Shown here: positions 1-64,000 of the stretch, one piece after another
How positions within the stretch are numbered: the first letter of the stretch is position 1
Layout of the letters: each line of letters begins with the position of its first letter
DNA from: a virus
Virus record (IMG/VR): IMGVR_UViG_3300045973_000529
Span: 1 to 64,000 of that record
Length of the DNA: 64,000 nucleotides
Strand: one strand, 5' to 3'
The notes under the pieces: model-generated
Databases searched by the model: none
Seen by the model: only the letters and a program-made list of their open reading frames with translations
Told to the model about the DNA's origin: nothing
Made by a program: the position numbers and the translations under genes

Positions 1-13
1 ACTCGAAGCCCAG

Positions 14-217
14 ATGGTTGATGAGCTACATGTGACCATCGTTCACACCACCTCAGGTGCCGACGTGACACTGCCTTTCGAGCTCGCGGCCTGGAAGCTG
101 TTCATCCTGCATCAGCGCAAGCTGGGCGTGGACTGGGAGATGGTTGATCATCTCCGGCCGACGGTGGTGGACCCCTCGCCCGGCATCGACATCATGGTTT
201 TCAGGAAGCTGAAATGA
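14..217 (+). CDS. Small hypothetical protein, possibly 5'-truncated by the window edge
   Basis: At least 67 residues, ending in FRKLK. The reading frame stays open from base 2 to the first ATG at 14, so the gene may begin before the window; no clear ribosome binding site is visible. It is soluble and mixed alpha/beta in composition, with no motif I recognise. Its stop overlaps the next ATG (ATGA at 214-217), so it is translationally linked to the small membrane protein downstream. Function unknown. Confidence 0.6.
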   Translation: MVDELHVTIVHTTSGADVTLPFELAAWKLFILHQRKLGVDWEMVDHLRPTVVDPSPGIDIMVFRKLK

Positions 218-426
218 AAGCACCATCGTTCATGGCACTGATTGCAATCGGCGGTATTGGTGCTTGCGGTGTGATGTTTGCGGCGCGTGGCCTGGCAGTT
301 GGCGCTGATGTGCATCACTACGAAGCCCCCGCTTCGGCGCCAATGCCCGAGTGTCGTGGCGGGTACCTGATGCTCGGGTCCAAGGCCGTTACAGCACTAC
401 AAGACGGTCGGGCCGTTCGTTGTTAG
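214..426 (+). CDS. Small membrane or secreted protein
   Basis: 70 residues. The first 30 or so form one hydrophobic segment (from MALIAIGGIGACGVMFAARG), either an uncleaved signal anchor or a signal peptide. The rest is short and polar, with two cysteines (ECRGG and the C-terminal RC). It overlaps the upstream gene by four bases and is followed eight bases later by the bactofilin-like gene, so all belong to one operon. No family recognised. Confidence 0.6.
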   Translation: MKAPSFMALIAIGGIGACGVMFAARGLAVGADVHHYEAPASAPMPECRGGYLMLGSKAVTALQDGRAVRC

Positions 427-434
427 GATGCATC

Positions 435-872
435 ATGATCGACTGGACCAACTTCAAACCAAGGACTTCTGTGAAGAACCCATTCAAGCGCGGCGGCTTC
501 GACACGCTCGTTAGCAAGAACACGACCTTCAACGGTGCAGGTGCGCTGATCATTGGAGCGAACGAGACTTGCATCTTCGACGGGAACTTCGTCGGGATCG
601 GCATTACACAAGAAGGTGATGGATCACCGAACAAGACGACCCTGGTCGTTGGCGGTCACATGCGCGCTGAGACCATCACGGTCTCGAATGTCACCATCAC
701 GGGTCGCATTGATTGTGACGTGATTGTTGTCGAAGGGCAGCTCTCCATCAAGGGCGATGCAACCTTGAAGGCCCGGGAGATTCGCTACCGGGCGCTAACT
801 ATCGAAGATGGTGCTGTCGTTCTGGGCCAGATGAACCATCTCGACTACATCTCTGCTGGTGAGCAGACATGA
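435..872 (+). CDS. Bactofilin-like polymer-forming protein
   Basis: 145 residues. From about residue 35 the protein consists of short alternating hydrophobic/Gly repeats (TLVVGGHMRAETITVSNV, TITGRIDCDVIVVEGQ, LSIKGDATLKAREI, LTIEDGAVVLGQM), the signature of the bactofilin (DUF583) right-handed beta-helix, which polymerises into non-polar filaments in bacteria. The start at 435 is preferred because AGGA (425-428) lies six bases upstream; the frame is open further 5' but overlaps the preceding gene. The role in a phage is unknown; cytoskeletal or scaffold use is inference. Another short beta-solenoid protein is the main alternative. Confidence 0.7.
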   Translation: MIDWTNFKPRTSVKNPFKRGGFDTLVSKNTTFNGAGALIIGANETCIFDGNFVGIGITQEGDGSPNKTTLVVGGHMRAETITVSNVTITGRIDCDVIVVEGQLSIKGDATLKAREIRYRALTIEDGAVVLGQMNHLDYISAGEQT

Positions 873-1051
873 AGCGCAGCACTCTGATAGTTCTCGCAAT
901 CACGCTGCTGGCGATCTATCTGGCCGCTGTTCTGGTCTTTCCCGAAGAGGTGCTCCCCAACACCTCGCAGTATCTCATCGGTACTGCTGGTTCCAAGCCA
1001 CTCGTGTGCTTCCTGCACGGTGGCGCGTTTCAAGCGATGCAATGTCGCTAA
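869..1051 (+). CDS. Small single-pass membrane protein
   Basis: 60 residues with an N-terminal hydrophobic segment (residues 5-24, LIVLAITLLAIYLAAVLVF) after a Lys-Arg start, so probably an N-in membrane anchor. The C-terminal part, about 35 residues, has two cysteines. It overlaps the bactofilin-like gene by ATGA. Bactofilins often work with small membrane proteins, so a functional pair is possible but unproven. It is the last gene before the prkA promoter. Confidence 0.55.
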   Translation: MKRSTLIVLAITLLAIYLAAVLVFPEEVLPNTSQYLIGTAGSKPLVCFLHGGAFQAMQCR

Positions 1052-1086
1052 CCCCCGGAATGACGTCTCAACCGTTCGAAACTGTC

Positions 1087-1092
1087 TAGAAT
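1087..1092 (+). promoter_or_regulatory. Candidate sigma70-like promoter (-10 TAGAAT) for prkA
   Basis: TAGAAT lies 52 bases before the prkA ATG in the 93-base gap between the small membrane gene and prkA. No convincing -35 hexamer at 16-18 bases. A GGAG ribosome binding site (1135-1138) precedes the ATG at 1145. Confidence 0.4.
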
Positions 1093-1144
1093 AGAACTTG
1101 AGGCCGTTAGGTCTTCAATTCATCTCAGCCCAAATGGAGTCTAC

Positions 1145-3106
1145 ATGTCAAAGTTGAACCAACTCGCGTCAACCTTCGCTGCGAAGTTCGCAGCTCCGGA
1201 GGTGATGAGCCTCGATGCGTACCTCGATCAGTGCAAGACCGATCGCCTCGTCTACGCCAACGCGGCCGAGCGCATGGTCGCCGCGATTGGTGACCCCGAA
1301 GTGGTCGACACCAGCGAAGACAGCCGTCTGTCCCGCATCCACAGCAACAAGAAGATCCGCGTGTACTCCGCGTTCAAGGACTTCTTCGGTGCCGAAGACG
1401 CCGTCGAGCGCCTGGTCGCGTACTTCCGCCATGCCGCAGCCGGCCTGGAAGAGTCCAAGCAGATCCTGTACCTCAAGGGCCCAGTCGGCGGCGGCAAGTC
1501 GTCGATCGTCGAGCGCCTGAAGACGCTGATGGAGAAGCACCCGATCTACGTGCTGTACGACGCGAACGAACCGGATCCGGAACTGCGCACCTCGCCGGTG
1601 TTCGAATCGCCGCTCGGGCTGTTCAACAAGGACGAGCATGGCGAGCTGCTCTCGACCGAGTACAACGTTCCGCTGAGCTACATCGGGAACACGGTCCTCT
1701 CTGGCTGGGCGCTCCTGAAGCTGCAACAGTTCGGCGGTGACATCACCCGCTTCTCGGTGGTCAAGCTCTACCCGAACAAGGACCGCCAGATCGGCGTGAT
1801 GAAGGTCGAGCCGGGCGACGAGAACAACCAGGACGTTTCGGTCCTCATCGGCAAGACCGATCTGCGCAAGCTCGAGAAGTTCCCGCAGAACCACCCGTTC
1901 GCGTACGCCTACAGCGGCGGTCTGAACCGCACGAACCAAGGCATGATGGACTTCGCCGAAATGTTCAAGGCGAACATCAAGACGCTGAACCCGCTGCTGA
2001 TGGCCACGCAGGAACACAACTACAACGGCACCGAAGCCATTCCGGCGATGCCTTACACCGGCATCATCTGCGCACACAGCAACGAGTCCGAGTGGTTCGC
2101 GTTCAAGAACAACAAGACGAACGAAGCCTTTCTGGACCGTGTGTTCATCGTCGACGTTCCGTACTGCCTGCGCACCGACGAAGAAGTCAAGATCTACGAG
2201 AAGATGCTGAACGGCTCAGCTCTGCGCGACGCCTCCATCGCCCCTGGCACCCTCAAGATGCTGGCCCAGTGGATCGTGCTGACTCGCCTGAAGGAGCCCG
2301 AGAACTCGACGATCTACGCCAAGATGCGCGTCTACAACGGCGAGAACGTCAAGGACACGATGCCGAACGCGAAGCCGTACGAAGAGTACCGCGATCTGGC
2401 CGGCGTGAACGAAGGCATGAGCGGCATGTCAACTCGCTTCGCCTTCAAGGTCATCAGCTCGGTCTTCGATCTGCGCCCTGAAGAACGTGCTGCGAATCCG
2501 GTGGACCTGATGTTCGTCATCGAGGAAGCCATCAAGAAGGAAGCCCTGCCCGATGAGCTGCACAAGAAGTACCTGGCCTTCATCAAGGAATGGCTGAGCA
2601 AGCGGTACTTCGAGTTCCTCGAGAAGGAACTGCGCGCCGCGTACCTCGACTCGTTCAGCGCCTTCGGCCAGAACATGTTCGAACGCTACGTGCTGTTCGC
2701 CGAAGCGTGGATCAGCGACGAACAGTGCCGTGATCCGGAGACTCACGTGCTCCTGAACCGTGACGCGCTGAACGCACGCCTCGAAGAGATCGAGAAGCCG
2801 GCCGGCATCGTCGGTGCCAAGGACTTCCGGAACGAGATCGTGAACTACGTGCTGCGCTACAAGGCCAAGCACGAAGGCCACGCCCCGCGTTGGAACGAGT
2901 ACGAGAAGATCAAGGTCGTGCTCGAGAAGCGCATGTTCTCCGCCACCGAGAACATCATGCCCGTAGTCAGCTTCGGCGCCAAGCAGGACAAGGAAACGGC
3001 TGAGAAGCACGACCAGTTCCTCAAGCGCATGATGGAGAACGGCTACACCGAGAACCAGGTCAAGATCCTGGTGAGCTGGTGGTCTGCCAACAAGAAGGCG
3101 AGCTGA
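1145..3106 (+). CDS. prkA: PrkA-family serine protein kinase (AAA+ type)
   Basis: 653 residues, close to the bacterial YeaG/PrkA length (about 640), and similar along its whole length as far as I can recall the E. coli protein. Walker A is GPVGGGKS at 112-119. Family signatures include KQILYLKGPVGGGKSS, PGDENNQD, YSGGLNRTNQGMMDF, ATQEHNYNGTEAI, AHSNESEW and RLKEPENS. PrkA proteins combine an AAA+ module with a C-terminal kinase-like region, and in enterobacteria act with YeaH in nitrogen-starvation and stationary-phase responses. Here the gene heads a cassette with yeaH and spoVR. Nearly every codon ends in C or G, a stronger bias than in the fibre genes, consistent with high expression or a host origin. 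Confidence 0.95.
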   Translation: MSKLNQLASTFAAKFAAPEVMSLDAYLDQCKTDRLVYANAAERMVAAIGDPEVVDTSEDSRLSRIHSNKKIRVYSAFKDFFGAEDAVERLVAYFRHAAAGLEESKQILYLKGPVGGGKSSIVERLKTLMEKHPIYVLYDANEPDPELRTSPVFESPLGLFNKDEHGELLSTEYNVPLSYIGNTVLSGWALLKLQQFGGDITRFSVVKLYPNKDRQIGVMKVEPGDENNQDVSVLIGKTDLRKLEKFPQNHPFAYAYSGGLNRTNQGMMDFAEMFKANIKTLNPLLMATQEHNYNGTEAIPAMPYTGIICAHSNESEWFAFKNNKTNEAFLDRVFIVDVPYCLRTDEEVKIYEKMLNGSALRDASIAPGTLKMLAQWIVLTRLKEPENSTIYAKMRVYNGENVKDTMPNAKPYEEYRDLAGVNEGMSGMSTRFAFKVISSVFDLRPEERAANPVDLMFVIEEAIKKEALPDELHKKYLAFIKEWLSKRYFEFLEKELRAAYLDSFSAFGQNMFERYVLFAEAWISDEQCRDPETHVLLNRDALNARLEEIEKPAGIVGAKDFRNEIVNYVLRYKAKHEGHAPRWNEYEKIKVVLEKRMFSATENIMPVVSFGAKQDKETAEKHDQFLKRMMENGYTENQVKILVSWWSANKKAS

Positions 3107-3108
3107 TC

Positions 3109-3309
3109 ATGCAAGCGGTCATCAAGTTGATGGGCCGCTTCAATGAGTGGTACGACTCTCTCAAGGAGCCGTACCGCTTCTTGTTTTGCATGGTCGTTCT
3201 CATGGGCTGGATCTTCCCGATCCAGAGCACCAACGAAGTTCTGTGTGACATTGGCGTGACGTGGATGCTCACCACCTGTGCCCTTGCAACATCACGCGTC
3301 TGGAGGTAA
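3109..3309 (+). CDS. Small membrane protein between prkA and yeaH
   Basis: 66 residues starting at the ATG two bases after the prkA stop. It has an amphipathic N terminus (VIKLMGRFNEWYDSLKEP) followed by two hydrophobic stretches (FLFCMVVLMGWIF; CDIGVTWMLTTCALA), suggesting one or two membrane passes. I know of no counterpart inside bacterial yeaG-yeaH operons. Position suggests it could tether or regulate the PrkA/YeaH pair at the membrane; that is inference. Confidence 0.6.
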   Translation: MQAVIKLMGRFNEWYDSLKEPYRFLFCMVVLMGWIFPIQSTNEVLCDIGVTWMLTTCALATSRVWR

Positions 3310-3312
3310 GGA

Positions 3313-4653
3313 ATGGCCGAAAAGCTCCCAACAACGTCGTACATCTTCGTGGACCGTCGCAAGACGGGACACGGGAAGTCGCTCCCCAATCGTCAGCGTC
3401 TGCTGCGTCGCATCAAGGACGCCATCTCGGCCGCCAAGCCCAAGGACATCGACTCTGGTGGTGTCAAGAACATGACGGGTGGTGGCAATCAGTCCATCAA
3501 TCCGGTGAAGGTCGCCAAGCACAGTCTGCATGAACCAACGCTGCACTACGCGCGCAGCACCGGCAAACACGACATCGTGCTGATCGGAAATGATGAGTGG
3601 GAGCGCGGTGACGAGTTCCCGCTCGATGGTGGCGATGGTGAAGGCAGTGGCAATGGTGCTGGCCACGGCAACGAAGATGGCGAAGATGACTTCGTCGTGA
3701 ACGTCAGCCGCGACGAATACCTTCGAGTGTTCTTCGAGGACTGCGAGCTGCCTGACCTGCAGGAAACGCACGAGAAGGACCTGCCCGAGCTGATCCCCAA
3801 GCACGCTGGCTTCCAGAAGTTCGGCAACCCTGGTCAGCTGTCTGTGAAGCGGTCATTCAAGAACTCGCTCGGCCGTCGTCTGGCCTTGACGCGTAGCGCT
3901 CGTGATGAGCTCGAAGAGCTCGAAGAAGAGTACAAGCAGCTGCTGCTCGGCTTCACCGATGCGCCAGACATCCATGCTCGCATGTCGTTCGTCGAGACCC
4001 GCATGCAAGAGCTGCGTGACAAGATCAGCCGCACGCCGTACTTCGAGGAGATGGACCTTCGGTACACGAAGAAGGACCACGTGCTACAGAAGTCAGCCGA
4101 TGCGGTGTTCATCATGATCATGGACGTGTCGGGCTCGATGGACGAAGACAAGAAGCGGATGGCTCGCAAGTTCTTCTCACTGCAGTACGCGTTCATTCAC
4201 AGCAAGTACCCGCAGACGGACCTCGTGTTCATCGCCCACACCGAGGCAGCCGAAGAGCTGACTGAGGAAGAGTTCTTCACGACACGCAAGAGCGGCGGCA
4301 CGATGGTGTCCCCGGCTTACGCGCTTGCGCACAAGATCGTCAAGGAACGGTACGACGCGAATGACACCAATCTGTACCTGTCGCAAGCCAGTGATGGCGA
4401 CAACTGGGACAACGACAATGGTGCGTGCATCACTGAGCTCGAAGAGTCGGGCCTGATCACGAAGCTACGGCACATGAGCTACGCTCAAGTCGGCCAGAGT
4501 TTTGCCAGTGGGTACTCGTCAGTGACCCTCTGGACCGTGATCGAGTCGATGAAGAACACCACCAAGAAGATCTCGATGGTGAAGATCAATGACGACACGG
4601 AAGTGTTCGAGGCCTTCCACAAGATCTACAAGAAAGGCAAGACGAAGAAGTGA
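3313..4653 (+). CDS. yeaH: YeaH/DUF444 family von Willebrand A-type protein
   Basis: 446 residues, similar in length to E. coli YeaH (427). The N terminus FVDRRKTGHGKS...NRQRLLRR is the family signature, followed by an acidic Gly-rich linker (about 104-126). The VWA domain holds a MIDAS-type DVSGSM at 271-276 and the conserved SGGTMVSPA and QASDGDNW blocks. YeaH is the usual partner of PrkA. It starts three bases after the small membrane gene with a very strong ribosome binding site (GGAGGTAAGGA). A 16-base hairpin with GGCGG/CCGCC arms follows the stop. Confidence 0.93.
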   Translation: MAEKLPTTSYIFVDRRKTGHGKSLPNRQRLLRRIKDAISAAKPKDIDSGGVKNMTGGGNQSINPVKVAKHSLHEPTLHYARSTGKHDIVLIGNDEWERGDEFPLDGGDGEGSGNGAGHGNEDGEDDFVVNVSRDEYLRVFFEDCELPDLQETHEKDLPELIPKHAGFQKFGNPGQLSVKRSFKNSLGRRLALTRSARDELEELEEEYKQLLLGFTDAPDIHARMSFVETRMQELRDKISRTPYFEEMDLRYTKKDHVLQKSADAVFIMIMDVSGSMDEDKKRMARKFFSLQYAFIHSKYPQTDLVFIAHTEAAEELTEEEFFTTRKSGGTMVSPAYALAHKIVKERYDANDTNLYLSQASDGDNWDNDNGACITELEESGLITKLRHMSYAQVGQSFASGYSSVTLWTVIESMKNTTKKISMVKINDDTEVFEAFHKIYKKGKTKK

Positions 4654-4659
4654 TCCCAA

Positions 4660-4675
4660 GGCGGCGTAGACCGCC
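4660..4675 (+). terminator. Short GC hairpin after yeaH
   Basis: GGCGG (4660-4664), six-base loop, CCGCC (4671-4675), just after the yeaH stop and before the next -10 box. No T-run follows, so termination would be weak; it may be an mRNA-stabilising stem. Confidence 0.35.
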
Positions 4676-4689
4676 AGTCACTCGTTCGT

Positions 4690-4695
4690 TATGAT
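4690..4695 (+). promoter_or_regulatory. Candidate sigma70-like promoter (-10 TATGAT) for spoVR
   Basis: TATGAT followed by GCAC, the same downstream context as other -10 boxes in the window. It lies 25 bases before the spoVR ATG at 4721. No clear -35. Confidence 0.45.
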
Positions 4696-4720
4696 GCACT
4701 ATCTCCTCAAGGAACATCAC

Positions 4721-6280
4721 ATGTCTGACAAGCCGCTGATCGTCGACTCTCGTACCGACTGGACCCCTGAACTGCTGCAACGAGCGTGGGTCGAGATCGA
4801 GAAGATCGCCGTCGAGGAACTCGAGCTCCGTCCCGGCATCGAGCTGTACACGAATCAGTTCGAGATCGTCAGCGCCGAGCAGATGCTCGATGCGTACTCG
4901 TCCATCGGTCTGCCAGTGCACTACAACCACTGGTCGTTCGGCAAGGACTTCATGCAGCAGTCCAAGCAGTACGAGAAGGGCCGTATGGGTCTGGCATACG
5001 AGATGGTCATCAACTCCAATCCGTGCGTCAATCTCCTGATGGAAGAGAACCTCGCGTACATGCAGGTCATGGTGATGGCGCATGCCGGTGTTGGTCACAA
5101 TGCCGTGTTCGCGAACAACGTGTACTTCAAGGAGTGGACACAAGCCGGCTCGATCATCGACTACATGATGTTCGCTCGCGACTACATTCAGCGCTGCGAA
5201 GAAACGTACGGCCCTCGTGAAGTCGAGCAGGTCCTGGATGCCGCGCACTCGTTGGCCAGCCATGGCATCGACAAGTTCAAGCGCAAGCATCGCCCGAAGC
5301 TCTCCGAAGAGCAGCGCCTGAAGAAGCTCATGGCCGAAGATGAGCGCCGCCAGCGCGAGCTCGACATCATCATGAAGCGGACAACCATCGTCGATGCTGA
5401 CGAGAAGGCCTTGTCACTGGACGAAGAGGACTTCATGGAGGAGGATGAAGAGAACCTCCTGTACTACATCATGAAGAAGAGCCCCAATCTCGAGCGTTGG
5501 AAGCGCGAGATTCTGCGCATCGTGTACAAGGTGAACCAGTACTTCTCGCCCCAAGGGCTGACGAAGACGTTGAACGAAGGCATGGCCTCGTTCTGTCACC
5601 TGTACATCATGGAGCGACTCGAGGACAAGGGCATCATCACCAGCGACGCGTACATGGCATTCTTGGCCAGCCATTCGGGCGTGATCTACCAGCCGACGTA
5701 CAAGAGCAAGCACTACAGCGGCCCGAACCCGTACGCCCTCGGCCTGGCGATTCTGCAGGATGTGCGTCGGATCTGTGAAGGCGGGCACTTCGAACACAAG
5801 TCCAAGGGCAGCAAGTGGATCCCAATCACCGAAGAAGATCGCCGCTGGTTTCCTGAACTGATCGGCCGCCGTTGGCAGGACGTGATCAAGGAAGCCTGCT
5901 TCGAGCATCGTGATGACTCGTTCATCATGCAGTACTTGTCACCGAAGGTGATCCGCGATCTGAAGCTCTTCACGGTCTCGATCGAGTACGGCGATGGCGA
6001 CACGTCAGGCATGCACAATCCGATTGCGGCGACTGCCATCGTGTCGGAGATCCATGACGACATCGGGTACAAGGCGATTCGCAATGCTCTGGCTCGATCG
6101 AAGGAACGTGTGAACTACGTGCCGCAGATCAGCGTCAAGGGTGCCGATCTTGAAGGTGACCGGACGCTGTACCTCGAGTACACGCCGTACATGGACCGTG
6201 AGCTCGACGAAGACGATGCTGCTGAAGTGCTGTCGTACCTGGATACGCTGTGGGGGTACAAGGTCCAGCTCAGCGCGTGA
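4721..6280 (+). CDS. spoVR: SpoVR/YcgB family protein
   Basis: 519 residues, matching bacterial SpoVR/YcgB (about 510). Recognisable blocks are GLPVHYNHWSFGKDF, YEMVINSNPC, ENLAYMQVMVMAHAGVGHN, EGMASFCHLYIM and NPYALGLAILQDVRR. SpoVR proteins co-occur with PrkA and YeaH in bacteria, are linked to spore cortex formation in Bacillus, and have no established biochemical activity. The start at 4721 is chosen over the upstream in-frame ATG at 4691 because AAGGA (4709-4713) lies seven bases before it. It completes the prkA-yeaH-spoVR cassette. Confidence 0.94.
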   Translation: MSDKPLIVDSRTDWTPELLQRAWVEIEKIAVEELELRPGIELYTNQFEIVSAEQMLDAYSSIGLPVHYNHWSFGKDFMQQSKQYEKGRMGLAYEMVINSNPCVNLLMEENLAYMQVMVMAHAGVGHNAVFANNVYFKEWTQAGSIIDYMMFARDYIQRCEETYGPREVEQVLDAAHSLASHGIDKFKRKHRPKLSEEQRLKKLMAEDERRQRELDIIMKRTTIVDADEKALSLDEEDFMEEDEENLLYYIMKKSPNLERWKREILRIVYKVNQYFSPQGLTKTLNEGMASFCHLYIMERLEDKGIITSDAYMAFLASHSGVIYQPTYKSKHYSGPNPYALGLAILQDVRRICEGGHFEHKSKGSKWIPITEEDRRWFPELIGRRWQDVIKEACFEHRDDSFIMQYLSPKVIRDLKLFTVSIEYGDGDTSGMHNPIAATAIVSEIHDDIGYKAIRNALARSKERVNYVPQISVKGADLEGDRTLYLEYTPYMDRELDEDDAAEVLSYLDTLWGYKVQLSA

Positions 6281-6301
6281 ACCCGAGCTGCCGGTACGTG
6301 G

Positions 6302-6307
6302 TACGAT
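6302..6307 (+). promoter_or_regulatory. Candidate -10 box (TACGAT)
   Basis: TACGAT followed by GCAA, 20 bases before the ATG at 6328, in the 47-base gap after spoVR. No clear -35. Listed because it fits the recurring TAnnAT-G pattern. Confidence 0.35.
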
Positions 6308-6327
6308 GCAATCAACTGGAGAATGAC

Positions 6328-6474
6328 ATGAATCGAGTTGGTCTGACGTTGGCATTCATCACGCACTGGCAGCGACGAAATGAGCCTGATCGTCGTCGTT
6401 TCCTGAAGAATTCCATTCTTCCAGCGCTGAAGCGTTACACTTCTTCAGTGTACAACGCTCGGGTTCCGAGCTAA
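6328..6474 (+). CDS. Short basic hypothetical protein
   Basis: 48 residues, strongly basic (several Arg/Lys in HWQRRNEPDRRRFLKNS), with a good ribosome binding site (CTGGAGAATGAC) before the ATG at 6328. The end of the gene contains hairpin-forming sequence and its TAA stop overlaps the next gene's -10 box. No family recognised; it could bind nucleic acid, but only its charge suggests so. Confidence 0.5.
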   Translation: MNRVGLTLAFITHWQRRNEPDRRRFLKNSILPALKRYTSSVYNARVPS

Positions 6475-6477
6475 GAT
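6457..6477 (+). promoter_or_regulatory. Hairpin directly abutting a -10 box (TAAGAT)
   Basis: A perfect stem GCTCGG/CCGAGC (6457-6462, 6466-6471) runs directly into TAAGAT (6472-6477). A possible -35-like TGTACA lies at 6449-6454, 17 bases upstream of the -10. Another imperfect stem (6432-6458) overlaps it. It looks like a combined terminator/promoter unit before the gene at 6505. Confidence 0.4.
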
Positions 6478-6504
6478 GGACACATCATCAACCTGGAGCC
6501 CAGC

Positions 6505-6816
6505 ATGTCAGCCCCCTCACCCTTCGACACCGTGGACCTCTCCTACCTCGCCACCCTGACCCCTGAGGCCTTCGAAGCTGAACGGAACCGCCTGATCGCG
6601 AACGCGCTGATCGCCACGCCGGCTCCGCACCGAGCCGCATGCATCAAGCTCCAGCAAGAACTGACCGAGCACCGCGGCACGCATTCACCGACCGAGCACA
6701 TGGCCTTCATCGGCGCCAAGCTCACCGAGAACCTCGAGAACCTCAGTGACGCCGTGATGCGACTTGGCCATGCCGTCGGCGTCGTGCCGACCGTCAAGCC
6801 CTACGCCGATCGCTGA
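6505..6816 (+). CDS. DUF3135-like small helical protein
   Basis: 103 residues, soluble and mostly helical. The pattern FDTVDLSYLATLTPEAFEAE followed by a basic/Ala-rich helix and RAACIKLQQEL resembles the bacterial DUF3135 family (unknown function), although the C-terminal half (THSPTEHMAFIGAKLTENLE) departs from it. It has its own promoter and a GGAG ribosome binding site (CTGGAGCCCAGC). It is the last + strand gene before the converging fibre cluster. Confidence 0.55.
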   Translation: MSAPSPFDTVDLSYLATLTPEAFEAERNRLIANALIATPAPHRAACIKLQQELTEHRGTHSPTEHMAFIGAKLTENLENLSDAVMRLGHAVGVVPTVKPYADR

Positions 6817-6838
6817 ACCTTTCCGCTGTCAACGCCTT

Positions 6839-6865
6839 CCTCATGGGACCTTCGGGTCCCTGAGG
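6839..6865. terminator. Strong hairpin at the convergent junction
   Basis: CCTCA-T-GGGACC, TTCG tetraloop, GGTCCC-TGAGG: an 11-bp stem with a single bulge and an extra-stable UUCG loop, followed by TCGTTT. It lies between the + genes ending at 6816 and the minus fibre genes ending at 6985, so it probably stops transcripts from the left and perhaps from both sides. Confidence 0.75.
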
Positions 6866-6908
6866 TCGTTTCCGGGACCGTGAAATCGGTGGTGCCCGAA
6901 GACACCCC

Positions 6909-6959
6909 CGACGGAGACATGAGGAACCTATCACCAAAGTTCCTCGAGGGTCTCCGTCG
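6909..6959. terminator. Long two-part inverted repeat in the 3' flank of the fibre operon
   Basis: Outer arms CGACGGAGAC (6909-6918) and GTCTCCGTCG (6950-6959), inner arms GAGGAAC (6921-6927) and GTTCCTC (6939-6945), 11-base loop. The total is 17 bp of pairing with a small internal loop. It lies 25 bases beyond the fibre stop on the minus transcript, so it is probably a terminator or 3'-end protector for the late mRNA. Confidence 0.6.
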
Positions 6960-6984
6960 TCGCCTCGGTGGTCAGAGGGAGTGC

Positions 6985-8223
6985 TTAAATGCTGATGTCT
7001 GCGAACGTACACGCCGATGTTGTCGTGCTGGAGACTGCATCGGTCACGAACCTCAACTTGGCTGCGTCGATTGGCTGCCACGGACCCATGATGGTGTCGA
7101 CCACTGCGTTGGTGGTGAGGTTCGTCATCCGGAACACCGCATTGGCACCTGACTGGAACACTGTTCCTTGGTACCATACACTGGTCGAAAGCACAGCAGT
7201 ACCAACACTCGCAGAAGAGGTACTACCGCTTGGACCCTGCCAGAACACCATTGGGCGCCGCGCAGAATCATAGAACCCCTCACGAGCCGGTGTCATTGCA
7301 AGGCGATAGTTGCTATACTGGTCCGTCACATAGAAGAAACACGCATCATCAGTGCCGAGTGAATCAAGCCGGAACTTGAAGTTGATAGTGCTTGCGCGGG
7401 TGGTCGTAAACGTACGTTCGATGCTGTTCACTGACGCGACACTTGAGGTGACCAGAGTGCTGCCATACGGGGAAGTGCCAATGAAGAATGGTGGTGCCAA
7501 CGATCCTGACTGCAGAGTGTATGCACCCAATCCAGAGCTGAAGTTCTCAGTGATTGTGGTTGTGGTGGTTGGGACGAATAGGATGTCAGATACAAGCAAT
7601 GTGGTAGTATCCCCGCCAACTGCACCGACAACAACGGTGCATCGCACCTTAAGTGAGCTCGGAACAACACTCGCAAGCGACTCCGTAAGCAATGTTGGTG
7701 TTGTGACATTGGTGTTATTGAAGAATGCCCAGGATGCTCCTCCATTGGTCGAGTACTCGATGAGGATTTCTCCGCTACTGCCACCGCCAATGTCAGTCTC
7801 AATGATGCTCATGCTAGCTCGTACTGTGAGCAAGCCGGAAACCGCTGTACCACCCGAGAACGAGTATGTGATGGTCGCTGTATCGGCGCTGTTTACACCG
7901 TCGAGGAACATTGTCATCCAGGTGCTGGTGTCAAGTGTCGTGGTGGCGGTATCGTACGCGCTAGCTGGAGATGCCGTGACACCAAGATTCATGACATGCG
8001 AAGTTGGACGGAGGAACGTGGAAGAAGTCTCTGTCAGCGTCCGGAACATCCCCATGCGGATGGTGCCAGAAGTGCTGATGGCGACTCCATCGGTTGCGGA
8101 GGTTGCCTGACCACTTGGGACGTTTGCACCGCCTCTGTAGTACTCGCTCAGAGAGATTGGATTCGTGCCACCGAACTCCGTCTGGATGGAGGACAGCGTG
8201 ATGTTGGTTGTTGGGGTCGTCAT
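6985..8223 (-). CDS. Tail-fibre/adhesin-type protein, last gene of a fibre operon
   Basis: 412 residues, rich in Thr/Ser/Gly with beta-strand periodicity. The N terminus contains LSSIQTEFGGTNPISLSEYY followed by RGG, a motif seen at the start of many phage fibre or glycine-rich adhesin proteins and repeated in the protein encoded at 25828-28539. The middle has beta-sandwich-like blocks (TITYSFSGGTAVSGLLTVR), and the C terminus resembles a carbohydrate-binding beta sandwich (SIERTFTTTRASTINFKFRL). No enzyme motif. It lies downstream of the HExxH protein at 8228-8560 and is probably expressed from the late promoter at 15933. Confidence 0.7.
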   Translation of the reverse strand: MTTPTTNITLSSIQTEFGGTNPISLSEYYRGGANVPSGQATSATDGVAISTSGTIRMGMFRTLTETSSTFLRPTSHVMNLGVTASPASAYDTATTTLDTSTWMTMFLDGVNSADTATITYSFSGGTAVSGLLTVRASMSIIETDIGGGSSGEILIEYSTNGGASWAFFNNTNVTTPTLLTESLASVVPSSLKVRCTVVVGAVGGDTTTLLVSDILFVPTTTTTITENFSSGLGAYTLQSGSLAPPFFIGTSPYGSTLVTSSVASVNSIERTFTTTRASTINFKFRLDSLGTDDACFFYVTDQYSNYRLAMTPAREGFYDSARRPMVFWQGPSGSTSSASVGTAVLSTSVWYQGTVFQSGANAVFRMTNLTTNAVVDTIMGPWQPIDAAKLRFVTDAVSSTTTSACTFADISI

Positions 8224-8227
8224 TGGA

Positions 8228-8560
8228 TCAGTCCTTCAGCAGGGCAAGCGCTTCGTTTTGTGAAAGGGCTGCACCATACCTTGTCGCCAGGTATGAGGCG
8301 AAGAGCGCCTCCTTGCCAGGTGAGTACTTCAGTTGCTCGCGATAGGCTTCAACTTCGTATTTCACGCGTGCCTTGGCACTCAACCAGTAAGGAATTGCGA
8401 ACAACCCACAGGTCCGCCAGAACTGCTTGACGTGCACTTTCTCGTGCTCAAGCAGACCGACGTCACCCTTCTTCTCCGGGCGAATGAAGATGAATGGACC
8501 GTAAGTTTCAGCCGCGAACCGATCCGCGATGAACTTGTTGGTATAGAAGACGTGGTACAT
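8228..8560 (-). CDS. Small HExxH-motif protein in the fibre operon (putative metalloprotease)
   Basis: 110 residues. It contains LLEHEKVHVKQFW with a zincin-type HEKVH (residues 39-43), and acidic residues about 26-28 further on (YEVEAYREQ) could be the third ligand. This is compatible with a minimal zinc peptidase, but no larger family can be assigned. The ATG at 8560 overlaps the stop of the preceding fibre gene (TGATG). A GTG one codon upstream is in frame but less likely. Its position between two fibre genes suggests a role in fibre processing, or cell-wall or host interaction; inference only. Confidence 0.6.
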   Translation of the reverse strand: MYHVFYTNKFIADRFAAETYGPFIFIRPEKKGDVGLLEHEKVHVKQFWRTCGLFAIPYWLSAKARVKYEVEAYREQLKYSPGKEALFASYLATRYGAALSQNEALALLKD

Positions 8561-11307
8561 CACTTGTTCTCCAGTGCATTGACGCGGGCAAGCAGCGCCT
8601 TGTTCTGCGCTGACAGATCCTTGATGGCTTCAATCAGCAGACCAACCATGTTGCCGTATGCGACAGAGAGAGTTTCACCCTCCTTCACCGCCTCTGGCAG
8701 AACAGCTTGGACTTCCTGAGCAATGACGCCAGTTGACCGCTTGTTCGTGTACTTATCGTCGGTGTCAGTGCGAACGAAAGTTACACCCCGAAGAGCTTCA
8801 ACCTTGGACAGCGCATCAGGAATCACTTGCACATCCGTCTTGATGCGTGCGTCAGAGAACGCGGTCACGTCACCTGCGACTGTGAACCCACCTGTCGATG
8901 GGTTGAAGGACATCTTCGTCGAGCTGATCTTCTGTGGAAGATTGCCAGTGGTCGTTGTCACCCAAGTAGGATAGACGGTTGCGTTCGTGGTGGTGTCATC
9001 CGTGATGCCTGTGTTCGTGGCATTCGTCGCGTTCGTGGCTGAAGTGGCACTTGTTGCTGACGTGGCGCTTGTTGCTGTTGACGCGTTGCCAGTGAGAGCA
9101 CCAACAAAGGTCGTCGACGTGACTGAGGTCAACCCTGCGATGGTTGTGACTGTTCCACCAAGCGACACAGCTGTCGATCCAATGGTCACTGAGCTGTTCG
9201 TCAACGCGGCATTCGGGATGGCAGTCAGTGAGGCACCTGAACCGGCGAAGGTCGTTGCTGACAAGACACCTGTGGATGGCACGAAGGACAGCTTCGTGGA
9301 GCTGACCTTGATTGGATTATCGCCCGTGTTCGTGCCAACCCACGCAGGGAAGACTGATGTTGCGGTCGCTACGTCGTTCGTGACGGCGCTGTTGTCAGAG
9401 TTTGTCGCGTTGCTTGCATTCGTGGCATTGCCAGCCGTCAGCGATGCCGCTGTGCCAGTCAGACCGGTGCCGGCACCGGTGAAGGAGGTCGCAGAGAGAA
9501 CACCAGTCGATGGATTCAACGAAAGCTTGGTTGAGCTGACCTTCTGTGGAAGATTGCCAGTCGTTGCCGTCACCCAGGTAGGATAGACGACAGCATTGGT
9601 CGCCACATCATCAGTGATCGCGGTATTCGTGGCGGATGTTGCTGAAGTGGCGCTTGTTGCAGTGGTGGCGGATGAAGCGCTACCTGTGATGCTGATGCTC
9701 CAGGTGCCAGATGCGCCAGTACCGGTCAGTGCCGGTGCAAAGCTGTTGTAGTTCCCTGAGTGCAGAATGGTCTGCCAAGAACCCCACGTCGTATCAATGC
9801 CCGCACGCAGCTTCATCACTGGGGTTGCAGTGCTATTTGCAGCAACTGGATTGAAGGACAGCTGGTATGATGGATCACCTGTAGATGCAGTGGTGCCGAG
9901 CCACGGAGCAATGGTGACGAGTCCCGTGTACGTGCCAGTGTTGCCGAACAGGTTCGAGTTCTTGAACTCGGCAGCAATCACGTTGCCGTAGGTGTTCGGT
10001 GCCAGATCCACTGAGCGAGAGCCAGTTGTCGCGATGGCGGAAGTGCTAGCCAAGAATGCGGTGCCATCAGAGAACTGCAACACGTTTGACTTCGAAGAGG
10101 TCGTTGCGGTTGTTGCCGAGGTTGCAGAGGTAGCTGAAGTTGCGTTCCCGGTGAGAGCGCCAACAAAGCTTGTCGACGTGACCGAGGTCAACCCCGCCAG
10201 TGTTGTTGATGTTCCGCCCAACAGGATTGCAGTTGTACCAATCGTGACATCACCACCGCCTGCCAGCGCCGTGTTCGGAATGCCCGTGAAGTTCGTGCCT
10301 GTCAGCGTCGGAGTAGATGACCAGTTCGGAACACCAGCCACAACGGTGAGGACCTGACCAACCGTTCCAATTGTGCGATACGCCGTAGCATTTGCACCAG
10401 TTTGGTATGGCAGATCGCCGCTGACACCACCAGCAAGATCAGCTGCCAGGGTTGCATTGCCGACAGTCAGTGATGACGCAGTACCCGTCAGTCCAGTACC
10501 TGCACCCGAGAACGCGGAGGCTGTGAGGGTTCCTGTTGATGGGATGAATGTCAGCGCGGTCGTCGTCTTGATGGCTTGGTTGCCGCTTGAGTTCGATGCC
10601 ACCCAGGTTGGGTACACTGAGGTTGCAGTTGCTGAGTCGTTTGCGGTGCCGACGTTCGTGGCGTTGCCAGCCGTCAGCGATGCCGCGGTGCCACTGAAGT
10701 TCGTGCCAGTAATTGTCGGCGTCGTGGTGTACGCTGGTGTTGTACCACCAACCAACACACCGGTACCAGCGGCGAGCATTGCGGTCGTATTCAGGGCGGT
10801 CTGATAGTGGAGTGAACCAGCAGCGCCACCCACAACGTTCGTTGCCAGGGATGCAGTACCCGTCAGAGCAGCAGTGATGGTGCCAGCAGTGAAGTTCCCT
10901 GACGCGTCACGCGCAACGATCGCTGAAGCGGTGTTTGCATTGGTCGCTGTAGTTGCGCTATTTGGGATAGACGTCAGCGATGCACCTGAGCCAGAGAATG
11001 TCGTGGCAGTGACTGTGCCTGTGACGCTCAACGCCGTCAGCCCCGTGAAGGACGTGACTGCAGCGCCAAGAGCAACTGCAGTAGAGCCAATGGTGACTGA
11101 CGAGCTCGTCAGCCCAACGGTGATTGAACCAGCGCCGTTCGTGATCGTGATGCCAGTACCCTGTGTCAGAGTACCTGCTTGAAAGTCGCTGTTCGTCGTG
11201 TTGCCGATGAGCAGCTGTCCGTTGGTCGGTGCAGCATTGTCGTACAGTGAGATTGACCCACCGAGCTTAATGCCATTCTTGACCTTGAAGTCTTGATTCG
11301 TTGCCAT
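8560..11307 (-). CDS. Tail fibre with C-terminal Peptidase_S74 chaperone
   Basis: 915 residues. The C terminus (about 815-915) is an intramolecular chaperone of the S74 type: AFSDARIKTDV, STGVIAQEVQAVLPEAV, then a coiled coil LSAQNKALLARVNALENK. In this family the domain trimerises the fibre and cuts itself off at the Ser of SDxRxK. The body has three copies of a VTIGSTAVALG/GLTSVTS module and four copies of a module like YPTWVTxTTGNLPQKxSSTK, both shared with the next fibre gene. The N terminus (NQDFKVKNGIKLGGSIS) is the baseplate-proximal fibre start seen in T4-like phages. Preceded by a GGGAA ribosome binding site; no own promoter seen. Confidence 0.85.
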   Translation of the reverse strand: MATNQDFKVKNGIKLGGSISLYDNAAPTNGQLLIGNTTNSDFQAGTLTQGTGITITNGAGSITVGLTSSSVTIGSTAVALGAAVTSFTGLTALSVTGTVTATTFSGSGASLTSIPNSATTATNANTASAIVARDASGNFTAGTITAALTGTASLATNVVGGAAGSLHYQTALNTTAMLAAGTGVLVGGTTPAYTTTPTITGTNFSGTAASLTAGNATNVGTANDSATATSVYPTWVASNSSGNQAIKTTTALTFIPSTGTLTASAFSGAGTGLTGTASSLTVGNATLAADLAGGVSGDLPYQTGANATAYRTIGTVGQVLTVVAGVPNWSSTPTLTGTNFTGIPNTALAGGGDVTIGTTAILLGGTSTTLAGLTSVTSTSFVGALTGNATSATSATSATTATTSSKSNVLQFSDGTAFLASTSAIATTGSRSVDLAPNTYGNVIAAEFKNSNLFGNTGTYTGLVTIAPWLGTTASTGDPSYQLSFNPVAANSTATPVMKLRAGIDTTWGSWQTILHSGNYNSFAPALTGTGASGTWSISITGSASSATTATSATSATSATNTAITDDVATNAVVYPTWVTATTGNLPQKVSSTKLSLNPSTGVLSATSFTGAGTGLTGTAASLTAGNATNASNATNSDNSAVTNDVATATSVFPAWVGTNTGDNPIKVSSTKLSFVPSTGVLSATTFAGSGASLTAIPNAALTNSSVTIGSTAVSLGGTVTTIAGLTSVTSTTFVGALTGNASTATSATSATSATSATNATNATNTGITDDTTTNATVYPTWVTTTTGNLPQKISSTKMSFNPSTGGFTVAGDVTAFSDARIKTDVQVIPDALSKVEALRGVTFVRTDTDDKYTNKRSTGVIAQEVQAVLPEAVKEGETLSVAYGNMVGLLIEAIKDLSAQNKALLARVNALENK

Positions 11308-11328
11308 TTGAGTTCCCTATCCCTCAAG

Positions 11329-14300
11329 TTAGACCGTCATTGAGACGGCATAGACCTTCACGGTCTTCGTGGTGGCAGCTGTCGCAGTGAACTGCAGGCT
11401 CAGCGTGCCGGTTGTGATCGATGCATCGAACGTGCCGAGTGCTCCATTGGTGCTGACTTCGCCGTACTCCGTCTTGAACACTGTCGCTCCATTGTGGATG
11501 AGCAGAATCTCAACCGCGTGGTACTGAGAGTTCGTGGTGTCGGTGACTTGAACGAGGTACTTCGCAGTACGGTAAGTGGCTGTTGCGAAGGATGCAATGG
11601 TGGTTGCAGTTGTGGTAGTGACCGCAGTGCTTGCCGTGTCGAGGAGCGCATTCGAGTCAATCGTCAGCGCACCAGTTGCTCCACCAGCAGTGGACACCGC
11701 GTCAGTAATACCGTACCCGGCGAGCGTCGTTGGATTGGTACCAGCCGTGACGAGACCCTTGGCATTCACGGTCACCGAGGTGTACGTACCAGCGGTCGCC
11801 ACCGTTGCGAGAGTCAGCGCTGCAGTGACGTTTGCTGAACCACTGAAAGTCGTTGTCCAGGTGGCGTCGCCGGTGATGCTGATAGACCGTCCAGTGGTGA
11901 GGGCTGCAGCTGTTGTTGCAGTCGACGCATTGCCAGTCAAGGCACCGACAAAGGCAGTCGACGTCACCGAAGTCAGACCAGTGAAGGCGGTGACTGCAGC
12001 ACCGAGAGCGACCGCGGTAGAACCAATGGTGACAGAGCTGTTCGTCAGTGCAGTGTTCGGAATGCTCGTCAGTCCTGCACCAGAACCAGTGAATGACGTT
12101 GCCGACAAGACACCAGTGGATGGCACGAACGAGAGGCTCGTTGAAGATGTCTTCTGTGGAAGATTGCCTGTAATCGCAGTCACCCACGTTGGATAAACAG
12201 CAACAGCAGTCGCCACATCGTTCGTGATGGTGGTGTTCGTTGCAGCACCAGCCGTCAGTGACGAAGCGGTACCAGTCAGACCAGTGCCGGCACCAGTGAA
12301 TGAGGTCGAAGTCAGCACCCCGGTTGATGGCACAAACGTGAGCTTCGTGGAGCTGACCTTGATTGGATTGTCACCTGTATTCGCACCAACCCAAACAGGG
12401 AACACAGCAGTTGCCGTAGCAACGTCGTTCGTTACCGCGCTGTTGTCCGCATTCGCGGCATTGCCAACCGTCAGTGAGGAAGCAGTACCAGTCAGACCGG
12501 TGCCGGCACCAGTGAAGGAGGTTGCAGAGAGGATGCCGGTCGATGGCACGAATGTGAGCTTCGTGGAGCTGACCTTCTGTGGCTGGCCGCCTGTATTTGA
12601 CGTCACCCACGTTGGGAACATCGTTCCAACGGCAGTCGTGTCATCCGTGATCGCGGTGTTCGTTGCGCTGGTCGCTGTGGTTGCTGTGGCAACCGTGCCA
12701 GTCACCGCGATCGTCACGTTTCCTGTTGCGCCAGTCACCGAGATGTTTGTGCCGGCAGCCACTGACAGAACGCCGGTGTTCGAGATCACGTTCGATGACA
12801 GACCAATACCTGTGCCTGCTGAGTATGTACCAGCGCCAGAGAACTGGGTAAACGTGATTGGATCCACACCCATCGTGATGTAGTCGTTTGGCACGCCGGT
12901 GCCGACTGAATTCATCACCCACTGGGTACCAGCAAGAGAGCCCTCTTGAACGTAGGTGAGTTCACCCGCGCTGATTTCCGAGGTTGGGGAACCGTCGAAG
13001 TCGGTAGCACGCGTAAGGATCCACGGAGCGGTACCTGCAGCCCCGACGTTGGTCACCACGTAGATGCCGTTCTGCAATGACGTTGGTTGGTCCTTGACCA
13101 ACAGGCGTGAACCAACAACCAAGCCAGTATACCCGCCAATCGTGCCAAGCGCCACATTCGTTGTTGCAGTCAGGGTTGCACCTGCACCGCCAGTACCGTT
13201 CACATAGGTCGCGGTCAGAGCAGTTGCCGTTGCCGTTTCGCAGGCGCCGTGGATGTTGATACCAGCAGCCACGTTGTCAACGTACTGCTTGGTTGCGGCG
13301 TGCATCGCTGAAGTTGGATCGGCGTTCAACGACAGGGAGCCTGTCATCGTGTCGCCAGCAACGTTCACGTACGTGCCGTCAACCAAACCAGTGATGTCAG
13401 CTGCAACCACCGCGGTCGTCGCAGTGACGAGACCCTTGGCGTTTGTGGTCAGCTTGTGGAAGCCAGTGGTGACTGGTGCAGCGTTCACGGTTGCAAGGGT
13501 CAGCGCTGCGGTGACGTTTGCCGAGCCGTTGAAGGAAGGCGAAGTCCAGGTGGCATCGCCAGTTGCAGCGATGGTGCGACCGGTCGCAAGGGTCGTTGCA
13601 GTCGACGCATTGCCAGTCAAGGCGCCAACGAAGGCGGTCGAGGTGACAGAGGTCAAACCAGCGAAGGTCGTGACAGCAGCACCGAGTGCAACATCAGTCG
13701 AGCCAATGGTGACTGACGAATTCGTCAGCGCTGCATTTGGAATGGCAGTCAGTCCAGTACCGGCACCAGTGAAGGAAGTCGCAGAGAGGACACCTGTCGA
13801 TGGCACGAACGTGAGCTTCGTCGAGGTCGTCTTCGCAGCCAAGTTCCCCGTGTTCGCGCCAACCCAGGTTGGGAAGACCGCGGTTGCGGTTGCGGCGTCG
13901 TTGGCAATGGTGACAGTCGATGCGGCGGTTGATGTTGATGCGTTGCCAGTGAGAGCACCGACAAAGGCAGTTGATGTGACGGAGGTGAGACCAGTGAAAG
14001 CGGTGACCGTTGCACCAAGTGCAACCGCGGTCGAGCCGATGGTGACTGACGAGTTTGTCAGCGCTGCATTTGGAATGGCAGTCAACGAGGCACCTGAGCC
14101 TGAGAAGATGGAAGCAGACAGCGTACCTGTTGATGGTACGAATGTGAGCTTCGTTGAGGTCGTCTTCTGTGGCAAGCCGCCTGTATTTGCCGTCACCCAC
14201 GTTGGGAAAACAGCAGTGACAGTTGCCACATCTTCAGTGATGGACGTGTTCGTGGCAGTTGTGGCGGTTGTGGCATTGCCGGACAGGGCACCAACGAAGG

Positions 14301-15906
14301 TCGTTGAGGTGACAGAGGTCAGACCAGCAAAGGTAGCGACCGTTGCGCCAAGCGCAACCGCGGTCGAGCCAATGGTGACTGACGAGTTTGTCAGTCCGGT
14401 GTTCGGGATGGCCGTGATGTTCGCACCCGAAATTGTCGGAGCTGATGACCAAGCCGGAGCAGTACCACCAACAAGCACCTGCGACGAGGTGCCAGCTGCC
14501 GTCAACGCGGTAGCATTCACTGCCGTTTGGTACGGCACAGCACCTGCGACACCACCAGCGATGTTTGTCGAGCGAGTAGCGGTTGACGCGTTACCGGTCA
14601 GTGCACCCACAAAAGTGGTGGATGTTACTGAGGTGAGACCCGCAACCGTGGTAACCGTGTCACCAAGGTTGATGACAGTGCTACCAAGCGTGAAGGAGCT
14701 GGTGAACGCAGTAGATGGGATGTTCGTCAGCCCAGCGCCAGAACCAACGAACGCAGTTGCTGTCAAGGTGCCAGTCGAAGGATTGAAGGACATCTTCGAG
14801 GAGCTGACCTTCTGAGGATTGTTGCCGGAGACAGCCGTCACCCAGGTCGGGTACACAGACGCGTTCAATGTCGTGTCGTCTGTGATTGCAGTGTTCGTTG
14901 CGTTTGACGCCGTGCCAGTCAGCGCGGCAGTGATGGTGCCAGCGGCGAAGTTCCCCGAAGCATCACGAGCAACGATAGCCGAAGCCGTGTTCAGATTGGT
15001 TGCGGTTGAGCCAAGCGTCAGGGTGTTGCCAACGTCGGCGTATGTCGCAGAGATACCACCGCCGTTCACGATGAAACCAGCGACCGTGTCTTGAACCGCT
15101 TCAGCAAAGTCCGTCAGCGACGTTGACGCGATCTGCGCTGTTGAGACACCTGTCACCAACCCCTTGGCGTTCACAGTGATGACGGGGATGAGTGAAGCAG
15201 ATCCGGTCGTTCCGACGTTCGCGTTCACCGTAGCCAGCGTCAAGGCGTCAACGCCGCCATTGATCGTGCCAGTGACATCACCGGTGATCGTGAAAGATGC
15301 AGAGAGAGCAGCAGTGGTGACGGCAGTCACCAACCCCTTGGCATTCACCGTGATGACAGGAATGGTGTTTCCAGAACCAAACGCACCAACGTTCGCGTTC
15401 ACGGTCGCCAGTGTAGTGGTGATTGCAGTCGCACCAGAGCCGGTGATGTCACCCGACAGCGCAACCGACTGATTTCCAGTCAGGTACGTGCTCGTGTCCA
15501 GCGACCAAGTGTTCGCCGCCGTCTTCTTCAGCAGTCCTGACGTGCTCGCGATTGCGGCGATTGCGGACAAGTCAGCATCGAATGCCTGCACATCGGTGCC
15601 AATGACCAATCCGAGAGATGACCGCGCGGTTGCAGCGGTAGTTGCGCCCGTGCCGCCATGCAGGATCGACATCGTTCCTGTGGCATTCGCATTGTCAAGG
15701 TAGTACGAACCCGGTTGATCTTCCAGCAATGAAGATGAACTGCCAATCTGTACCCAGATCGTGCCATTGTAGACATGCAGAGCATCCAGATCGGTGCGGA
15801 AGTACAGCTCGCCAGCGTCTGGAGTAGCTGGGAACGTAGTGCCGGTTGCGATCGACGCGTTCGTGATGACCGAGCCTTCGGTCAGATGCAGGCCGTCGTA
15901 GAGCAT
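11329..15906 (-). CDS. Giant repetitive tail fibre (1,525 residues)
   Basis: The N terminus (LYDGLHLTEGSVITNASI ... GELYFRTDLDALHVYNG) is shared with the 2,674-residue fibre and is probably the baseplate attachment region. The body holds five copies of the SVTIGSTAVALG/GLTSVTSTTFVG module, six of the FPTWVxxNTGxxPxKxSSTK module, and a YVNVAGDTMTGSL element. It lacks an S74 domain. The C-terminal block (KYLVQVTDTTNSQYHAVEIL, TEYGEVSTNGALGTFDA) resembles the C-terminal beta domain of structural proteins of T4-like phages, including cyanophages. An AAGGA ribosome binding site precedes the ATG, with a late promoter at 15933-15940. First gene of a four-gene fibre operon. Confidence 0.85.
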   Translation of the reverse strand: MLYDGLHLTEGSVITNASIATGTTFPATPDAGELYFRTDLDALHVYNGTIWVQIGSSSSLLEDQPGSYYLDNANATGTMSILHGGTGATTAATARSSLGLVIGTDVQAFDADLSAIAAIASTSGLLKKTAANTWSLDTSTYLTGNQSVALSGDITGSGATAITTTLATVNANVGAFGSGNTIPVITVNAKGLVTAVTTAALSASFTITGDVTGTINGGVDALTLATVNANVGTTGSASLIPVITVNAKGLVTGVSTAQIASTSLTDFAEAVQDTVAGFIVNGGGISATYADVGNTLTLGSTATNLNTASAIVARDASGNFAAGTITAALTGTASNATNTAITDDTTLNASVYPTWVTAVSGNNPQKVSSSKMSFNPSTGTLTATAFVGSGAGLTNIPSTAFTSSFTLGSTVINLGDTVTTVAGLTSVTSTTFVGALTGNASTATRSTNIAGGVAGAVPYQTAVNATALTAAGTSSQVLVGGTAPAWSSAPTISGANITAIPNTGLTNSSVTIGSTAVALGATVATFAGLTSVTSTTFVGALSGNATTATTATNTSITEDVATVTAVFPTWVTANTGGLPQKTTSTKLTFVPSTGTLSASIFSGSGASLTAIPNAALTNSSVTIGSTAVALGATVTAFTGLTSVTSTAFVGALTGNASTSTAASTVTIANDAATATAVFPTWVGANTGNLAAKTTSTKLTFVPSTGVLSATSFTGAGTGLTAIPNAALTNSSVTIGSTDVALGAAVTTFAGLTSVTSTAFVGALTGNASTATTLATGRTIAATGDATWTSPSFNGSANVTAALTLATVNAAPVTTGFHKLTTNAKGLVTATTAVVAADITGLVDGTYVNVAGDTMTGSLSLNADPTSAMHAATKQYVDNVAAGINIHGACETATATALTATYVNGTGGAGATLTATTNVALGTIGGYTGLVVGSRLLVKDQPTSLQNGIYVVTNVGAAGTAPWILTRATDFDGSPTSEISAGELTYVQEGSLAGTQWVMNSVGTGVPNDYITMGVDPITFTQFSGAGTYSAGTGIGLSSNVISNTGVLSVAAGTNISVTGATGNVTIAVTGTVATATTATSATNTAITDDTTAVGTMFPTWVTSNTGGQPQKVSSTKLTFVPSTGILSATSFTGAGTGLTGTASSLTVGNAANADNSAVTNDVATATAVFPVWVGANTGDNPIKVSSTKLTFVPSTGVLTSTSFTGAGTGLTGTASSLTAGAATNTTITNDVATAVAVYPTWVTAITGNLPQKTSSTSLSFVPSTGVLSATSFTGSGAGLTSIPNTALTNSSVTIGSTAVALGAAVTAFTGLTSVTSTAFVGALTGNASTATTAAALTTGRSISITGDATWTTTFSGSANVTAALTLATVATAGTYTSVTVNAKGLVTAGTNPTTLAGYGITDAVSTAGGATGALTIDSNALLDTASTAVTTTTATTIASFATATYRTAKYLVQVTDTTNSQYHAVEILLIHNGATVFKTEYGEVSTNGALGTFDASITTGTLSLQFTATAATTKTVKVYAVSMTV

Positions 15907-15932
15907 GGGAGGTCCTTGTAGAGCAGGTTGCT

Positions 15933-15940
15933 CTATTTAG
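15933..15940 (-). promoter_or_regulatory. T4-type late promoter (CTAAATAG)
   Basis: On the minus strand CCTAAATAGAG, 27 bases before the ATG at 15906. Identical core to the boxes at 24023, 24049, 30713 and 35647. Such boxes are read in T4 by a gp55-type late sigma factor. Confidence 0.75.
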
Positions 15941-15942
15941 GA

Positions 15943-15959
15943 CCTCCCAGCACAGGAGG
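15943..15959 (-). terminator. Weak hairpin after the 2,674-residue fibre gene
   Basis: CCTCC (15943-15947) and GGAGG (15955-15959) can pair across a seven-base loop just past the stop at 15966 on the minus transcript. No T-run. Possibly a weak terminator between the two fibre units. Confidence 0.3.
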
Positions 15960-15965
15960 CGTCTA

Positions 15966-18900
15966 TTAGGCGGCGACGGCCTTGATCACGGCGAAGTTCA
16001 GCACTGGGGCTTCAGCCACCGCGACCGCAGCTGGTGAGTACACGCTGATGTTGCAAGAACCAGCAGCCGTCGCAGTGACGCTGACGAAGTACACGCCAGT
16101 TGCCGTCTTGACTGAGGCGTGAACCACGTCAGTAGCAGCAATCGTCGAGTTGGTGAACGTGAACGTCGTGACCTGTCCCGCCGTGGTCGTTGTGCTGAAC
16201 AGCGTGATGCTGCCGCAGATCTTGTTCAGCGTAACGCCGGTCGTCCGGCTAGTAGCCTGAGCAGTAGCCGCACCACCAGCACCCGTTGAGTAACCAACAC
16301 CAGCAGTACCAGAGCTTGTGACGGCGCCGGTTGCTGTGATCGTGGTGAAGGCAGTTGTTGCCGACGTCACGATCGTGTTGCCACCAACCGTCCAGGTACC
16401 CGTCAGATCAACGCTTGCGTTGGATGCGAGATGACGGATCGATGCCAGTTCCACTGGCGAACCAGCGGTTGAAGCGCTTGTCAGGAACGAAATGGTCCTC
16501 GTCGTAGCCACCGAGGTAGCTGGCTTGAACACCATACCGAACTGGGTCGTTTCACCAGTGTAGTTCACCACTTGTGCAGCAGCAAAGCCAGTGTACGTTG
16601 TGGCACCACTGAAGGTAGCGATGCCCGCGACGTTCATGACACCACCGACGCTGAGTGTTGTACCAGCGCTAGCAGCATTGATCGAAACACCACCCAACGT
16701 GTTGATGGTCATCCGTGTCGTCAGCGCATTTGCAGTTGCAGAAGTAGCACCACCGGTTGGCGATGTCTGGAAGACAATCGAACCACCAGCGCCAGTACCC
16801 GTCGATTGACCACCAGCGATCGTCAGTGCAGCACCAGCGATGTCGGTGCCAGAACCAGCGGTACCACGCAGGGTACCAGCTGATGGAGTTGCACTTGACG
16901 AAGCATTACCAACAACCACGACACCAGTGGCGCCATCAATCACGAGACGTGTCGTTGCAGCAGCGGTGTTGCCAAACAACATGCTGTCATCTTGAGCAAC
17001 CAGAATACGCGCTTGTTCTGTACCAGCATTGCTGTAGAAGTTCAGGATTGAGATGTCATCAGCCGAACGACCGTAGATGCTGAGACCCAGACCGGATGTA
17101 GCGGTTGCTTGTACCTGCAAAGCTGAAGACGACGAGGTGGTCGTCAGACCAAGCAGCATACGACCAGCTGAGTCGAACCGAGCGCGTTCAGTGCTGGTAG
17201 CGGCGCCGTCGGCAGTCGTGTAGAACACAAGGCGACCTGGCATGTCGTTCGTGCCTGGTGTGCCATCAACTTCACCACGGATTTCGACTGATGGGATCGG
17301 ACCGGTGCCATCAGCACCGAACCAGGTCAGGTGACCAAGGCTATCGCCGCTGACAACTGCCGTGTTGGTGTTCACTGCAGTGCCACGTGTCTTGTAGAAG
17401 CGGTAGTTGCCGCCAGCAGTATCAGCAGAGTTGCGAGTAACCGAGACACCAGCGTTGTTGTCGATAGCTTCGACCTGCAGACGCATTGGCGCGGTAGATG
17501 TCAGAACACGCGAGGTACCCGTACCAATGGTGACTACGCCACCACTGTTGATGCGCATGCGTTCTGTCGGTGTAGCGCCACCAGCAGCAGTCGTGCTGAA
17601 CACAAGGCGACCTGGCATAACGTTTGCACCAACGGTGCCTTCAGCCATTGCCAGGATTTCAGCAGCATTCGTGCGAATGTCAGTGCCATCAGCACCAGAG
17701 AACGCGATACCACCAAGAGTATCACCAGTCGTCACAACCGTCACGGCACCATCAGCAGCGCCACGAGTGCGTGCCAAGTTGATGGTAGCACCGAGCTGTG
17801 CCGTTGCATTGTCGTTCCGAACGATCGTGATGCCAGAGTACTGGTTTGCCGACACCGTTTCGATGTTCACGATGTTGGTGGAACCAGAAGTGTTACCACC
17901 AGCAATCTCAACCGGACGAGGAGCAACGTCGCTGGCTGAACCAATAGTGACAAAGCCAAGACCGGTGATGCGCATCTTCTCGGAGAGTGATGCAGTTGCC
18001 GAAGTACCGAAGGTAAGATCACCCGTGCCAAGAGCATCAGTAGCGACTGACGTGATAGCGCTAAGGGTCACTCCGGCCAAGAAGTTTGTAGCAGTCGCGA
18101 AACTGATCTGAACACCCGTGCCAGTGGTGGTGCCCGCGTTGCGGAACATTGCGGCCAGGGTTGTGGAACCAGAGGTCGTGTTCTTGACGAGCAGCTTTTC
18201 GGTGCTGATCGGAGCAGTGTCATCACCAACAATCAGAGTACCACCAGAGGTGATACGACCCTTGAACGCGCCAGTACCAGAGAGTGCCGTGCTGAAGACC
18301 AGGTCACCGGAGCCAGTTGCATTCGTTGCGAGACCGGTGATGCCAGCCAGCGCAATAGGTGCAGTGCTGTTGGTGTTCGCCATCAGCGTCATTGTGGTGC
18401 CGGAACCCGAGGTCGTTCCAGTGTTTTGAATCGCGAGTGCAGTGGCTGTTGCGCCAGCATTTGAGTGCGTTGCGAGGATTCGCTCTGCACCCACTGCCGC
18501 TGTTGCGGTGCCACTGACGATGAACGTACCACCTGAGGTGAAGACGCCAAGGTTGTTCGTACCGTTGCGGAACACCATCAAGTTCGCGAAGGTCGCCGAG
18601 GTCGAACCGCCAAGCTGGATGTTCGGACCATTGTTCAGGTCAGAGCCACCCGAGAGCGACAGATAACCAGAGGTGTTGCCACGAGCAATCGTTGAGTTAC
18701 CACCACGTGACAGGGTGAGCTGTCCAAGGTGTGTGATGTCCCCGGTGGCACCATCCCAACGGGTACGCTCAATGTCATTCGTGCTGAAGATGAGAGGCGC
18801 AGAACGCACCACGTTCAAGATCACGCTGTTTGGGTCGATTGAGTGCGTATTGCCGCGGTGATACAGGTATGCGCCAACCGCAAAGGCTGTGCCGTTGTGC

Positions 18901-21900
18901 GAGAACATTTCCAGACCACCGAGGATGTCAGTGCCCGAAGATGCGGTGTTGTTCGTGCGCATGATAGCACGACCAGCGTCGAAGATTTCGATCTTGCGGT
19001 TTGCAGCTGCTGCGCCAATACCCAGACCAACGCTATCAACACGCATGCGTTCGCTGCCGTTCGTGTAGAACGTGATCGGATTTGCGCCAGATACGAATAC
19101 TGCGGCTTGGCTTGCACCAACAGAGTTCGCAGTACCGCGCATGATGACGCCAGCAGTGTCAGTGCCATTGCTCAATGTCAGGCGCGCATCAGCAGAAACA
19201 CCAGCATTGGCATTCGTCACCGTGACGCCAACATTCGCGTTCGCCGTCTTCGTGATGGCGAGGTCACCCGTCATCGTGTCACCAGTGATGTCAACGTACG
19301 TGCCGCCGAGGACCGACGCAAAGTTCAGATCCGTCAGGACCTTCTGCCATGCCGTCCAGGTTTCAACGTTTGGCGTGCCAGCCGTCCAGTTGCTGATCTT
19401 GCGGAAGTAGAAATCGGTGTTGCTCGTTGCGTTGTTCGAGAACAGCTGGAATGAACCCATTGCCGAAGCAGAGCTGGATGATGAACGACGAGCTTCAAGC
19501 GCGATACCAGCAGCCGTCTGGAAGTTCGTCGAACCAGTGGTGTTCGTCAACAGCAACAGACCAGGATTGCGTTCAGTGTTCGCGTCAACAACGTTGAAAG
19601 CATTCACAGAACCAGTGAACGAACCACCAGTGATGGTGCCAGTTGCAAAGATCGTGCCAGACGTCGTGACGTTACCTGTGCCAGCACGGATGTTGAACGT
19701 GTTGGTTGCCGTGCCTGGGTTGTAGATGTAGAAGCCAGAGTTGGTAGACGTACCAGTCGAACCGCGGTGCATGCGGATGATGGACTCATCGACAGACGTG
19801 GCTGGGAAGGCGTCAATGTCAACGAATGCCTGTGCAGCGTTTTGGTAACCTTCGATCGAGGCGCCACCAGTCGATGATGCCGCATTGAAGATACCATAGC
19901 CACCAGCAGTGATGGACGAAACACGGATGTTGCCAAGAACTTCCAGTGCATCAGCAGGAGCAGTTGAACCAGTGCCGATACCGACGAAGCCAGCGCTCGA
20001 GATGCGCATACGCTCCGTCATCGCACCACCAGTTGTCTCCGTAGCGAATACCAGATTGCCGCCAGCAGCAGCTTCGCGAACAGCGTAGATTGATGAGTTA
20101 CCACCGCCACCGCCAATGTCGAAGTACACTGATGGGCTGACGTGTCCATTGCTTGCACCATCGCGGTTCAGCACCAGACCTGGGATGACCGATGACGATG
20201 CAGCGGTGTTGTCACGGATGTAAGCGACACCTTGAGTTCCATGTGCAGTGCCGTTCACAGCAAGCTTCGCCACGAACGCCGTCGTACCGATTTGGACGTT
20301 GCCAGAAGCGTCGACACGCAGGCGCTCAGTGCCACCGGTACCGATCGCGAGGGTGTTCGCAATGTCAGCAGTGGTGAATGAGTACGATGGGGAGACTACT
20401 GAACCAGATGGTGCAGTGCCAGCGTCAAGTGACAGGGTCGGAACAGCAGTTGCCAGCGAGACAGAGACCTCGACGTGGTACGGCATCGTGTTCGCTGCGT
20501 GACCGAAGCGGAGGTACGAAATACCAGTTGCCGTGTCGTGGTACCACACAGTGCTGAAGGTACCGCCAATGGAGCCAGCAACGTCAGCGCCAACCTGCGA
20601 GTGCACGGTGAAGTACGAGTTTGCACCAGTTCCGCCGCCAGAGCGAACGACCTTGAACTCATGCCATCCACCATTCGTGCCAGTTGCGTCGCTCAGTGAG
20701 CGTTGATTTGCAACCCGAACCGTGCCAACCCAGCCGTTTGCCAGAGGACCAGGGAAGGTCAGGAGCAAACGCTTGCCTGCGACTGCATCAGCATTCGCAA
20801 GGGATTGAGTGAACGATGTGGTGGTGAATTGGCCTGCGGTGATGGAACCATCAGCGCTGATGCGCATACGTTCCACTGGAATCACAGTACCATCTGGTGA
20901 CGTGGAGAATACCAGACGACCTGGAACATCGCCAACACCAGGAGTGCCGTCAACGAAGGCAGTGATTTCGGCTGATGGGCCAATCAGTGTGGCACCATCG
21001 GCGCCACTGAACTTGATCGAACCCAGAGTGTCGTTGGCTTGCACGATTGTGACGGCACCAGCGGTGGTGCCACGCGACTTGCCGAGCGAGATGACTGGTT
21101 GCAATGAATCAGCAGTGTTGCGAACGATAGACAGACCAGCAGTGGTGCCACCTTCGAGCTGCATCATCCGGGAACCACCAGCAACTGACTGCAGAGTCGA
21201 CGTGCCGATGAGAACGTTACCAGCACTGTCAAGGCGCATGCGTTCTGTCAGAACACCACTCGTTGTGTCAGTGCTGATGACCAGATTGCCACCAGTACCA
21301 CCTTCACGAATCGTGTGCAGCGAAGCATTGCCGCCACCTGAACCGACGTCGAAGAACAGAGATGGCGAAGTGAAGCCAGTACCACCACCATCACGCTGCA
21401 GGGAGATACCTGGTTGCGCTGTGGCTGAAGCTGCCGTTGTGTCCTTGACGAACATGACACCGAATGTGCTGTTTGCCGCGGCATAAACGTTGATGCCAGG
21501 GGCGGTTGTAGCAGCCAGAGCAGCATTACCAACATTCAGACGACCAGCGCTGTCGATGCGAACGTGCTCAGTTGCTGAGACGAAACCATCAGCAGTGGTT
21601 GCAAACGACAAGCGACCTGGCATGTCGTCAGTACCTGGGGTGCCGTCAACCGATGCGAAGATCCGTGCCGTTTCGACGAACTTGGCACCATCGGAACCGA
21701 GGAAGTTCAGACCACCAACAGTGTCGCCGCTTGCAACGATAGTGTGGGTGCCGACTGCCGCGCCGCGCGACTTCGAGAAGAACGTGGCTGGGTAAGAGAC
21801 GTCAGCTTGCCAACGCGACAGACCGAGCGAAGAAGTTCCAACCGTGGCACCAGCAACTTGCAATGTTGGAGTGACCGATGTAACACCAACGCGAGTCGCG

Positions 21901-23990
21901 ACAGCACCATTTGCGCCGCCGGTTGATACCGACAAGACGCCACTGCTGTTCAACCGCATCTGCTCGGCGCCGTTGTTCACGAACAACAGACCCGTGAGCG
22001 CGGTGTCGATGCCACCGATGTACAGCAGATCAGACGCATTCAGACCGAAGAGACGAGTTCCGGCGGCGGCGACAGTCTTCGAACGCAGATACACAGCGTT
22101 GTCGAGGATCAGGTCACCAGACATTGTGTCGCCAGTGACGTTCACGTACTCACTGTCAACCAGCGCCGTGATGTCGCCAGCCACAACAGCTGTCGTGCCA
22201 GAGACGCGACCAAACGTGTCGACCGTGACCTTCTTGAAAGTGCCGGTGCCAGCATCAGTGACCGTTGCCAGATCGATGTTGTCAGCATTCACAACGATGC
22301 GAGCCGTCGAGGCGGTGCCAACGTTGAACGCGTTGCCTGATTGCGACAGACCTGCACCTGCAGTGTAAGAACCAGCAGCAGAGAACTGTACGAACGTGAT
22401 CGGGTCGGTACCAATCGTCGACACGGCAGCAGTTTGTGTCCAGCCAGTGTCAGCGTTGGTGGTACCAGAAGTGACGAACACGGCAGCAGAATTCACCTCG
22501 TCGATTGGAGCGGTGTTGTCGAAGTCGGTTGCACGTGTCCATGCGCCAGCTGCAACGACATAGACGCCGTTCTGCGAGGTAGTGGTCTGGTTCTTGACGA
22601 GAACGCGATCAGCTGCAACAACAGCAACGCCGTCGATCGTCTGGGTACCGGACAAGGTGATGTTCGCGGTCGTAGCGACCTTGACTGGGAGCTTCCAAGT
22701 CAGACCAAGCACCGCATTGTCGACGTAGTTCTTGGTGGCGAGATGCGCAGCAGCAGTTGGATCAACGCCAGTGACAGCATTGCTGAACGTCCAGGTACCA
22801 GCGACTGTTTCGTTCGAACCAAGGCGTGCAAGCAGAGCACCGTCAGTGATCTGCGATTCAGAGATCTGGATGGAGGTGTTTGATGCAGCGGTAACAAGAC
22901 CCTTTGCATTCACCGTGAAGGTGCCAACCGAGTTCGCGGTACCGAAAGTGCCAGTGGTTGCGTTCACCGTTGCGAGAGTCAGAGCACCCGTAGCATTCGC
23001 AGAGCCGTTGAACGAGGTCGTCCAAGTAGCGTCACCAGTAGCGCTGATCGAGCGAGCCGTGGCGAGTGCAGTAGCCGTGTCAGCATTGCCGACCAGGTCA
23101 CCAGTGATAGCGTTCGAGAATGTCCAGCTGCCAGCGACTGTTTCGTTTGCAGCGAGGCGAGCAAGCAGCGCGCCATCGGTGATCTGCGTTTCAGCGATCT
23201 GGATGCTGGTGTTCGTGACCGAAGTCACCAGACCCTTGGCATTGATGGTGGTGACTGGCACCGCAGAAGCAGAACCATAGGTGCCTGCGGTCGCGACAGT
23301 TGCGAGAGTCAGCGAGACTGAAGTGGTGCCTGAACCAGAAACATCACCAGAGAAGTTGATGTTCTGATTGGCTGTCAGATAGGTGTTCGTGTCGAGCGTC
23401 CAGGTGTTGGCAGCTGTCTTCTTTGCGTAGCCAGTTGTACCAGCCAGGCCAGCAATTGCTGTCAGATCACCATCGAGCGGTTGCGCATCAGTGATGCCGT
23501 AGCCGGTCAGTGTCGTTGGATTCGTGCCAGAAGTGACAAGACCCTTGGAGTTGATGGTGACCGAGCGGTATGTGCCAGCCGTTGCCACATCAGCGAGGGT
23601 CAGTGCATCAGTGCCACCATCGATCGTGCCGGTGACGTCACCAGTGATCGTGTACGTTGCTGAACCACCGCCTGAACCGATTGCATTCCACGACGAACCG
23701 TTGTAGGCGTACAGGCCTTCATCAATTCCGTTCGAGTCGAGGTAGTACAGATCGCCTGCGTTTGCGGTGGCCGGCAGCGATGCGCCAACTGGCGCAGTCA
23801 AGCTGTCCGAGGAAGCGATACGGTCCCAAGAGCCGTTGATGTATGCGTGCAGTCCCTTGACGGTGATTGCAGTGTCTGTCCGGAAGAACAGCTCGCCCTC
23901 ATCCGGTGACGTTGGGAAGGAGGTGCCAGAGGCAACAACCAAGTTGGAGATGTTTGAGCCTTGAGCGAGTTGGATGCCGTCAATACGCAT
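15966..23990 (-). CDS. Very large tail fibre (2,674 residues)
   Basis: The longest gene in the window. The start at 23990 (MRIDGIQLAQGSNISN) is preferred to an in-frame ATG eight codons upstream because GGGAAACACC directly precedes it, the same leader as at 30692. N-terminal FPTSPDEGELFFRTD matches the 1,525-residue fibre. The body contains at least four copies of a block of about 65 residues (xGADGxxxxxxAEIxAxVDGTPG, MPGRLVFSTTADG, ERMRIDSAG), several YVDITGDTMTGDL elements, and an STQFGMVFKP-type block shared with the fibre at 30717-35621. The C terminus (TSRTTGVTLNKICGSITL) is a typical fibre-tip beta domain. No S74 domain. Likely a long, trimeric receptor-contacting fibre. Confidence 0.85.
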   Translation of the reverse strand: MRIDGIQLAQGSNISNLVVASGTSFPTSPDEGELFFRTDTAITVKGLHAYINGSWDRIASSDSLTAPVGASLPATANAGDLYYLDSNGIDEGLYAYNGSSWNAIGSGGGSATYTITGDVTGTIDGGTDALTLADVATAGTYRSVTINSKGLVTSGTNPTTLTGYGITDAQPLDGDLTAIAGLAGTTGYAKKTAANTWTLDTNTYLTANQNINFSGDVSGSGTTSVSLTLATVATAGTYGSASAVPVTTINAKGLVTSVTNTSIQIAETQITDGALLARLAANETVAGSWTFSNAITGDLVGNADTATALATARSISATGDATWTTSFNGSANATGALTLATVNATTGTFGTANSVGTFTVNAKGLVTAASNTSIQISESQITDGALLARLGSNETVAGTWTFSNAVTGVDPTAAAHLATKNYVDNAVLGLTWKLPVKVATTANITLSGTQTIDGVAVVAADRVLVKNQTTTSQNGVYVVAAGAWTRATDFDNTAPIDEVNSAAVFVTSGTTNADTGWTQTAAVSTIGTDPITFVQFSAAGSYTAGAGLSQSGNAFNVGTASTARIVVNADNIDLATVTDAGTGTFKKVTVDTFGRVSGTTAVVAGDITALVDSEYVNVTGDTMSGDLILDNAVYLRSKTVAAAGTRLFGLNASDLLYIGGIDTALTGLLFVNNGAEQMRLNSSGVLSVSTGGANGAVATRVGVTSVTPTLQVAGATVGTSSLGLSRWQADVSYPATFFSKSRGAAVGTHTIVASGDTVGGLNFLGSDGAKFVETARIFASVDGTPGTDDMPGRLSFATTADGFVSATEHVRIDSAGRLNVGNAALAATTAPGINVYAAANSTFGVMFVKDTTAASATAQPGISLQRDGGGTGFTSPSLFFDVGSGGGNASLHTIREGGTGGNLVISTDTTSGVLTERMRLDSAGNVLIGTSTLQSVAGGSRMMQLEGGTTAGLSIVRNTADSLQPVISLGKSRGTTAGAVTIVQANDTLGSIKFSGADGATLIGPSAEITAFVDGTPGVGDVPGRLVFSTSPDGTVIPVERMRISADGSITAGQFTTTSFTQSLANADAVAGKRLLLTFPGPLANGWVGTVRVANQRSLSDATGTNGGWHEFKVVRSGGGTGANSYFTVHSQVGADVAGSIGGTFSTVWYHDTATGISYLRFGHAANTMPYHVEVSVSLATAVPTLSLDAGTAPSGSVVSPSYSFTTADIANTLAIGTGGTERLRVDASGNVQIGTTAFVAKLAVNGTAHGTQGVAYIRDNTAASSSVIPGLVLNRDGASNGHVSPSVYFDIGGGGGNSSIYAVREAAAGGNLVFATETTGGAMTERMRISSAGFVGIGTGSTAPADALEVLGNIRVSSITAGGYGIFNAASSTGGASIEGYQNAAQAFVDIDAFPATSVDESIIRMHRGSTGTSTNSGFYIYNPGTATNTFNIRAGTGNVTTSGTIFATGTITGGSFTGSVNAFNVVDANTERNPGLLLLTNTTGSTNFQTAAGIALEARRSSSSSASAMGSFQLFSNNATSNTDFYFRKISNWTAGTPNVETWTAWQKVLTDLNFASVLGGTYVDITGDTMTGDLAITKTANANVGVTVTNANAGVSADARLTLSNGTDTAGVIMRGTANSVGASQAAVFVSGANPITFYTNGSERMRVDSVGLGIGAAAANRKIEIFDAGRAIMRTNNTASSGTDILGGLEMFSHNGTAFAVGAYLYHRGNTHSIDPNSVILNVVRSAPLIFSTNDIERTRWDGATGDITHLGQLTLSRGGNSTIARGNTSGYLSLSGGSDLNNGPNIQLGGSTSATFANLMVFRNGTNNLGVFTSGGTFIVSGTATAAVGAERILATHSNAGATATALAIQNTGTTSGSGTTMTLMANTNSTAPIALAGITGLATNATGSGDLVFSTALSGTGAFKGRITSGGTLIVGDDTAPISTEKLLVKNTTSGSTTLAAMFRNAGTTTGTGVQISFATATNFLAGVTLSAITSVATDALGTGDLTFGTSATASLSEKMRITGLGFVTIGSASDVAPRPVEIAGGNTSGSTNIVNIETVSANQYSGITIVRNDNATAQLGATINLARTRGAADGAVTVVTTGDTLGGIAFSGADGTDIRTNAAEILAMAEGTVGANVMPGRLVFSTTAAGGATPTERMRINSGGVVTIGTGTSRVLTSTAPMRLQVEAIDNNAGVSVTRNSADTAGGNYRFYKTRGTAVNTNTAVVSGDSLGHLTWFGADGTGPIPSVEIRGEVDGTPGTNDMPGRLVFYTTADGAATSTERARFDSAGRMLLGLTTTSSSSALQVQATATSGLGLSIYGRSADDISILNFYSNAGTEQARILVAQDDSMLFGNTAAATTRLVIDGATGVVVVGNASSSATPSAGTLRGTAGSGTDIAGAALTIAGGQSTGTGAGGSIVFQTSPTGGATSATANALTTRMTINTLGGVSINAASAGTTLSVGGVMNVAGIATFSGATTYTGFAAAQVVNYTGETTQFGMVFKPATSVATTRTISFLTSASTAGSPVELASIRHLASNASVDLTGTWTVGGNTIVTSATTAFTTITATGAVTSSGTAGVGYSTGAGGAATAQATSRTTGVTLNKICGSITLFSTTTTAGQVTTFTFTNSTIAATDVVHASVKTATGVYFVSVTATAAGSCNISVYSPAAVAVAEAPVLNFAVIKAVAA

Positions 23991-24022
23991 GGTGTTTCCC
24001 TGAGGGTAGATCAATCGATGGG

Positions 24023-24030
24023 CTATTTAG
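24023..24030 (-). promoter_or_regulatory. Late promoter (CTAAATAG) for the 2,674-residue fibre
   Basis: Minus-strand CTAAATAGCCC, 33 bases before the ATG at 23990. It diverges from the + strand box at 24049-24056; the two cores are 18 bases apart. Confidence 0.75.
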
Positions 24031-24048
24031 TCCACCCCGTGCCGGCCC

Positions 24049-24056
24049 CTAAATAG
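24049..24056 (+). promoter_or_regulatory. Late promoter (CTAAATAG), + strand
   Basis: CCCCTAAATAGCTGG, 24 bases before the ATG at 24080. The only + strand copy in the window, forming a back-to-back pair with 24023-24030. Confidence 0.7.
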
Positions 24057-24079
24057 CTGGAACCACTCTTGGGAACACC

Positions 24080-24355
24080 ATGAAACTGTCAGAACTCTTT
24101 GAATCGGCAATGGCTGATGCACACCTGGACGCACAGGAAACGCTGATGCAGAAGTTCAGTCTTGGGGATCACGATGCGGAGGACGTACTCGCCTTTGTGC
24201 TCGGTGATTCTGATTGGGAGGATCTCAGCGATGAGGCACGCGAAAAGCTGAACAGTCACTACCAGAAGACTCTGCCATACGGCGGCAGCAAGGATGACTC
24301 TGCCAATCCAGCCGAGTTCACACGCACTGCTCTGAAGAAGGAACTGGCGCTGTGA
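24080..24355 (+). CDS. Hypothetical acidic protein, late expressed
   Basis: 91 residues, helical and acidic (LGDHDAEDVLAFVLGDSDWE). Starts MKLSELFESAM, resembling the leader-like N terminus of the next gene (MKLIELLCEG) and of the kinase-like gene at 54290 (MKVAQLLREE). Such short amphipathic N termini recur on late T4-like proteins. It overlaps the nucleotidyltransferase gene by four bases. Driven by the late promoter at 24049, so probably a virion or late protein. Function unknown. Confidence 0.65.
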   Translation: MKLSELFESAMADAHLDAQETLMQKFSLGDHDAEDVLAFVLGDSDWEDLSDEAREKLNSHYQKTLPYGGSKDDSANPAEFTRTALKKELAL

Positions 24356-25242
24356 AACTCATTGAGCTACTTTGCGAAGGTGGCAAGGCCACCGAGAAGC
24401 TTGGTACTGTCAGAGCGCGCAAAGAGGACTTCGATGCGGCCCTTGCCTTCGTGTCGAAGTACTCGGACATTGGGGTCGAGACTCTTCGGTCTCAACTGCT
24501 CGGTTCAGGCCGGCTAACGGCGGCGGGCAAGCAGGAAGACAGCGGAGACATCGACATTGCGATCGCTGAAGGCACTGTGGATCGAGACACTCTCGTCAAG
24601 CGGTTGACCAAGGCGACAGGGAATGCACCGCACGTGACTGGTGGTAGCACGTACTCTTTTGCCGTGCCGACCAGCAAGGGTCGAAAGGTTCAAGTCGATC
24701 TGATGCTGGTGCCGGACGTGAAGTGGGCGCTGTACAGTCATCACTCAGCTGAGGGCTCCAAGCACAAGAGCGGCGTTCGGAACGAACTGCTGCACTCAAC
24801 GCTGAAGTTCTCGATGGTGCCTGGTGAAGATGTCCGTGTCAAAGACGAGAACGGGAACGACATTGCCCGTGCTTCTCGCGCCTACAAGCTCGACAAGGGT
24901 GTGGAACGGATCTTCAAGATCGCTCCAGATCGCAAGGACGGCAAGGGTCGCGTCAAGAGCGTCGTGCACGCCACTCCTGATGAAGTTCGTGCAGTGCTCG
25001 GCAAGGAAGGTCGGCACGACAAGTTCAATCCTGAGGTCGACACAATCCGTGATCCAGACAAGTTCGCTGAGCTGCTCTTTGGCAAGGGTGCCAAGGCACA
25101 GAACACGATGAGCACCGAGCAGATGATCCAAATGATCAGCAAGTACCGCAAGAAGGACGCTGAGAAGATCTTTGCTGACGCGGTCAAGGGCATCGAGCGT
25201 CTGAAGTTCCCGGTTCCGGATGAGCTGAAGCAGTACGCGTAA
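24352..25242 (+). CDS. Nucleotidyltransferase-fold protein
   Basis: 296 residues. The N-terminal half has the DNA polymerase beta-type nucleotidyltransferase signature: GS at 51-52, SGDIDIAI with Asp66/Asp68, and a third acidic residue in VQVDLMLV (Asp116). The C-terminal half is basic and helical. Family members transfer NMPs to nucleic acids, proteins or small molecules; the substrate cannot be read here. Transcription from a late promoter next to the fibre genes suggests it acts late or is packaged, as for similar proteins annotated in other large myoviruses. Confidence 0.7.
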   Translation: MKLIELLCEGGKATEKLGTVRARKEDFDAALAFVSKYSDIGVETLRSQLLGSGRLTAAGKQEDSGDIDIAIAEGTVDRDTLVKRLTKATGNAPHVTGGSTYSFAVPTSKGRKVQVDLMLVPDVKWALYSHHSAEGSKHKSGVRNELLHSTLKFSMVPGEDVRVKDENGNDIARASRAYKLDKGVERIFKIAPDRKDGKGRVKSVVHATPDEVRAVLGKEGRHDKFNPEVDTIRDPDKFAELLFGKGAKAQNTMSTEQMIQMISKYRKKDAEKIFADAVKGIERLKFPVPDELKQYA

Positions 25243-25269
25243 CGGTCCTGTAACGGTGCCGGGATGGTG

Positions 25270-25275
25270 TACAAT
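25270..25275 (+). promoter_or_regulatory. Candidate sigma70-like promoter (-10 TACAAT)
   Basis: TACAAT followed by G, 23 bases before the ATG at 25299. Two direct GTAACGG repeats (25239-25245, 25250-25256) sit just upstream and may be a binding site. No canonical -35. Confidence 0.5.
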
Positions 25276-25298
25276 GTGAATACACTTCTGGAGAAGCA

Positions 25299-25574
25299 AT
25301 GGACCGCAAGACCGCCGCGTACTTCCGTGAATGCCCAGCCAAGCGTGGTCATGGTGCAGAGCGTAAAGCGCTGCTCACTGAACTGCTTGCCGAAGAGAAC
25401 ATGCACTGCCACATGATCATCATGACGATGACTGGCATGAGCCGCGAAGGCCGGCCCGAGTACCAGCCACCGCAGGAATGGCTCGACAAGCGCGCCGCCT
25501 GCGAAAAGCGGCTGGCGGAGCTGGAAGAAGCGCTCTCGAAGATCGTTGGTGAGCCGAAGCCGAGGCTCATGTGA
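25299..25574 (+). CDS. Hypothetical protein with C-terminal coiled coil
   Basis: 91 residues. A basic N terminus (DRKTAAYFRECPAKRGHGAE), a Met/His-rich middle (EENMHCHMIIMTMTGM) and a C-terminal Ala/Glu/Leu helix (KRLAELEEALSKIV) with coiled-coil character. Ribosome binding site CTGGAG. Overlaps the next gene by GTGA. No family recognised. Confidence 0.6.
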   Translation: MDRKTAAYFRECPAKRGHGAERKALLTELLAEENMHCHMIIMTMTGMSREGRPEYQPPQEWLDKRAACEKRLAELEEALSKIVGEPKPRLM

Positions 25575-25768
25575 GGATCCCTAGGGAGTTCATGGAGATA
25601 CTCAAGCCGTACCTGGATCGGGGTGTCATCACCTTGGAGCAGGGCGGCAAGCATCTGAGGTACCGGCGCCCGGATGGGCACAAGCTCCCGATTCCGGGAT
25701 CGCCTGGCGACTACCGCACCCTGGCAAACTTCAAATGCCAAGCTCGGAGGTTCCTGAAGGACCTCTGA
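25571..25768 (+). CDS. HicA/YcfA-like small protein
   Basis: 65 residues from a GTG that overlaps the upstream stop. An ATG at 25592 with AGGGAG before it is an equally good start and would give 58 residues. The sequence GGKHLRYRRPDGHKLPIPGSP followed by TLANFKCQARRFL has the strand-His-strand layout of the HicA/YcfA double-stranded-RNA-binding fold. No HicB partner lies beside it, so it is probably not a toxin-antitoxin pair. Moderate confidence in fold, low in role. Confidence 0.5.
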   Translation: MRIPREFMEILKPYLDRGVITLEQGGKHLRYRRPDGHKLPIPGSPGDYRTLANFKCQARRFLKDL

Positions 25769-25791
25769 CCACGCGGTGTAGAACCAATCAA

Positions 25792-25815
25792 CTCAGGGAC
25801 CGGAAGGTCCCTGAG
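25792..25815. terminator. Strong bidirectional hairpin at a convergent junction
   Basis: CTCAGGGACC, GGAA tetraloop, GGTCCCTGAG: a perfect 10-bp stem between + genes ending at 25768 and the minus Hint-fibre gene ending at 25828. The arms contain the same GGGACC/GGTCCC and CTCA/TGAG elements as the hairpin at the other convergent junction (6839-6865). Confidence 0.75.
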
Positions 25816-25827
25816 GCGCTTCTGGTG

Positions 25828-28539
25828 TCACGGAAGCACGTTCGGTGACAGTGATGGATCAGCAACGACCGGAGCTGGCTGGAAGTTCGGATCGATGATT
25901 GGCGGACGCTCGTACGGGACTGGCAACGCTGGTGGTGCAGATGTGCCGCTAGCTTCCACAGTGAGTTGTTCCCGTGGCGGTTGAGCCGCAAGCACATTCA
26001 GACGAGCGATGTCCCAATCCAGCGCCGCGTAGTTGAACTTGGCCTGATCAGCACCTGCACCGACGAGATACCCGTCAACGATGATGGGCACCCCGTTCGT
26101 CATCGGGAGGTACAGCTGCATGCTGCTTTCACCAGTCATTTCAGCCGGTGTTTCGCTCTTCCATCCGTCGAGATGCGCGAACAGCGCGTTGCCGGTCCTG
26201 ATGGAGTTGTTGTCCGTCAAACCTCCAAAGTACCCTGCTTCAACTTCAGCGATCCACTTTGCTGGGTTGTACGACCACCACCACTGTGAGCCATCAGTTG
26301 GGCTCTTCGTCCAGTGACTGTGTTCTTCCGACCAGGTGTGTCCATCTTGGAACTGCAAAAGCTTTCGATTACCAAGGACCGGTGTCTCCATTGCGATGAC
26401 AACGGTAGGTCCAAATGGGCCCATCACCATGTCACCCACGGTGATCTGCTCAATAGCCTTGAGTGTTGTGTCGCCCATCAGCACTTGGGATCCTGCTGGG
26501 AAGCAAGTGCTGCCACCGTCGAAGATTGGTGGTGGATCTTGTTCGACACCAAACCAGAAGAAGTCAGTGAACGCTGATGAGGTTCCATCAGACACGTGGC
26601 ATCGAATCTGCCCTGCGGTTCCTGGACCGTCAGGTGCTACAACGGCGCACCGCGCAGAGAATTGGTTGAACAACGATGCACCACCAGAAATGTTCTGCCA
26701 CTCGTATGTGTACTCAGACCCCGGGTTGCCACCCCCACCGAAGCCATCGAGTGCAAAGCTGTTCGTTCCGGTGCCGTATTGGAAGTAATAAACCGTTGGT
26801 GAGTACGCGCCACCAAATGCTGGCATGTTGGTGAGCGCGAAATTGATGATGCTAGCTCGCAGTGCTGCACGTGATACAGACGGTGCAGTGACCGCGGTGT
26901 TGGTGTACCCCCAATCCACGTAAGCAGCGCCATTACCGCCTGCAGCAGCGTTCTGCACGTTCGGTGCCGTAGCCCCTGCGCCACCTCGCCCGAACAAGAG
27001 CAATGTTGCAACTGACGTCCCAACGAGACTCGTTGTCGGCAGGATTGGGAAGCGACTCGTTGTTGGCACGTGCATGACATCGGCGTATCGAGTTGCAAAG
27101 GCTGAGATACCAGACTTGCCGCTTTCGCCACCATCAGCGCAGGTGTCATTGTACACGAGATTGCCGCGAGCTGTTCGACCACCAAACCCTGAACGAAGGA
27201 AATTGCGTGTAGACACATAGATGCGATCATTCGTGATGCCGCCTCCACCACCGCCTCCACCGCCGCCGTCAGACATAAGCCCACCACCAGCACCATCATT
27301 GATCTTGCCAAGATACTCGCCGTCGCCTCCGCACTGGCGCGATGGGAACCCTGAATCAGTCGTCAACCCCTGAGTCGCCCAGTTCGCGTGTTGGCTAACA
27401 TTCACATAGCCGCTGTCACCACCGCCACCACCGCCTCCACCCCCACCAGCGCAGGCGAGGAAGTACTCACCAGATGGTGTTACCAGAGTCACAAGAGTTG
27501 CCGAGCCACCGCCACCACCATAACCAGAGGCACCGACAGAACCTGCGTAGCCACCGCTGCCACCAACTGGGTGCGCCATCCAGGTGGAGTATTCATCACG
27601 AGTAGTCCACATCTGTGCAGCACCATTCATGATGCGAATCGCGAAACTCCCAATGTCACCGCTGTTCGAATACACAGCAGTGATCTTGTGCCAACCTGGT
27701 GCCACTGAAACGGTTCTGGTCAATGGCGAACCAAGATTGAAAGACGTGCCCGTTGTTGACCCCTGATCGTTCAGACCAAACGTGTTTGCCACAGCAGCAC
27801 CGTTAATCTCGATGGTGACGAAGTTATCAGCGGTGAACTGGAATTGATAGGAACCAAAGAACGGGAAATGCACCATGCGCGACACATGTCGATTGTTCAC
27901 CGGGAACCCGCCGCTCATGTCAGTGGTGACCGCGTATGTGTTATGCCAGGCACCCCAAGAGGTGCTTTGCACTCCGAAGATGCCGTATCCATGCCCACCT
28001 GCTGGTGCTGGATTATTGATTGAGTGCCCCTGGGCCATGAAGCCATTGGCACCGCCACGCCCAATGAAGAATCGCAGGATTCGATTCTCATTCAAATTCC
28101 CAGCCCAAGAGGTGTTCACCGTGCCAGAGATAGTAGAACCACCACCGCCATTTCCACCAGCGATGCTGTTCGAACCGCCACCGCCACCACCGCCGCCGAC
28201 CAAGAACAGCCTGATCAGATCGACGCCTGCTGGGAGCGTTACCTCAACGTAGTCTGAGAGATCATCACCAGCGGCTGGAGCTTGGATCAGCCCAGTGTCA
28301 CCAACGATGACGTCCTTCGTACCATAGAAGTGCGAGAATTGAATGGTGCCTGAAGTTGGAATCAGCACATTGGAGGTCGGAGTCAATGGTGCTGTCTGAA
28401 TCGACCCTGGCCCTGCTGTAGTAACCTGATTCACCTGGCTTCCGCCACGGTAGTATTCGTCAATGGCGACGGGGGCTCCGCCCCCGAACTCCATTTGGAT
28501 GTCGAACAGCGAGATTGCGCCAGAGGTCTGAAGTGCCAT
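25828..28539 (-). CDS. Glycine-rich tail fibre/adhesin with C-terminal Hint domain
   Basis: 903 residues. The N terminus carries IQMEFGGGAPVAIDEYYRGG, paralogous to the 412-residue fibre protein. Poly-Gly stretches (GGGGGGGGSN, GGGGGGGGGGDSG) resemble glycine-rich adhesin tips. A beta-sandwich segment around 215-330 (YQFQFTADNFVTIEINGAAV, APGWHKITAVYSNSGD) looks PA14- or carbohydrate-binding-like. From Cys679 the sequence CFPAGSQVLMGDTTLKAIEQ then ITVGDMVMG is a Hint-type N-terminal block, with TWSEEHSHW in place of the TxxH block and VDGYLVG near the domain end. There is no terminal His-Asn, so splicing is unlikely. It ends in a Pro-rich tail of about 50 residues. It starts at a TAATG overlap with the upstream fibre stop. 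Confidence 0.8.
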   Translation of the reverse strand: MALQTSGAISLFDIQMEFGGGAPVAIDEYYRGGSQVNQVTTAGPGSIQTAPLTPTSNVLIPTSGTIQFSHFYGTKDVIVGDTGLIQAPAAGDDLSDYVEVTLPAGVDLIRLFLVGGGGGGGGSNSIAGGNGGGGSTISGTVNTSWAGNLNENRILRFFIGRGGANGFMAQGHSINNPAPAGGHGYGIFGVQSTSWGAWHNTYAVTTDMSGGFPVNNRHVSRMVHFPFFGSYQFQFTADNFVTIEINGAAVANTFGLNDQGSTTGTSFNLGSPLTRTVSVAPGWHKITAVYSNSGDIGSFAIRIMNGAAQMWTTRDEYSTWMAHPVGGSGGYAGSVGASGYGGGGGSATLVTLVTPSGEYFLACAGGGGGGGGGGDSGYVNVSQHANWATQGLTTDSGFPSRQCGGDGEYLGKINDGAGGGLMSDGGGGGGGGGGITNDRIYVSTRNFLRSGFGGRTARGNLVYNDTCADGGESGKSGISAFATRYADVMHVPTTSRFPILPTTSLVGTSVATLLLFGRGGAGATAPNVQNAAAGGNGAAYVDWGYTNTAVTAPSVSRAALRASIINFALTNMPAFGGAYSPTVYYFQYGTGTNSFALDGFGGGGNPGSEYTYEWQNISGGASLFNQFSARCAVVAPDGPGTAGQIRCHVSDGTSSAFTDFFWFGVEQDPPPIFDGGSTCFPAGSQVLMGDTTLKAIEQITVGDMVMGPFGPTVVIAMETPVLGNRKLLQFQDGHTWSEEHSHWTKSPTDGSQWWWSYNPAKWIAEVEAGYFGGLTDNNSIRTGNALFAHLDGWKSETPAEMTGESSMQLYLPMTNGVPIIVDGYLVGAGADQAKFNYAALDWDIARLNVLAAQPPREQLTVEASGTSAPPALPVPYERPPIIDPNFQPAPVVADPSLSPNVLP

Positions 28540-30692
28540 TACTTGCTCTCAAGTTCGTCAACACGCGCCATCAGTGACTTGATTTGCTGCTGCTGTTCCG
28601 CCATTGCAGCTGTGAGCAGAGCGACGATTCGCTCATAGCGAATCGTGAGGTACTCGGCGTTGAACGGTGCTGGAGCCACCGCGTCTGGCATGACCTCGAG
28701 AACTTCCTGAGCAATCAGACCGTGTTCGTGTTCACGCTCAGGAACGAAGCCAACCTCTTGGCACTTCTCGGCATTCCAGTCGTAGGAGTAACCACCGATA
28801 GCGAGCACCTTATCGAGCGCGTTCTCAATGAGGGTGACGTTTGTTTTCAGACGGCGGTCAGATGAGTACGCCGTGATGTTTCCGGTCGATGTGATTGGAC
28901 CACTAAATGCGTGTGAACCAGCGACGTAGCTAATTGTAGCAGTGTCCTGAGTCACCACCGTGCCGGTGTTTCCAATGTACCCGGTGCGGGTGCCGTTCGA
29001 TCCGCCATAGAACTCGAGATACCCTGAGTTGCCAGAGGTCGATGACTGCATCCGGATAAAGCCAGTGGTGCCGTTCGAGTTACCAGCTGCCACGTAAGGA
29101 TAGAACGCGCCAACTGGACCTGGATTTGTGGTGGTGATAACACTACCACCCGTGGTGACCAGATTACCAAGTGCCGAAACAGCGCCCGTTGTTTGGATAA
29201 GCGAGTTCTGCCAGTGCAACGTGATGCCGTTCACAGTCAAGCGTTCGCCGTTTGCGGTGCCGACTGTCGTGTTCCCTTGGACCGTCAAGTCGCCAGTGAT
29301 GGTATCACCTGCCTTGAGGACATAGTTCCCGAGCGACGTAGATGTCAGGTACCCTGGGCCGTTTGCAAGCTGACTGAGATTGGTCAGATTGGAGGTATCC
29401 CACAGCGTCTGGATCTGACCCCAGGCATTCGTTGTGCCAGTGTCATCGTTCACCCGGAAGCGGAGACCTGACGGTAGGTTCTCATCGTAGTTCCATCCCG
29501 CCATCAATTGAAATGCATGGACGCCGGTACCGCGAATCGTGAGACCCACCTGATAAGAACCAAGATCAGACGTCGAGTAAGCATCGAAACCGGTCAGCGT
29601 AGTGTTCGCAAATGCTGTCGGACCAGGTGAGGCGATGCCTGTGGTTCCAAAGTCGTAGAAGTATGAAGGAAGCACGTATGCCGTTGACCCCGTCAACGGT
29701 GTATTCGCCACTGTTCGTGCTGTACCAATGCCAGTGATGCCAGACCAAGGAACTGCACCTGCTGAACCAGCAGTCGTTGCTGAACCAGCAGTCGTTGCTG
29801 AGCCGGCGGTATCTGCTGTCAGTGCGTGTGACACATTCAGCGCGGAGCTTGCCACCCATACCGGTGCGCCAGTGCCACCAGAGGTCAAGATGTTGTGTGT
29901 CAGTCCAGTGCCAGAACCGAAAGCGGTGCCGCTGGCAGCTGAGTACCCGATGGTCGTCGTTGAAACACCGTACATGATGCCACCGAGCGTTGGGGCAGTG
30001 GTGATGCCTGTGCCGCCAAGTGTCACCGACAACTTGTTGTTCAGCGCAGTACCGAGACCAACGTCAGTGCCAGACCAGCCACCGTTCATGTTCCCGATGT
30101 TCAACAGATCCTTGGCATGGCGACCGTCCACAGAGTCAGCATCAAGCAACGAAGTGTGACCCATGTTCCCAGCGTGCCATACTTGCCCGCCAAGGTACTT
30201 CAGTCCCAGAGCACCAGCTACCCGAGCAGGTGGACCAACGACCGCAGCGGTATTCGAGTCGATCGACAAGAAGTTCGTCATGGTGCCACCGGCACCAGTC
30301 CAGCTGTTGCCAGCTCCGATCTTCACGATGCCGTCGAGACCTTCAATGATGAGCGGTTTGTTGGTGCCAGAGCCAGTGCTGTTACCGAGCACCAAGCGCT
30401 GAGCGCCTGTAGTTTGTGTGATCTTCAAGAACGATGGGACCGTCAGCTGTCCTGTCATCGTGTCGCCAGTGATGTCGACATAGATGGATGGCTGACCAGC
30501 CAAGAACCAGCTCTGTGACACCTGTCCACCAAGTGCAACCGTGTTCGTGTCAGGCGAGAAGCCGTACACATACAGCCCCTGCGCTGAACCGACATCGTTC
30601 GTCTTGTAGAACATTGCCCCGTCCATCGAGAGCCCCGCGGTTGGAAGCGTTGGGCCGTACGAGATGATTGCGCCGTTATTGATCTTCGCCAT
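28539..30692 (-). CDS. Tail fibre with Peptidase_S74 chaperone (717 residues)
   Basis: The N terminus ISYGPTLPTAGLSMDGAMFY is nearly the same as in the 1,634-residue fibre, so both probably attach at the same type of site. It has an IYVDITGDTMTGQLTVPS element and Gly/Thr-rich beta body repeats (GSATTAGSATTAGSAG). The C terminus from about 610 is an S74 domain: AYSSDRRLKTNVTLIENALD, HGLIAQEVLEVMPDAV, then a helical QQQQIKSLMARVDELESK. Ribosome binding site AAAGGAAACACC and a late promoter at 30713. First gene of a two-gene unit with the Hint fibre. Confidence 0.85.
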   Translation of the reverse strand: MAKINNGAIISYGPTLPTAGLSMDGAMFYKTNDVGSAQGLYVYGFSPDTNTVALGGQVSQSWFLAGQPSIYVDITGDTMTGQLTVPSFLKITQTTGAQRLVLGNSTGSGTNKPLIIEGLDGIVKIGAGNSWTGAGGTMTNFLSIDSNTAAVVGPPARVAGALGLKYLGGQVWHAGNMGHTSLLDADSVDGRHAKDLLNIGNMNGGWSGTDVGLGTALNNKLSVTLGGTGITTAPTLGGIMYGVSTTTIGYSAASGTAFGSGTGLTHNILTSGGTGAPVWVASSALNVSHALTADTAGSATTAGSATTAGSAGAVPWSGITGIGTARTVANTPLTGSTAYVLPSYFYDFGTTGIASPGPTAFANTTLTGFDAYSTSDLGSYQVGLTIRGTGVHAFQLMAGWNYDENLPSGLRFRVNDDTGTTNAWGQIQTLWDTSNLTNLSQLANGPGYLTSTSLGNYVLKAGDTITGDLTVQGNTTVGTANGERLTVNGITLHWQNSLIQTTGAVSALGNLVTTGGSVITTTNPGPVGAFYPYVAAGNSNGTTGFIRMQSSTSGNSGYLEFYGGSNGTRTGYIGNTGTVVTQDTATISYVAGSHAFSGPITSTGNITAYSSDRRLKTNVTLIENALDKVLAIGGYSYDWNAEKCQEVGFVPEREHEHGLIAQEVLEVMPDAVAPAPFNAEYLTIRYERIVALLTAAMAEQQQQIKSLMARVDELESK

Positions 30693-30712
30693 GGTGTTTC
30701 CTTTGTCAGGGG

Positions 30713-30720
30713 CTATTTAG
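30713..30720 (-). promoter_or_regulatory. Late promoter (CTAAATAG) overlapping the upstream stop codon
   Basis: Minus-strand CCTAAATAGCCCC, 21 bases before the ATG at 30692. The TAA stop of the 1,634-residue fibre (30717-30719) is part of the promoter core. Confidence 0.75.
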
Positions 30721-33700
30721 GCGCGCAGCGAAGCAATCTCGGCGCGCAGCTCCTCGATCTGCCGTTGCTGTTCCTTGATCGCCTCGATCAGCACCCCGAC
30801 CATGTTCCCGTACGACACACTGAGTGTCCCGTCGTTTGTCTCGTGCACTACTCGTGGCAGTACTTCTTGAACTTCCTGCGCAATCACACCAGTGCTAAGA
30901 GCACCACCATCAGTACGGGTGAAGTCCACACCTCGGAGAGCCATGACCTTGTCCAACGCATGATCAATCGTGACGACATCGGTCTTCAGTCGCGCATCAG
31001 AGAATGCCGCAACGTCACCAGCCACGATAAGTCCGTTGGCACTTGTTCCACCGAGATTGTAGTTCGTGCCATCAAAGTACAAGTAGTGGTTGTTGTTGTC
31101 GCCGAAGTACAGCACACCGGTGGTTGCAGACCGACGACTGACGATGTCGCCAGCCTGGCCGCTGGAAGCTACAACACCATCAAACGATGCAACCAACTTA
31201 GGAATCGTGAACTGAGTCTTGGATGACTGGAGCCGGTAGCTGTTCAACCCATCCGACCAACCACCAAGGCGGAACACATTGTCATTGTCAAGACCCATGT
31301 TCAAAGCGTACTGACCGGCACGGTGGAATGCCATAATGGCGCCGAGGCCAGATCCAGAAGCTGTATACGCTTGCAGGGTGCCGGCATTAGCAGCACTACC
31401 TACGGTTGAAGCAGCGAGTGTAGAGAACTGTTGCTCAGTCGTCCAGACATTGGCGCCATAGTTCGCGATCGTGTCTCCATCAACCTTCCAGGTGCCTTGA
31501 AGATCGATGCCGCCGTTGCTGGACAGATGCACCATTGAAGCCATGGTGGCATTTGGGCCGGCTGCGGTTGCAGTACTTGGAAGGAAACCAATCGCCACCG
31601 TGTTCGCTGATGAAGTAGAAGGCTTCAAGATCAAACCGAACTGGGTGGAACCACCTGGGTAGGTGTTCGTGATCGATGAGGAGAATCCGTTGTACGCGAT
31701 GTTCCCAAGGTTCAAGAATGGCAGAGAAGAACTGAAGTGCGCAATGGATGCCTTGCGCATGACGTTGTCTGCGCTGGTGGTCACCATGACCTGATTGATC
31801 GTTGGGTTCTCGCTCACTGCAGATGTCTGAAGGAAGTGCTGCGCAGTGATGTCAGCATTTGGATCACGCTGAACGATCGTTGATGCAGTTGCGGTGGTGG
31901 CTGATGCTGGGATCTGGCGGGAGGTCCACTCAGTTCCGTTCCAACCGAGCACGTCGTTGGCGAGCTTCGTGGAGATTACAACGTTGCCAAGCTCTTCCAC
32001 GGTATCGTACTGGCGAACTGGATAAGAAACTTGTGACACGATGTTTGTCGCATCAGTCGTGATTTCAGCAAGCAGCACGCGAATGAACGACGTTGGAAGC
32101 AGCGTTGTCGACACCGTGATGTCGACGGAAGTACGGTCACCAGCATGCTTTGATGCATAGACGTAGTTCACGGCGCTTGGGTTCAGCGCAATGGACTGTG
32201 TTGGCGTCGTGCAGTAGTATCCACCAATGAAGAGTGGATAGCTTGAGATGTACGCGATCAGACCCGTGGCGCTTTCGGTCGTCACCCACATCTGCTTGCG
32301 TGTTGCGGTGTTGGTGAACCACTGTGTTTCAGTGATCGTTGAACCATCGCGAACATCACGTGACGACAGGAAGTACGCCGCGTCATACACCGTGGTCGAT
32401 TGGAAGTGGTAGTACCCGAGTGCGGTGCTGTACCCCCATGAATTGCCAGGGTAGTTGTTCTGCGTGCCATAGCCGCCTGGGCCGGTGGAGATTGCATTCC
32501 AGCTGTTGATCGATCCAGTAACAGCCACGTTCGTGCCAGTGTCGAAGTAGCCGTAGTACCAGAACGTTCCACCAGTCACTGGCACCGAGAAGTGGTACAG
32601 CATGCGTCCTGCTTCAGTGAGCAGAGTATGACCAGATGCTGATGTCGTGAAGAGATAGTAGAAGTCGTTTCGAGCTGTCCGAGCTGAGGCGAGTTCCGTC
32701 TGGTGAATGCTTGTTGCCACCACTGACCAGACGCCGCTGACGCACTTCAACATGTGCATACCGCCGCCAGTCGTCTGTGTGACGTGACCGGAACCAGTAC
32801 CCGCGGCAGTAGCAGTGAACGTGGTGCCGACGTTATTCGAAGAAGCACCGACCAACGTGAAGTTCGTGGAGCCAGCAATCGCAATGACGTAGTCACGCCC
32901 TGGAACCATTGCCGTTGCGAGAATGTCGGAATTTTGCACAACCGCCCAGTACACCGGGCTTACCGTGCTGCCGTTCCACGCAGTGATCCAAGCATCAGCC
33001 AGATCGGTGAGTGCGCCAACCGTATTTGGGATGACTGGCATGGTGATACCAGTCGACGTGTATGCGCGAGACACCCCGTCAGGATTGACAGAGATGTTGT
33101 ACACCAACGATCCTGGGTGTGTCCAGTAGTATGTTGGCACGCCCGCGGTCACCGTAGTTCCGAACTTGCCAGGGCGGAAGTTTGAGGTGATTGTCGCTGG
33201 TGCTGAAGTTTGTGGGTTCACCAGAGCTGTCGGTGAATCAAGCTTCAGGGTGTCGTTGGTCTGTCCTTGTGCAACCGAGCTGAACACGGTGGTGGAGAAC
33301 TTCGCCTGCACATACACCGAGCCATACCGGGTGCTGGTGGCGTGGAACATAATGTTGTTCCCGATCACGTGACCGAACCACGAGTCAATGGTCTTTGACC
33401 AAGGTGAACCGTCAGGGATGTTCTGCGAGTGCGTGATTTCGAGCTTGTTCGTCAGATTGGTGCCGAACGTCTTGTACTCGAATGGAGCTTGCGCCGCCGC
33501 TGTACCAGTACCAGTGCCTGGTCCTGTTGCGGTGAACGATGTACCAATTGTGTTTGAAGACGCACCGTACAGCGTGAAGTTCGTTGTGCCAAGCGATTCG
33601 ATGGTGTACGTTGTACCAGCGAGCATACCTGGAGCGAGGGTCGTGTTGAATGACAAACGCCGAATGGTGCCAATGCTGGTGCTTGAGAAGCTGCCCTTCG

Positions 33701-35621
33701 TGGTGAGGTACATGTCACCCGAGTACTCATCAGTGATGATGGATGAGTTCGACTGACCGAATGCCCAGGTGCTGACAACGCCACCGTCATCAGTGTTCCA
33801 GGTGGCGTCTGGCTGAGCGTGGTAGCGGTAACCATCACCCTTCACTGGGATCTTGTTCTGCGGTGTTCCAACCCCTGTCTCGATCCATGAGCGTGGAACG
33901 TCCCACGACACGTGCAAGCCCCACGACTGTCCAGTTGACGCGTCGAACGGTGTTGCGAAGTCGTAGTACGTTGAGAACACTGTGTAGAACGTTTCGAGGA
34001 ACGGGTTCCAGGTAAACGGATAGATGTTCCCGTGTCCGCTGTAGTTCAGCAGCGTTGTTGGCGTATTGATGCGACGCTGCGTCACCGTGCCGGTGCCGGT
34101 GCCTGGAGCAGTCGCAGTGAAGGACTGACCGACAGTGTTCGACACTGCACCGTACAGTGTGAAGTTCGTGGTGCCAATGGAAGAGATCAGGTACTTTGTG
34201 CCTGGTACCATTGTGGTGACTGGAGCTTCAGTCACATCAAGCAGCTGCAGATCAGTGGACTTCGTGTACAGTACTTGCGACCGAAGAAGAGTCAATGAAC
34301 TATCGTACACTTCAAGCGTGTACAGGTCCTGCGCAGAATTCATGATGCCGCGCAGAATCCGGTCACCAGAAGCCGTCTCAATCAAACTGAGATTGGTGCG
34401 AACCGCGTACAGAGTAGTCACATCATACGCGAACACCCAATCACGCCAGTCCGATGAACCAGCTGTCTTCACCAACACAACGCGTGTCAAGGTGTTCGGG
34501 TATGTGATTGAGGTGATGTAGAGCAGCGCAAAGAACGTGCCCATGTTCGCGATGTAGTTCACCTTCTCAGTTGGGAGCAGGAACACTGCCGAGACAGGGT
34601 CATTGTCGTACACGAGAGTGTCGTTGTCTGAGAAGCGGTACGCACGGTAGTAACGGGCATCGCCAGTTGGTGTTGAGGTGCCATAGAAGAACACTTGCCG
34701 ACCAGAAGCACCGACCCAAGCATAAGTGGTGTCGTTCCAAACACCCTGAGAGAAGCCAAAGGAAGCGTACACCGGAACTGTGTTGTCCTTCAGAGTACCT
34801 GCAAGCGGTGGCAAGTTCAGGTAGTCGGCAGCGTCAACGTACGCTGTGGTTGACACCGTGTCGGTGATACCATAACCCAAGAGAGTTGTTGGAGTACCAG
34901 TGACACCTGACCAGGCGACCCCAGAGGCCGTAGTGGCAGTGCCTGCGCTGACTGCACGGGAAACATTCAGACTCGTGGCGTTCAACCATGATGGCGCACC
35001 AGTTCCGCCGGAGATCAGGACCTGCCAGTTTTGCGATGTACCTGAACCAGAGGTGGCGGTACCAGCAGCTGTGAAGCCGTGCGCCGTTGTCGATGCGCCG
35101 TACGCAATGCCGCCCTGTGTCGAGGTGGTCAGATTCGTACCGCCCTTGGCAACCGTCAAAGTACCACCAAGATTGGACAACGTCAAATTCGCTTCAGTGA
35201 CATCGATGGTTGGATTACCAGCGACACCTGAACCGTTCGTGATGCTGATCTTTGTTGAGCCAGCCGTCAGAGTTCGCACTGCACTGGTAGATGCGCCGGT
35301 GATGACGTACATGCCGGTCGAGGCGGCTGAGATCGCTGCCAGAGCATCAAGCGATGCATCCTGTGTCTGGAAGTGCGTCGAGTCGAAACCATCCAGGGTG
35401 TCGGCATCAACCTGATCAGCCGTTGCTTTTGTCCAGCCTTGCGAAACTTGCTGCCCGAAAGCAGCTGAGTTCGAATCGGCAGTGAACCCATAGACGTACA
35501 ACCCCTTCGACGGACCAATCAGACCGTCCGTCTTGTAGAACAAAGCGCCGTCGATTGAGGCCGTAGCGTCCGGAAGAATCGGGCCGTACGAGATCAGGGC
35601 GCCAGAGAGAAGTTTTGCCAT
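30717..35621 (-). CDS. Giant tail fibre with Peptidase_S74 chaperone (1,634 residues)
   Basis: N-terminal GALISYGPILPDATASIDGA is paralogous to the 717-residue fibre. It then has an ALAAISAASTGMYVITGA-type repeat region. The middle is largely unique and rich in Tyr/Trp, with three copies of a 45-residue module (pattern GTTNFTLYGAxSNTxGxSFT; see repeats). Near residue 1,310 lies an STQFGLILKPST block shared with the 2,674-residue fibre. The C terminus is an S74 chaperone (AFSDARLKTDVVTIDHALDK, STGVIAQEVQEVLPRVV) with a terminal coiled coil (QQRQIEELRAEIASLRA). The aromatic-rich unique middle is the likeliest receptor-binding part. Late promoter at 35647. Confidence 0.85.
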   Translation of the reverse strand: MAKLLSGALISYGPILPDATASIDGALFYKTDGLIGPSKGLYVYGFTADSNSAAFGQQVSQGWTKATADQVDADTLDGFDSTHFQTQDASLDALAAISAASTGMYVITGASTSAVRTLTAGSTKISITNGSGVAGNPTIDVTEANLTLSNLGGTLTVAKGGTNLTTSTQGGIAYGASTTAHGFTAAGTATSGSGTSQNWQVLISGGTGAPSWLNATSLNVSRAVSAGTATTASGVAWSGVTGTPTTLLGYGITDTVSTTAYVDAADYLNLPPLAGTLKDNTVPVYASFGFSQGVWNDTTYAWVGASGRQVFFYGTSTPTGDARYYRAYRFSDNDTLVYDNDPVSAVFLLPTEKVNYIANMGTFFALLYITSITYPNTLTRVVLVKTAGSSDWRDWVFAYDVTTLYAVRTNLSLIETASGDRILRGIMNSAQDLYTLEVYDSSLTLLRSQVLYTKSTDLQLLDVTEAPVTTMVPGTKYLISSIGTTNFTLYGAVSNTVGQSFTATAPGTGTGTVTQRRINTPTTLLNYSGHGNIYPFTWNPFLETFYTVFSTYYDFATPFDASTGQSWGLHVSWDVPRSWIETGVGTPQNKIPVKGDGYRYHAQPDATWNTDDGGVVSTWAFGQSNSSIITDEYSGDMYLTTKGSFSSTSIGTIRRLSFNTTLAPGMLAGTTYTIESLGTTNFTLYGASSNTIGTSFTATGPGTGTGTAAAQAPFEYKTFGTNLTNKLEITHSQNIPDGSPWSKTIDSWFGHVIGNNIMFHATSTRYGSVYVQAKFSTTVFSSVAQGQTNDTLKLDSPTALVNPQTSAPATITSNFRPGKFGTTVTAGVPTYYWTHPGSLVYNISVNPDGVSRAYTSTGITMPVIPNTVGALTDLADAWITAWNGSTVSPVYWAVVQNSDILATAMVPGRDYVIAIAGSTNFTLVGASSNNVGTTFTATAAGTGSGHVTQTTGGGMHMLKCVSGVWSVVATSIHQTELASARTARNDFYYLFTTSASGHTLLTEAGRMLYHFSVPVTGGTFWYYGYFDTGTNVAVTGSINSWNAISTGPGGYGTQNNYPGNSWGYSTALGYYHFQSTTVYDAAYFLSSRDVRDGSTITETQWFTNTATRKQMWVTTESATGLIAYISSYPLFIGGYYCTTPTQSIALNPSAVNYVYASKHAGDRTSVDITVSTTLLPTSFIRVLLAEITTDATNIVSQVSYPVRQYDTVEELGNVVISTKLANDVLGWNGTEWTSRQIPASATTATASTIVQRDPNADITAQHFLQTSAVSENPTINQVMVTTSADNVMRKASIAHFSSSLPFLNLGNIAYNGFSSSITNTYPGGSTQFGLILKPSTSSANTVAIGFLPSTATAAGPNATMASMVHLSSNGGIDLQGTWKVDGDTIANYGANVWTTEQQFSTLAASTVGSAANAGTLQAYTASGSGLGAIMAFHRAGQYALNMGLDNDNVFRLGGWSDGLNSYRLQSSKTQFTIPKLVASFDGVVASSGQAGDIVSRRSATTGVLYFGDNNNHYLYFDGTNYNLGGTSANGLIVAGDVAAFSDARLKTDVVTIDHALDKVMALRGVDFTRTDGGALSTGVIAQEVQEVLPRVVHETNDGTLSVSYGNMVGVLIEAIKEQQRQIEELRAEIASLRA
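32775..32909 (-). repeat. 45-residue fibre module, copy 3
   Basis: Encodes MVPGRDYVIAIAGSTNFTLV then GASSNNVGTTFTATAAGTGS. Same layout as the copies at 33489 and 34077: a PG turn, a hydrophobic strand, G(T/S)TNFTL, GAxSNxxG, FTATxxGTG. Module known from phage structural proteins; function unknown. Confidence 0.8.
33489..33626 (-). repeat. 45-residue fibre module, copy 2
   Basis: Encodes MLAGTTYTIESLGTTNFTLY then GASSNTIGTSFTATGPGTGT. About 46 residues; differs from copy 1 at scattered positions, so the duplication is not recent. Confidence 0.8.
34077..34211 (-). repeat. 45-residue fibre module, copy 1
   Basis: Encodes MVPGTKYLISSIGTTNFTLY then GAVSNTVGQSFTATAPGTGT. First of three dispersed copies in the 1,634-residue fibre, separated by about 150 to 250 residues of unrelated sequence. 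Confidence 0.8.
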
Positions 35622-35646
35622 GGGTGCAGCTCAGTAGAGGTTTGGG

Positions 35647-35654
35647 CTATTTAG
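35647..35654 (-). promoter_or_regulatory. Late promoter (CTAAATAG) for the 1,634-residue fibre
   Basis: Minus-strand TCTAAATAGCCC, 26 bases before the ATG at 35621, in the 114-base divergent gap with the hydroxymethylase gene. Confidence 0.75.
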
Positions 35655-35686
35655 ACCACAGTTCCTGAACCTTCTACTAGGTCGAG

Positions 35687-35709
35687 TTGTAACATCGTTG
35701 CGTTACAAT
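35687..35709 (+). promoter_or_regulatory. Inverted TTGTAAC/GTTACAA repeat over a -10 box (TACAAT)
   Basis: TTGTAAC (35687-35693) and GTTACAA (35702-35708) form a 7-bp dyad with an eight-base spacer. The right arm is the -10 TACAAT (35704-35709). A third TTGTAAC occurs at 35718-35724. It could be an operator controlling the hydroxymethylase gene that starts at 35736, or a structured 5' leader. Confidence 0.45.
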
Positions 35710-35735
35710 TGACCATCTTGTAACGGAGACTGCAA

Positions 35736-36731
35736 ATGGACCACATCGAATCTGGTGAACTGAACAACGACTTCCGCACCTGCCTGTACCGACTGAACGA
35801 GTTCGGCATGGAAGCACATCCGCGTGGCACAACAACGAAGGAGCTGCTGAACTACAACATCAGCCTCTTCAACCCGCGGAACCGCATCGTGACCTTCCCT
35901 GACCGGAAGACGAACCTGAAGTACCTGCTCGGTGAGTTCATCTGGTACATCAGCGGTTCGAACGACCCGAAGGGCATTCTCCCGTACGCCAAGTTCTGGG
36001 ACAGCATCCGGAACTCTGGTTCGGAAGAAGGCTACGATGCCGGTACCATCAATTCGAACTACGGCAATCGCCTGTTCGGACACAGCGATCTGCCAGCCTT
36101 CTCAAAGTGGGATCACCGCGGCAATGCGACAGGTACCCTCAGTCAGTGGATCGAGACGGTGTTGTTGCTGGAACGTGACAAGGACAGCCGCCAGGCGATC
36201 ATGAACATTCACGTGCCGTCTGACCGGCACGAAGGCAACAAGGACGTGCCTTGCACATTGACGCTGCACTGGTTCATTCGCGAAGACAAGCTGCATCTGA
36301 TCGTGAACATGCGCAGCAACGACGTGGTCCTGGGCTTCACGAACGACGTGTTCCAGTTCACGATGCTCCAGGAGATGATGGCCGTTCAGCTTCGTGAAAC
36401 ATACCCGAACCTCGAGCTTGGCTGCTACTACCACAACGCCGGGTCCATGCACATCTACGATCGACACTTTGCCATGGCCGAGAAGATCATCGCTGATGAG
36501 CGAGCTCTCGAGATGGCGATGGTTCCGATGGATGTGTGCAATGACACGATCCTGACTGGGCTCGTTGGTGTCGAAGCGGCCTGGCAGGCGGCTGGCGCTC
36601 CTTCAGTCTTCGACTTCGACACCATCCCGGCTTGGGACCTGTTGACACCATACTGGCAGAACCTGGTCCTGATGTGCTTTGGCGAAGATGAAGAAGCCAT
36701 GCACAAGGTGTTTGGTATCGAGGAGCACTGA
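35736..36731 (+). CDS. Thymidylate-synthase-superfamily enzyme, probable dCMP hydroxymethylase (T4 gp42-like)
   Basis: 331 residues. The TS fold is shown by the nucleophile Cys173 (DVPCTLTLHWF), NMRSNDVVLGFTND (192-204) and GSMHIYDRH. In thymidylate synthases the residue eleven after the Arg of RSxD is an Asn that reads uracil. Here it is Asp204, as in T4 dCMP hydroxymethylase (NMRSNDVVFGFRND by memory). This favours 5-hydroxymethyl-dCMP formation from dCMP with methylene-tetrahydrofolate. A BGT-type glycosyltransferase encoded at 42453 supports this. Longer than gp42 (246), with TS-like insertions. Alternatives: thymidylate synthase or dUMP hydroxymethylase. GGAG ribosome binding site; own promoter. 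Confidence 0.75.
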   Translation: MDHIESGELNNDFRTCLYRLNEFGMEAHPRGTTTKELLNYNISLFNPRNRIVTFPDRKTNLKYLLGEFIWYISGSNDPKGILPYAKFWDSIRNSGSEEGYDAGTINSNYGNRLFGHSDLPAFSKWDHRGNATGTLSQWIETVLLLERDKDSRQAIMNIHVPSDRHEGNKDVPCTLTLHWFIREDKLHLIVNMRSNDVVLGFTNDVFQFTMLQEMMAVQLRETYPNLELGCYYHNAGSMHIYDRHFAMAEKIIADERALEMAMVPMDVCNDTILTGLVGVEAAWQAAGAPSVFDFDTIPAWDLLTPYWQNLVLMCFGEDEEAMHKVFGIEEH

Positions 36732-36732
36732 C

Positions 36733-37116
36733 ATGACACGTCCCGTTTACTCCGTTTCCGTTGAACAGCTTGTGAAGGCCTTGGAAGCGGCTGGCATGGT
36801 CTTTGATCATGAGGAAGTTGACAAGGCCATTGCAGTTGCGGCTCAAAAGCTAGCTGATCAGATCGACGAGGAGATCTTCCAGGAGCTCGTCAAGAAGACG
36901 CCGCCAATCAGTCATGAGTACTATGAGGAAGTCACCGTCGGCGTTGATGCTCTCTGGAAGAAGCTCAAGGTGCTTAACCCATACGACAGTGGCAGCTCTC
37001 TTCACGTTGCTGAGGAGCGCTATGAGCTCGATGGTGTAAAGTACGTTGCGTACTGGGAGATCTGTGGCGATTCAGACGTACCAGAGATCTGCATCATCAA
37101 GGAGTACAAGCGATGA
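36733..37116 (+). CDS. Hypothetical protein
   Basis: 127 residues starting one base after the hydroxymethylase stop. The helical N terminus (SVEQLVKALEAAGMVF) and acidic helix (VDKAIAVAAQKLADQIDEE) are followed by a C-terminal strand-rich part (YVAYWEICGDSDVPEICIIK). Ends in an ATGA overlap with the zinc-ribbon gene. No family recognised. Confidence 0.65.
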   Translation: MTRPVYSVSVEQLVKALEAAGMVFDHEEVDKAIAVAAQKLADQIDEEIFQELVKKTPPISHEYYEEVTVGVDALWKKLKVLNPYDSGSSLHVAEERYELDGVKYVAYWEICGDSDVPEICIIKEYKR

Positions 37117-37283
37117 CCAATCCGCAATACAAGTGCCCGAACTGCGGCGGGCACTGCACTGTCGATCAGATGGGTGCTGACTACTGCATCGTGTCTGAAG
37201 AAGGCGATGAAGCCTGGTGCAACTACATCTGTCCACACTGCGAGACCTGGCAAGATCTCGCCGACTATGAAAAGCTCACATGA
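37113..37283 (+). CDS. Small zinc-ribbon protein
   Basis: 56 residues. Two CxxC knuckles (YKCPNCGGHC near the start, YICPHCETW near residue 40) form a classic zinc ribbon. It overlaps the genes on both sides by ATGA. It precedes the DinG-type helicase and might be an accessory or DNA-binding factor, but only the metal site can be supported. Confidence 0.65.
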   Translation: MTNPQYKCPNCGGHCTVDQMGADYCIVSEEGDEAWCNYICPHCETWQDLADYEKLT

Positions 37284-39028
37284 GATACGAACAACAGATC
37301 CTCGAGGCGTATGATCGCCTTGGGTTCAAGCCACGCGGACGTCAGGTCGAGGACATCGACAAGATCATGCGGGCTTTCCTCGATGACGGCTTCAAGACTG
37401 TGGTCTTGTCTGCGCCAACTGGCACTGGCAAGTCCATCATCGGTGCCGTCGTCGCTGAAGCGATCCACAAGATCAAGCACCCTGACATGACTGCAGGCGC
37501 CTCGTTCCTGTTGACCCCGACCATCGTTCTGCAGGAGCAGTACCAGAAGTCGTTCGCGTCTCCTGATCCTCTGGACACGAAGTTCCGCCTCATCAAGGGC
37601 GCTGGGAACTTCGAGTGCTCTGCCTTGAGCACACCCTCTGAGATGCAGACGGCTGAGTCGTGCGCAGTCCGGATCTTCCAGAAGGAGAGCATGTTCTCCA
37701 TGATCAACGAGCACTGCGATAGCTGCTTGTTCTCGCTGCAACGCAAGATGCGTGATCGTGCCCGGCACCTGATCTGCAACTACAGCTACTACTTCATTGA
37801 TCGCATGTTCATGGAGCTCCTCGCTCAACGCACCGTGTGCGTGTTCGACGAAGCGCACTTGATCAATGATTTGTTTACCGAGCACAACGCGATCTACTTT
37901 TCTGATTCGCGCCTCAAGAAAATGGTCGAGGAGATCAACGAGACACTTTCTTTGGTCGACCCATCGGTGTTCAAGCTGCTGCAAGAGGTGTGCGGCGATC
38001 TGATGCAGGGCGAGATCAACGATCAGAACTACATGGACTCGTTGGTCAAGTTGGCCGATGCGTACGGTCAGATCTGCGAGGCTGCGAACAACCAGGCCGA
38101 GCGAGCAATTCACGACCACAAGAAGTACCTGAAGCTGTCGAAGCTGTCCAAGAAGTACCATGGCCTTGGCTGCAAGATCGGTGACCTGCTCGAGTATGGC
38201 TACCCACACGCGTTCGAGTTCAAGGAGCGGAACCCGAAGTTCAACCAACACGAGAACGAGATCAGCGTCAAGCCGATCTTCGTGGGCGACATGTTCGACA
38301 AGCTCATCAACGCGGAGTTCAACCTGCTGATGAGTGCCACGTTCTCCAAGCAGTACGCTGAACGGACTCTGACCCTCGAGAACAGCACACACATTCGGTT
38401 GGCACCGTCCTTTCCGAAGGAGAACAAGAAGGTCGTGTTCTTCAAGCCGCAGAAGCTGTCATTCGATACGATGAAGGACCCGAAGGTCGTGAAGCAGCTC
38501 CAGGCGACGTGCTACGAGATTGTTGCGCATCACGTGTCCCTGGGTGAACGAGGGATCATCCTGGCACCTTCGTTTGCGATTGTGGAAGGGATTACACAGG
38601 CCCTCGAAGGAGCCAACGTCGGTGCCCGGATTTTCGAGCACCGACGCGGTGAAAAGCTGGCTGAGGTGATTGGGCGGTTCACGAGGTTCAAGGATGGTCC
38701 AGCAGTGCTACTGACTCCATCTGGGTTCGAAGGTCTCGATCTGGCCGGCGATCTGTCGCGGTACCAGATCATTGTGAAGGCGCCGTTCGGGTCCCTTGGT
38801 GAAGCACGCATGAAGAAGATCCTGGCGAACTGGCCAGACATCTACTCACTGCTCTGCACTATGAAGCTGGTCCAAGGTGCTGGTCGCTCAGTGCGTGGTC
38901 CTGAAGACTGGGCTGTCACATATATGCTCGACAGCAACATCCAACGACTCTGGACCGCGAAGAACATGGAATGGGCCGATGAGTTCCAGACCTCCTTCAC
39001 CTCCTTCCTAGGAACCAGCGACGACTGA
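37280..39028 (+). CDS. DinG/XPD-type Fe-S superfamily 2 helicase
   Basis: 582 residues. Walker A APTGTGKS (45-52) and a DEAH box (190-193). Four cysteines between motifs I and II (Cys113, Cys128, Cys146, Cys149) have the spacing of the 4Fe-4S cluster of XPD/DinG helicases. C-terminal motifs include ILAPSFAIVEG, LLTPSGFEGLDL and VQGAGRSVRGPEDW (motif VI). Such enzymes unwind DNA 5' to 3' and handle R-loops, D-loops or replication blocks. It is a plausible recombination or replication helper of the phage. Overlaps the zinc-ribbon gene by ATGA. Confidence 0.85.
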   Translation: MRYEQQILEAYDRLGFKPRGRQVEDIDKIMRAFLDDGFKTVVLSAPTGTGKSIIGAVVAEAIHKIKHPDMTAGASFLLTPTIVLQEQYQKSFASPDPLDTKFRLIKGAGNFECSALSTPSEMQTAESCAVRIFQKESMFSMINEHCDSCLFSLQRKMRDRARHLICNYSYYFIDRMFMELLAQRTVCVFDEAHLINDLFTEHNAIYFSDSRLKKMVEEINETLSLVDPSVFKLLQEVCGDLMQGEINDQNYMDSLVKLADAYGQICEAANNQAERAIHDHKKYLKLSKLSKKYHGLGCKIGDLLEYGYPHAFEFKERNPKFNQHENEISVKPIFVGDMFDKLINAEFNLLMSATFSKQYAERTLTLENSTHIRLAPSFPKENKKVVFFKPQKLSFDTMKDPKVVKQLQATCYEIVAHHVSLGERGIILAPSFAIVEGITQALEGANVGARIFEHRRGEKLAEVIGRFTRFKDGPAVLLTPSGFEGLDLAGDLSRYQIIVKAPFGSLGEARMKKILANWPDIYSLLCTMKLVQGAGRSVRGPEDWAVTYMLDSNIQRLWTAKNMEWADEFQTSFTSFLGTSDD

Positions 39029-39035
39029 ACCCAAA

Positions 39036-39059
39036 GCGGTGTTACGGCACCGCCTCTTT
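39036..39059 (+). terminator. Hairpin terminator after the DinG-type helicase
   Basis: GCGGTG (39036-39041), loop TTACGG, CACCGC (39048-39053), then CTCTTT. Immediately followed by the -10 box for the AAA+ gene. Confidence 0.6.
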
Positions 39060-39063
39060 CGGA

Positions 39064-39069
39064 TAAAAT
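39064..39069 (+). promoter_or_regulatory. Promoter -10 (TAAAAT) giving a probably leaderless mRNA
   Basis: TAAAAT ends six bases before the ATG at 39076, so a start at the usual distance falls on or next to the A of ATG. No ribosome binding site can fit on the predicted transcript. Confidence 0.6.
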
Positions 39070-39075
39070 GCACCT

Positions 39076-40221
39076 ATGACGAAGAGACACCTTTCAACCG
39101 TTGCTGCCAACGTGCTACGAGAAATCAAGCGCGAAGCTGGTCGGGATCGCCGATCACGGCGTTGGCTGTCTGACTGTGAACACCACGAAACTGAATTGGA
39201 TGCACGTATGGACGATCCTGACATCTTGAATCCGCTGAACACCCCATCTGAAGGTGTGATCTTCGGGACCTATGGTCCTGACGAGTGGGCCACAGCAACG
39301 TTTCTGCGTTCAGCGATGGAGCAGGGCAAGAACACCCTGATCGTCGAAGGTACGTGGATCACTCCAGCAAGCTGGACCCTGCATGAGTTCGTGCTGAGCA
39401 TCACCGAGCGCTTCAACTTCATGAGCGACAAGCGAGCCCTCGTGTTCTGGCCGTGGGGCGTTGGCGAATGCACCGTGTCCCGTGGCAAGCTGCACTTCGA
39501 GCTGAACGGTTCACCGTCCGAAGTGATGGCCCTCGTGAAGAAGCTCGATGGGCAGCTCAAGCGTGCTGAGAACCTGATCGAGTGGGTGTACGGCGCGCAC
39601 GGTGAAAGCACCAGCGTTCCGCTGAACTACCGCCCTGCCATCAATGCCGCGTACCCTTGGCTCGAGAAGCCGGTGCTCGAGTTCATCGATGACTACCTTG
39701 ACAGCAAGGCCAGCGTCATCATCCTCATCGGCCCGCCTGGCACCGGCAAGACGACGTTCATCAAGAACCTCATTCACCGCTCGGGTGGTGATGCCAAGGT
39801 CACGTACGACGAGAAGATCATGAACAGCGACTCGCTGTTCGCGAACTTCATCGAGAGCGAAGAGCGCTTCCTGATCATGGAAGATGCTGATGCATTCCTC
39901 GGTGCTCGTGAAGACGGGAACACGATGATGCACCGGTTCCTGAACGTGTCTGATGGCCTCATCAGCGCTGAAGGCAAGAAGCTGGTGTTCAGCACGAACC
40001 TGCCGAACATCCATGACATCGACACCGCGCTGCTGCGTCCTGGTCGCTGCTACGCAATCGTTGAGTTCCGCTCGATGTCGCGTACTGAAGCTCAAGCGGT
40101 GCTCGATGAAATTGGCGCCGATCGCGATCTGCCTGATGGTGACTCCTTCACGCTCGCTGAGCTGTTCAACGTACAGCCGAACGGCGAGACCCAAGCAACG
40201 CGACGTGTCGGGTTCTTCTGA
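39076..40221 (+). CDS. AAA+ ATPase (BCS1/FtsH-like core)
   Basis: 381 residues. An N-terminal domain of about 200 residues (WATATFLRSAMEQGKNTLIV, ALVFWPWGVGECTVSRGKL) precedes an AAA+ module with Walker A GPPGTGKT (219-226), Walker B FLIMEDAD (265-272), sensor 1 FSTNLPN and RPGRC. This arrangement resembles BCS1-type ATPases that remodel proteins; the N-terminal domain is unfamiliar. No ribosome binding site: the promoter -10 ends six bases before the ATG. It overlaps the next ATG by one base (TGATG). Role in the phage unknown. Confidence 0.8.
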   Translation: MTKRHLSTVAANVLREIKREAGRDRRSRRWLSDCEHHETELDARMDDPDILNPLNTPSEGVIFGTYGPDEWATATFLRSAMEQGKNTLIVEGTWITPASWTLHEFVLSITERFNFMSDKRALVFWPWGVGECTVSRGKLHFELNGSPSEVMALVKKLDGQLKRAENLIEWVYGAHGESTSVPLNYRPAINAAYPWLEKPVLEFIDDYLDSKASVIILIGPPGTGKTTFIKNLIHRSGGDAKVTYDEKIMNSDSLFANFIESEERFLIMEDADAFLGAREDGNTMMHRFLNVSDGLISAEGKKLVFSTNLPNIHDIDTALLRPGRCYAIVEFRSMSRTEAQAVLDEIGADRDLPDGDSFTLAELFNVQPNGETQATRRVGFF

Positions 40222-40520
40222 TGGCCGGTAAGATCATCTCATCTCGGCCAGGCAGCGAGGCCGTTGATCTTGAACTGAACTCGCTGTCAATCGCTGAGCT
40301 GCAGTTGATCGGTGCGTATTTGTGGGTCACACGCCTTGGGCGAGGCGTGACCCCGTATCGGGACGCCGCGTTCACTCTGATGACTAAGATCAACAATCTG
40401 ATGGGTGACGACTTTCTTGAGCATGCAGCGATCGATGTCGACATGGTCGTTGACATCATCGATTCGAACGGGGCGGTGACCCGATCCGTTGGACAACACT
40501 TCGTGGAGATTGACCTATGA
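40221..40520 (+). CDS. Hypothetical protein
   Basis: 99 residues, soluble, mostly helical (ELQLIGAYLWVTRLGRGVTP, TLMTKINNLMGDDFLEHAAI). Overlaps the genes on both sides by one and four bases, so co-translated between the AAA+ ATPase and the nucleotide kinase. No family recognised. Confidence 0.65.
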   Translation: MAGKIISSRPGSEAVDLELNSLSIAELQLIGAYLWVTRLGRGVTPYRDAAFTLMTKINNLMGDDFLEHAAIDVDMVVDIIDSNGAVTRSVGQHFVEIDL

Positions 40521-41095
40521 CAGCGAACAAGTTCATGATCGAGGGCCTTGACCGCCTTGGCAAGGATACCCTCATCAACGGTATCCAGCACAAGCTCGGG
40601 TACCATCAGGTGCTGCACTTCTCGAAGCCACAGGTGCTCGAGTGCTACCACCCGAAGGACGAGAACGACCCAACTGTCGATCGTCGTGAATCACTGCGTC
40701 GCTACCAGGAAGCGAGCTTCCGGAACATGTTCTCCATCTTCCGTGATGCGAAGTACGCGCATCTGATCGCGAACCGCGCGCACCTCGGTGAGTGCGTCTA
40801 TGCGCCACTCTATCGTGGCTACTCGGGTGACTACGTGTTCGACATGGAGCGTGCCTTCATGGTCGGCATGTATGGCCTGCGACTGGTGCTTCTCATCGAG
40901 GACTTCGAGATCGCCGAGCACTTCATCGATGATGGTGACTCGTTTGACATCACCAAGCGCCGTCTCGAGCAGGAGTACTTCATCACGGCCTATCAGAAGT
41001 CGTGCATTCCCGACAAGCGCATCGTGTGCGTCACTGATCCTGGTACTGGTGGCTTCAAGCGCCCCGACTGGATTCTGAGCGAGGTGCTGGCATGA
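40517..41095 (+). CDS. Deoxynucleoside monophosphate kinase (thymidylate-kinase-like)
   Basis: 192 residues, typical of dTMP-kinase-fold enzymes. The P-loop is IEGLDRLGKDTL (8-19), with Asp in place of the usual Ser/Thr after the GK (GKDT). Downstream are RAHLGECVYAPLYRGYSG and LVLLIEDFEIAEHFIDDGDS, matching the thymidylate-kinase layout. In a phage with modified cytosine it could phosphorylate hydroxymethyl-dCMP as T4 gp1 does; substrate not determined. In an operon of ATGA overlaps. Confidence 0.7.
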   Translation: MTANKFMIEGLDRLGKDTLINGIQHKLGYHQVLHFSKPQVLECYHPKDENDPTVDRRESLRRYQEASFRNMFSIFRDAKYAHLIANRAHLGECVYAPLYRGYSGDYVFDMERAFMVGMYGLRLVLLIEDFEIAEHFIDDGDSFDITKRRLEQEYFITAYQKSCIPDKRIVCVTDPGTGGFKRPDWILSEVLA

Positions 41096-41358
41096 ACACT
41101 GAGCAGCTTTTTCGTGCAACGCTGCAGAAGCTGGCGGCCGAAGGCGTCCAGGACGCTGTGCTGGCTCTGAAGCTCGCTGAGTCGATCTCGCTGCCGCCTG
41201 CTGTGCGGGTGGCGATGATCAAGAACGAGCTGCATGAGGCGCACACCTCGCTCTTGGAGGCGCTCAAGCAGAATGACATCGACTGGAGCCGCACCACCGA
41301 CAGACACATCAACCGGGCGTTGAGCAACATCGCTCGGAGCATTGGGGAACTGGCATGA
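41092..41358 (+). CDS. Hypothetical helical protein
   Basis: 88 residues, wholly helical (LFRATLQKLAAEGVQDAVLA, MIKNELHEAHTSLLEALKQN). ATGA overlaps at both ends. Nothing recognised. Confidence 0.6.
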   Translation: MNTEQLFRATLQKLAAEGVQDAVLALKLAESISLPPAVRVAMIKNELHEAHTSLLEALKQNDIDWSRTTDRHINRALSNIARSIGELA

Positions 41359-41483
41359 CCAATCCCGCTTGGGTGGTCGCAGCCATTGGGTGCGGCTTGA
41401 TTGGCTACCATTTTCAATCATGGCAACTGGGGCTCGGCATCTACATGTGCATCGCTGGGCTCGGCAACTGGATCATCTCATGA
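41355..41483 (+). CDS. Micro membrane protein (42 residues)
   Basis: MTNPAWVVAAIGCGLIGYHF and a second hydrophobic stretch (LGLGIYMCIAGLGNWIIS) suggest two short membrane segments. Supported by ATGA overlaps with both neighbours (41355-41358 and 41480-41483). No annotated family known to me. Confidence 0.55.
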   Translation: MTNPAWVVAAIGCGLIGYHFQSWQLGLGIYMCIAGLGNWIIS

Positions 41484-41929
41484 CTCTCATCGAACAAATC
41501 CGCACCGAGTACTTGGTACTTCGCAAGGCGCACAACACCGCGGCGGTTGCGTCCCTCAGCACCCTGATCGGTGAAATCGAGAACCTTGCCAAGGGCGGTA
41601 AGGGTGAACTGACCGACGCAGTGGTCGTCACTGTCGTCAAGAAGTTCATCAAGAACATCGACGAGACCCTGCAGGTGGTCGGTAAGGGCGCACCAACTGG
41701 CTTGACCGCCGAGTACAACCCGCTCAATGCGCTGAACGCTGAACGTCGGCTGTATGAGCAGTTCCTGCCGAAGCAGCTGACCGAGACCGAAATCGCGGCG
41801 CTGATCGACACGCTGGTCGTGACGCATGGTGCCAAGAACGTCGGCGACGTGATGAAGCTCCTGAAGCAGAATCACGCTGGCACCTATGACGGTGCCGTCG
41901 CTTCCAAGATCCTCAAGGCCAAGTTCTAA
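41480..41929 (+). CDS. YqeY-like (GatB/YqeY domain) protein
   Basis: 149 residues. The layout matches bacterial YqeY: an N-terminal helix (LIEQIRTEYLVLRKAHNTAA), a long helix with VVVTVVKKFIKNIDETL, the hinge RRLYEQFLPKQLTETEIAAL, and the C-terminal MKLLKQNHAGTYDGAVASKI. YqeY is related to the tail domain of the tRNA amidotransferase GatB and may bind tRNA; its function in phages is unknown. The start at 41480 overlaps the micro membrane gene's stop. Confidence 0.75.
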   Translation: MTLIEQIRTEYLVLRKAHNTAAVASLSTLIGEIENLAKGGKGELTDAVVVTVVKKFIKNIDETLQVVGKGAPTGLTAEYNPLNALNAERRLYEQFLPKQLTETEIAALIDTLVVTHGAKNVGDVMKLLKQNHAGTYDGAVASKILKAKF

Positions 41930-41938
41930 GGAGCCATC

Positions 41939-42319
41939 ATGATCCCAGTCGCAGATGCAGTCACTCTCGGCGAGAAGCACAAGCTTCGTCAAGTCATCAT
42001 CTTCGGTTGGGACGGCCGAGAGACGTTCGTGACCACATGGGGTGGCTCTGATTTCGACAGTGCCGGAGCTGCTGGTGCTGCGAATCGAATCAAGGACCAG
42101 TGGGACTGGCCGGAGAACACGATTGTCGAGGGCGAGCGTGTCCAGAAGCTGTACAATCGCATTGCTGAGCTTGAAGCGCAACTGGCGGGTGCCGTCAAGC
42201 AGTGTGCCGATGCTGGTGATGCTGCGTACTCTGCTCGCTGCCCATTTATCGGCGACTACATCGTCGAATCGATGGGCCTTGGCGTTGCCGAAGGTGCAGC
42301 TGCTTGGCGGTCTAAGTGA
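41939..42319 (+). CDS. Hypothetical protein
   Basis: 126 residues with AAGGAG seven bases before the start. N-terminal strands (KLRQVIIFGWDGRETFVTTW) followed by an alpha-helical Ala/Glu segment (LYNRIAELEAQLAGAVKQ) with coiled-coil character. GTGA overlap with the next gene. No family recognised. Confidence 0.6.
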   Translation: MIPVADAVTLGEKHKLRQVIIFGWDGRETFVTTWGGSDFDSAGAAGAANRIKDQWDWPENTIVEGERVQKLYNRIAELEAQLAGAVKQCADAGDAAYSARCPFIGDYIVESMGLGVAEGAAAWRSK

Positions 42320-42456
42320 ACCCTCTGCACGAGCTCGAGAAGGCCATGGCTATGGTCTTCGCTGCTGACCCAGGTTGGTGGTGGATGCTGTGTCTAATCC
42401 CGATGGCTGCTCTGGTGGCAGCCATCATCGTTGAGAACTTCTGGAACGACAAATGA
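42316..42456 (+). CDS. Micro membrane protein (46 residues, GTG start)
   Basis: Starts VNPLHELEKAMAMVFAADPG, followed by one transmembrane stretch (WWWMLCLIPMAALVAAIIV). The GTG start overlaps the upstream stop and the TGA overlaps the glycosyltransferase ATG, which supports translation. Unknown role. Confidence 0.5.
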   Translation: MNPLHELEKAMAMVFAADPGWWWMLCLIPMAALVAAIIVENFWNDK

Positions 42457-43577
42457 AGATTGCAGTAATCAAGTTGGGTGGTCGCATCACCTGGAACACG
42501 GACGGAGCAGTTGCTCCAGGTGAAGCCGTTTCGATCTGCAAGGCCCTGTCTCGCGGTGGGGCTGAGGTGCATGTCTTCACGAAGATCCTGTCAAAGGATG
42601 TACTGCATCCCAGCCTCATGTGGCACAACATCGCTGAAGCCGATCAGGCGGATCTTGATGCGCTCGACAAGCTGGTGGTGATCAACGGGAACGTGAACTT
42701 CTTCGGCGGTGCCGAGGATCCCGAGCAGATCCTGAACTACTCGATCATCAACAACTTCCAGGGCACAGTCGTGTACGTGATGTGCGACCCCGAGCTGCCA
42801 CTGCTGCAGATCTGGCCGAACGTGTCGAAGAAGCCATGGGGCGTGAACTACCGCGAGAAGGATCTGAACATCGTGCGCAAGGACATCCGTGTTCTGTCGC
42901 AGCCGTTCAATCTGGAAGCGATGAAGAAGCACTGGAAGAAGGGTGCCGTTCCGGTCGCCGAGTTCTTCCACTTCCCGATGGAGCGCTTCCCGCTGCTGAA
43001 TGAGTGGCTGAAGCCGATGGAAGAACCGAAGGTGGACTTGCTGTACGGCGGTACACCTCGCGGTGGTCGTCGGATCCCCAATCTGTTCAAGTGGTACTGG
43101 AACCTGCCGAAGGACATCAGCGTCGAGATCTTCGGGTCCATCGATGCTGACGACTTCTCCAAGCACCCGAAGGTCGGCATGACGGCGTTGATGGACAAGA
43201 ACGTTCGCCCGCCCGAGTTCACTGGCAAGGTCAAGTATGATCAGGTTCTTCCGAAGATGAACACCGGTCTGGCGCATCTCGTCACTGGTGACGGGTCGTA
43301 CGAAGAGCTCGACATCATTCCACAGCGCACGATGGAGAACATCGCGGCTGGAAACGTCGTGTTCGTCGATGCGAACATGGACAAGGCTCGCCGCATCTAC
43401 CCGAAGGGCACGTTCGCGCACGAGTTCCTGTACGTCGCCAGTCAAGAAGAGCTCGTCGAGCGGCTGCGGTACGTGAAGGACGATGAGATGCTGCGACAAG
43501 ACGTGCTGCAGTCGCAGTGTTTTGCCCAGGACTTCGCACCTGATGAGTTCTGTCGTTCGCTGGTGGAGGTGCTGTGA
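42453..43577 (+). CDS. DNA glycosyltransferase, T4 beta-glucosyltransferase family
   Basis: 374 residues (T4 BGT 351). Similar to T4 BGT along its length as recalled: MKIAVIKLGG start, LVVINGNVNFFGG, DPELPLLQIWPNV, IRVLSQPFNLEA, LLYGGTPRGGRR, EFTGKVKYDQV. Catalytic and donor-binding equivalents are present: Glu24, base Asp112, Arg203 and Arg206/207 in the GGTPRGGRR loop, and Glu295. BGT flips 5-hydroxymethylcytosine out of DNA and adds a sugar from UDP-glucose. A hydroxymethylase-like gene (35736) fits. The donor could differ, since a pentose-phosphate isomerase and a nucleotidyltransferase-kinase lie downstream. ATGA overlap upstream. Confidence 0.88.
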   Translation: MKIAVIKLGGRITWNTDGAVAPGEAVSICKALSRGGAEVHVFTKILSKDVLHPSLMWHNIAEADQADLDALDKLVVINGNVNFFGGAEDPEQILNYSIINNFQGTVVYVMCDPELPLLQIWPNVSKKPWGVNYREKDLNIVRKDIRVLSQPFNLEAMKKHWKKGAVPVAEFFHFPMERFPLLNEWLKPMEEPKVDLLYGGTPRGGRRIPNLFKWYWNLPKDISVEIFGSIDADDFSKHPKVGMTALMDKNVRPPEFTGKVKYDQVLPKMNTGLAHLVTGDGSYEELDIIPQRTMENIAAGNVVFVDANMDKARRIYPKGTFAHEFLYVASQEELVERLRYVKDDEMLRQDVLQSQCFAQDFAPDEFCRSLVEVL

Positions 43578-43834
43578 AGATGACCTACGCTGACGACAAG
43601 GTCGAGTGCCAGCACGTTCGCACAATGCGTGTGAACGCCAAAGCAGATGATCGCCAATACCACGTCGTGTCGCATCTCGAAGTTGAGCGAGACGGCTACG
43701 CCCCGTACCTCAAGGGCATCTGTCACGGTGACTACGTGGAGCTGACGCTCTGCCTTGACTGCGGCAAGGTGATTTCCCGCGAGTTCCCCATCGGTGACGA
43801 AGAATTGCGCGAGGCTTTTGGCATCGAGGAATAA
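43574..43834 (+). CDS. Hypothetical protein with CxxC motif
   Basis: 86 residues from a GTG overlapping the upstream stop; an ATG at 43580 (84 residues) shares the GGAGG ribosome binding site. An N-terminal Cys/His (ECQHVRT) and a later CLDCGKVISREF could chelate zinc. Last gene before a strong terminator. Function unknown. Confidence 0.6.
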   Translation: MKMTYADDKVECQHVRTMRVNAKADDRQYHVVSHLEVERDGYAPYLKGICHGDYVELTLCLDCGKVISREFPIGDEELREAFGIEE

Positions 43835-43850
43835 AGCCGTGCGGCTTTTT
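43833..43850 (+). terminator. Rho-independent terminator
   Basis: AAAGCC (43833-43838), loop GTGC, GGCTTT (43843-43848) followed by TT. A textbook short stem with a T-tract at the end of the glycosyltransferase operon. Confidence 0.8.
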
Positions 43851-43873
43851 CCGCTATTGCGTCCCAAGCTTCG

Positions 43874-43902
43874 TTGCCTATCGTTTCTGCGCTAGGTACA
43901 AT
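43874..43902 (+). promoter_or_regulatory. Sigma70-like promoter (TTGCCT - 17 - TACAAT)
   Basis: The best -35/-10 pair in the window, in the gap between the terminator at 43833 and the kinase gene at 43925. AAGGA lies before that ATG, so this transcript has a normal leader. Confidence 0.7.
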
Positions 43903-43924
43903 GGCACCTGTAACAAGGACACCC

Positions 43925-44614
43925 ATGTTCAAACGACCAACTCTCGTCTCCATCACAGCACCCACTTGCGCTGGCAAGAACTACCTCGCTGAGGTGCTGT
44001 TCGCAAATGGCTTCAATCGGCTGGTGAGCACCACTGACCGTGCACCTCGGGCCGGTGAAATCGAAGGGGTGCACTACTTCTTCATCACCACTGAGCAAAG
44101 CAAGCTGAAGGAACAGTACGATCTGTTCGCTGAATTGATCACGTACAACGGCGTTCGGTATGGCGTCACGAAGGAAGAGATGGAGCGCAAGACTGCGGTC
44201 GGACTGCCACCACCCGTCGTGATTCTCGAACCGCAGGGTGTGTTCGAGTACCGCAAGTACTGCCAGGCGAACGGCATCGACATGTTCCGCATCTTCATTG
44301 ACACGGCCGAAAGCGTGCGCCTTGCTCGCCTCGCGAAGCGTGGCGCTGCTGACGTCATTGCGGCGCTGAAGAACGTGACTTTTGATCACGCGCCAGCTGA
44401 GGGCGAAGCTGATGCCGTTGCTCTCGAAGCCGTGGCGAACGTCATGAAGGTGAACAACAAGCGCGTCATGGCGATCATTGAGCAGGAGCGGACCTGGGAC
44501 ACAGCTCACCTCTGGCACTCAATCGTCGATGGTGAAGACACGGATGTGGCACTTGCGCAGATCAAGGCCGACATCGAATACCGGAACAGCCACCCATTCG
44601 ACTTCAACGCATGA
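43925..44614 (+). CDS. Guanylate-kinase-like nucleotide kinase
   Basis: 229 residues. The guanylate-kinase layout is clear: P-loop region SITAPTCAGKNYLAEVLF, then RLVSTTDRAPRAGEIEGVHY (GMP-binding signature), then VVILEPQGVFEYR. The P-loop ends GKN, not GKS/GKT, an unusual change at the Mg-coordinating position. A C-terminal extension of about 60 residues (AVANVMKVNNKRVMAIIEQE) is not in ordinary Gmk. The start at 43925 is chosen for its AAGGA site; the frame is open upstream. Probably feeds dNTP synthesis; activity uncertain. Confidence 0.65.
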   Translation: MFKRPTLVSITAPTCAGKNYLAEVLFANGFNRLVSTTDRAPRAGEIEGVHYFFITTEQSKLKEQYDLFAELITYNGVRYGVTKEEMERKTAVGLPPPVVILEPQGVFEYRKYCQANGIDMFRIFIDTAESVRLARLAKRGAADVIAALKNVTFDHAPAEGEADAVALEAVANVMKVNNKRVMAIIEQERTWDTAHLWHSIVDGEDTDVALAQIKADIEYRNSHPFDFNA

Positions 44615-45096
44615 GAGTCATCACCGCTCCTGATCCAGTGCCGATGCGCGATGCGCTTGGGACCGAGGTCTTCCTTGCTGGCTCGATCGAGCAGGGCAAG
44701 GCGCGCGACTGGCAGCCAGAGGTCTGTGCCGCGCTCGTGCCGTTCAATGCGCTCGTGTTCAATCCTCGGCGCTTGGTCTGGGACCCGACCTGGGATCAAG
44801 ACGTCTCGAACACAGAACTCGTGACCCAAGTGAACTGGGAGCTCGATCTGATTGACCGAGCTGAGATCGTGTTCTTCTACTTCCAAGCTGGAACCTTGTC
44901 GCCAATCTCGTTCCTCGAGTTCGGCATGCAGGTGCGCAATCGCCGCAAAGACATCGTTGTGGTTTGTGAAGCCGGGTTCTGGCGGCAGGCGAACATCCAA
45001 ATCACTGCTGCCCGAAACAACGTGCCAGTCGCTCTGACCCTTGAAGAAGGCATCGAGAAGCTGGTCAAGCTTGTGAAACAACGGAGTCTTCCATGA
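44611..45096 (+). CDS. Nucleoside 2-deoxyribosyltransferase-like protein
   Basis: 161 residues. TEVFLAGSIEQGKARDW, FNPRRLVWDP, LIDRAEIVFFYF and SPISFLEFGM match the nucleoside deoxyribosyltransferase-like family, in which the Glu of the last block is the nucleophile. Members cleave or exchange the glycosidic bond of deoxynucleosides or nucleotides (for example hydroxymethyl-dCMP-type substrates). Together with the neighbouring kinases this is nucleotide salvage or pool editing. ATGA overlaps on both sides. Confidence 0.7.
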   Translation: MRVITAPDPVPMRDALGTEVFLAGSIEQGKARDWQPEVCAALVPFNALVFNPRRLVWDPTWDQDVSNTELVTQVNWELDLIDRAEIVFFYFQAGTLSPISFLEFGMQVRNRRKDIVVVCEAGFWRQANIQITAARNNVPVALTLEEGIEKLVKLVKQRSLP

Positions 45097-45332
45097 CATA
45101 CTTTTGGGTTCCACCTGGCAAGTCGCCAGTCCCGTGCATCATCGTCGGTCTCGCAACCTCAGTGCCTGAGCCGATGATGACCATTCGCGTCGCTGATCCG
45201 TTCGATTCGGGGCAGCTCCAGAAGGAAGTGCGGTACTCGGACGTGTACAAGCTCGTGCCGCTGTCTGAAGTTCAGCAAGTGCTCGGCAAGACCGCCTGCT
45301 GCGGTGGCGGATGCGGTTCTTGCGGGTGCTAA
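45093..45332 (+). CDS. Hypothetical protein with Cys-rich tail
   Basis: 79 residues with a small beta-rich body (YFWVPPGKSPVPCIIVGLA) and a C-terminal CCGGGCGSCGC-type tail with five cysteines in eleven residues, which could bind a metal. Overlaps the deoxyribosyltransferase-like gene by ATGA. A hairpin follows it. Unknown function. Confidence 0.6.
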   Translation: MTYFWVPPGKSPVPCIIVGLATSVPEPMMTIRVADPFDSGQLQKEVRYSDVYKLVPLSEVQQVLGKTACCGGGCGSCGC

Positions 45333-45342
45333 CCAGGAAAGT

Positions 45343-45366
45343 GTAACAGTTCCAGAAAACTGTTAC
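45343..45366 (+). terminator. Hairpin before the UvrD-like helicase gene
   Basis: GTAACAGTT (45343-45351), loop CCAGAA, AACTGTTAC (45358-45366): a perfect 9-bp stem without a T-tract. Either a terminator or a dyad operator upstream of the next promoter. Confidence 0.5.
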
Positions 45367-45394
45367 GGGCTGTGTACGAACACGGCGGCGGTGT

Positions 45395-45400
45395 TAAGAT
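45395..45400 (+). promoter_or_regulatory. Promoter -10 (TAAGAT) giving a probably leaderless mRNA
   Basis: TAAGAT ends seven bases before the ATG at 45408. A TGTACG-like element lies 16 bases upstream (45373-45378). No ribosome binding site on the predicted transcript. Confidence 0.55.
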
Positions 45401-45407
45401 GCCTAGC

Positions 45408-46919
45408 ATGAACACCGCCTTCCTCCCCTCCCCGCAGCAAGCAACCTTCTTCTCGTGGATCACGGATGACACCGGATCCTGCGTGCTGGAAGCAGTTGCT
45501 GGTTCTGGTAAGACCACGACGTTGATTCAAGCGCTGAACCTGATGGTCGGCCAGGTTTTCTTCGGCGCGTACAACAAGAAGATCGCCGAGGAAATCGCCG
45601 CTCGCGCTCCCCAGCGCCAAGGCCTCTTCGTGAGCACGATGCATGCTGCCGGCTTCAAGGCCTGGCGCCGCGCTGCTCCTCGCGTCCAAGTGAACGGCGA
45701 CAAGTGCCGCGACATCTTCCGCTTCGCCTCTGACCAGTACCCCGAATACACGCCGTTCGAAGGCCCGGTGCTCCAGCTCGTCTCGCTGGCCAAGCAAGCT
45801 GCCGTCGGCATCTCCAAGCCGGCCGGTCAGCGTTCCACCTGGACGGACCTGATCGATCACTTCGACATCGAGTGCTTCGACGAAGCCACCAGCACGGACA
45901 ACACCGATCTGATCATCAAGCTCGCTCGCAAGACCCTCGAGCGTTCCATCGAGCGTGACAACGACGTCGTTGATTTCGACGACATGATCTACGCGCCGCT
46001 GGTCCACAACGTCAAGATGTTCCAACACGACTGGGTGCTGATCGACGAAGCCCAAGACACGAACGAATCGCGTCGTCTGCTGGCTCTGCGCATGTTGAAG
46101 AAGGGTGGTCGCCTCGTCGCTGTTGGTGATCGTCACCAAGCGATCTACGGCTTCACCGGTGCTGACAGCGACGCGCTCGATCTGATCGCTCGCGCTGTGA
46201 ACGCCAAGCAACTGCCGCTGACCACCACGTTCCGCTGCCCGAAGGCCGTCGTCTCGTACGCTCAACAGTGGGTCAGCCACATCCAATGCGCCGAAACCGC
46301 TCCGGAAGGCGTCGTCTCGACCGCTCTGCCGGCTGATCTCGCGACCATCGCGCAGCCTGGTGACGCGATCCTCTGCCGCTTCAACGCGCCGCTGATCAAG
46401 TACGTGTACAAGTTCATCGCCGCTGGCATCCCGGCCAAGGTCGAAGGCCGCGAAATCGGCAACGGCCTGAAGACGCTGGCACGTCGCTGGAAGGTGCGCA
46501 AGCTGACGTCGATGCTCGACAAGCTGGAAACGTACCTCGAGCGTGAAGTCGCCAAGTACGTCGCCAAGGAGCAAGCTTCCAAGGCGTCTGCTGTCGAAGA
46601 CAAGGTGAATTGCCTCCGCGTCATCATCGAGCGCGTGCTCAAGATCGATCCGGATTGCACCAACCCGGTCGTTCGCGTCTGCCAAGAAATCGACGCGATC
46701 TTCACGGAAGACGGCTCTGCCAAGGTCGTGCTGTTCAGCTCCATCCACAAGAGCAAGGGTCGTGAATGGCACAAGGTTGTGTGGCTCCAGACCGGTCCTT
46801 CTGGTTGGGCTCGCATGGCTTGGGAACAAGAGCAAGAAGTGAACCTCTGCTACGTCGCCGCTACTCGTGCCAAGCACGAGCTGGTTCTGGTCGACATCAA
46901 GAACGACGACAAGGAATGA
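45408..46919 (+). CDS. UvrD/PcrA-like superfamily 1 helicase
   Basis: 503 residues. Walker A EAVAGSGKTT (28-37), motif II DEAQD (213-217), motif III GDRHQAIYGF, motif IV TTFRCP, motif V SSIHKSKGREW and motif VI YVAATRAKHELV are all present, so it should be an active 3'-5' DNA helicase. It is shorter than UvrD (about 720), with small 1B/2B domains. Likely role in recombination or replication. The ATG at 45408 is chosen because the only other nearby ATG (45399) lies inside the promoter box; this makes the mRNA leaderless. Codons are strongly C/G- or T-ending compared with neighbours. Confidence 0.88.
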   Translation: MNTAFLPSPQQATFFSWITDDTGSCVLEAVAGSGKTTTLIQALNLMVGQVFFGAYNKKIAEEIAARAPQRQGLFVSTMHAAGFKAWRRAAPRVQVNGDKCRDIFRFASDQYPEYTPFEGPVLQLVSLAKQAAVGISKPAGQRSTWTDLIDHFDIECFDEATSTDNTDLIIKLARKTLERSIERDNDVVDFDDMIYAPLVHNVKMFQHDWVLIDEAQDTNESRRLLALRMLKKGGRLVAVGDRHQAIYGFTGADSDALDLIARAVNAKQLPLTTTFRCPKAVVSYAQQWVSHIQCAETAPEGVVSTALPADLATIAQPGDAILCRFNAPLIKYVYKFIAAGIPAKVEGREIGNGLKTLARRWKVRKLTSMLDKLETYLEREVAKYVAKEQASKASAVEDKVNCLRVIIERVLKIDPDCTNPVVRVCQEIDAIFTEDGSAKVVLFSSIHKSKGREWHKVVWLQTGPSGWARMAWEQEQEVNLCYVAATRAKHELVLVDIKNDDKE

Positions 46920-46924
46920 TGATC

Positions 46925-47422
46925 ATGGACATGAACGCCGAACAAACGAAGCAACAGTTCGCCTTCTTCGCCGCCTGGCGCAAGATCACCGAGTCACAGC
47001 CCAAGCTGTTCGAGCTCGTGGTCATCAAGTCGTTCGCTGGCACGATGGACTGGGACTGGCTCGAGCCGGCGAGTGACCGCATGTACTTCGCCGAGAACTT
47101 CGGCCCGACCGAGTACTGGATGACCGCTGCCGACTTCCAGCGCCTGGCTCCTACGGGTGTCGCAGAGCACCTCCGGCCGGTCGATGAAGAGTCCAACACC
47201 CGCCGTCTGGAACGTCTCCAGAAGGTCACCGGTGTCGCCGAGACTGTGCTCGAGTACGCTCCCAACGAGTACACGTTCATCGATCTCGACGCGGTGTTGG
47301 AACGGCAGATGACCGCGCCCACGCTGACCGATGAGCCCCTCAACGAGCTCAAGTTCCCGGTGATCGACACTGATCTGCCCGAGGTTCCAGTCCAGTTCGG
47401 CTTCGATCATCCGAACGCCTGA
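46925..47422 (+). CDS. Hypothetical protein
   Basis: 165 residues. In-frame ATGs at 46916 (overlapping the helicase stop) and 46919 are possible, but AAGGA at 46911-46915 is best spaced for 46925. Helical N terminus (TKQQFAFFAAWRKITESQPK), Trp-rich middle (MDWDWLEPASDRMYF). No family recognised. Confidence 0.6.
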   Translation: MDMNAEQTKQQFAFFAAWRKITESQPKLFELVVIKSFAGTMDWDWLEPASDRMYFAENFGPTEYWMTAADFQRLAPTGVAEHLRPVDEESNTRRLERLQKVTGVAETVLEYAPNEYTFIDLDAVLERQMTAPTLTDEPLNELKFPVIDTDLPEVPVQFGFDHPNA

Positions 47423-47471
47423 ACACTATCTGTCGGCTAATGCCTGTTCTCGCTCGCCGTTGAGGTCTGCC

Positions 47472-47555
47472 ATGTTCACTCATCTTCTCCAAACCCGCAC
47501 CCAGCGCTGTCCGCACGGGGTGTCCCATCTGAACCGCTGCCTGAGGTGCGACTGA
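47472..47555 (+). CDS. Micro zinc-knuckle-like ORF (27 residues)
   Basis: MFTHLLQTRTQRCPHGVSHL then NRCLRCD: two cysteine pairs, one with His, could hold a zinc ion. TGAGG lies six bases before the ATG and the TGA overlaps the next ATG (TGATG), which supports translation, but at this length chance is possible. Confidence 0.4.
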   Translation: MFTHLLQTRTQRCPHGVSHLNRCLRCD

Positions 47556-49096
47556 TGCCTGAAATCTCACGCTGGGAGAGAACTCCCAACACGACCATGA
47601 AGGTCTTCTCCAAGCTGTTCGTCGGCGTTCGTGACGGCGGTGCTGCGCATGTTCCGCTTGGGTTCGCAACTCCGTACGAGGAGAACGCCGCGGGTCGCAA
47701 GCGCCAGGAGACCGTGGTGAACTGGCTCGGCGGCACCAGTCGTATCGTAGTCGATCCCAAGACTGGGTTGTACGAGCAAGACGACAAGGGTCGATACGTC
47801 TACGAGGAGTTCGTTCCGGACACGCGCATCATCGACAACGAACCCTGTCCCGGTTTCAAGATCACGGACGATGTGAAACGGGTGTACTGGGGCGGTGGCA
47901 ATGTCGTCTGGCGCGTTGAAGACCCGCGTGGTTACGAGCTCGAGATCCAGTCCCAGAACTTGATGGCGCTGATCCAGTCGTGCGGCATCCTCGAGGGCGG
48001 TGAAATCCCAGGTCGCTGCGTCTGGGGCCGCTCAAGTGGCGACAACATTCTGCTGCACGAGACCAGCGACGAGTACAAAGCTGCCTTCAAGGCCGCCGAG
48101 ACCCTCAAGGCGCCGAAGAAACTCGGCAAGAAGGATCGTCGTGTCGGTGGCCTGTACACCCGAGTCGACGGCTCCCTCGGCATCTATCTCGGCATCGTGC
48201 ACGTCACGGTGATGAACTACCCGGCACAAGATGGTGCACTCGCGCTTGCCCGAAACTGGGATGCTTCAGAGACGGACTGGTTCAAGGCACCTGGTATGCT
48301 TCAGCCGGTCGCGGTGTCCACCTCCAACTACCCGGTGATGTCCAGCGTCGAGTACGAAGCAGTGCTGGACATCACCTCGGTGCTGGATGACAAGGACCGC
48401 CCGACGCCTGGTGTCACGATGAAGCTCTACAAGCAGGCACCGCTGGTCGCTGATGAAGGCGAGACGTACGATCTGGCCATCACCAACGAGTACCTGCGGG
48501 ACCTGCAGTGGACGTTCGCCAGCTCGAACACCTTCTGCGCCCGGATCCTGGCAGTGACGACGTCTCCGATCAAGAATCCGCTGGTGGTCGCCGTGCCCTG
48601 GGCGGCGACGAAGTACGACGCCAAACTGACACAGTTGGAGAGGTACGTCGCCCAGAACTGCACTCGCGAGATCACCTACAAGGACGAAGGCACGTTCCGT
48701 GCTCGTTGGCCAGCGACTCAGATCCTGGGCTATCAACACACTGATGTGCTCATCGTTCCAGAGCTTGGCCCGATGTCCGACATCGAGCACATTGGCGAGG
48801 ATCGTCAGTACATCACCCGTGGCGTGGCAGCGGCGCCTGATTCATTGACGGTGGCGCTGCCATGCATGCTCGGTGCCGGGTACTTCATCCATCGTGGCGC
48901 TGAAGATAGCCGGCACGCCATGCAAGTGCGCTCGTACATGTACTCGCGGTACTCCTACCCAGCCAGCCGCGAAGTCAAGGCGTACGTGCTGCCGAAGTTC
49001 TCAACCGCGGACGAGTTCATCGACTGGTTCAAGGCGCAGTACAATGATGGAAACCTCTCCACGATCTCGGTCGTGGAGGACTCCCGCTCAACCTGA
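47555..49096 (+). CDS. Large conserved phage protein of unknown function
   Basis: 513 residues. No signal peptide, no membrane segment, no nucleotide-binding loop. Distinct blocks are KLFVGVRDGGAAHVPLGFAT, YWGGGNVVWRVEDPRGYELE, LIQSCGILEGGEIPGRCVWG and SSGDNILLHETSDEYKAA. I associate these with a conserved uncharacterised protein in large T4-like phages, but I cannot attach a function. The beta-rich composition suggests a binding or structural fold. The start at 47555 overlaps the micro-ORF stop. Confidence 0.75.
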   Translation: MPEISRWERTPNTTMKVFSKLFVGVRDGGAAHVPLGFATPYEENAAGRKRQETVVNWLGGTSRIVVDPKTGLYEQDDKGRYVYEEFVPDTRIIDNEPCPGFKITDDVKRVYWGGGNVVWRVEDPRGYELEIQSQNLMALIQSCGILEGGEIPGRCVWGRSSGDNILLHETSDEYKAAFKAAETLKAPKKLGKKDRRVGGLYTRVDGSLGIYLGIVHVTVMNYPAQDGALALARNWDASETDWFKAPGMLQPVAVSTSNYPVMSSVEYEAVLDITSVLDDKDRPTPGVTMKLYKQAPLVADEGETYDLAITNEYLRDLQWTFASSNTFCARILAVTTSPIKNPLVVAVPWAATKYDAKLTQLERYVAQNCTREITYKDEGTFRARWPATQILGYQHTDVLIVPELGPMSDIEHIGEDRQYITRGVAAAPDSLTVALPCMLGAGYFIHRGAEDSRHAMQVRSYMYSRYSYPASREVKAYVLPKFSTADEFIDWFKAQYNDGNLSTISVVEDSRST

Positions 49097-49103
49097 GTAT
49101 GCC

Positions 49104-49178
49104 ATGAAACTCGACTCCATCTGGTTCGTGATCCTCATCGTGTCGATCATTGCCCTCTTCTTCATTCCGCACCTGTGA
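49104..49178 (+). CDS. Micro membrane protein (24 residues)
   Basis: MKLDSIWFVILIVSIIALFF then IPHL: a single hydrophobic helix. It lies in a 90-base gap between two longer genes, seven bases after the upstream stop; the ribosome binding site is weak (GAGTATGCC). Similar tiny hydrophobic ORFs are common in T4-like genomes, some acting on host membranes. Confidence 0.45.
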   Translation: MKLDSIWFVILIVSIIALFFIPHL

Positions 49179-49185
49179 GACCCCC

Positions 49186-49653
49186 ATGCGCTTCTACTCC
49201 TTCGTGAACGCTCTGTACCTCAACCCCATTCAGTACGGCATCCAGACGGCGCACTGCGTCTCCGAGATGGCCGTCGACGTTGCTCGCACTTCGCTGAATG
49301 CGGTCTTCTACGACTGGGCCGAGAACCACAAGACGATCATCATCTGCAATGGCGGCAATGTCGCCATGCTCGAGGACCTGTACACACAGCTCATCGATCC
49401 GACAGATGCATTTGGTCTGCCCCTCGTGAAGTTCTACGAGGACGAGCAGTCGCTGAACGGGGCGCTGACCTCGGTGGCGCTCATCGTGCCGGCGAAGTTC
49501 TACGACGCGAAGTTCGTGCCGGATCCGACGTCACCGCATGAACTGTCCGGGGTGTACCAGTACATCGACCCCGATGGCCGCACGACACGGTACTCGATCG
49601 ACACTCCTGAGTTCCAGTTCATTCAGCTGCTCAAGTCCTTCAGGCTGGCATGA
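49186..49653 (+). CDS. Possible PTH2-like (peptidyl-tRNA hydrolase 2 fold) protein
   Basis: 155 residues. NPIQYGIQTAHCVSEMA, KTIIICNGGNVAMLEDLY and KFYEDEQSLNGALTSVALIV resemble the alternating helix-strand layout of PTH2-type proteins (an Ala/His helix, a hydrophobic strand, then an Asp/Glu-rich loop with an A-L-T-A/S-V strand). The resemblance is by eye only. If true it could hydrolyse peptidyl-tRNA. The first in-frame ATG after the upstream stop is used. Confidence 0.5.
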   Translation: MRFYSFVNALYLNPIQYGIQTAHCVSEMAVDVARTSLNAVFYDWAENHKTIIICNGGNVAMLEDLYTQLIDPTDAFGLPLVKFYEDEQSLNGALTSVALIVPAKFYDAKFVPDPTSPHELSGVYQYIDPDGRTTRYSIDTPEFQFIQLLKSFRLA

Positions 49654-49886
49654 CTCCGCAACTGCCACCAAACCCGATGACCATCACGCCACCCGTGAAG
49701 ATGATGCTCACGGCGGACGGTGTGCTCGCGATGTTCCAAGGCCGCAGACTGGATGCCTCGCTCTTCGCCGATGTGAGGGCCGAACTCCAGAACCTGCGGG
49801 ACTGGGACAACTACTTCCGTACTACCGATTCGCTGCGTGAGGGTGCCAAGCGTGCGCTCCATCGCATTCTTGATCAGGAGCCTTGA
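49650..49886 (+). CDS. Hypothetical protein
   Basis: 78 residues: Pro-rich N terminus (TPQLPPNPMTITPPVK), then helices (VLAMFQGRRLDASLFADVRA). ATGA overlap upstream and TGATG downstream. Nothing recognised. Confidence 0.6.
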   Translation: MTPQLPPNPMTITPPVKMMLTADGVLAMFQGRRLDASLFADVRAELQNLRDWDNYFRTTDSLREGAKRALHRILDQEP

Positions 49887-50326
49887 TGTACAAGAACCCA
49901 ACCCCAGTCGCAGTGGCCCTCATCCGTGTCGGTGACGCCGACATCAAGCTCATCGCTGGACGCCGAAGCATCGAGCCGTTCATCGGCGGACTCGCGTTTC
50001 CTGGCGGGTACGTGAACGAGGGCGAAAGCGCCGAGGTGGCCGTTGCTCGCGAAGTCTACGAGGAGATCGGCATGGTCACCGAGCCAGGGCACTGGCGGCC
50101 AATGCTGACTCGTGTCACGCCTGACAACAAGCTCCTGATCTTCATGCGACACATCTTCACGCTGACGACTGCCCAGTACGTCGAGAACGTGCGAAGCCTC
50201 TTCATCGTCGCCAACAACTTCACGCCGAACACTGAAGTCTCGGAGCTGGTGCTGGTTGACACCGGCGACACCCTGTGCTTCCCCTTGCACCAGGAACTTC
50301 TCGATCGTAAGCCTCTATGGGAGTGA
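49886..50326 (+). CDS. Nudix hydrolase
   Basis: 146 residues, a typical Nudix length. A complete Nudix box at 41-63 follows the pattern Gx5Ex7REUxEExGU (ends REVYEEIGM). Such enzymes hydrolyse a nucleoside diphosphate linked to another group (dNTPs, ADP-ribose, NDP-sugars, NADH). The substrate is not evident, but its neighbours suggest nucleotides or a sugar nucleotide. Start overlaps the upstream stop (TGATG). Confidence 0.88.
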   Translation: MYKNPTPVAVALIRVGDADIKLIAGRRSIEPFIGGLAFPGGYVNEGESAEVAVAREVYEEIGMVTEPGHWRPMLTRVTPDNKLLIFMRHIFTLTTAQYVENVRSLFIVANNFTPNTEVSELVLVDTGDTLCFPLHQELLDRKPLWE

Positions 50327-50544
50327 CCTACGACATCACCCAGGCACCACCTGGTGCCACGCACGTACTGCCAGCTGACCCGCTCGGATTTGACCAGCAG
50401 CCGACGTGGATGAAGTGGGGTTACGCCTTCACAGGGCCTGAGTCTGGTCGGGCGTTCTACCGGTGGTACAGCTGGGACCGTGGTGAGTGGCGTCCTGACA
50501 ACAGCTTCCACCCGCGTGAGAACACGGTCATCCACAAGCTCTGA
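50317..50544 (+). CDS. Hypothetical protein
   Basis: 75 residues, aromatic-rich (KWGYAFTGPESGRAFYRWYS). Overlaps the Nudix gene by ten bases if the ATG at 50317 is used. A GTG at 50323 would give the four-base GTGA overlap common here. No family recognised. Confidence 0.6.
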   Translation: MGVTYDITQAPPGATHVLPADPLGFDQQPTWMKWGYAFTGPESGRAFYRWYSWDRGEWRPDNSFHPRENTVIHKL

Positions 50545-50595
50545 ACCGACCTAATCCCGGAACCGGGAGGAGTAACGGCTAGGTTCGGTTACAAT
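50544..50595 (+). promoter_or_regulatory. Nested hairpins and -10 box (TACAAT)
   Basis: Outer arms AACCGACCTA (50544-50553) and TAGGTTCGGTT (50580-50590), inner stem TCCCG/CGGGA (50555-50568). The outer 3' arm ends at the first base of TACAAT (50590-50595). A combined terminator and promoter before the isomerase gene. Confidence 0.45.
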
Positions 50596-50621
50596 CTATG
50601 CATACCCACCAAGGAGCCAGC

Positions 50622-51251
50622 ATGGACAATCACCTCGCCGTTCAATGTATCGATCGCCAGATCGCTGCCATCTCCCGCCTGCACGCCGTGATCAACACGA
50701 ACGAGTACCACTCAATCCTCAGCGCCGTGACTGCGGTTGCGAAGGATGGGTACAAGCGCCGTGTCATGATCGCAGGGGTCGGCAAGAACAGCAACATCGC
50801 CTCCAAGATCAGCGAGACGATGGCCAGTCTCGGCATCCCCTCGTTCTACCTGAACGTCAGCCACTGCGGTCACGGTGACTTCGGTTTCATCGGCCACGAG
50901 GACCTCATCATCCACATCAGCCGCTCGGGCACGACACGCGAAATGGTCGAGGCGATGAGCCACATCAAGAAGATCCGTCCACAGGTCGTGCAGGTCCTGA
51001 TCCACTGCAAGCCGAACAAGCCAGTGAACAACGATGCCGACATCGAGCTCTTCATCGGCGCAGTTGCTGAAGGCGACGAGTTCGAGCTCGCGCCGACCAC
51101 CTCCACAACCGCGTTGCTCTGTACCCTCGACACGATCTCGGTACAGGTCTCGCACGCCATCGGCTTCAAGCGCCTCGACTTCCTGAAGTTCCACCCGGAT
51201 GGCGCACTCGGTGCGATGCTCAAGGCTGAACAAACCAAGGACACTCAATGA
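50622..51251 (+). CDS. SIS-domain D-arabinose-5-phosphate isomerase-like protein (KdsD/GutQ family)
   Basis: 209 residues, the length of the SIS part of KdsD without the CBS domains. Family features are VMIAGVGKNSNIASKISETM, SHCGHGDFGFIG, DLIIHISRSGTTREM, APTTSTTALLCTLD and FHPDGALGAML, corresponding to the KpsF/GutQ blocks GKSG, HGDLG, SNSGET, PTSSTTA and HPGGALG. The enzyme would interconvert ribulose-5-phosphate and arabinose-5-phosphate. The gene is followed by a zinc ribbon and a nucleotidyltransferase-kinase fusion, suggesting production of an activated pentose. Start at 50622 is set by AAGGAG. Sedoheptulose-7-phosphate isomerase is the main alternative. Confidence 0.82.
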   Translation: MDNHLAVQCIDRQIAAISRLHAVINTNEYHSILSAVTAVAKDGYKRRVMIAGVGKNSNIASKISETMASLGIPSFYLNVSHCGHGDFGFIGHEDLIIHISRSGTTREMVEAMSHIKKIRPQVVQVLIHCKPNKPVNNDADIELFIGAVAEGDEFELAPTTSTTALLCTLDTISVQVSHAIGFKRLDFLKFHPDGALGAMLKAEQTKDTQ

Positions 51252-51421
51252 ATTGCATCAAGTGTGGGAAGTCGATCTTCGAGATCGGTGCATTCCTTAC
51301 CCGCGTGAATGACAAGGGCGGGAACGGCATCTGGGAATGCAGCCCCTCGTGCGCTGCTGAGCTCACCCAAGAGCAAGCCCTGCTTGCTGCCGTCGAAGGT
51401 CCTGAACAGGAACCGAAATGA
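51248..51421 (+). CDS. Small zinc-ribbon protein
   Basis: 57 residues. CIKCG near the start and ECSPSCAAEL near residue 31 form a four-Cys site, followed by an acidic helical tail. Overlaps both neighbours by ATGA, so co-translated with the isomerase. Role unknown. Confidence 0.6.
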   Translation: MNCIKCGKSIFEIGAFLTRVNDKGGNGIWECSPSCAAELTQEQALLAAVEGPEQEPK

Positions 51422-51603
51422 TCTACGCAACACCAGTGACCGAGCACGGCGAGCGGTCAGTGCATCTCATCTGCACGAACGAGGAAATCGGCATCATCTC
51501 AAATGAGCTCGGTGAGCACGCATTCTATGCGCATGACACAGTGCCGCTTACACTCGACCTGCTCGAAGCTGTTGCCAACTTTCTGAGGACACTCAACGTA
51601 TGA
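51418..51603 (+). CDS. Hypothetical protein
   Basis: 61 residues, mixed strands and a C-terminal helix (LTLDLLEAVANFLRTLNV). ATGA overlaps on both sides. No family recognised. Confidence 0.6.
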   Translation: MIYATPVTEHGERSVHLICTNEEIGIISNELGEHAFYAHDTVPLTLDLLEAVANFLRTLNV

Positions 51604-53264
51604 ACCTCGTCATTGTCGCTGGGGGCCTTGGCTCCCGCCTAGCCCCGCTCACAAACTTCATCCCTAAGTTCCTCGTGAACATTGGGAAGGAGACCGGGTT
51701 CGTGAAGATGTTGGAATACTGGCGTGAGTACCAGCCCGAGTCGATCACTGTGATCGTCCACAGCCGGTACAAGGGCTTGGTGCAAGCGTACTTCGATCTG
51801 TATTTCAAGAACGATCCACTGATGAAGACATGGTCGGATGACGGTGAAGAAATCCGTACTCCGTTCATCATCAAGACGGTCGACGAAGCGAACGGCTCGG
51901 CGCACGCGATCATGACGACTTGCGGTGATCATCTGAACAAGCAGCCAGTCCTGTTCACTTGGTGTGATGTGATTCCAGGCGAGTCCTTCGACATCGAGGA
52001 ACTGAACCACGGCGGCGCCTTCGCGTTCACGAACTATGACTACCCGAACAGGTACGACCTGGTTCAACCAATGGTGGCGCCGGATGCGCCAAAGCTCGGC
52101 TGGGCTGACCGTGTGCCAGCCATTCGGTCAGATGGTCGTGGTGGTCTGTTCGGCGTGTACTACGTCAGCACCTTCGAGAAGAAGCCCTTCACCGATGGTC
52201 AGGACTTCGTCGAGCTGCTTGGGCGGTACTCGCACCGTGGCTTCGTGTACGAGGTCAAGATGCCGAGCATTGTCGACTTCGGCGACATGCCAAAGCTCGA
52301 GCGTGTTCGCTCAACAGCCGATGCAGCTCGGTCCTTCAACTCGGTCAAGATGCACGGTGACCTCGTGCTCAAGAGCGCGCTGACAGCACAGGGCGAAGGT
52401 CTCATCAAGCGTGAAGTCGCTTGGTACAGCGAGCTCGATGCGATGCAATCGACTGTCCGTCGGCCGAAGCACTGGGCGAGCTCTGATGGCACGTCGTTTG
52501 TGATGTCGAAGGTCAAGGGCGTACCAGTCTGGGAACAGTGGTCGAAACTCGACGATGACGGTCGTGCAATGGTGCTGTCACGCATCTTCGAGCAGCTCGA
52601 TACGCTGCACTGCCACAAACGCGAGGTCGGTACAGTCCAAGTCCAGACCGACATTCGTGTCGAGGCGTACGACAAGCTCATTGCCAGGTACGACGAGATC
52701 AAGCCGATGATCGATGCCTTCGGCCCAGTGCAGTGGGTGAACTGCCACAAGCTCGAGTGCCTCGATCCGAAGGTCACGATCAAGCGCTTGTACGGGGAGT
52801 TGGCAAAGCAGTACAGCACGTCACTGCACAGTTTGATCCACGGTGACCTGCAGATGTCGAACACGATGATCGATCCTGACACCCTTGAGGTGACGCTGAT
52901 CGATCCACGTGGGTACTTCGGCAAGAGCACCACCTATGGTTGCGCTGATTACGACATCGCGAAGCTGTTGTACTCGCTCAGCGGCTACGATCTGTTCAAC
53001 TACTCGAAGGACTTCCATCTGATCCACAATGGGCTGGGCAGCGTTGGCGACGGGAGTCAACAGTGGTTCATCCAGTTCGACATCCCAACACCCAACACGG
53101 GCGGATGTCAGCCGATCTTCGAGCAGCGCTTCACGCGTGTTCACCAGCTCTGGTTGGCCGTGATCTGGATCGGGCTGGCGCAGTACATCAAGAACGACCC
53201 AGTGAAGTCGGTTGCGGCGCACTACCACGGTTTGGCCATGGCCGAAAGGATCCTTGCATCATGA
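51600..53264 (+). CDS. Bifunctional sugar nucleotidyltransferase - phosphotransferase (kinase) fusion
   Basis: 554 residues. Residues 1-240: a nucleotide-sugar pyrophosphorylase-type domain with VIVAGGLGSRLAPLTNFIPK (GG-G-R-L-P-K signature) and FTWCDVIPG as the metal-binding part. Residues 245-554: an APH/choline-kinase-like fold with LIHGDLQMSN (catalytic Asp416, Asn421) and TLIDPRG (Asp435). The protein could phosphorylate a small substrate and couple it to NTP, for example arabinose-5-phosphate to an NDP- or CMP-sugar. Linkage to the isomerase by ATGA overlaps supports one pathway. Alternative: a choline- or capsule-type cytidylyltransferase-kinase acting on surface polysaccharide. Confidence 0.82.
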   Translation: MNLVIVAGGLGSRLAPLTNFIPKFLVNIGKETGFVKMLEYWREYQPESITVIVHSRYKGLVQAYFDLYFKNDPLMKTWSDDGEEIRTPFIIKTVDEANGSAHAIMTTCGDHLNKQPVLFTWCDVIPGESFDIEELNHGGAFAFTNYDYPNRYDLVQPMVAPDAPKLGWADRVPAIRSDGRGGLFGVYYVSTFEKKPFTDGQDFVELLGRYSHRGFVYEVKMPSIVDFGDMPKLERVRSTADAARSFNSVKMHGDLVLKSALTAQGEGLIKREVAWYSELDAMQSTVRRPKHWASSDGTSFVMSKVKGVPVWEQWSKLDDDGRAMVLSRIFEQLDTLHCHKREVGTVQVQTDIRVEAYDKLIARYDEIKPMIDAFGPVQWVNCHKLECLDPKVTIKRLYGELAKQYSTSLHSLIHGDLQMSNTMIDPDTLEVTLIDPRGYFGKSTTYGCADYDIAKLLYSLSGYDLFNYSKDFHLIHNGLGSVGDGSQQWFIQFDIPTPNTGGCQPIFEQRFTRVHQLWLAVIWIGLAQYIKNDPVKSVAAHYHGLAMAERILAS

Positions 53265-53509
53265 AACCACGTTTCCAGTTCATCGCCGACAGCGCTGCAC
53301 CAATGGTGGTGTCTGGCACCGCCACTTGGACGTACACCGTTCAGGTGCGCGGAGAGGATGTCGAGCAGCAGCTTTCAGTGCACCTTGAGAGCTTCACAGA
53401 TGCGCACCAGTTGGACGCGCTGTTGGAGCACACATTCAAGCTCGGCATTCGCGAAGGCGACTGGCGCGTCATCCGCGCCGTCGAGAACGCTATGCAGGAG
53501 TATCAGTAG
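53261..53509 (+). CDS. Hypothetical protein
   Basis: 82 residues, beta-rich N terminus (APMVVSGTATWTYTVQVRGE), helical C terminus. ATG overlaps the upstream stop. Its 3' end overlaps the convergent kinase-like gene by 20 bases. Unknown function. Confidence 0.6.
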   Translation: MKPRFQFIADSAAPMVVSGTATWTYTVQVRGEDVEQQLSVHLESFTDAHQLDALLEHTFKLGIREGDWRVIRAVENAMQEYQ

Positions 53510-54293
53510 CCTTCTTGATGGTGATGTCACCGAGCTCCAGAAAGTACCGGTTGATCTCCATGTCGTCATCATCAATTAGTGGATCGAGGATCACGACTTG
53601 ATTGCCACGCTGTGCAAGGTTTCGTGATCCAGGGTCGAATCGCATGTTCCCGGATAGCACCTTCTTGTTCACGTCGCCCAGTGCTGTACAGAATCCAAGG
53701 AGCTCTGGATTAAGGTGCCTGGCGTACTGAATGTATGGGGCGTCATGCCCCTTCACATCGGTCATGATCCAGATCAGCGTCTTCGCGTCTTTGCGAGGAT
53801 CACCAGTGAACTCCTGTCCCGTTTCCATCAGCGTGTTCACGGTCACATAGTTCGCCAGATCGTCTTCCTCTTCGATGACCTTAGCGATCTTTGGATCGGT
53901 GAAGAGTTTGAAGGTTCCCGTCTTGCATGGTGACAGCAACTCCATCTTCACGTAGTACACCTTGCTTGAGTCAATCGGGTCGCCATCTTCACGGTCAAAA
54001 ATCCCGAGGTCCTTGAAGAATCTAGGCAGCCGACGAATCTTCGACTTCAACTTCGGAAGATACGGGTTGTCCTGGTTCTCGAGGCAGTACTTGATGAAAG
54101 ACTCATACGCTGAGTCGTACATCCAGAACTTGAAAACCGTCGTGCCATTCGTTAGAGCAACGCCATTTGTACCGCGCCCAAGTGGCCTGAGTTTTGTACG
54201 CCCCGCGTTGAACTCAGCCTGTAGCCATTCAACGGCGCTGACTGGCGTTTTGTCCTGCAGGTGCTTGATTCCGGTCAGTTCATCAACTCTCAT
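53490..54293 (-). CDS. Kinase-fold protein, late expressed (267 residues)
   Basis: A protein-kinase-like outline: Gly-rich loop LGRGTNGVALTNG (38-50), Lys55 in TTVFKFW, then NMRFDPGSRNL (Asp220, Asn225) and VVILDPL (Asp237), corresponding to catalytic-loop Asp/Asn and the DFG-type Asp. It shares architecture with the adjacent 216-residue protein (GRG/GGG loop, YCLENQDNPYLPK versus WCLQHQNNPYVPE), so the two are paralogues. Overlaps that gene by ATGA. Targets unknown; could be a pseudokinase. Confidence 0.65.
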   Translation of the reverse strand: MRVDELTGIKHLQDKTPVSAVEWLQAEFNAGRTKLRPLGRGTNGVALTNGTTVFKFWMYDSAYESFIKYCLENQDNPYLPKLKSKIRRLPRFFKDLGIFDREDGDPIDSSKVYYVKMELLSPCKTGTFKLFTDPKIAKVIEEEDDLANYVTVNTLMETGQEFTGDPRKDAKTLIWIMTDVKGHDAPYIQYARHLNPELLGFCTALGDVNKKVLSGNMRFDPGSRNLAQRGNQVVILDPLIDDDDMEINRYFLELGDITIKKATDTPA

Positions 54294-54940
54294 GCTGGGT
54301 CACCCATTTGTCCAGTGTCGATACGCACCGTTGGGGAAGGTGCAACAGGATCAGAGAAGACAAGCTGCTTTCCGCGCAACATCACATTCCCCTTGTGCAG
54401 ATCTAGATTGTTCACACCGTACGAGAGGATGTGCTTCCACATCTCGACGAAGTACTTGTCGCCCTTGCCAAGTTTGAAGGCCTGCTTCACGGCCGAGGTG
54501 ATGACGTACATGTCAGCTGTGTCGATGCCATCGGCCAGCTGATCAATGATCTCTTCCTCGTCATCATCGCTCGCGTCCAACCCGAGGGCCTTCACGAAGG
54601 CAGCGGTGTAGACCTTCTCCGTCTTGATTGGCGTCATCTTCTGCATGAACACGATGTGGTACGTCTTGATCTTGGCGCCTGGATCAGGATTCTGGTACTC
54701 AACTTGCTCAATGATCTCTGGCACGTACGGATTGTTCTGATGCTGCAAGCACCACTGCACGTACTTGGCGAACAGCTTGTCCTTGCCGGAGTAGACCTTG
54801 GTTACCACATTATGAAACTGTGGATGCTGGAAGACCTGGGAGAACGCGCCTCCACCAAGCTTCTTGATCTTCTCTTTCGTGACGAGCCGCTTCAGGTAGT
54901 CTTCGAGCGACTCTTCACGCAGCAGTTGAGCAACTTTCAT
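54290..54940 (-). CDS. Kinase-fold protein, late expressed (216 residues)
   Basis: MKVAQLLREESLEDYLKRLV leads into a Gly-rich loop LGGGAFSQVFQHP (28-40) with Lys48 in VVTKVY. Near the C terminus, NNLDLHKGNVMLR (Asp180, Asn185) and VFSDPV (Asp197) match the catalytic and metal-binding loops of Ser/Thr-kinase-like folds. The segment between the lobes is shortened. First gene of a two-gene late unit behind the TAAATAG box at 54962. It may act on host or virion proteins late in infection; inference. Confidence 0.68.
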   Translation of the reverse strand: MKVAQLLREESLEDYLKRLVTKEKIKKLGGGAFSQVFQHPQFHNVVTKVYSGKDKLFAKYVQWCLQHQNNPYVPEIIEQVEYQNPDPGAKIKTYHIVFMQKMTPIKTEKVYTAAFVKALGLDASDDDEEEIIDQLADGIDTADMYVITSAVKQAFKLGKGDKYFVEMWKHILSYGVNNLDLHKGNVMLRGKQLVFSDPVAPSPTVRIDTGQMGDPA

Positions 54941-54961
54941 TGACGATTCCTCTGTGATGGG

Positions 54962-54969
54962 CTATTTAC
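54962..54969 (-). promoter_or_regulatory. Late promoter variant (GTAAATAG)
   Basis: Minus-strand GGGTAAATAGCCC, 22 bases before the ATG at 54940. Same core and downstream GCCC as the fibre promoters, with G for the first C. Confidence 0.65.
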
Positions 54970-54985
54970 CCGTTACAGATTCGCG

Positions 54986-55014
54986 TTGTACTTTCTCAGG
55001 GACGGTGATAAGAT
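54986..55014 (+). promoter_or_regulatory. Promoter TTGTAC - 17 - TAAGAT, probably leaderless
   Basis: A good -35/-10 pair. The -10 ends seven bases before the ATG at 55022, leaving no room for a ribosome binding site in the transcript. It diverges from the late promoter at 54962. Confidence 0.65.
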
Positions 55015-55021
55015 GCTGAGC

Positions 55022-55276
55022 ATGAACATCGTCTCCCACTCCGATCCCAAGGCTGCCCTCGCCTGGTCCAAGATCCCCATCGGGATCGATGCCTGGAAGG
55101 CGAACTGCCTTGCCTCCAGCCATGTCCGCGAAGGCGACACGCTGCACTTCAACACCGACGCCTACAACGTCGTCTCCGCCTGGATCGACGGCACCTCGGT
55201 CTGCCTCGGGTACTTCTTCATCGACGGCGACGAGCGCAGCAAGATCGTCTCGGGCGCTGGCTGGAACCACCTCTGA
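55022..55276 (+). CDS. Hypothetical protein from a leaderless transcript
   Basis: 84 residues (MNIVSHSDPKAALAWSKIPI start), beta-rich (NVVSAWIDGTSVCLGYFFID). An ATG three codons upstream (55013) lies inside the -10 box, so 55022 is preferred. No family recognised. Confidence 0.6.
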   Translation: MNIVSHSDPKAALAWSKIPIGIDAWKANCLASSHVREGDTLHFNTDAYNVVSAWIDGTSVCLGYFFIDGDERSKIVSGAGWNHL

Positions 55277-55283
55277 GGGCTGC

Positions 55284-55745
55284 ATGAAGCCAATCGTCAA
55301 AGACCTGGCCCAGTGTACTCGTAACTGGGCCGAGAAGACCCGTGACCGGGTCTGTGCCCCATCCAATCTGATGGGCATGTGCGCCATCGCCAGTGCCCAT
55401 CTTCATCGGGTGCTGGCCGACGCGGGCGTCAAGACCGTGATCGCCGCGAACAACGGGCACGTGTTCCTGCTTCTGAACGGCTGCGTGCTCGACATCACCG
55501 CCACGCAGTTCTCGCGGGAAGTTGGTGACGATGGCTACCCGGCCGTGTTCTACCGCCGACACAGCCTGATCCTCTCCGGCTGTACCGAATACCGCACTCG
55601 GTTGTGGGACAGCCATTGGCACGCGTTGCACAAGTTCACCACCGTCGAGGAGCTGAACCTGTGGCAGCGGAACTGGTCTTCCAATCAGCAAGCTGTCCAT
55701 AACTGGGATCCAATCTTCATCAAGAACCCATGGATGTACTTTTGA
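55284..55745 (+). CDS. Putative papain/transglutaminase-like cysteine protease
   Basis: 153 residues. The order Cys33 in NLMGMCAIASAHLHRVL, His59 in ANNGHVFLLLNG and Asp70 in CVLDITATQF matches the Cys-helix, His-strand, Asp-strand layout of transglutaminase-like and related cysteine peptidases. No other domain. It could process a host or phage protein or cross-link substrates. Assignment by motif order only. It follows the previous gene by seven bases. Confidence 0.5.
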   Translation: MKPIVKDLAQCTRNWAEKTRDRVCAPSNLMGMCAIASAHLHRVLADAGVKTVIAANNGHVFLLLNGCVLDITATQFSREVGDDGYPAVFYRRHSLILSGCTEYRTRLWDSHWHALHKFTTVEELNLWQRNWSSNQQAVHNWDPIFIKNPWMYF

Positions 55746-55784
55746 TCGTTACAGATCTCTGATGTACAAGCTCTCGGGATGGAG

Positions 55785-55790
55785 TAGAAT
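55785..55790 (+). promoter_or_regulatory. Promoter -10 (TAGAAT), probably leaderless
   Basis: TAGAAT ends six bases before the ATG at 55797; ATGTAC lies 17 bases upstream (55762-55767) as a possible -35. A GGAG at 55781-55784 is upstream of the predicted start, so it would not be in this mRNA. Confidence 0.55.
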
Positions 55791-55796
55791 GCACTC

Positions 55797-56069
55797 ATGA
55801 GCTACATCGACATCTCCATCAAGGGCCCGGTCGGAACCTTCACCAAGCACGTCAAGCCGCTTGGTGTCTCGACCGAGATCATCCTCAAGGTTCCCGCTTG
55901 GGACATAACCTCGGTGCGCTGCCACGGCGATGACGCTGCGCTGCGCACCATGATCCTCGATCGCTTCGACGACCAACGGGTCGCTGAGATGCACTTGGTC
56001 GCCATCCGCACGGGCGATGTTGCTCGTGTGGCCTGCAAGAACCGCACCCTCATGGAGCAGCGCGCATGA
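55797..56069 (+). CDS. Hypothetical protein
   Basis: 90 residues, strand-rich (SYIDISIKGPVGTFTKHVKP). Predicted leaderless transcript. ATGA overlap with the next gene. No family recognised. Confidence 0.6.
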   Translation: MSYIDISIKGPVGTFTKHVKPLGVSTEIILKVPAWDITSVRCHGDDAALRTMILDRFDDQRVAEMHLVAIRTGDVARVACKNRTLMEQRA

Positions 56070-56443
56070 ACGTCACGATCCAAGAAATCGACCACAACGA
56101 GTTCCACATCCTGAACAACGGCGAGCGCGTGTTCGTCGTCGAGCGCGAGCACCTCAAGGGCGGCAAGCGCGGCTTCTGGCTCTGCAAGATGGAGACCATC
56201 ATCGGTCATCTGACCGTGATGCGTGATCAGTACAGCAACGACATCCTCGAGCGCGCCAAGGCGCACATCTCCGGTGCCGTGCCGTTCGGTCCATGGCGGT
56301 TCCGCAAGGACTGCGCCAAGAACGAGTTCCTCTGGCACAACCACGAGTGGCTCGCCGATCTCGCCTTCCAGTTCGGCGGCGAGTGGACGTCTGAGTACTT
56401 CGACTGGGAAGACCGAGCAATCCTGATCCAGAAGGTGGCATGA
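56066..56443 (+). CDS. Hypothetical protein
   Basis: 125 residues, basic middle (VEREHLKGGKRGFWLCKMET), Trp-rich C terminus (FLWHNHEWLADLAFQFGGEW). ATGA overlaps on both sides. Unknown. Confidence 0.6.
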   Translation: MNVTIQEIDHNEFHILNNGERVFVVEREHLKGGKRGFWLCKMETIIGHLTVMRDQYSNDILERAKAHISGAVPFGPWRFRKDCAKNEFLWHNHEWLADLAFQFGGEWTSEYFDWEDRAILIQKVA

Positions 56444-56751
56444 TGCGACTTCTACTGTGCTATTCCGACGGTGACCAATGCACGTGGTCGGCTGACTTCG
56501 TGCTGCCCATCGAGTACGAGTCTGCCGAGGCCGCGATCGTCGATTTCGAGGCGGCCTGCATGGCGGCCGTCAAGGAGAACGACTGGCGCCGGGCTGGTGA
56601 GTTCGTCTTCTGCGGCCACACCCTGAACGCTGACACGTTCTGGTTCACGGACCGCATGTGCGACCCGCGTGATCGCAAGCCGCATGCGTTCTACCCACCG
56701 GACTTCTACACCATCGACGAGTTCTTCGAACTCCGTAAGGGTCAATCATGA
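56440..56751 (+). CDS. Hypothetical protein
   Basis: 103 residues, acidic, with four cysteines (LLLCYSDGDQC, FCGHTL, MCDPRD) but no regular metal-binding spacing. ATGA overlaps on both sides. Unknown. Confidence 0.6.
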   Translation: MMRLLLCYSDGDQCTWSADFVLPIEYESAEAAIVDFEAACMAAVKENDWRRAGEFVFCGHTLNADTFWFTDRMCDPRDRKPHAFYPPDFYTIDEFFELRKGQS

Positions 56752-56984
56752 AACGCGTTCTGTTCTGGGCGGCGTTCCTGCCGCTCGCGGTCCTGCTCAT
56801 GGTGAGCGGGTTCGTCACGATGCTGTTTGTGTACCTCGGACAGCTCATGGCTGGCCTGTCCTGCGTGTACTCGCAGCTGCTCGACAACTGGGAGAACTGG
56901 TGCTATGACACGCAGGCAACCCAATGGGGCAAGCAGACCCTGAAGGACGCCTTCCTGTTCGGGTGGGAAAGCCACCATGGCTGA
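56748..56984 (+). CDS. Small membrane protein
   Basis: 78 residues with one long hydrophobic region (RVLFWAAFLPLAVLLMVSGF and VTMLFVYLGQLMAGL), probably two closely spaced membrane helices. The C-terminal part is polar. It precedes and overlaps (eight bases) the metallopeptidase-like gene, so both may act at the envelope. Confidence 0.6.
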   Translation: MKRVLFWAAFLPLAVLLMVSGFVTMLFVYLGQLMAGLSCVYSQLLDNWENWCYDTQATQWGKQTLKDAFLFGWESHHG

Positions 56985-57417
56985 ACTCCTGCAGATCCTG
57001 TTCCTGGCGGCAATCCAGTTCAGCGGTCTGCAAGGTGTTCAACCGCCAGTGGCGGCGCTGCATCACCATGAGATGATGCTCCAGGTCTGTGCTGATCTGG
57101 CACAAACGCCGGACTACCAGGACTGCGTGAACCAACATGGGCTGGTCGCGGCGTACATCATTGAGCAGCATCGAGTCGTCTACGACATGGACAACTTGAA
57201 TCTGAACGATGACACGGACAACTCATACGTGGTGCATGAGTTCACGCACTCGCTCCAAGCTCAGACCCATGGTGACGGCATCTTCACGACCTGCGAGGGG
57301 GTCTTTGCAGCCGAGAAGGAAGCGTACTTCGTGCAGCAGAAGTACCTGAAATCGCGATCCCAATTTCGACGCGTCGGCGATCGGCTGCGCTACATCACTT
57401 GCGAAAGTCTCAAATGA
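56977..57417 (+). CDS. Putative exported HEFTH metallopeptidase-like protein
   Basis: 146 residues. The N terminus (LLQILFLAAIQFSGLQ) resembles a signal peptide. VVHEFTHSLQAQ carries a zincin HExxH at 87-91, and an acidic helix about 25 residues later (EGVFAAEKEAYF) could supply the third zinc ligand. Two Cys pairs could form disulfides in the periplasm. Function unknown; envelope protein digestion is a guess. Confidence 0.58.
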   Translation: MAELLQILFLAAIQFSGLQGVQPPVAALHHHEMMLQVCADLAQTPDYQDCVNQHGLVAAYIIEQHRVVYDMDNLNLNDDTDNSYVVHEFTHSLQAQTHGDGIFTTCEGVFAAEKEAYFVQQKYLKSRSQFRRVGDRLRYITCESLK

Positions 57418-57668
57418 ACACGTACTGGTCTGATTGGCAGGCTCAAGCCCCTCGCGACTGCCCTATCTGTGAGCTCGACACTGCAACCCCACGGTACACG
57501 CTGAACGTCGTGAACTACGAAACCAAGCGTGTCAGCGTCATGACATTGGGCCAGGAAGTGCTCGGTCAGCTTATGACGTTCTGCGACCGACTCGAGATGC
57601 TGTCATCACAGCGTGCCAAGGCTCGCGTCTTCAGGCTGAACAAGATGTGGTACCGAACCCAACGCTGA
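57414..57668 (+). CDS. Hypothetical protein with N-terminal CxxC
   Basis: 84 residues; DCPICEL near the start is a single metal-knuckle half, with no clear second pair. ATGA overlap upstream. Last gene before a hairpin. Confidence 0.58.
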   Translation: MNTYWSDWQAQAPRDCPICELDTATPRYTLNVVNYETKRVSVMTLGQEVLGQLMTFCDRLEMLSSQRAKARVFRLNKMWYRTQR

Positions 57669-57673
57669 CGGTC

Positions 57674-57690
57674 CTCGCCAGCTGGGCGAG
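57674..57690 (+). terminator. Hairpin before the alanine dehydrogenase promoter
   Basis: CTCGCC (57674-57679), five-base loop, GGCGAG (57685-57690), then TTACGATT. A weak terminator. Confidence 0.45.
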
Positions 57691-57719
57691 TTACGATTGG
57701 CGTACCCTAGTTTCACAAT
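57691..57719 (+). promoter_or_regulatory. Candidate promoter TTACGA - 17 - CACAAT
   Basis: Between the hairpin at 57674 and the ATG at 57732. GAGGTAG at 57720-57726 is a good ribosome binding site. The -10 is imperfect. Confidence 0.4.
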
Positions 57720-57731
57720 GAGGTAGCCATC

Positions 57732-58829
57732 ATGCGCATCGGTGTTCCAAAGGAAATCAAGAACCACGAGTACCGTGTCGGTCTCACCGACGCAGCCGTT
57801 CGCGAATACGTCAAGCACCGACACGAGGTTCGCGTTCAGCGAGGCGCTGGTCGTGGTGCCAACATCTCGGACGAGGACTACGTCAACGCGGGCGCCATTT
57901 TGGTCGACACGGCTGAAGAGGTCTTCGGCATGTCGCAGATGATCGTCAAGGTCAAGGAACCTCAACCCTCCGAGATCGCGCTGTTGAACAACAGCCACAT
58001 CCTGTACACGTACCTCCATCTGGCACCTGATCGCGCCCAGACCGAAGGGCTCCTGAACTCCGGTGCCGTGTGCTTCGCGTACGAGACCTTCACCCAGCCT
58101 GGTGGTGGACTGCCGCTGTTGGCACCGATGTCCGAGGTCGCTGGTCGCATGGCGACTCAGGTCGCAGCCATGTACCTCATGAAGCCACTTGGCGGCAAAG
58201 GTGTGCTGATGGGTGGTGTCCCCGGTGTTGCCCCCGCGCACGTGGTCATTCTTGGCGCTGGCGTCGTTGGTACGAATGCGCTACAGATGGCCGTCGGTCT
58301 CGGCGCCCGTGTCACGGTGCTGGATGTGAATGTCCCGCGGCTCCGTCAGCTGGACCAGATCTACGGCAATCGCATCACTGCGCTGTACTCGACTGAGCAG
58401 TCCCGTCGTACCTGCATGATGGCGGACGCTGTCATCGGCGGCATTCTGCTGCCTGGTGCAGCAGCCCCGAAGCTCGTGACGGCCGACATGGTCGAGTTCA
58501 TGCAACCTGGCTCTGTGCTCGTGGACGTCGCCATCGATCAAGGCGGTTGCTTCGAGACCAGCCACGCAACGACGCACCAGGACCCGGTGTACATGGTGAA
58601 CGATGTCGTGCACTACTGCGTCGCGAACATGCCTGGTGCGTACGCTCGAACAAGCACCTATGCGCTGAACAACGCTACGCTTCAATACGGCCTCGAGATC
58701 GCGAGCTCTGGCTGGCGCGAGGCCATCAAGAACGAGCACATCAAGGCTGGGCTGAATGTCCAACAAGGCATCCTCACCTGCCGCGGCGTCGCCGATGCTT
58801 TCCCTGATCTTTGTTTTGTGGAGATTTGA
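57732..58829 (+). CDS. ald: Alanine dehydrogenase
   Basis: 365 residues, the full family length (about 370). All key residues are in register with characterised enzymes: Arg15 (EYRVGLT), Lys75 (KVKEPQPSE), His96 (TYLHLAPD), NAD-binding GAGVVG at 175-180 with Asp198, and the catalytic Asp in VDVAIDQGG (269). Also MSEVAGRMATQVAAMYLMK and GGVPGVAPAHVVILGAG. It converts L-alanine, water and NAD+ to pyruvate, ammonia and NADH, reversibly. Not a normal phage gene, so a likely auxiliary metabolic gene from a bacterial host. GAGGTAG ribosome binding site. Confidence 0.93.
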   Translation: MRIGVPKEIKNHEYRVGLTDAAVREYVKHRHEVRVQRGAGRGANISDEDYVNAGAILVDTAEEVFGMSQMIVKVKEPQPSEIALLNNSHILYTYLHLAPDRAQTEGLLNSGAVCFAYETFTQPGGGLPLLAPMSEVAGRMATQVAAMYLMKPLGGKGVLMGGVPGVAPAHVVILGAGVVGTNALQMAVGLGARVTVLDVNVPRLRQLDQIYGNRITALYSTEQSRRTCMMADAVIGGILLPGAAAPKLVTADMVEFMQPGSVLVDVAIDQGGCFETSHATTHQDPVYMVNDVVHYCVANMPGAYARTSTYALNNATLQYGLEIASSGWREAIKNEHIKAGLNVQQGILTCRGVADAFPDLCFVEI

Positions 58830-59111
58830 ATGACAAGCCCAACTGTTGCTTACATCGTCGAGATGACCGAGTACGAACGTGGTTGGGGCAGCCGGCCCGA
58901 TGGTTATCTCGCGTTCCCAACCGAAGCCGATGCCAAGGCGTACGTCACCAAGGAAACGGCGGAGCGGTCAATCCACAACGTGCCAGACGAGTACATCGCA
59001 TTCTCGATGGTCGGGTACAGGGAGTGCTCGCCGCGCATCATCGAGTCGATGGCGAATAGCGGCTGCCGCGGGTTCACGTACATCGATCGTCTCGATGAGC
59101 TGAAGACCTGA
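58830..59111 (+). CDS. Hypothetical protein
   Basis: 93 residues starting immediately after the ald stop. Mixed alpha/beta (TVAYIVEMTEYERGWGSRPD, GCRGFTYIDRLDEL). No family recognised. Confidence 0.6.
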   Translation: MTSPTVAYIVEMTEYERGWGSRPDGYLAFPTEADAKAYVTKETAERSIHNVPDEYIAFSMVGYRECSPRIIESMANSGCRGFTYIDRLDELKT

Positions 59112-59125
59112 TCGGTCGGAAACGC

Positions 59126-59131
59126 TATAAT
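59126..59131 (+). promoter_or_regulatory. Consensus -10 (TATAAT), probably leaderless topoisomerase promoter
   Basis: A perfect TATAAT, ending seven bases before the ATG at 59139. No obvious -35 and no ribosome binding site in the remaining leader. Confidence 0.65.
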
Positions 59132-59138
59132 AGCACCC

Positions 59139-61028
59139 ATGACAAAAGCAATCATTCAAACCTACCAGGTGCTCGACGAAATCGAGCACGTGCGCAAGCG
59201 CACTGGCATGTACGCAGGCTCGACTGAGCTCACCGTCGCGTTGGAGTGGGTGTACGACCCAATGTCCAAGAAGATGGTGAAACGGCAGGTGTCGTACATC
59301 CCGGCACTCGTGAAGATCTTTTCGGAGATCCTGGACAACGCGATCGACGAACACCGCCGCGCGCCCAAGGTTCTGGACACCATCAGGATCGAGTTCGATC
59401 AAGACGGCACGATCAGCGTCATGGACAACGGCCGCGGCATCCCCGTCGAAATCCACCCGCAGACGAAGAAGTACGTCGCTGAGACTGTGTTCTCCAATCT
59501 TCGCGCTGGCTCGAACTTCAACGATGCTGAGGACCAGCAACTCATCGGCACGAACGGCGTCGGCTCGACACTGACGAACATCCTCTCGACGCGGTTCCAC
59601 GTCGAATCGTGCGACGGCAAGAAGCTCCTGAAGCAGGACTTCCTGAATGGCATGCGCGAGCGGACCGAACCGAAGATCACGCCGCACACGAAGAACTACA
59701 CCAAGATCTCGTTTGCTCCGGACTACGCGTTCTTCAAGCTCCAAGGGCTCGATGCCGATCACGTGCTGAAGATGACGAAGAAGATCGCGGACGCGAGTGC
59801 CTGCAACCCAGGTGTGAAGTTCTTTGTGAACGGCGAGCGCATCAACGTCAAGGACTTTGGCGACTACATCGCGCTCTATGCTGATGAGTACGTGTACGAC
59901 GACACCGAGGACTGGAAGGTCGGGGTCTCGTTCTCTGACGGCTTCGAGCAGGTCAGCTTCGTGAACTCGGTCGAGACGTACCAGGGCGGCACGCACGTGT
60001 TCTACGTGATGGACCAAATCACCGACGCGGTGCGTGAGTACATCAAGAAGAAGCACAAGATCGAGGTCAAGCCAGCCGACATCCGTGGTCACATGCGGGT
60101 CTACATCAGCGCGAACATCAATCGCCCGAAGTTCTCGAGCCAGACCAAGGAGAACATGATCAGTCAACCAGGCACGTACAAGACAGCTTGGGCTGTGCCT
60201 GACATCATGATCAAGAAGCTCATCAAGTCGCCCATCATCCAGCAGGTGCTGGACTGGGTCGAGATGAAGGCCAAGGCGGCCGAGCTGGCAGAGTTGCGCA
60301 AGCTGAACAAGGAAGCGTCGAAGACGAATCCAAAGCGGGTTGACAAGTTCGACGACGCGGTCGAGAAGCGCAATCGCCATCTGTGTGAGTGCTACTTCAC
60401 GGAAGGTGACTCAGCTCGGAACTCGATCCAGTCAGCTCGTGGCAAGAACCAGCTCATCGGTTCCTTCAGTCTGCGCGGCAAGCCGATGAACGTGTACGAT
60501 GCCGAGATCAAGGACGTGATCGGGAACCGCGAGTTCGCGAACATCCTCGCGATCACCGGCCTGCAGCTCGGTGAGAAGGTCACGAGCGTCACTCAGCTCC
60601 GCTTCGGCAAGCTCGTGGTGCTCAGCGATCAGGACTTGGACGGGTTCCACGTCACCTCGTTGGTCCTGAGCTTCTGGGCAAAGTACTGGCCTGAGCTGTA
60701 TGAGCTTGGCGTCGTGTACCGCATGAACACGCCGTTGTACATCGCCACAACGACCAAGGGCGAGGTGTTCGAGTTCTTCACCGAAGAGGAATACCACACC
60801 TGGTCCCTCAAGGCACCGAAGCATAAGGCCGAGTACTACAAGGGACTGGGCGGCTTCGACACCGAGGTCTTCGAGCGGTTCCTGACGAATCGGGACCGGT
60901 ACCTCGTGCGCATCACAACACTCGAGGCTGCTGATCTGGCGAAGTTCGAACTGGCATTCAGCAACACAGAACAAGACGCTCGGAAGGACTGGCTCCAGGA
61001 TGTGCGATACTTCCACGGTCAAGACTGA
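59139..61028 (+). CDS. DNA topoisomerase II large subunit (GyrB/ParE-type, T4 gp39-like)
   Basis: 629 residues. GHKL ATPase features: EILDNAIDE (63-71), VMDNGRGIP (94-102) and GTNGVGSTLTN (137-147). TOPRIM: EGDSA (422-426), ARGKNQLIGSFSLRGKPMNV and SDQDLDGFHV (496-505). It is a single chain that joins what T4 encodes as gp39 plus gp60. With the next gene it should form an ATP-dependent type II topoisomerase that relaxes supercoils during phage replication. The mRNA is probably leaderless. Confidence 0.94.
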   Translation: MTKAIIQTYQVLDEIEHVRKRTGMYAGSTELTVALEWVYDPMSKKMVKRQVSYIPALVKIFSEILDNAIDEHRRAPKVLDTIRIEFDQDGTISVMDNGRGIPVEIHPQTKKYVAETVFSNLRAGSNFNDAEDQQLIGTNGVGSTLTNILSTRFHVESCDGKKLLKQDFLNGMRERTEPKITPHTKNYTKISFAPDYAFFKLQGLDADHVLKMTKKIADASACNPGVKFFVNGERINVKDFGDYIALYADEYVYDDTEDWKVGVSFSDGFEQVSFVNSVETYQGGTHVFYVMDQITDAVREYIKKKHKIEVKPADIRGHMRVYISANINRPKFSSQTKENMISQPGTYKTAWAVPDIMIKKLIKSPIIQQVLDWVEMKAKAAELAELRKLNKEASKTNPKRVDKFDDAVEKRNRHLCECYFTEGDSARNSIQSARGKNQLIGSFSLRGKPMNVYDAEIKDVIGNREFANILAITGLQLGEKVTSVTQLRFGKLVVLSDQDLDGFHVTSLVLSFWAKYWPELYELGVVYRMNTPLYIATTTKGEVFEFFTEEEYHTWSLKAPKHKAEYYKGLGGFDTEVFERFLTNRDRYLVRITTLEAADLAKFELAFSNTEQDARKDWLQDVRYFHGQD

Positions 61029-61030
61029 GG

Positions 61031-61036
61031 TACAAT
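61031..61036 (+). promoter_or_regulatory. Candidate -10 (TACAAT) before the topoisomerase medium subunit
   Basis: TACAAT right after the large-subunit stop, ending five bases before the ATG at 61042. TGAGG at 61026-61030 could serve read-through transcripts, but would not be on a transcript from this promoter. Confidence 0.5.
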
Positions 61037-61041
61037 GAACT

Positions 61042-62379
61042 ATGCAAGACAATACTCTCACCGCCTCGCAGTTCATTGACGACAAGCTGCGCCTGTACTC
61101 AGCGCACTCGAACGTCCGCGGCATTCCGTTCATCGGCGACGGCTTCAAGCAGTCGCACCGCAAGGCGCTCGACGGCATGATGCGTCGCGGCGAGAATGCA
61201 GGGTTCGACACCGTCGAGCGCATTGCAGCCGCAGCGGCTTCAGTCACCGATTACCACCACGGCGTCGGCTCCCTGGAAGGCACCATCGTTGGCATGGCTC
61301 AGTCGTTCGCTGGTTCGAACAATCTGCCAATCTTCGAAGCGTTCGGCCAGTTCGGCAATCGGCTGAACCGCAAGCCATCGGCATCGCGGTACATCAAGAC
61401 TAAGCTCGCTCCGATCTTCCGTCAGCTGTTCCGCAAGGAAGACGATCTGATCTTCGAGCGGAACGACTCGAACGGTCTGAAGGTCGAGCCGAAGTACTTC
61501 ACCCCGATTCTGCCGATGGTGTTGGTGAACGGTGCCGAGGGCATGGGCACGGGTCACTCGTGCTACATTCTGTCGTACAACCCTGAGGACCTGCGCGCCG
61601 CGATTCTGAAGGTGCTCGATGGCAAGAACCTGAAGCCGAACAGCTTGACCCCATGGTGGCGCGGCTTCAACGGCACCGTGACCCGTGACAAGATCAGCGG
61701 TCAGGTCATCATCGAGGGCAAGTACGAGATCAAGCCGGGTCGGACCCCAACGATCGTCGTCACTGAGCTGCCGATCGGTGCCCAGAGCGACGGGTACAAG
61801 GAGCACCTCCAGAAGCTCGAGGACCGGGAGGTCGTGCTCGATCACGACAATCTGTCCGACAAGAAGGGTTTCGAGTTCATCGTACGGGTCCCTAGAACCA
61901 CCCTCGGTAAGACGGACGAGGAGCTTAAGAAACTATTCAAGCTCGTTTCCCGGGAGTCCGAGAACCTCACCGTGTGGAACGGAGATGGTATCCTGACACG
62001 TTATGAGAATGTCGAGTCACTTCTCGTCGATTTCGTGAAGTGGCGGCTCGATCGTTACGAAGACCGTCGTCAGGCCCTGATCAAGAAGGTGCAAGCCGAC
62101 ATCGCCTGGGCGAACCTCAAGGTGCGCTTCATCAAGTTCTACCTGACGAACTACAAGTTCTTCCGTGACACCGGGAACAAGGAGCTTGCAGCTCGCCTCG
62201 TCGCTGAAGGGTTCGAGCGGCACGACGAACTGCTCAGCATGCCGATGCGGAACCTGACGCACGACAAGATCGCCGAGCTCGAGAAGGACGTCGAGGATCT
62301 GAAGGTTCAGCTCAAGAGCCTGCAGTCAGATGACGCGGTGAGCATGTACCGTCGCGAACTGAAGGAGCTGAAGCTGTGA
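61042..62379 (+). CDS. DNA topoisomerase II medium subunit (GyrA/ParC-type, T4 gp52-like)
   Basis: 445 residues, like T4 gp52 (442) and without the GyrA C-terminal wrapping domain. The breakage-reunion region has RKALDGMMRRG, YHHGVGSLEGTIVGMAQ, FGQFGNRL and ASRYIK, with Arg116 and catalytic Tyr117. Works with the large subunit directly upstream. The long C-terminal helix (KIAELEKDVEDLKVQLKSLQ) is a coiled coil typical of the gate. GTGA overlap with the next gene. Confidence 0.94.
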   Translation: MQDNTLTASQFIDDKLRLYSAHSNVRGIPFIGDGFKQSHRKALDGMMRRGENAGFDTVERIAAAAASVTDYHHGVGSLEGTIVGMAQSFAGSNNLPIFEAFGQFGNRLNRKPSASRYIKTKLAPIFRQLFRKEDDLIFERNDSNGLKVEPKYFTPILPMVLVNGAEGMGTGHSCYILSYNPEDLRAAILKVLDGKNLKPNSLTPWWRGFNGTVTRDKISGQVIIEGKYEIKPGRTPTIVVTELPIGAQSDGYKEHLQKLEDREVVLDHDNLSDKKGFEFIVRVPRTTLGKTDEELKKLFKLVSRESENLTVWNGDGILTRYENVESLLVDFVKWRLDRYEDRRQALIKKVQADIAWANLKVRFIKFYLTNYKFFRDTGNKELAARLVAEGFERHDELLSMPMRNLTHDKIAELEKDVEDLKVQLKSLQSDDAVSMYRRELKELKL

Positions 62380-62630
62380 TCATCGCCTCGCGAACTGAAC
62401 CAGTTGCACCAACGGAGCTGGCTGACATCATTGCGCTAGCTGAGATCACGATCAAGATCATCGTGGATCGATCAGTAGATCCACCCGAGGTCCGTGTCAT
62501 GCGGCAGCAGCCGGGTCGGCAGATGGATCTGCTTATGATCAATCCAAGCGATGAAGAAGTACTGTCGCTTGTTGATCTGGCGCAGATCCTCGATCGACTT
62601 GGCTTCCCAGTCGATTACGAGGAGATGTAA
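62376..62630 (+). CDS. Hypothetical protein
   Basis: 84 residues from a GTG overlapping the topoisomerase stop. Helix-strand pattern (LADIIALAEITIKIIVDRSV). TAATG overlap with the next gene. No family recognised. Confidence 0.58.
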   Translation: MIIASRTEPVAPTELADIIALAEITIKIIVDRSVDPPEVRVMRQQPGRQMDLLMINPSDEEVLSLVDLAQILDRLGFPVDYEEM

Positions 62631-62896
62631 TGCACTCTGGCCGCTCGCATCCGTACTACTTGACGTTCGTGGTGTACCACCCAACTGCGGGTGGTGCCCC
62701 CAACGTTCAAGACTTCATGTTCACGGAAGTGGAGCGAGCAACCGAGTGGCTTGCAGAACAGTTCTTCGAAGGTATGCAATGCATCGCCTTGGCTGATGGT
62801 CGAGTAAACCCTGGGCTACCGGTGCAGAAGGACTTCGTTGATCAGGTGGTCAAGAATGCGCGGTCACGCGCGGAGTTCGATCGTGGCAATCTATGA
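62630..62896 (+). CDS. Hypothetical protein
   Basis: 88 residues ([40 protein letters not shown]). It overlaps the DnaJ-like gene by 14 bases. Unknown. Confidence 0.58.
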
Positions 62897-63440
62897 TCCG
62901 TACGCGATCCTTGGGGTCGCGAAGAACTGCAGCGTAGAAGACGCGAAGAACGCGTACCGCAGGCTCGCCAGCAAGCACCACCCAGACAAGGGCGGCTCGA
63001 AGGAGAAGTTCCAGGAGATCAAGGAAGCTTTCGAGCTCATTGAGCGCGGTGGAGCATCGACCTTCGTACCTGGTCCTACCTCGCATCCGAACCCGCCAAC
63101 ACCATCATCCTTCACAGCCGGCATCAAGCCGAAAGCTTCACCATACGCTGGCAAGCCGGCACCTGGCTATGAGGCTGTGCGGAAGCCAATCGTGTACCCG
63201 CACACTGCTCGAAAGAATCCGGGCCGGTACAGCGAATTTGAAGTACATCTGACTGTCACTCGCGAACAAGCTGAGCGCGGTTGCACAGTGCCGTTCTGGC
63301 ACGACGGCACGATGCGTGACTACGTGGTTCAACCGTTTTCAAGCTCGCATACCCAAAAGCTTGCCTATCCTCTCGACGCTATGGTCGGCCGCTCGGTCGG
63401 CACCGTCACCATCGAAATCCATCTCACAGTAGAATCATGA
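62883..63440 (+). CDS. DnaJ-domain co-chaperone-like protein 1
   Basis: 185 residues from a GTG with GGAG seven bases before it (62872-62875); the frame is open 5' but only this start has a ribosome binding site and begins like a J-domain. J-domain residues 1-60 with the HPD motif at 33-35 ([18 protein letters not shown]). A Pro-rich linker follows, then a DnaJ C-terminal beta domain ([20 protein letters not shown]). There is no zinc-finger region. It should stimulate host DnaK. Tandem with a second J-protein through an ATGA overlap. Confidence 0.85.
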
Positions 63441-64000
63441 CCAAAGACTACTACGCAACCCTTGGTGTCGATAAGGCCGCAAGCGACGAAGACATCAAGA
63501 AGGCATACCGCAAGCTGGCGAGTCAACATCACCCGGACAAAGGTGGCACTAAGGAGAAGTTCCAGGAGATCCAAGAGGCGTACTCGGCGCTCGAGACGTC
63601 TGAGAAGCGAGCTGTATACAACAACCCGCAGCCGCAGCGCCAGCATTTCAATGGTCGCTCTGCAGAAGAGATGCACGATGAAATCCTGCGTGCCATGCGT
63701 GCAGCGCATGAGCATCAGCAGCGGAATGCTGTCCCATTCATTCGCCTGAACATCTCCATTGAGCGGGCGTTCAGTGGAACAACGGTTCCGCTCAGCGTGT
63801 TTGGTCATAGCATCGCATACAAGCTCCGTGCTGGTCTGCCGCAAGGTGTCGCGTACAGTGATGCTGTACCAGTTGATGACAAGCAACGTCAGATCCAGGT
63901 CCAGTTGAACATTGACGGCGGCCGGTTCCGGTTCCTGCACGTCGGCAGTGAAGATGGGCTGAACTTCAGTGGTGATCTGGAGACGGAGATCGATGTTGAT
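63437..64000 (+). CDS. DnaJ-domain co-chaperone-like protein 2 (partial, runs off the window)
   Basis: 188 codons are visible and the frame stays open to the last base. [20 protein letters not shown] begins a canonical J-domain, with HPD at 32-34 in [21 protein letters not shown] linker follows ([20 protein letters not shown]), then a DnaJ C-terminal-type beta domain ([20 protein letters not shown]). The J-domain is nearly the same as in the preceding protein, so the pair arose by duplication. No Cys-rich zinc domain in the visible part. Confidence 0.85.

Follow-up and report, generated by a model that had tools for sequence, protein, structure and literature searches.

An intact prkA-yeaH-spoVR operon is retained in a clade of large T4-like phages and may serve the infection of starved hosts

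The PrkA, YeaH and SpoVR proteins are encoded by a widespread bacterial stress operon, for which there is no agreed biochemical activity. We analyzed a window of 64,000 nucleotides from a 190-kb IMG/VR virus record (IMGVR_UViG_3300045973_000529), in which the three genes lie adjacent to each other on the same strand, in the order prkA, yeaH, spoVR (Table 1). The first-pass annotation described a whole cassette with intact motifs, and this was borne out by nearly complete Pfam profiles (AAA_PrkA, E 7.6e-151, residues 21-388; PrkA C-terminal domain, E 1.5e-61, residues 392-645; DUF444 in YeaH, E 6.2e-116, profile positions 1-417 of 418; SpoVR, E 1.4e-128, and SpoVR_C, E 6.6e-17) and by the lack of internal stops in any of the three genes. 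PrkA retains its Walker A motif (GPVGGGKSS) as well as E272, an invariant acidic residue, YeaH has the complete MIDAS set (D271-S273-S275, T330, D361), which is invariant across phage and bacteria, and SpoVR keeps the invariant or near-invariant residues H131, H136, E179, D183, H186, E296 and H303. The locus encodes, in other words, a full-length PrkA, a YeaH with the MIDAS of its vWA domain and a SpoVR with its core residues, the features by which members of the operon were recognized.

Table 1. Features of the cassette and its immediate surroundings in the window.
Feature	Coordinates	Strand	Remarks
DHFR, C-terminal end	2..217	+	truncated, as the record starts within it; earliest gene of the conserved cluster that the window shows
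Bactofilin-like (polymer-forming) protein	351..872	+	likely start ATG 435
prkA (yeaG-type AAA+ ATPase), 653 aa	1145..3106	+	Pfam AAA_PrkA and PrkA
Orphan ORF, 66 aa	3109..3309	+	ATG 3109; stop inside the yeaH ribosome-binding sequence
yeaH (DUF444), 446 aa	3313..4653	+	C-terminal vWA domain, complete MIDAS
spoVR, 529 aa	4691..6280	+	candidate metal-site protein; Pfam SpoVR and SpoVR_C
Small ORF, 103 aa	6505..6816	+	3ʹ of spoVR; common to sister loci L004, L005, L007 and L020

The gene order, earlier taken to be that of a phage, is the ordinary bacterial one: Comamonas, Legionella, Mesorhizobium and Sphingobium, among others, have prkA-yeaH-spoVR as an annotated operon, with the order and strand seen in the window. 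The bacterial operon (in E. coli yeaG-yeaH, with ycgB elsewhere) also consists of the same three families, full length and with the key residues. An inserted membrane protein was likewise proposed. The 66-aa ORF between prkA and yeaH is indeed present and has one or two modest hydrophobic stretches; however, it is an orphan, without relatives in any compared locus or in IMG/VR, and was ruled out as a conserved component of the system. No sigma-70-like match was found 5ʹ of prkA, and no RNA elements were found in the window.

The source record is viral, as indicated by T4-like tail fibers, topoisomerase II subunits and a beta-glucosyltransferase, and the T4-type topoisomerase of the window was present in all seven large clade-A records (147-368 kb). 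GC content was even (0.54-0.60) over the cassette and its neighbors. A chimeric assembly, which would have undermined the first-pass annotation, was excluded by synteny across approximately 15-18 separate phage contigs; the phage clade described below and the even composition likewise ruled out chimerism and contamination. The window also contains an alanine dehydrogenase gene (57732-58829), which was considered as a shared component of a nitrogen module and rejected as a member of the cassette, as it was absent from 16 of 16 relatives.

A search of gene neighborhoods in viral contigs demonstrated that the trio is linked. The full trio was found in 41 of the 44 IMG/VR loci that have a related PrkA, and the remaining three stop at contig edges; for loci centered on SpoVR the count was 74 of 79, the exceptions ending at or near contig edges, and order and strand were identical in all 74 complete loci. 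In one sister locus (L005) yeaH is split; a group I intron was considered as the cause and rejected for lack of an Rfam match. The trio is neither isolated nor undescribed in phages: its families are found in PHROGs, SpoVR occurs in hundreds of viral contigs, and RsoM2USA is a published phage with PrkA and SpoVR. In the available passages of the report on this cultured Ralstonia jumbo myovirus, PrkA (ORF30) and SpoVR (ORF28) are encoded on a single strand and are not treated as a system (PMC8504454); the 1.36-kb gap between them, as given there, leaves room for ORF29 and would fit yeaH. Further relatives are carried by the Thermus phages phiYS40, MN1 and Lalka and by the uncultured huge phages LR745206, LR756502 and LR756504, which have PrkA and, in several cases, also vWA protein and SpoVR homologs. 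Their PrkA proteins lie on separate tree branches, those of the Thermus type being only about 25-28% identical, and the order in MN1 (vWA-spoVR-prkA) is unlike that of the window.

In phylogenetic analysis against bacterial copies, which were taken from genomes and plasmids of Pseudomonadota only, all three proteins of the window fell into a phage clade of their own. PrkA belonged to a phage clade of 19 members with an SH-aLRT of 100 and a stem of 0.45-0.5, and was 85% identical to sister phages and at best 61% identical to bacterial proteins from 249 Pseudomonadota genomes; the SpoVR and YeaH trees were congruent with it, and YeaH was the most diverged, with a stem of 1.19. The dN/dS values against sister locus L002 were 0.18, 0.29 and 0.19, and the trio is thus under purifying selection. 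That all near-type PrkA proteins of phages share one origin was rejected (AU p 0.005), but trees in which the clade of the window was joined to a single other group of phages were not (p 0.09 and 0.14); other phage lineages gained the operon separately. In a FastTree phylogeny of 114 PrkA proteins, bacteria contributed 23, which split into two small clades amid 87 viral sequences, the window and the huge phages.

The setting of the trio in sister phages also differs from that of the bacterial operon. We found a neighborhood conserved in the clade, new to this study, in the order Ro60/TROVE, probable (p)ppGpp hydrolase, DHFR, bactofilin-like protein, prkA, yeaH, spoVR. The record of the window starts inside DHFR, and Ro60 and the hydrolase are not in it. 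In 14 other phage loci, a homolog of the DHFR ORF precedes prkA by 0.7-1.6 kb (Pfam DHFR_1, E 8e-31, for the copy in L007). The bactofilin-like ORF of the window scored slightly under the cut-off of Pfam Bactofilin (E 2.7e-5) and the L007 copy over it, with homologs at the equivalent place in 11 sister loci; downstream of spoVR, the L020 copy of the 103-aa ORF is weakly like DUF3135. No Rfam match to a Y RNA was found beside the phage Ro60. The upstream ORF family matched only HD/alarmone hydrolases in a PDB profile search (best E 8e-4) and has an invariant HD...ED...D...N pattern; the sister-phage proteins have the active-site motifs of small alarmone hydrolases and resemble known members, with weak E-values, and are probable (p)ppGpp hydrolases. 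The gene adjoins the trio in 15 loci, which fits the idea of a function in starvation, but is absent from L007, and the L012-L018 subclade gave one weak distant match only.

To interpret the trio, we compared its proteins with known folds. The model of YeaH matched vWA/I-domains, including the MIDAS domain of Rea1/MDN1 (Foldseek, E ~1e-7 to 1e-5), which supports a vWA/MIDAS fold. An AAA+ ATPase with a MIDAS-bearing vWA partner is also the arrangement of the MoxR pairs (NorQ/NorD, RavA/ViaA, CbbQ/CbbO) and of Rea1/Midasin, and YeaH has the same DxSxS-T-D MIDAS as in the NorQ/NorD precedent (PMC13036017), in which the client of NorQD is a metalloenzyme (PMC13036017, PMC9976466). PrkA reached the MoxR models only below threshold (bpMoxR, E 9e-4), and a PrkA has been placed in AAA+ clade III by AlphaFold 3 analysis (PMC13001217). 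For SpoVR (model pLDDT 83), Foldseek gave no significant match in the PDB, the top one being DPP III (E 0.57), and a putative metal site was therefore read from the invariant residues only; SpoVR is probably a metal-site protein.

In the reading we prefer, to which as a whole we give even confidence, an ancestor of a jumbo T4-like phage group acquired the operon long ago and selection has kept it there as a domesticated stress operon that keeps a starved or stressed host productive. PrkA would build an AAA+ ATPase ring on which YeaH docks by its vWA domain, with the MIDAS metal gripping a client in a NorD/NorQ-like manner. SpoVR may be the dedicated third component, either as a client that is remodeled or loaded with metal, or as an effector steered by PrkA-YeaH. 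Such a machine would mirror, under phage control, the host operon of stationary phase and nitrogen starvation, and a starved or stressed cell would thereby still sustain a jumbo phage through its slow cycle. The probable alarmone hydrolase in the cluster of sister phages would lower (p)ppGpp simultaneously. E. coli strains mutated in yeaG, in yeaH or in both respond in the same way to nitrogen starvation (PMC4664914). A broader version is a tentative possibility: the hydrolase, Ro60, DHFR, the bactofilin-like protein and the trio may form an anti-dormancy island which holds starved hosts productive, with the operon repeatedly exchanged between phages and bacteria and much of its diversity viral.

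Alternatively, the trio could be a machine by which the phage remodels or takes over a host target, e.g. inactivating a stress or defence protein, and not a copy of the starvation function. The strongest divergence, seen in YeaH as the likely client binder, would be expected if the target had changed, and PrkA of the phage clade has fixed P187G, E269D and T286M at sites invariant elsewhere. However, the MIDAS and SpoVR core residues are all kept, SpoVR is retained as well, and no match was obtained to any defence-system model searched (PADLOC), and we regard a takeover machine as unlikely. That the genes are passengers, i.e. recent functionless host DNA or an assembly or binning error, is hardly credible: although the yeaG-yeaH copies at the end of the genome of Enterobacter phage LAU1 do group within Enterobacteriaceae, the copies in the window are distant from those found in bacteria, belong to a phage clade, have low dN/dS and lie in conserved phage synteny.

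The biochemistry of PrkA itself is disputed (PMC13001217). A proteolytic role seems quite improbable. B. subtilis PrkA was reported to be a protease (Zhang 2022, in the form cited in PMC13001217), but the activity was put down to a contaminant in later work, and a purified PrkA had negligible protease activity and no kinase activity (PMC13001217). The PrkA profile touches Lon AAA domains, in the P-loop region only, and the HAxxGH of SpoVR (H131, H136) is spaced like the zinc motif of DPP III without the catalytic Glu of HExxGH; with neither HExxH nor HExxGH and no significant PDB match, SpoVR does not classify as a DPP III-like gluzincin metallopeptidase. A Ser/Thr kinase signaling module in the infected cell, suggested by the family name, by early kinase reports and by the available parts of the YeaG phosphoproteomics papers, is highly doubtful, since autophosphorylation could not be detected for purified B. 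anthracis PrkA, which has no kinase P-loop in its C-terminal part (PMC13001217), and the conserved catalytic features are those of an AAA+ ATPase. The proposal that the phage copies a signaling state is weakened accordingly, the architecture resembling that of an AAA+/vWA remodeling machine.

The intact phage trios indicate what is indispensable in this operon, namely the three parts, the MIDAS and the His/Glu/Asp set of SpoVR, and a trio with divergent surfaces and a conserved core offers a genetic assay for it. The trio of the window has been kept for a long time in related large phages, often beside a gene that probably destroys the starvation signal, and probably contributes to the way in which these phages deal with hosts under stress or starvation. 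Starved cells dominate in nature, and if the island counters the dormancy of the stringent response, the ability of large, slow phages to replicate in such cells would become easier to understand.

The three open reading frames of the window, in which the first-pass annotation had recognised a complete PrkA/YeaH/SpoVR starvation cassette carried by a phage, were present where it had placed them (see the table) and matched their families over almost the entire profile: in Pfam, AAA_PrkA with the PrkA C-terminal domain, DUF444 (YeaH), and SpoVR with SpoVR_C. Each protein also had a PHROG match (phrog_22605, 19072 and 35217, respectively), so phage members are already in databases, with function not given. 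The record is 190,499 bases long, the window being its first 64 kb, and is probably a fragment of a phage genome. The remainder of the window was T4-like, with long tail fibre genes, topoisomerase II subunits, a T4-type beta-glucosyltransferase and helicases. By topoisomerase, the nearest cultured relatives were Pseudomonas phage pf16 (45%), Xanthomonas phages X1 and XacN1, and Stenotrophomonas jumbo phages, which makes a proteobacterial host likely. The same topoisomerase was found in 7/7 tested records >140 kb of clade A, the phage clade with the window's PrkA, and the viral status of this clade is therefore strong; L019, a locus of a different lineage, was without it. The window also encoded a full-length alanine dehydrogenase, rare in phages (any match in 11 deposited records, the clearest in Synechococcus phage S-N03) and with no counterpart in 16 related phage records. 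Two further products, one weakly matching nucleotidyltransferases and APH-type kinases and the other homologous to arabinose-5-phosphate isomerase, possibly form a sugar-nucleotide pathway.

Features of the window and of related phage loci (L numbers, IMG/VR handles)
Feature	Location	Remark
prkA	window 1145-3106	+ strand
yeaH (DUF444)	window 3313-4653	+ strand
spoVR	window 4691-6280	+ strand
small ORF	window 6505-6816	
isomerase homolog	window 50598-51251	
nucleotidyltransferase/APH-type kinase matches	window 51600-53264	weak
alanine dehydrogenase	window 57732-58829	full-length
candidate small alarmone hydrolase	L022:5381-6073	equivalent place in L002, L003, L005, L006, L008, L009, L011, L020
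Ro60/TROVE-vWA gene	L003:1633-3471, L022:1991-3610, L007:2622-4301, ten more records	farther upstream of trio
homing-endonuclease-like ORFs	L002, L016, L018, L020, L024	directly after prkA; GIY-YIG-looking by eye
homing-endonuclease-like ORFs	L005:10017-11690 and 13802-15394	DUF7487 type
split yeaH	L005:11651-13704	N-terminal part 228 aa; vWA-bearing C-terminal part 237 aa
yeaG-yeaH	LAU1 (MN688132) 1-3308	genome end

A gene-neighbourhood search for PrkA, DUF444 and SpoVR in viral contigs bore the cassette out. With the window PrkA as query, 44 loci were retrieved from IMG/VR, 41 of them having all three genes; the exceptions (L010, L021, L026) were contigs <8.3 kb ending near the genes. A SpoVR-alignment scan gave at least 577 relatives, and 74 of the 79 loci newly read had the full trio on a single strand in the order prkA-yeaH-spoVR, the other five stopping at or near contig edges; for many of these SpoVR loci viral status is the IMG/VR classification, Terminase_6N being matched in only 6/22 tested records. 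Among deposited phages, relatives occurred in Thermus phages, four uncultured huge phages and Enterobacter phage LAU1, and the published description of Ralstonia phage RsoM2USA annotates PrkA and SpoVR with an intervening gap sized right for yeaH (PMC8504454). The LAU1 pair was placed within Enterobacteriaceae and looks like host DNA picked up recently, unlike the window copies.

In a phylogeny of 84 PrkA proteins that included bacterial copies, the window's PrkA fell within a 19-sequence phage clade (SH-aLRT 100), which lay outside the bacterial group and had a stem length of 0.45 changes/site; a second analysis gave the same clade, and the SpoVR and YeaH trees recovered it with support of 100. 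The top bacterial identity of the window PrkA among 249 Pseudomonadota genomes was 61%. Near-type PrkA from two further sets of phages, L019/L021/L024 and the huge phages, branched elsewhere; a single clade of all near-type phage PrkA was rejected (AU p 0.005), and pairwise unions were not (p 0.09 and 0.14). Two distant phage groups, one with the order yeaH-spoVR-prkA, and a Thermus phage formed further branches amid bacterial sequences. With enlarged viral sampling, 23 bacterial PrkA formed two small clades among 87 viral sequences, a narrow bacterial sample that limits reading of transfer direction. The dN/dS values between the window and L002 (PrkA 0.18, YeaH 0.29, SpoVR 0.19) indicate that all three proteins are maintained by selection. 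At PrkA positions 187, 269 and 286 (window numbering), clade A had G, D and M in place of the P, E and T shared by the bacteria and by each of the twelve distant homologs in the comparison.

Throughout clade A we observed a syntenic cluster of DHFR, a bactofilin-like gene, prkA, yeaH and spoVR, sometimes ended by a small ORF resembling that of the window. DHFR preceded prkA in 15 loci, one of them the window, where the record begins within this gene, and the bactofilin-like gene was present in the window and 11 sister loci. About 2-3.5 kb upstream of prkA, nine clade-A loci encoded a ~220-aa protein with invariant H..HD..ED..D..N residues. It matched Pfam HD weakly, and a PDB profile search returned solely HD-domain and alarmone hydrolases (E 8e-4 to 0.015), human MESH1/HDDC3 (3nr1) first and bacterial enzymes next; judged by sequence, it is probably a small phage alarmone ((p)ppGpp) hydrolase. 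Fifteen IMG/VR loci of this family had the trio, or as much of it as the flank covers. About 20 more large viral contigs encoded relatives, and in these the portion of sequence that was read did not include the trio. The Ro60/TROVE-vWA gene, conserved in clade-A phages, was found in 13/16 records, with no Rfam match to Y RNA in four loci searched. Both genes are absent from the window's record; judging by its subclade, its phage likely has them too. Homing-endonuclease-like ORFs had been inserted repeatedly into the operon's gaps, in several relatives behind prkA, and Pfam gave no match for the GIY-YIG-looking ones. The yeaH halves of L005 were parted by a 0.65-kb stretch containing a 181-aa ORF, in which no known intron was found.

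Both the Walker A motif and the acidic residue E272 of PrkA were invariant, and the 30 chains over three solved entries (9xip, 9xiq, 9xir) suggest an oligomer. Its kinase and protease claims are disputed, a 2026 study having detected no kinase activity and negligible proteolysis (PMC13001217). The C-terminal part of the YeaH model had the fold of a vWA domain (lowest Foldseek E 2.6e-7, matches including Rea1/MDN1-MIDAS) with a DxSxS-T-D MIDAS set identical to that of NorD (PMC13036017); the N-terminal part gave no confident model. YeaH was the most diverged in phage (stem 1.19 versus 0.45-0.5 for PrkA), as if its client, or client surface, had changed. The SpoVR model was good (pLDDT 83) and had no significant structural match in the PDB, the top, insignificant one being DPP III. 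The zinc motif of DPP III is HExxGH, which the HAxxGH of SpoVR resembles, although without the catalytic Glu. Seven invariant or near-invariant His/Glu/Asp residues on three helices of the model suggest that SpoVR may contain a metal site.

In the simplest reading, PrkA and YeaH would work together as an AAA+/vWA remodelling pair, and SpoVR would be a third partner or a client, possibly metal-bound. The similar phenotypes of yeaG, yeaH and double mutants of E. coli under nitrogen starvation (PMC4664914) fit a single machine. The trio is real and intact, as first proposed, and moreover phage-adapted and widespread; it represents a variant form of an operon already known from bacteria, not a new kind of system, and we infer that it would benefit phages in starved hosts. 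What is surprising is that all three genes have been co-retained over several phage lineages, and that a stress-physiology neighbourhood is conserved around them; together these make the old question of PrkA-YeaH-SpoVR function testable by phage genetics.
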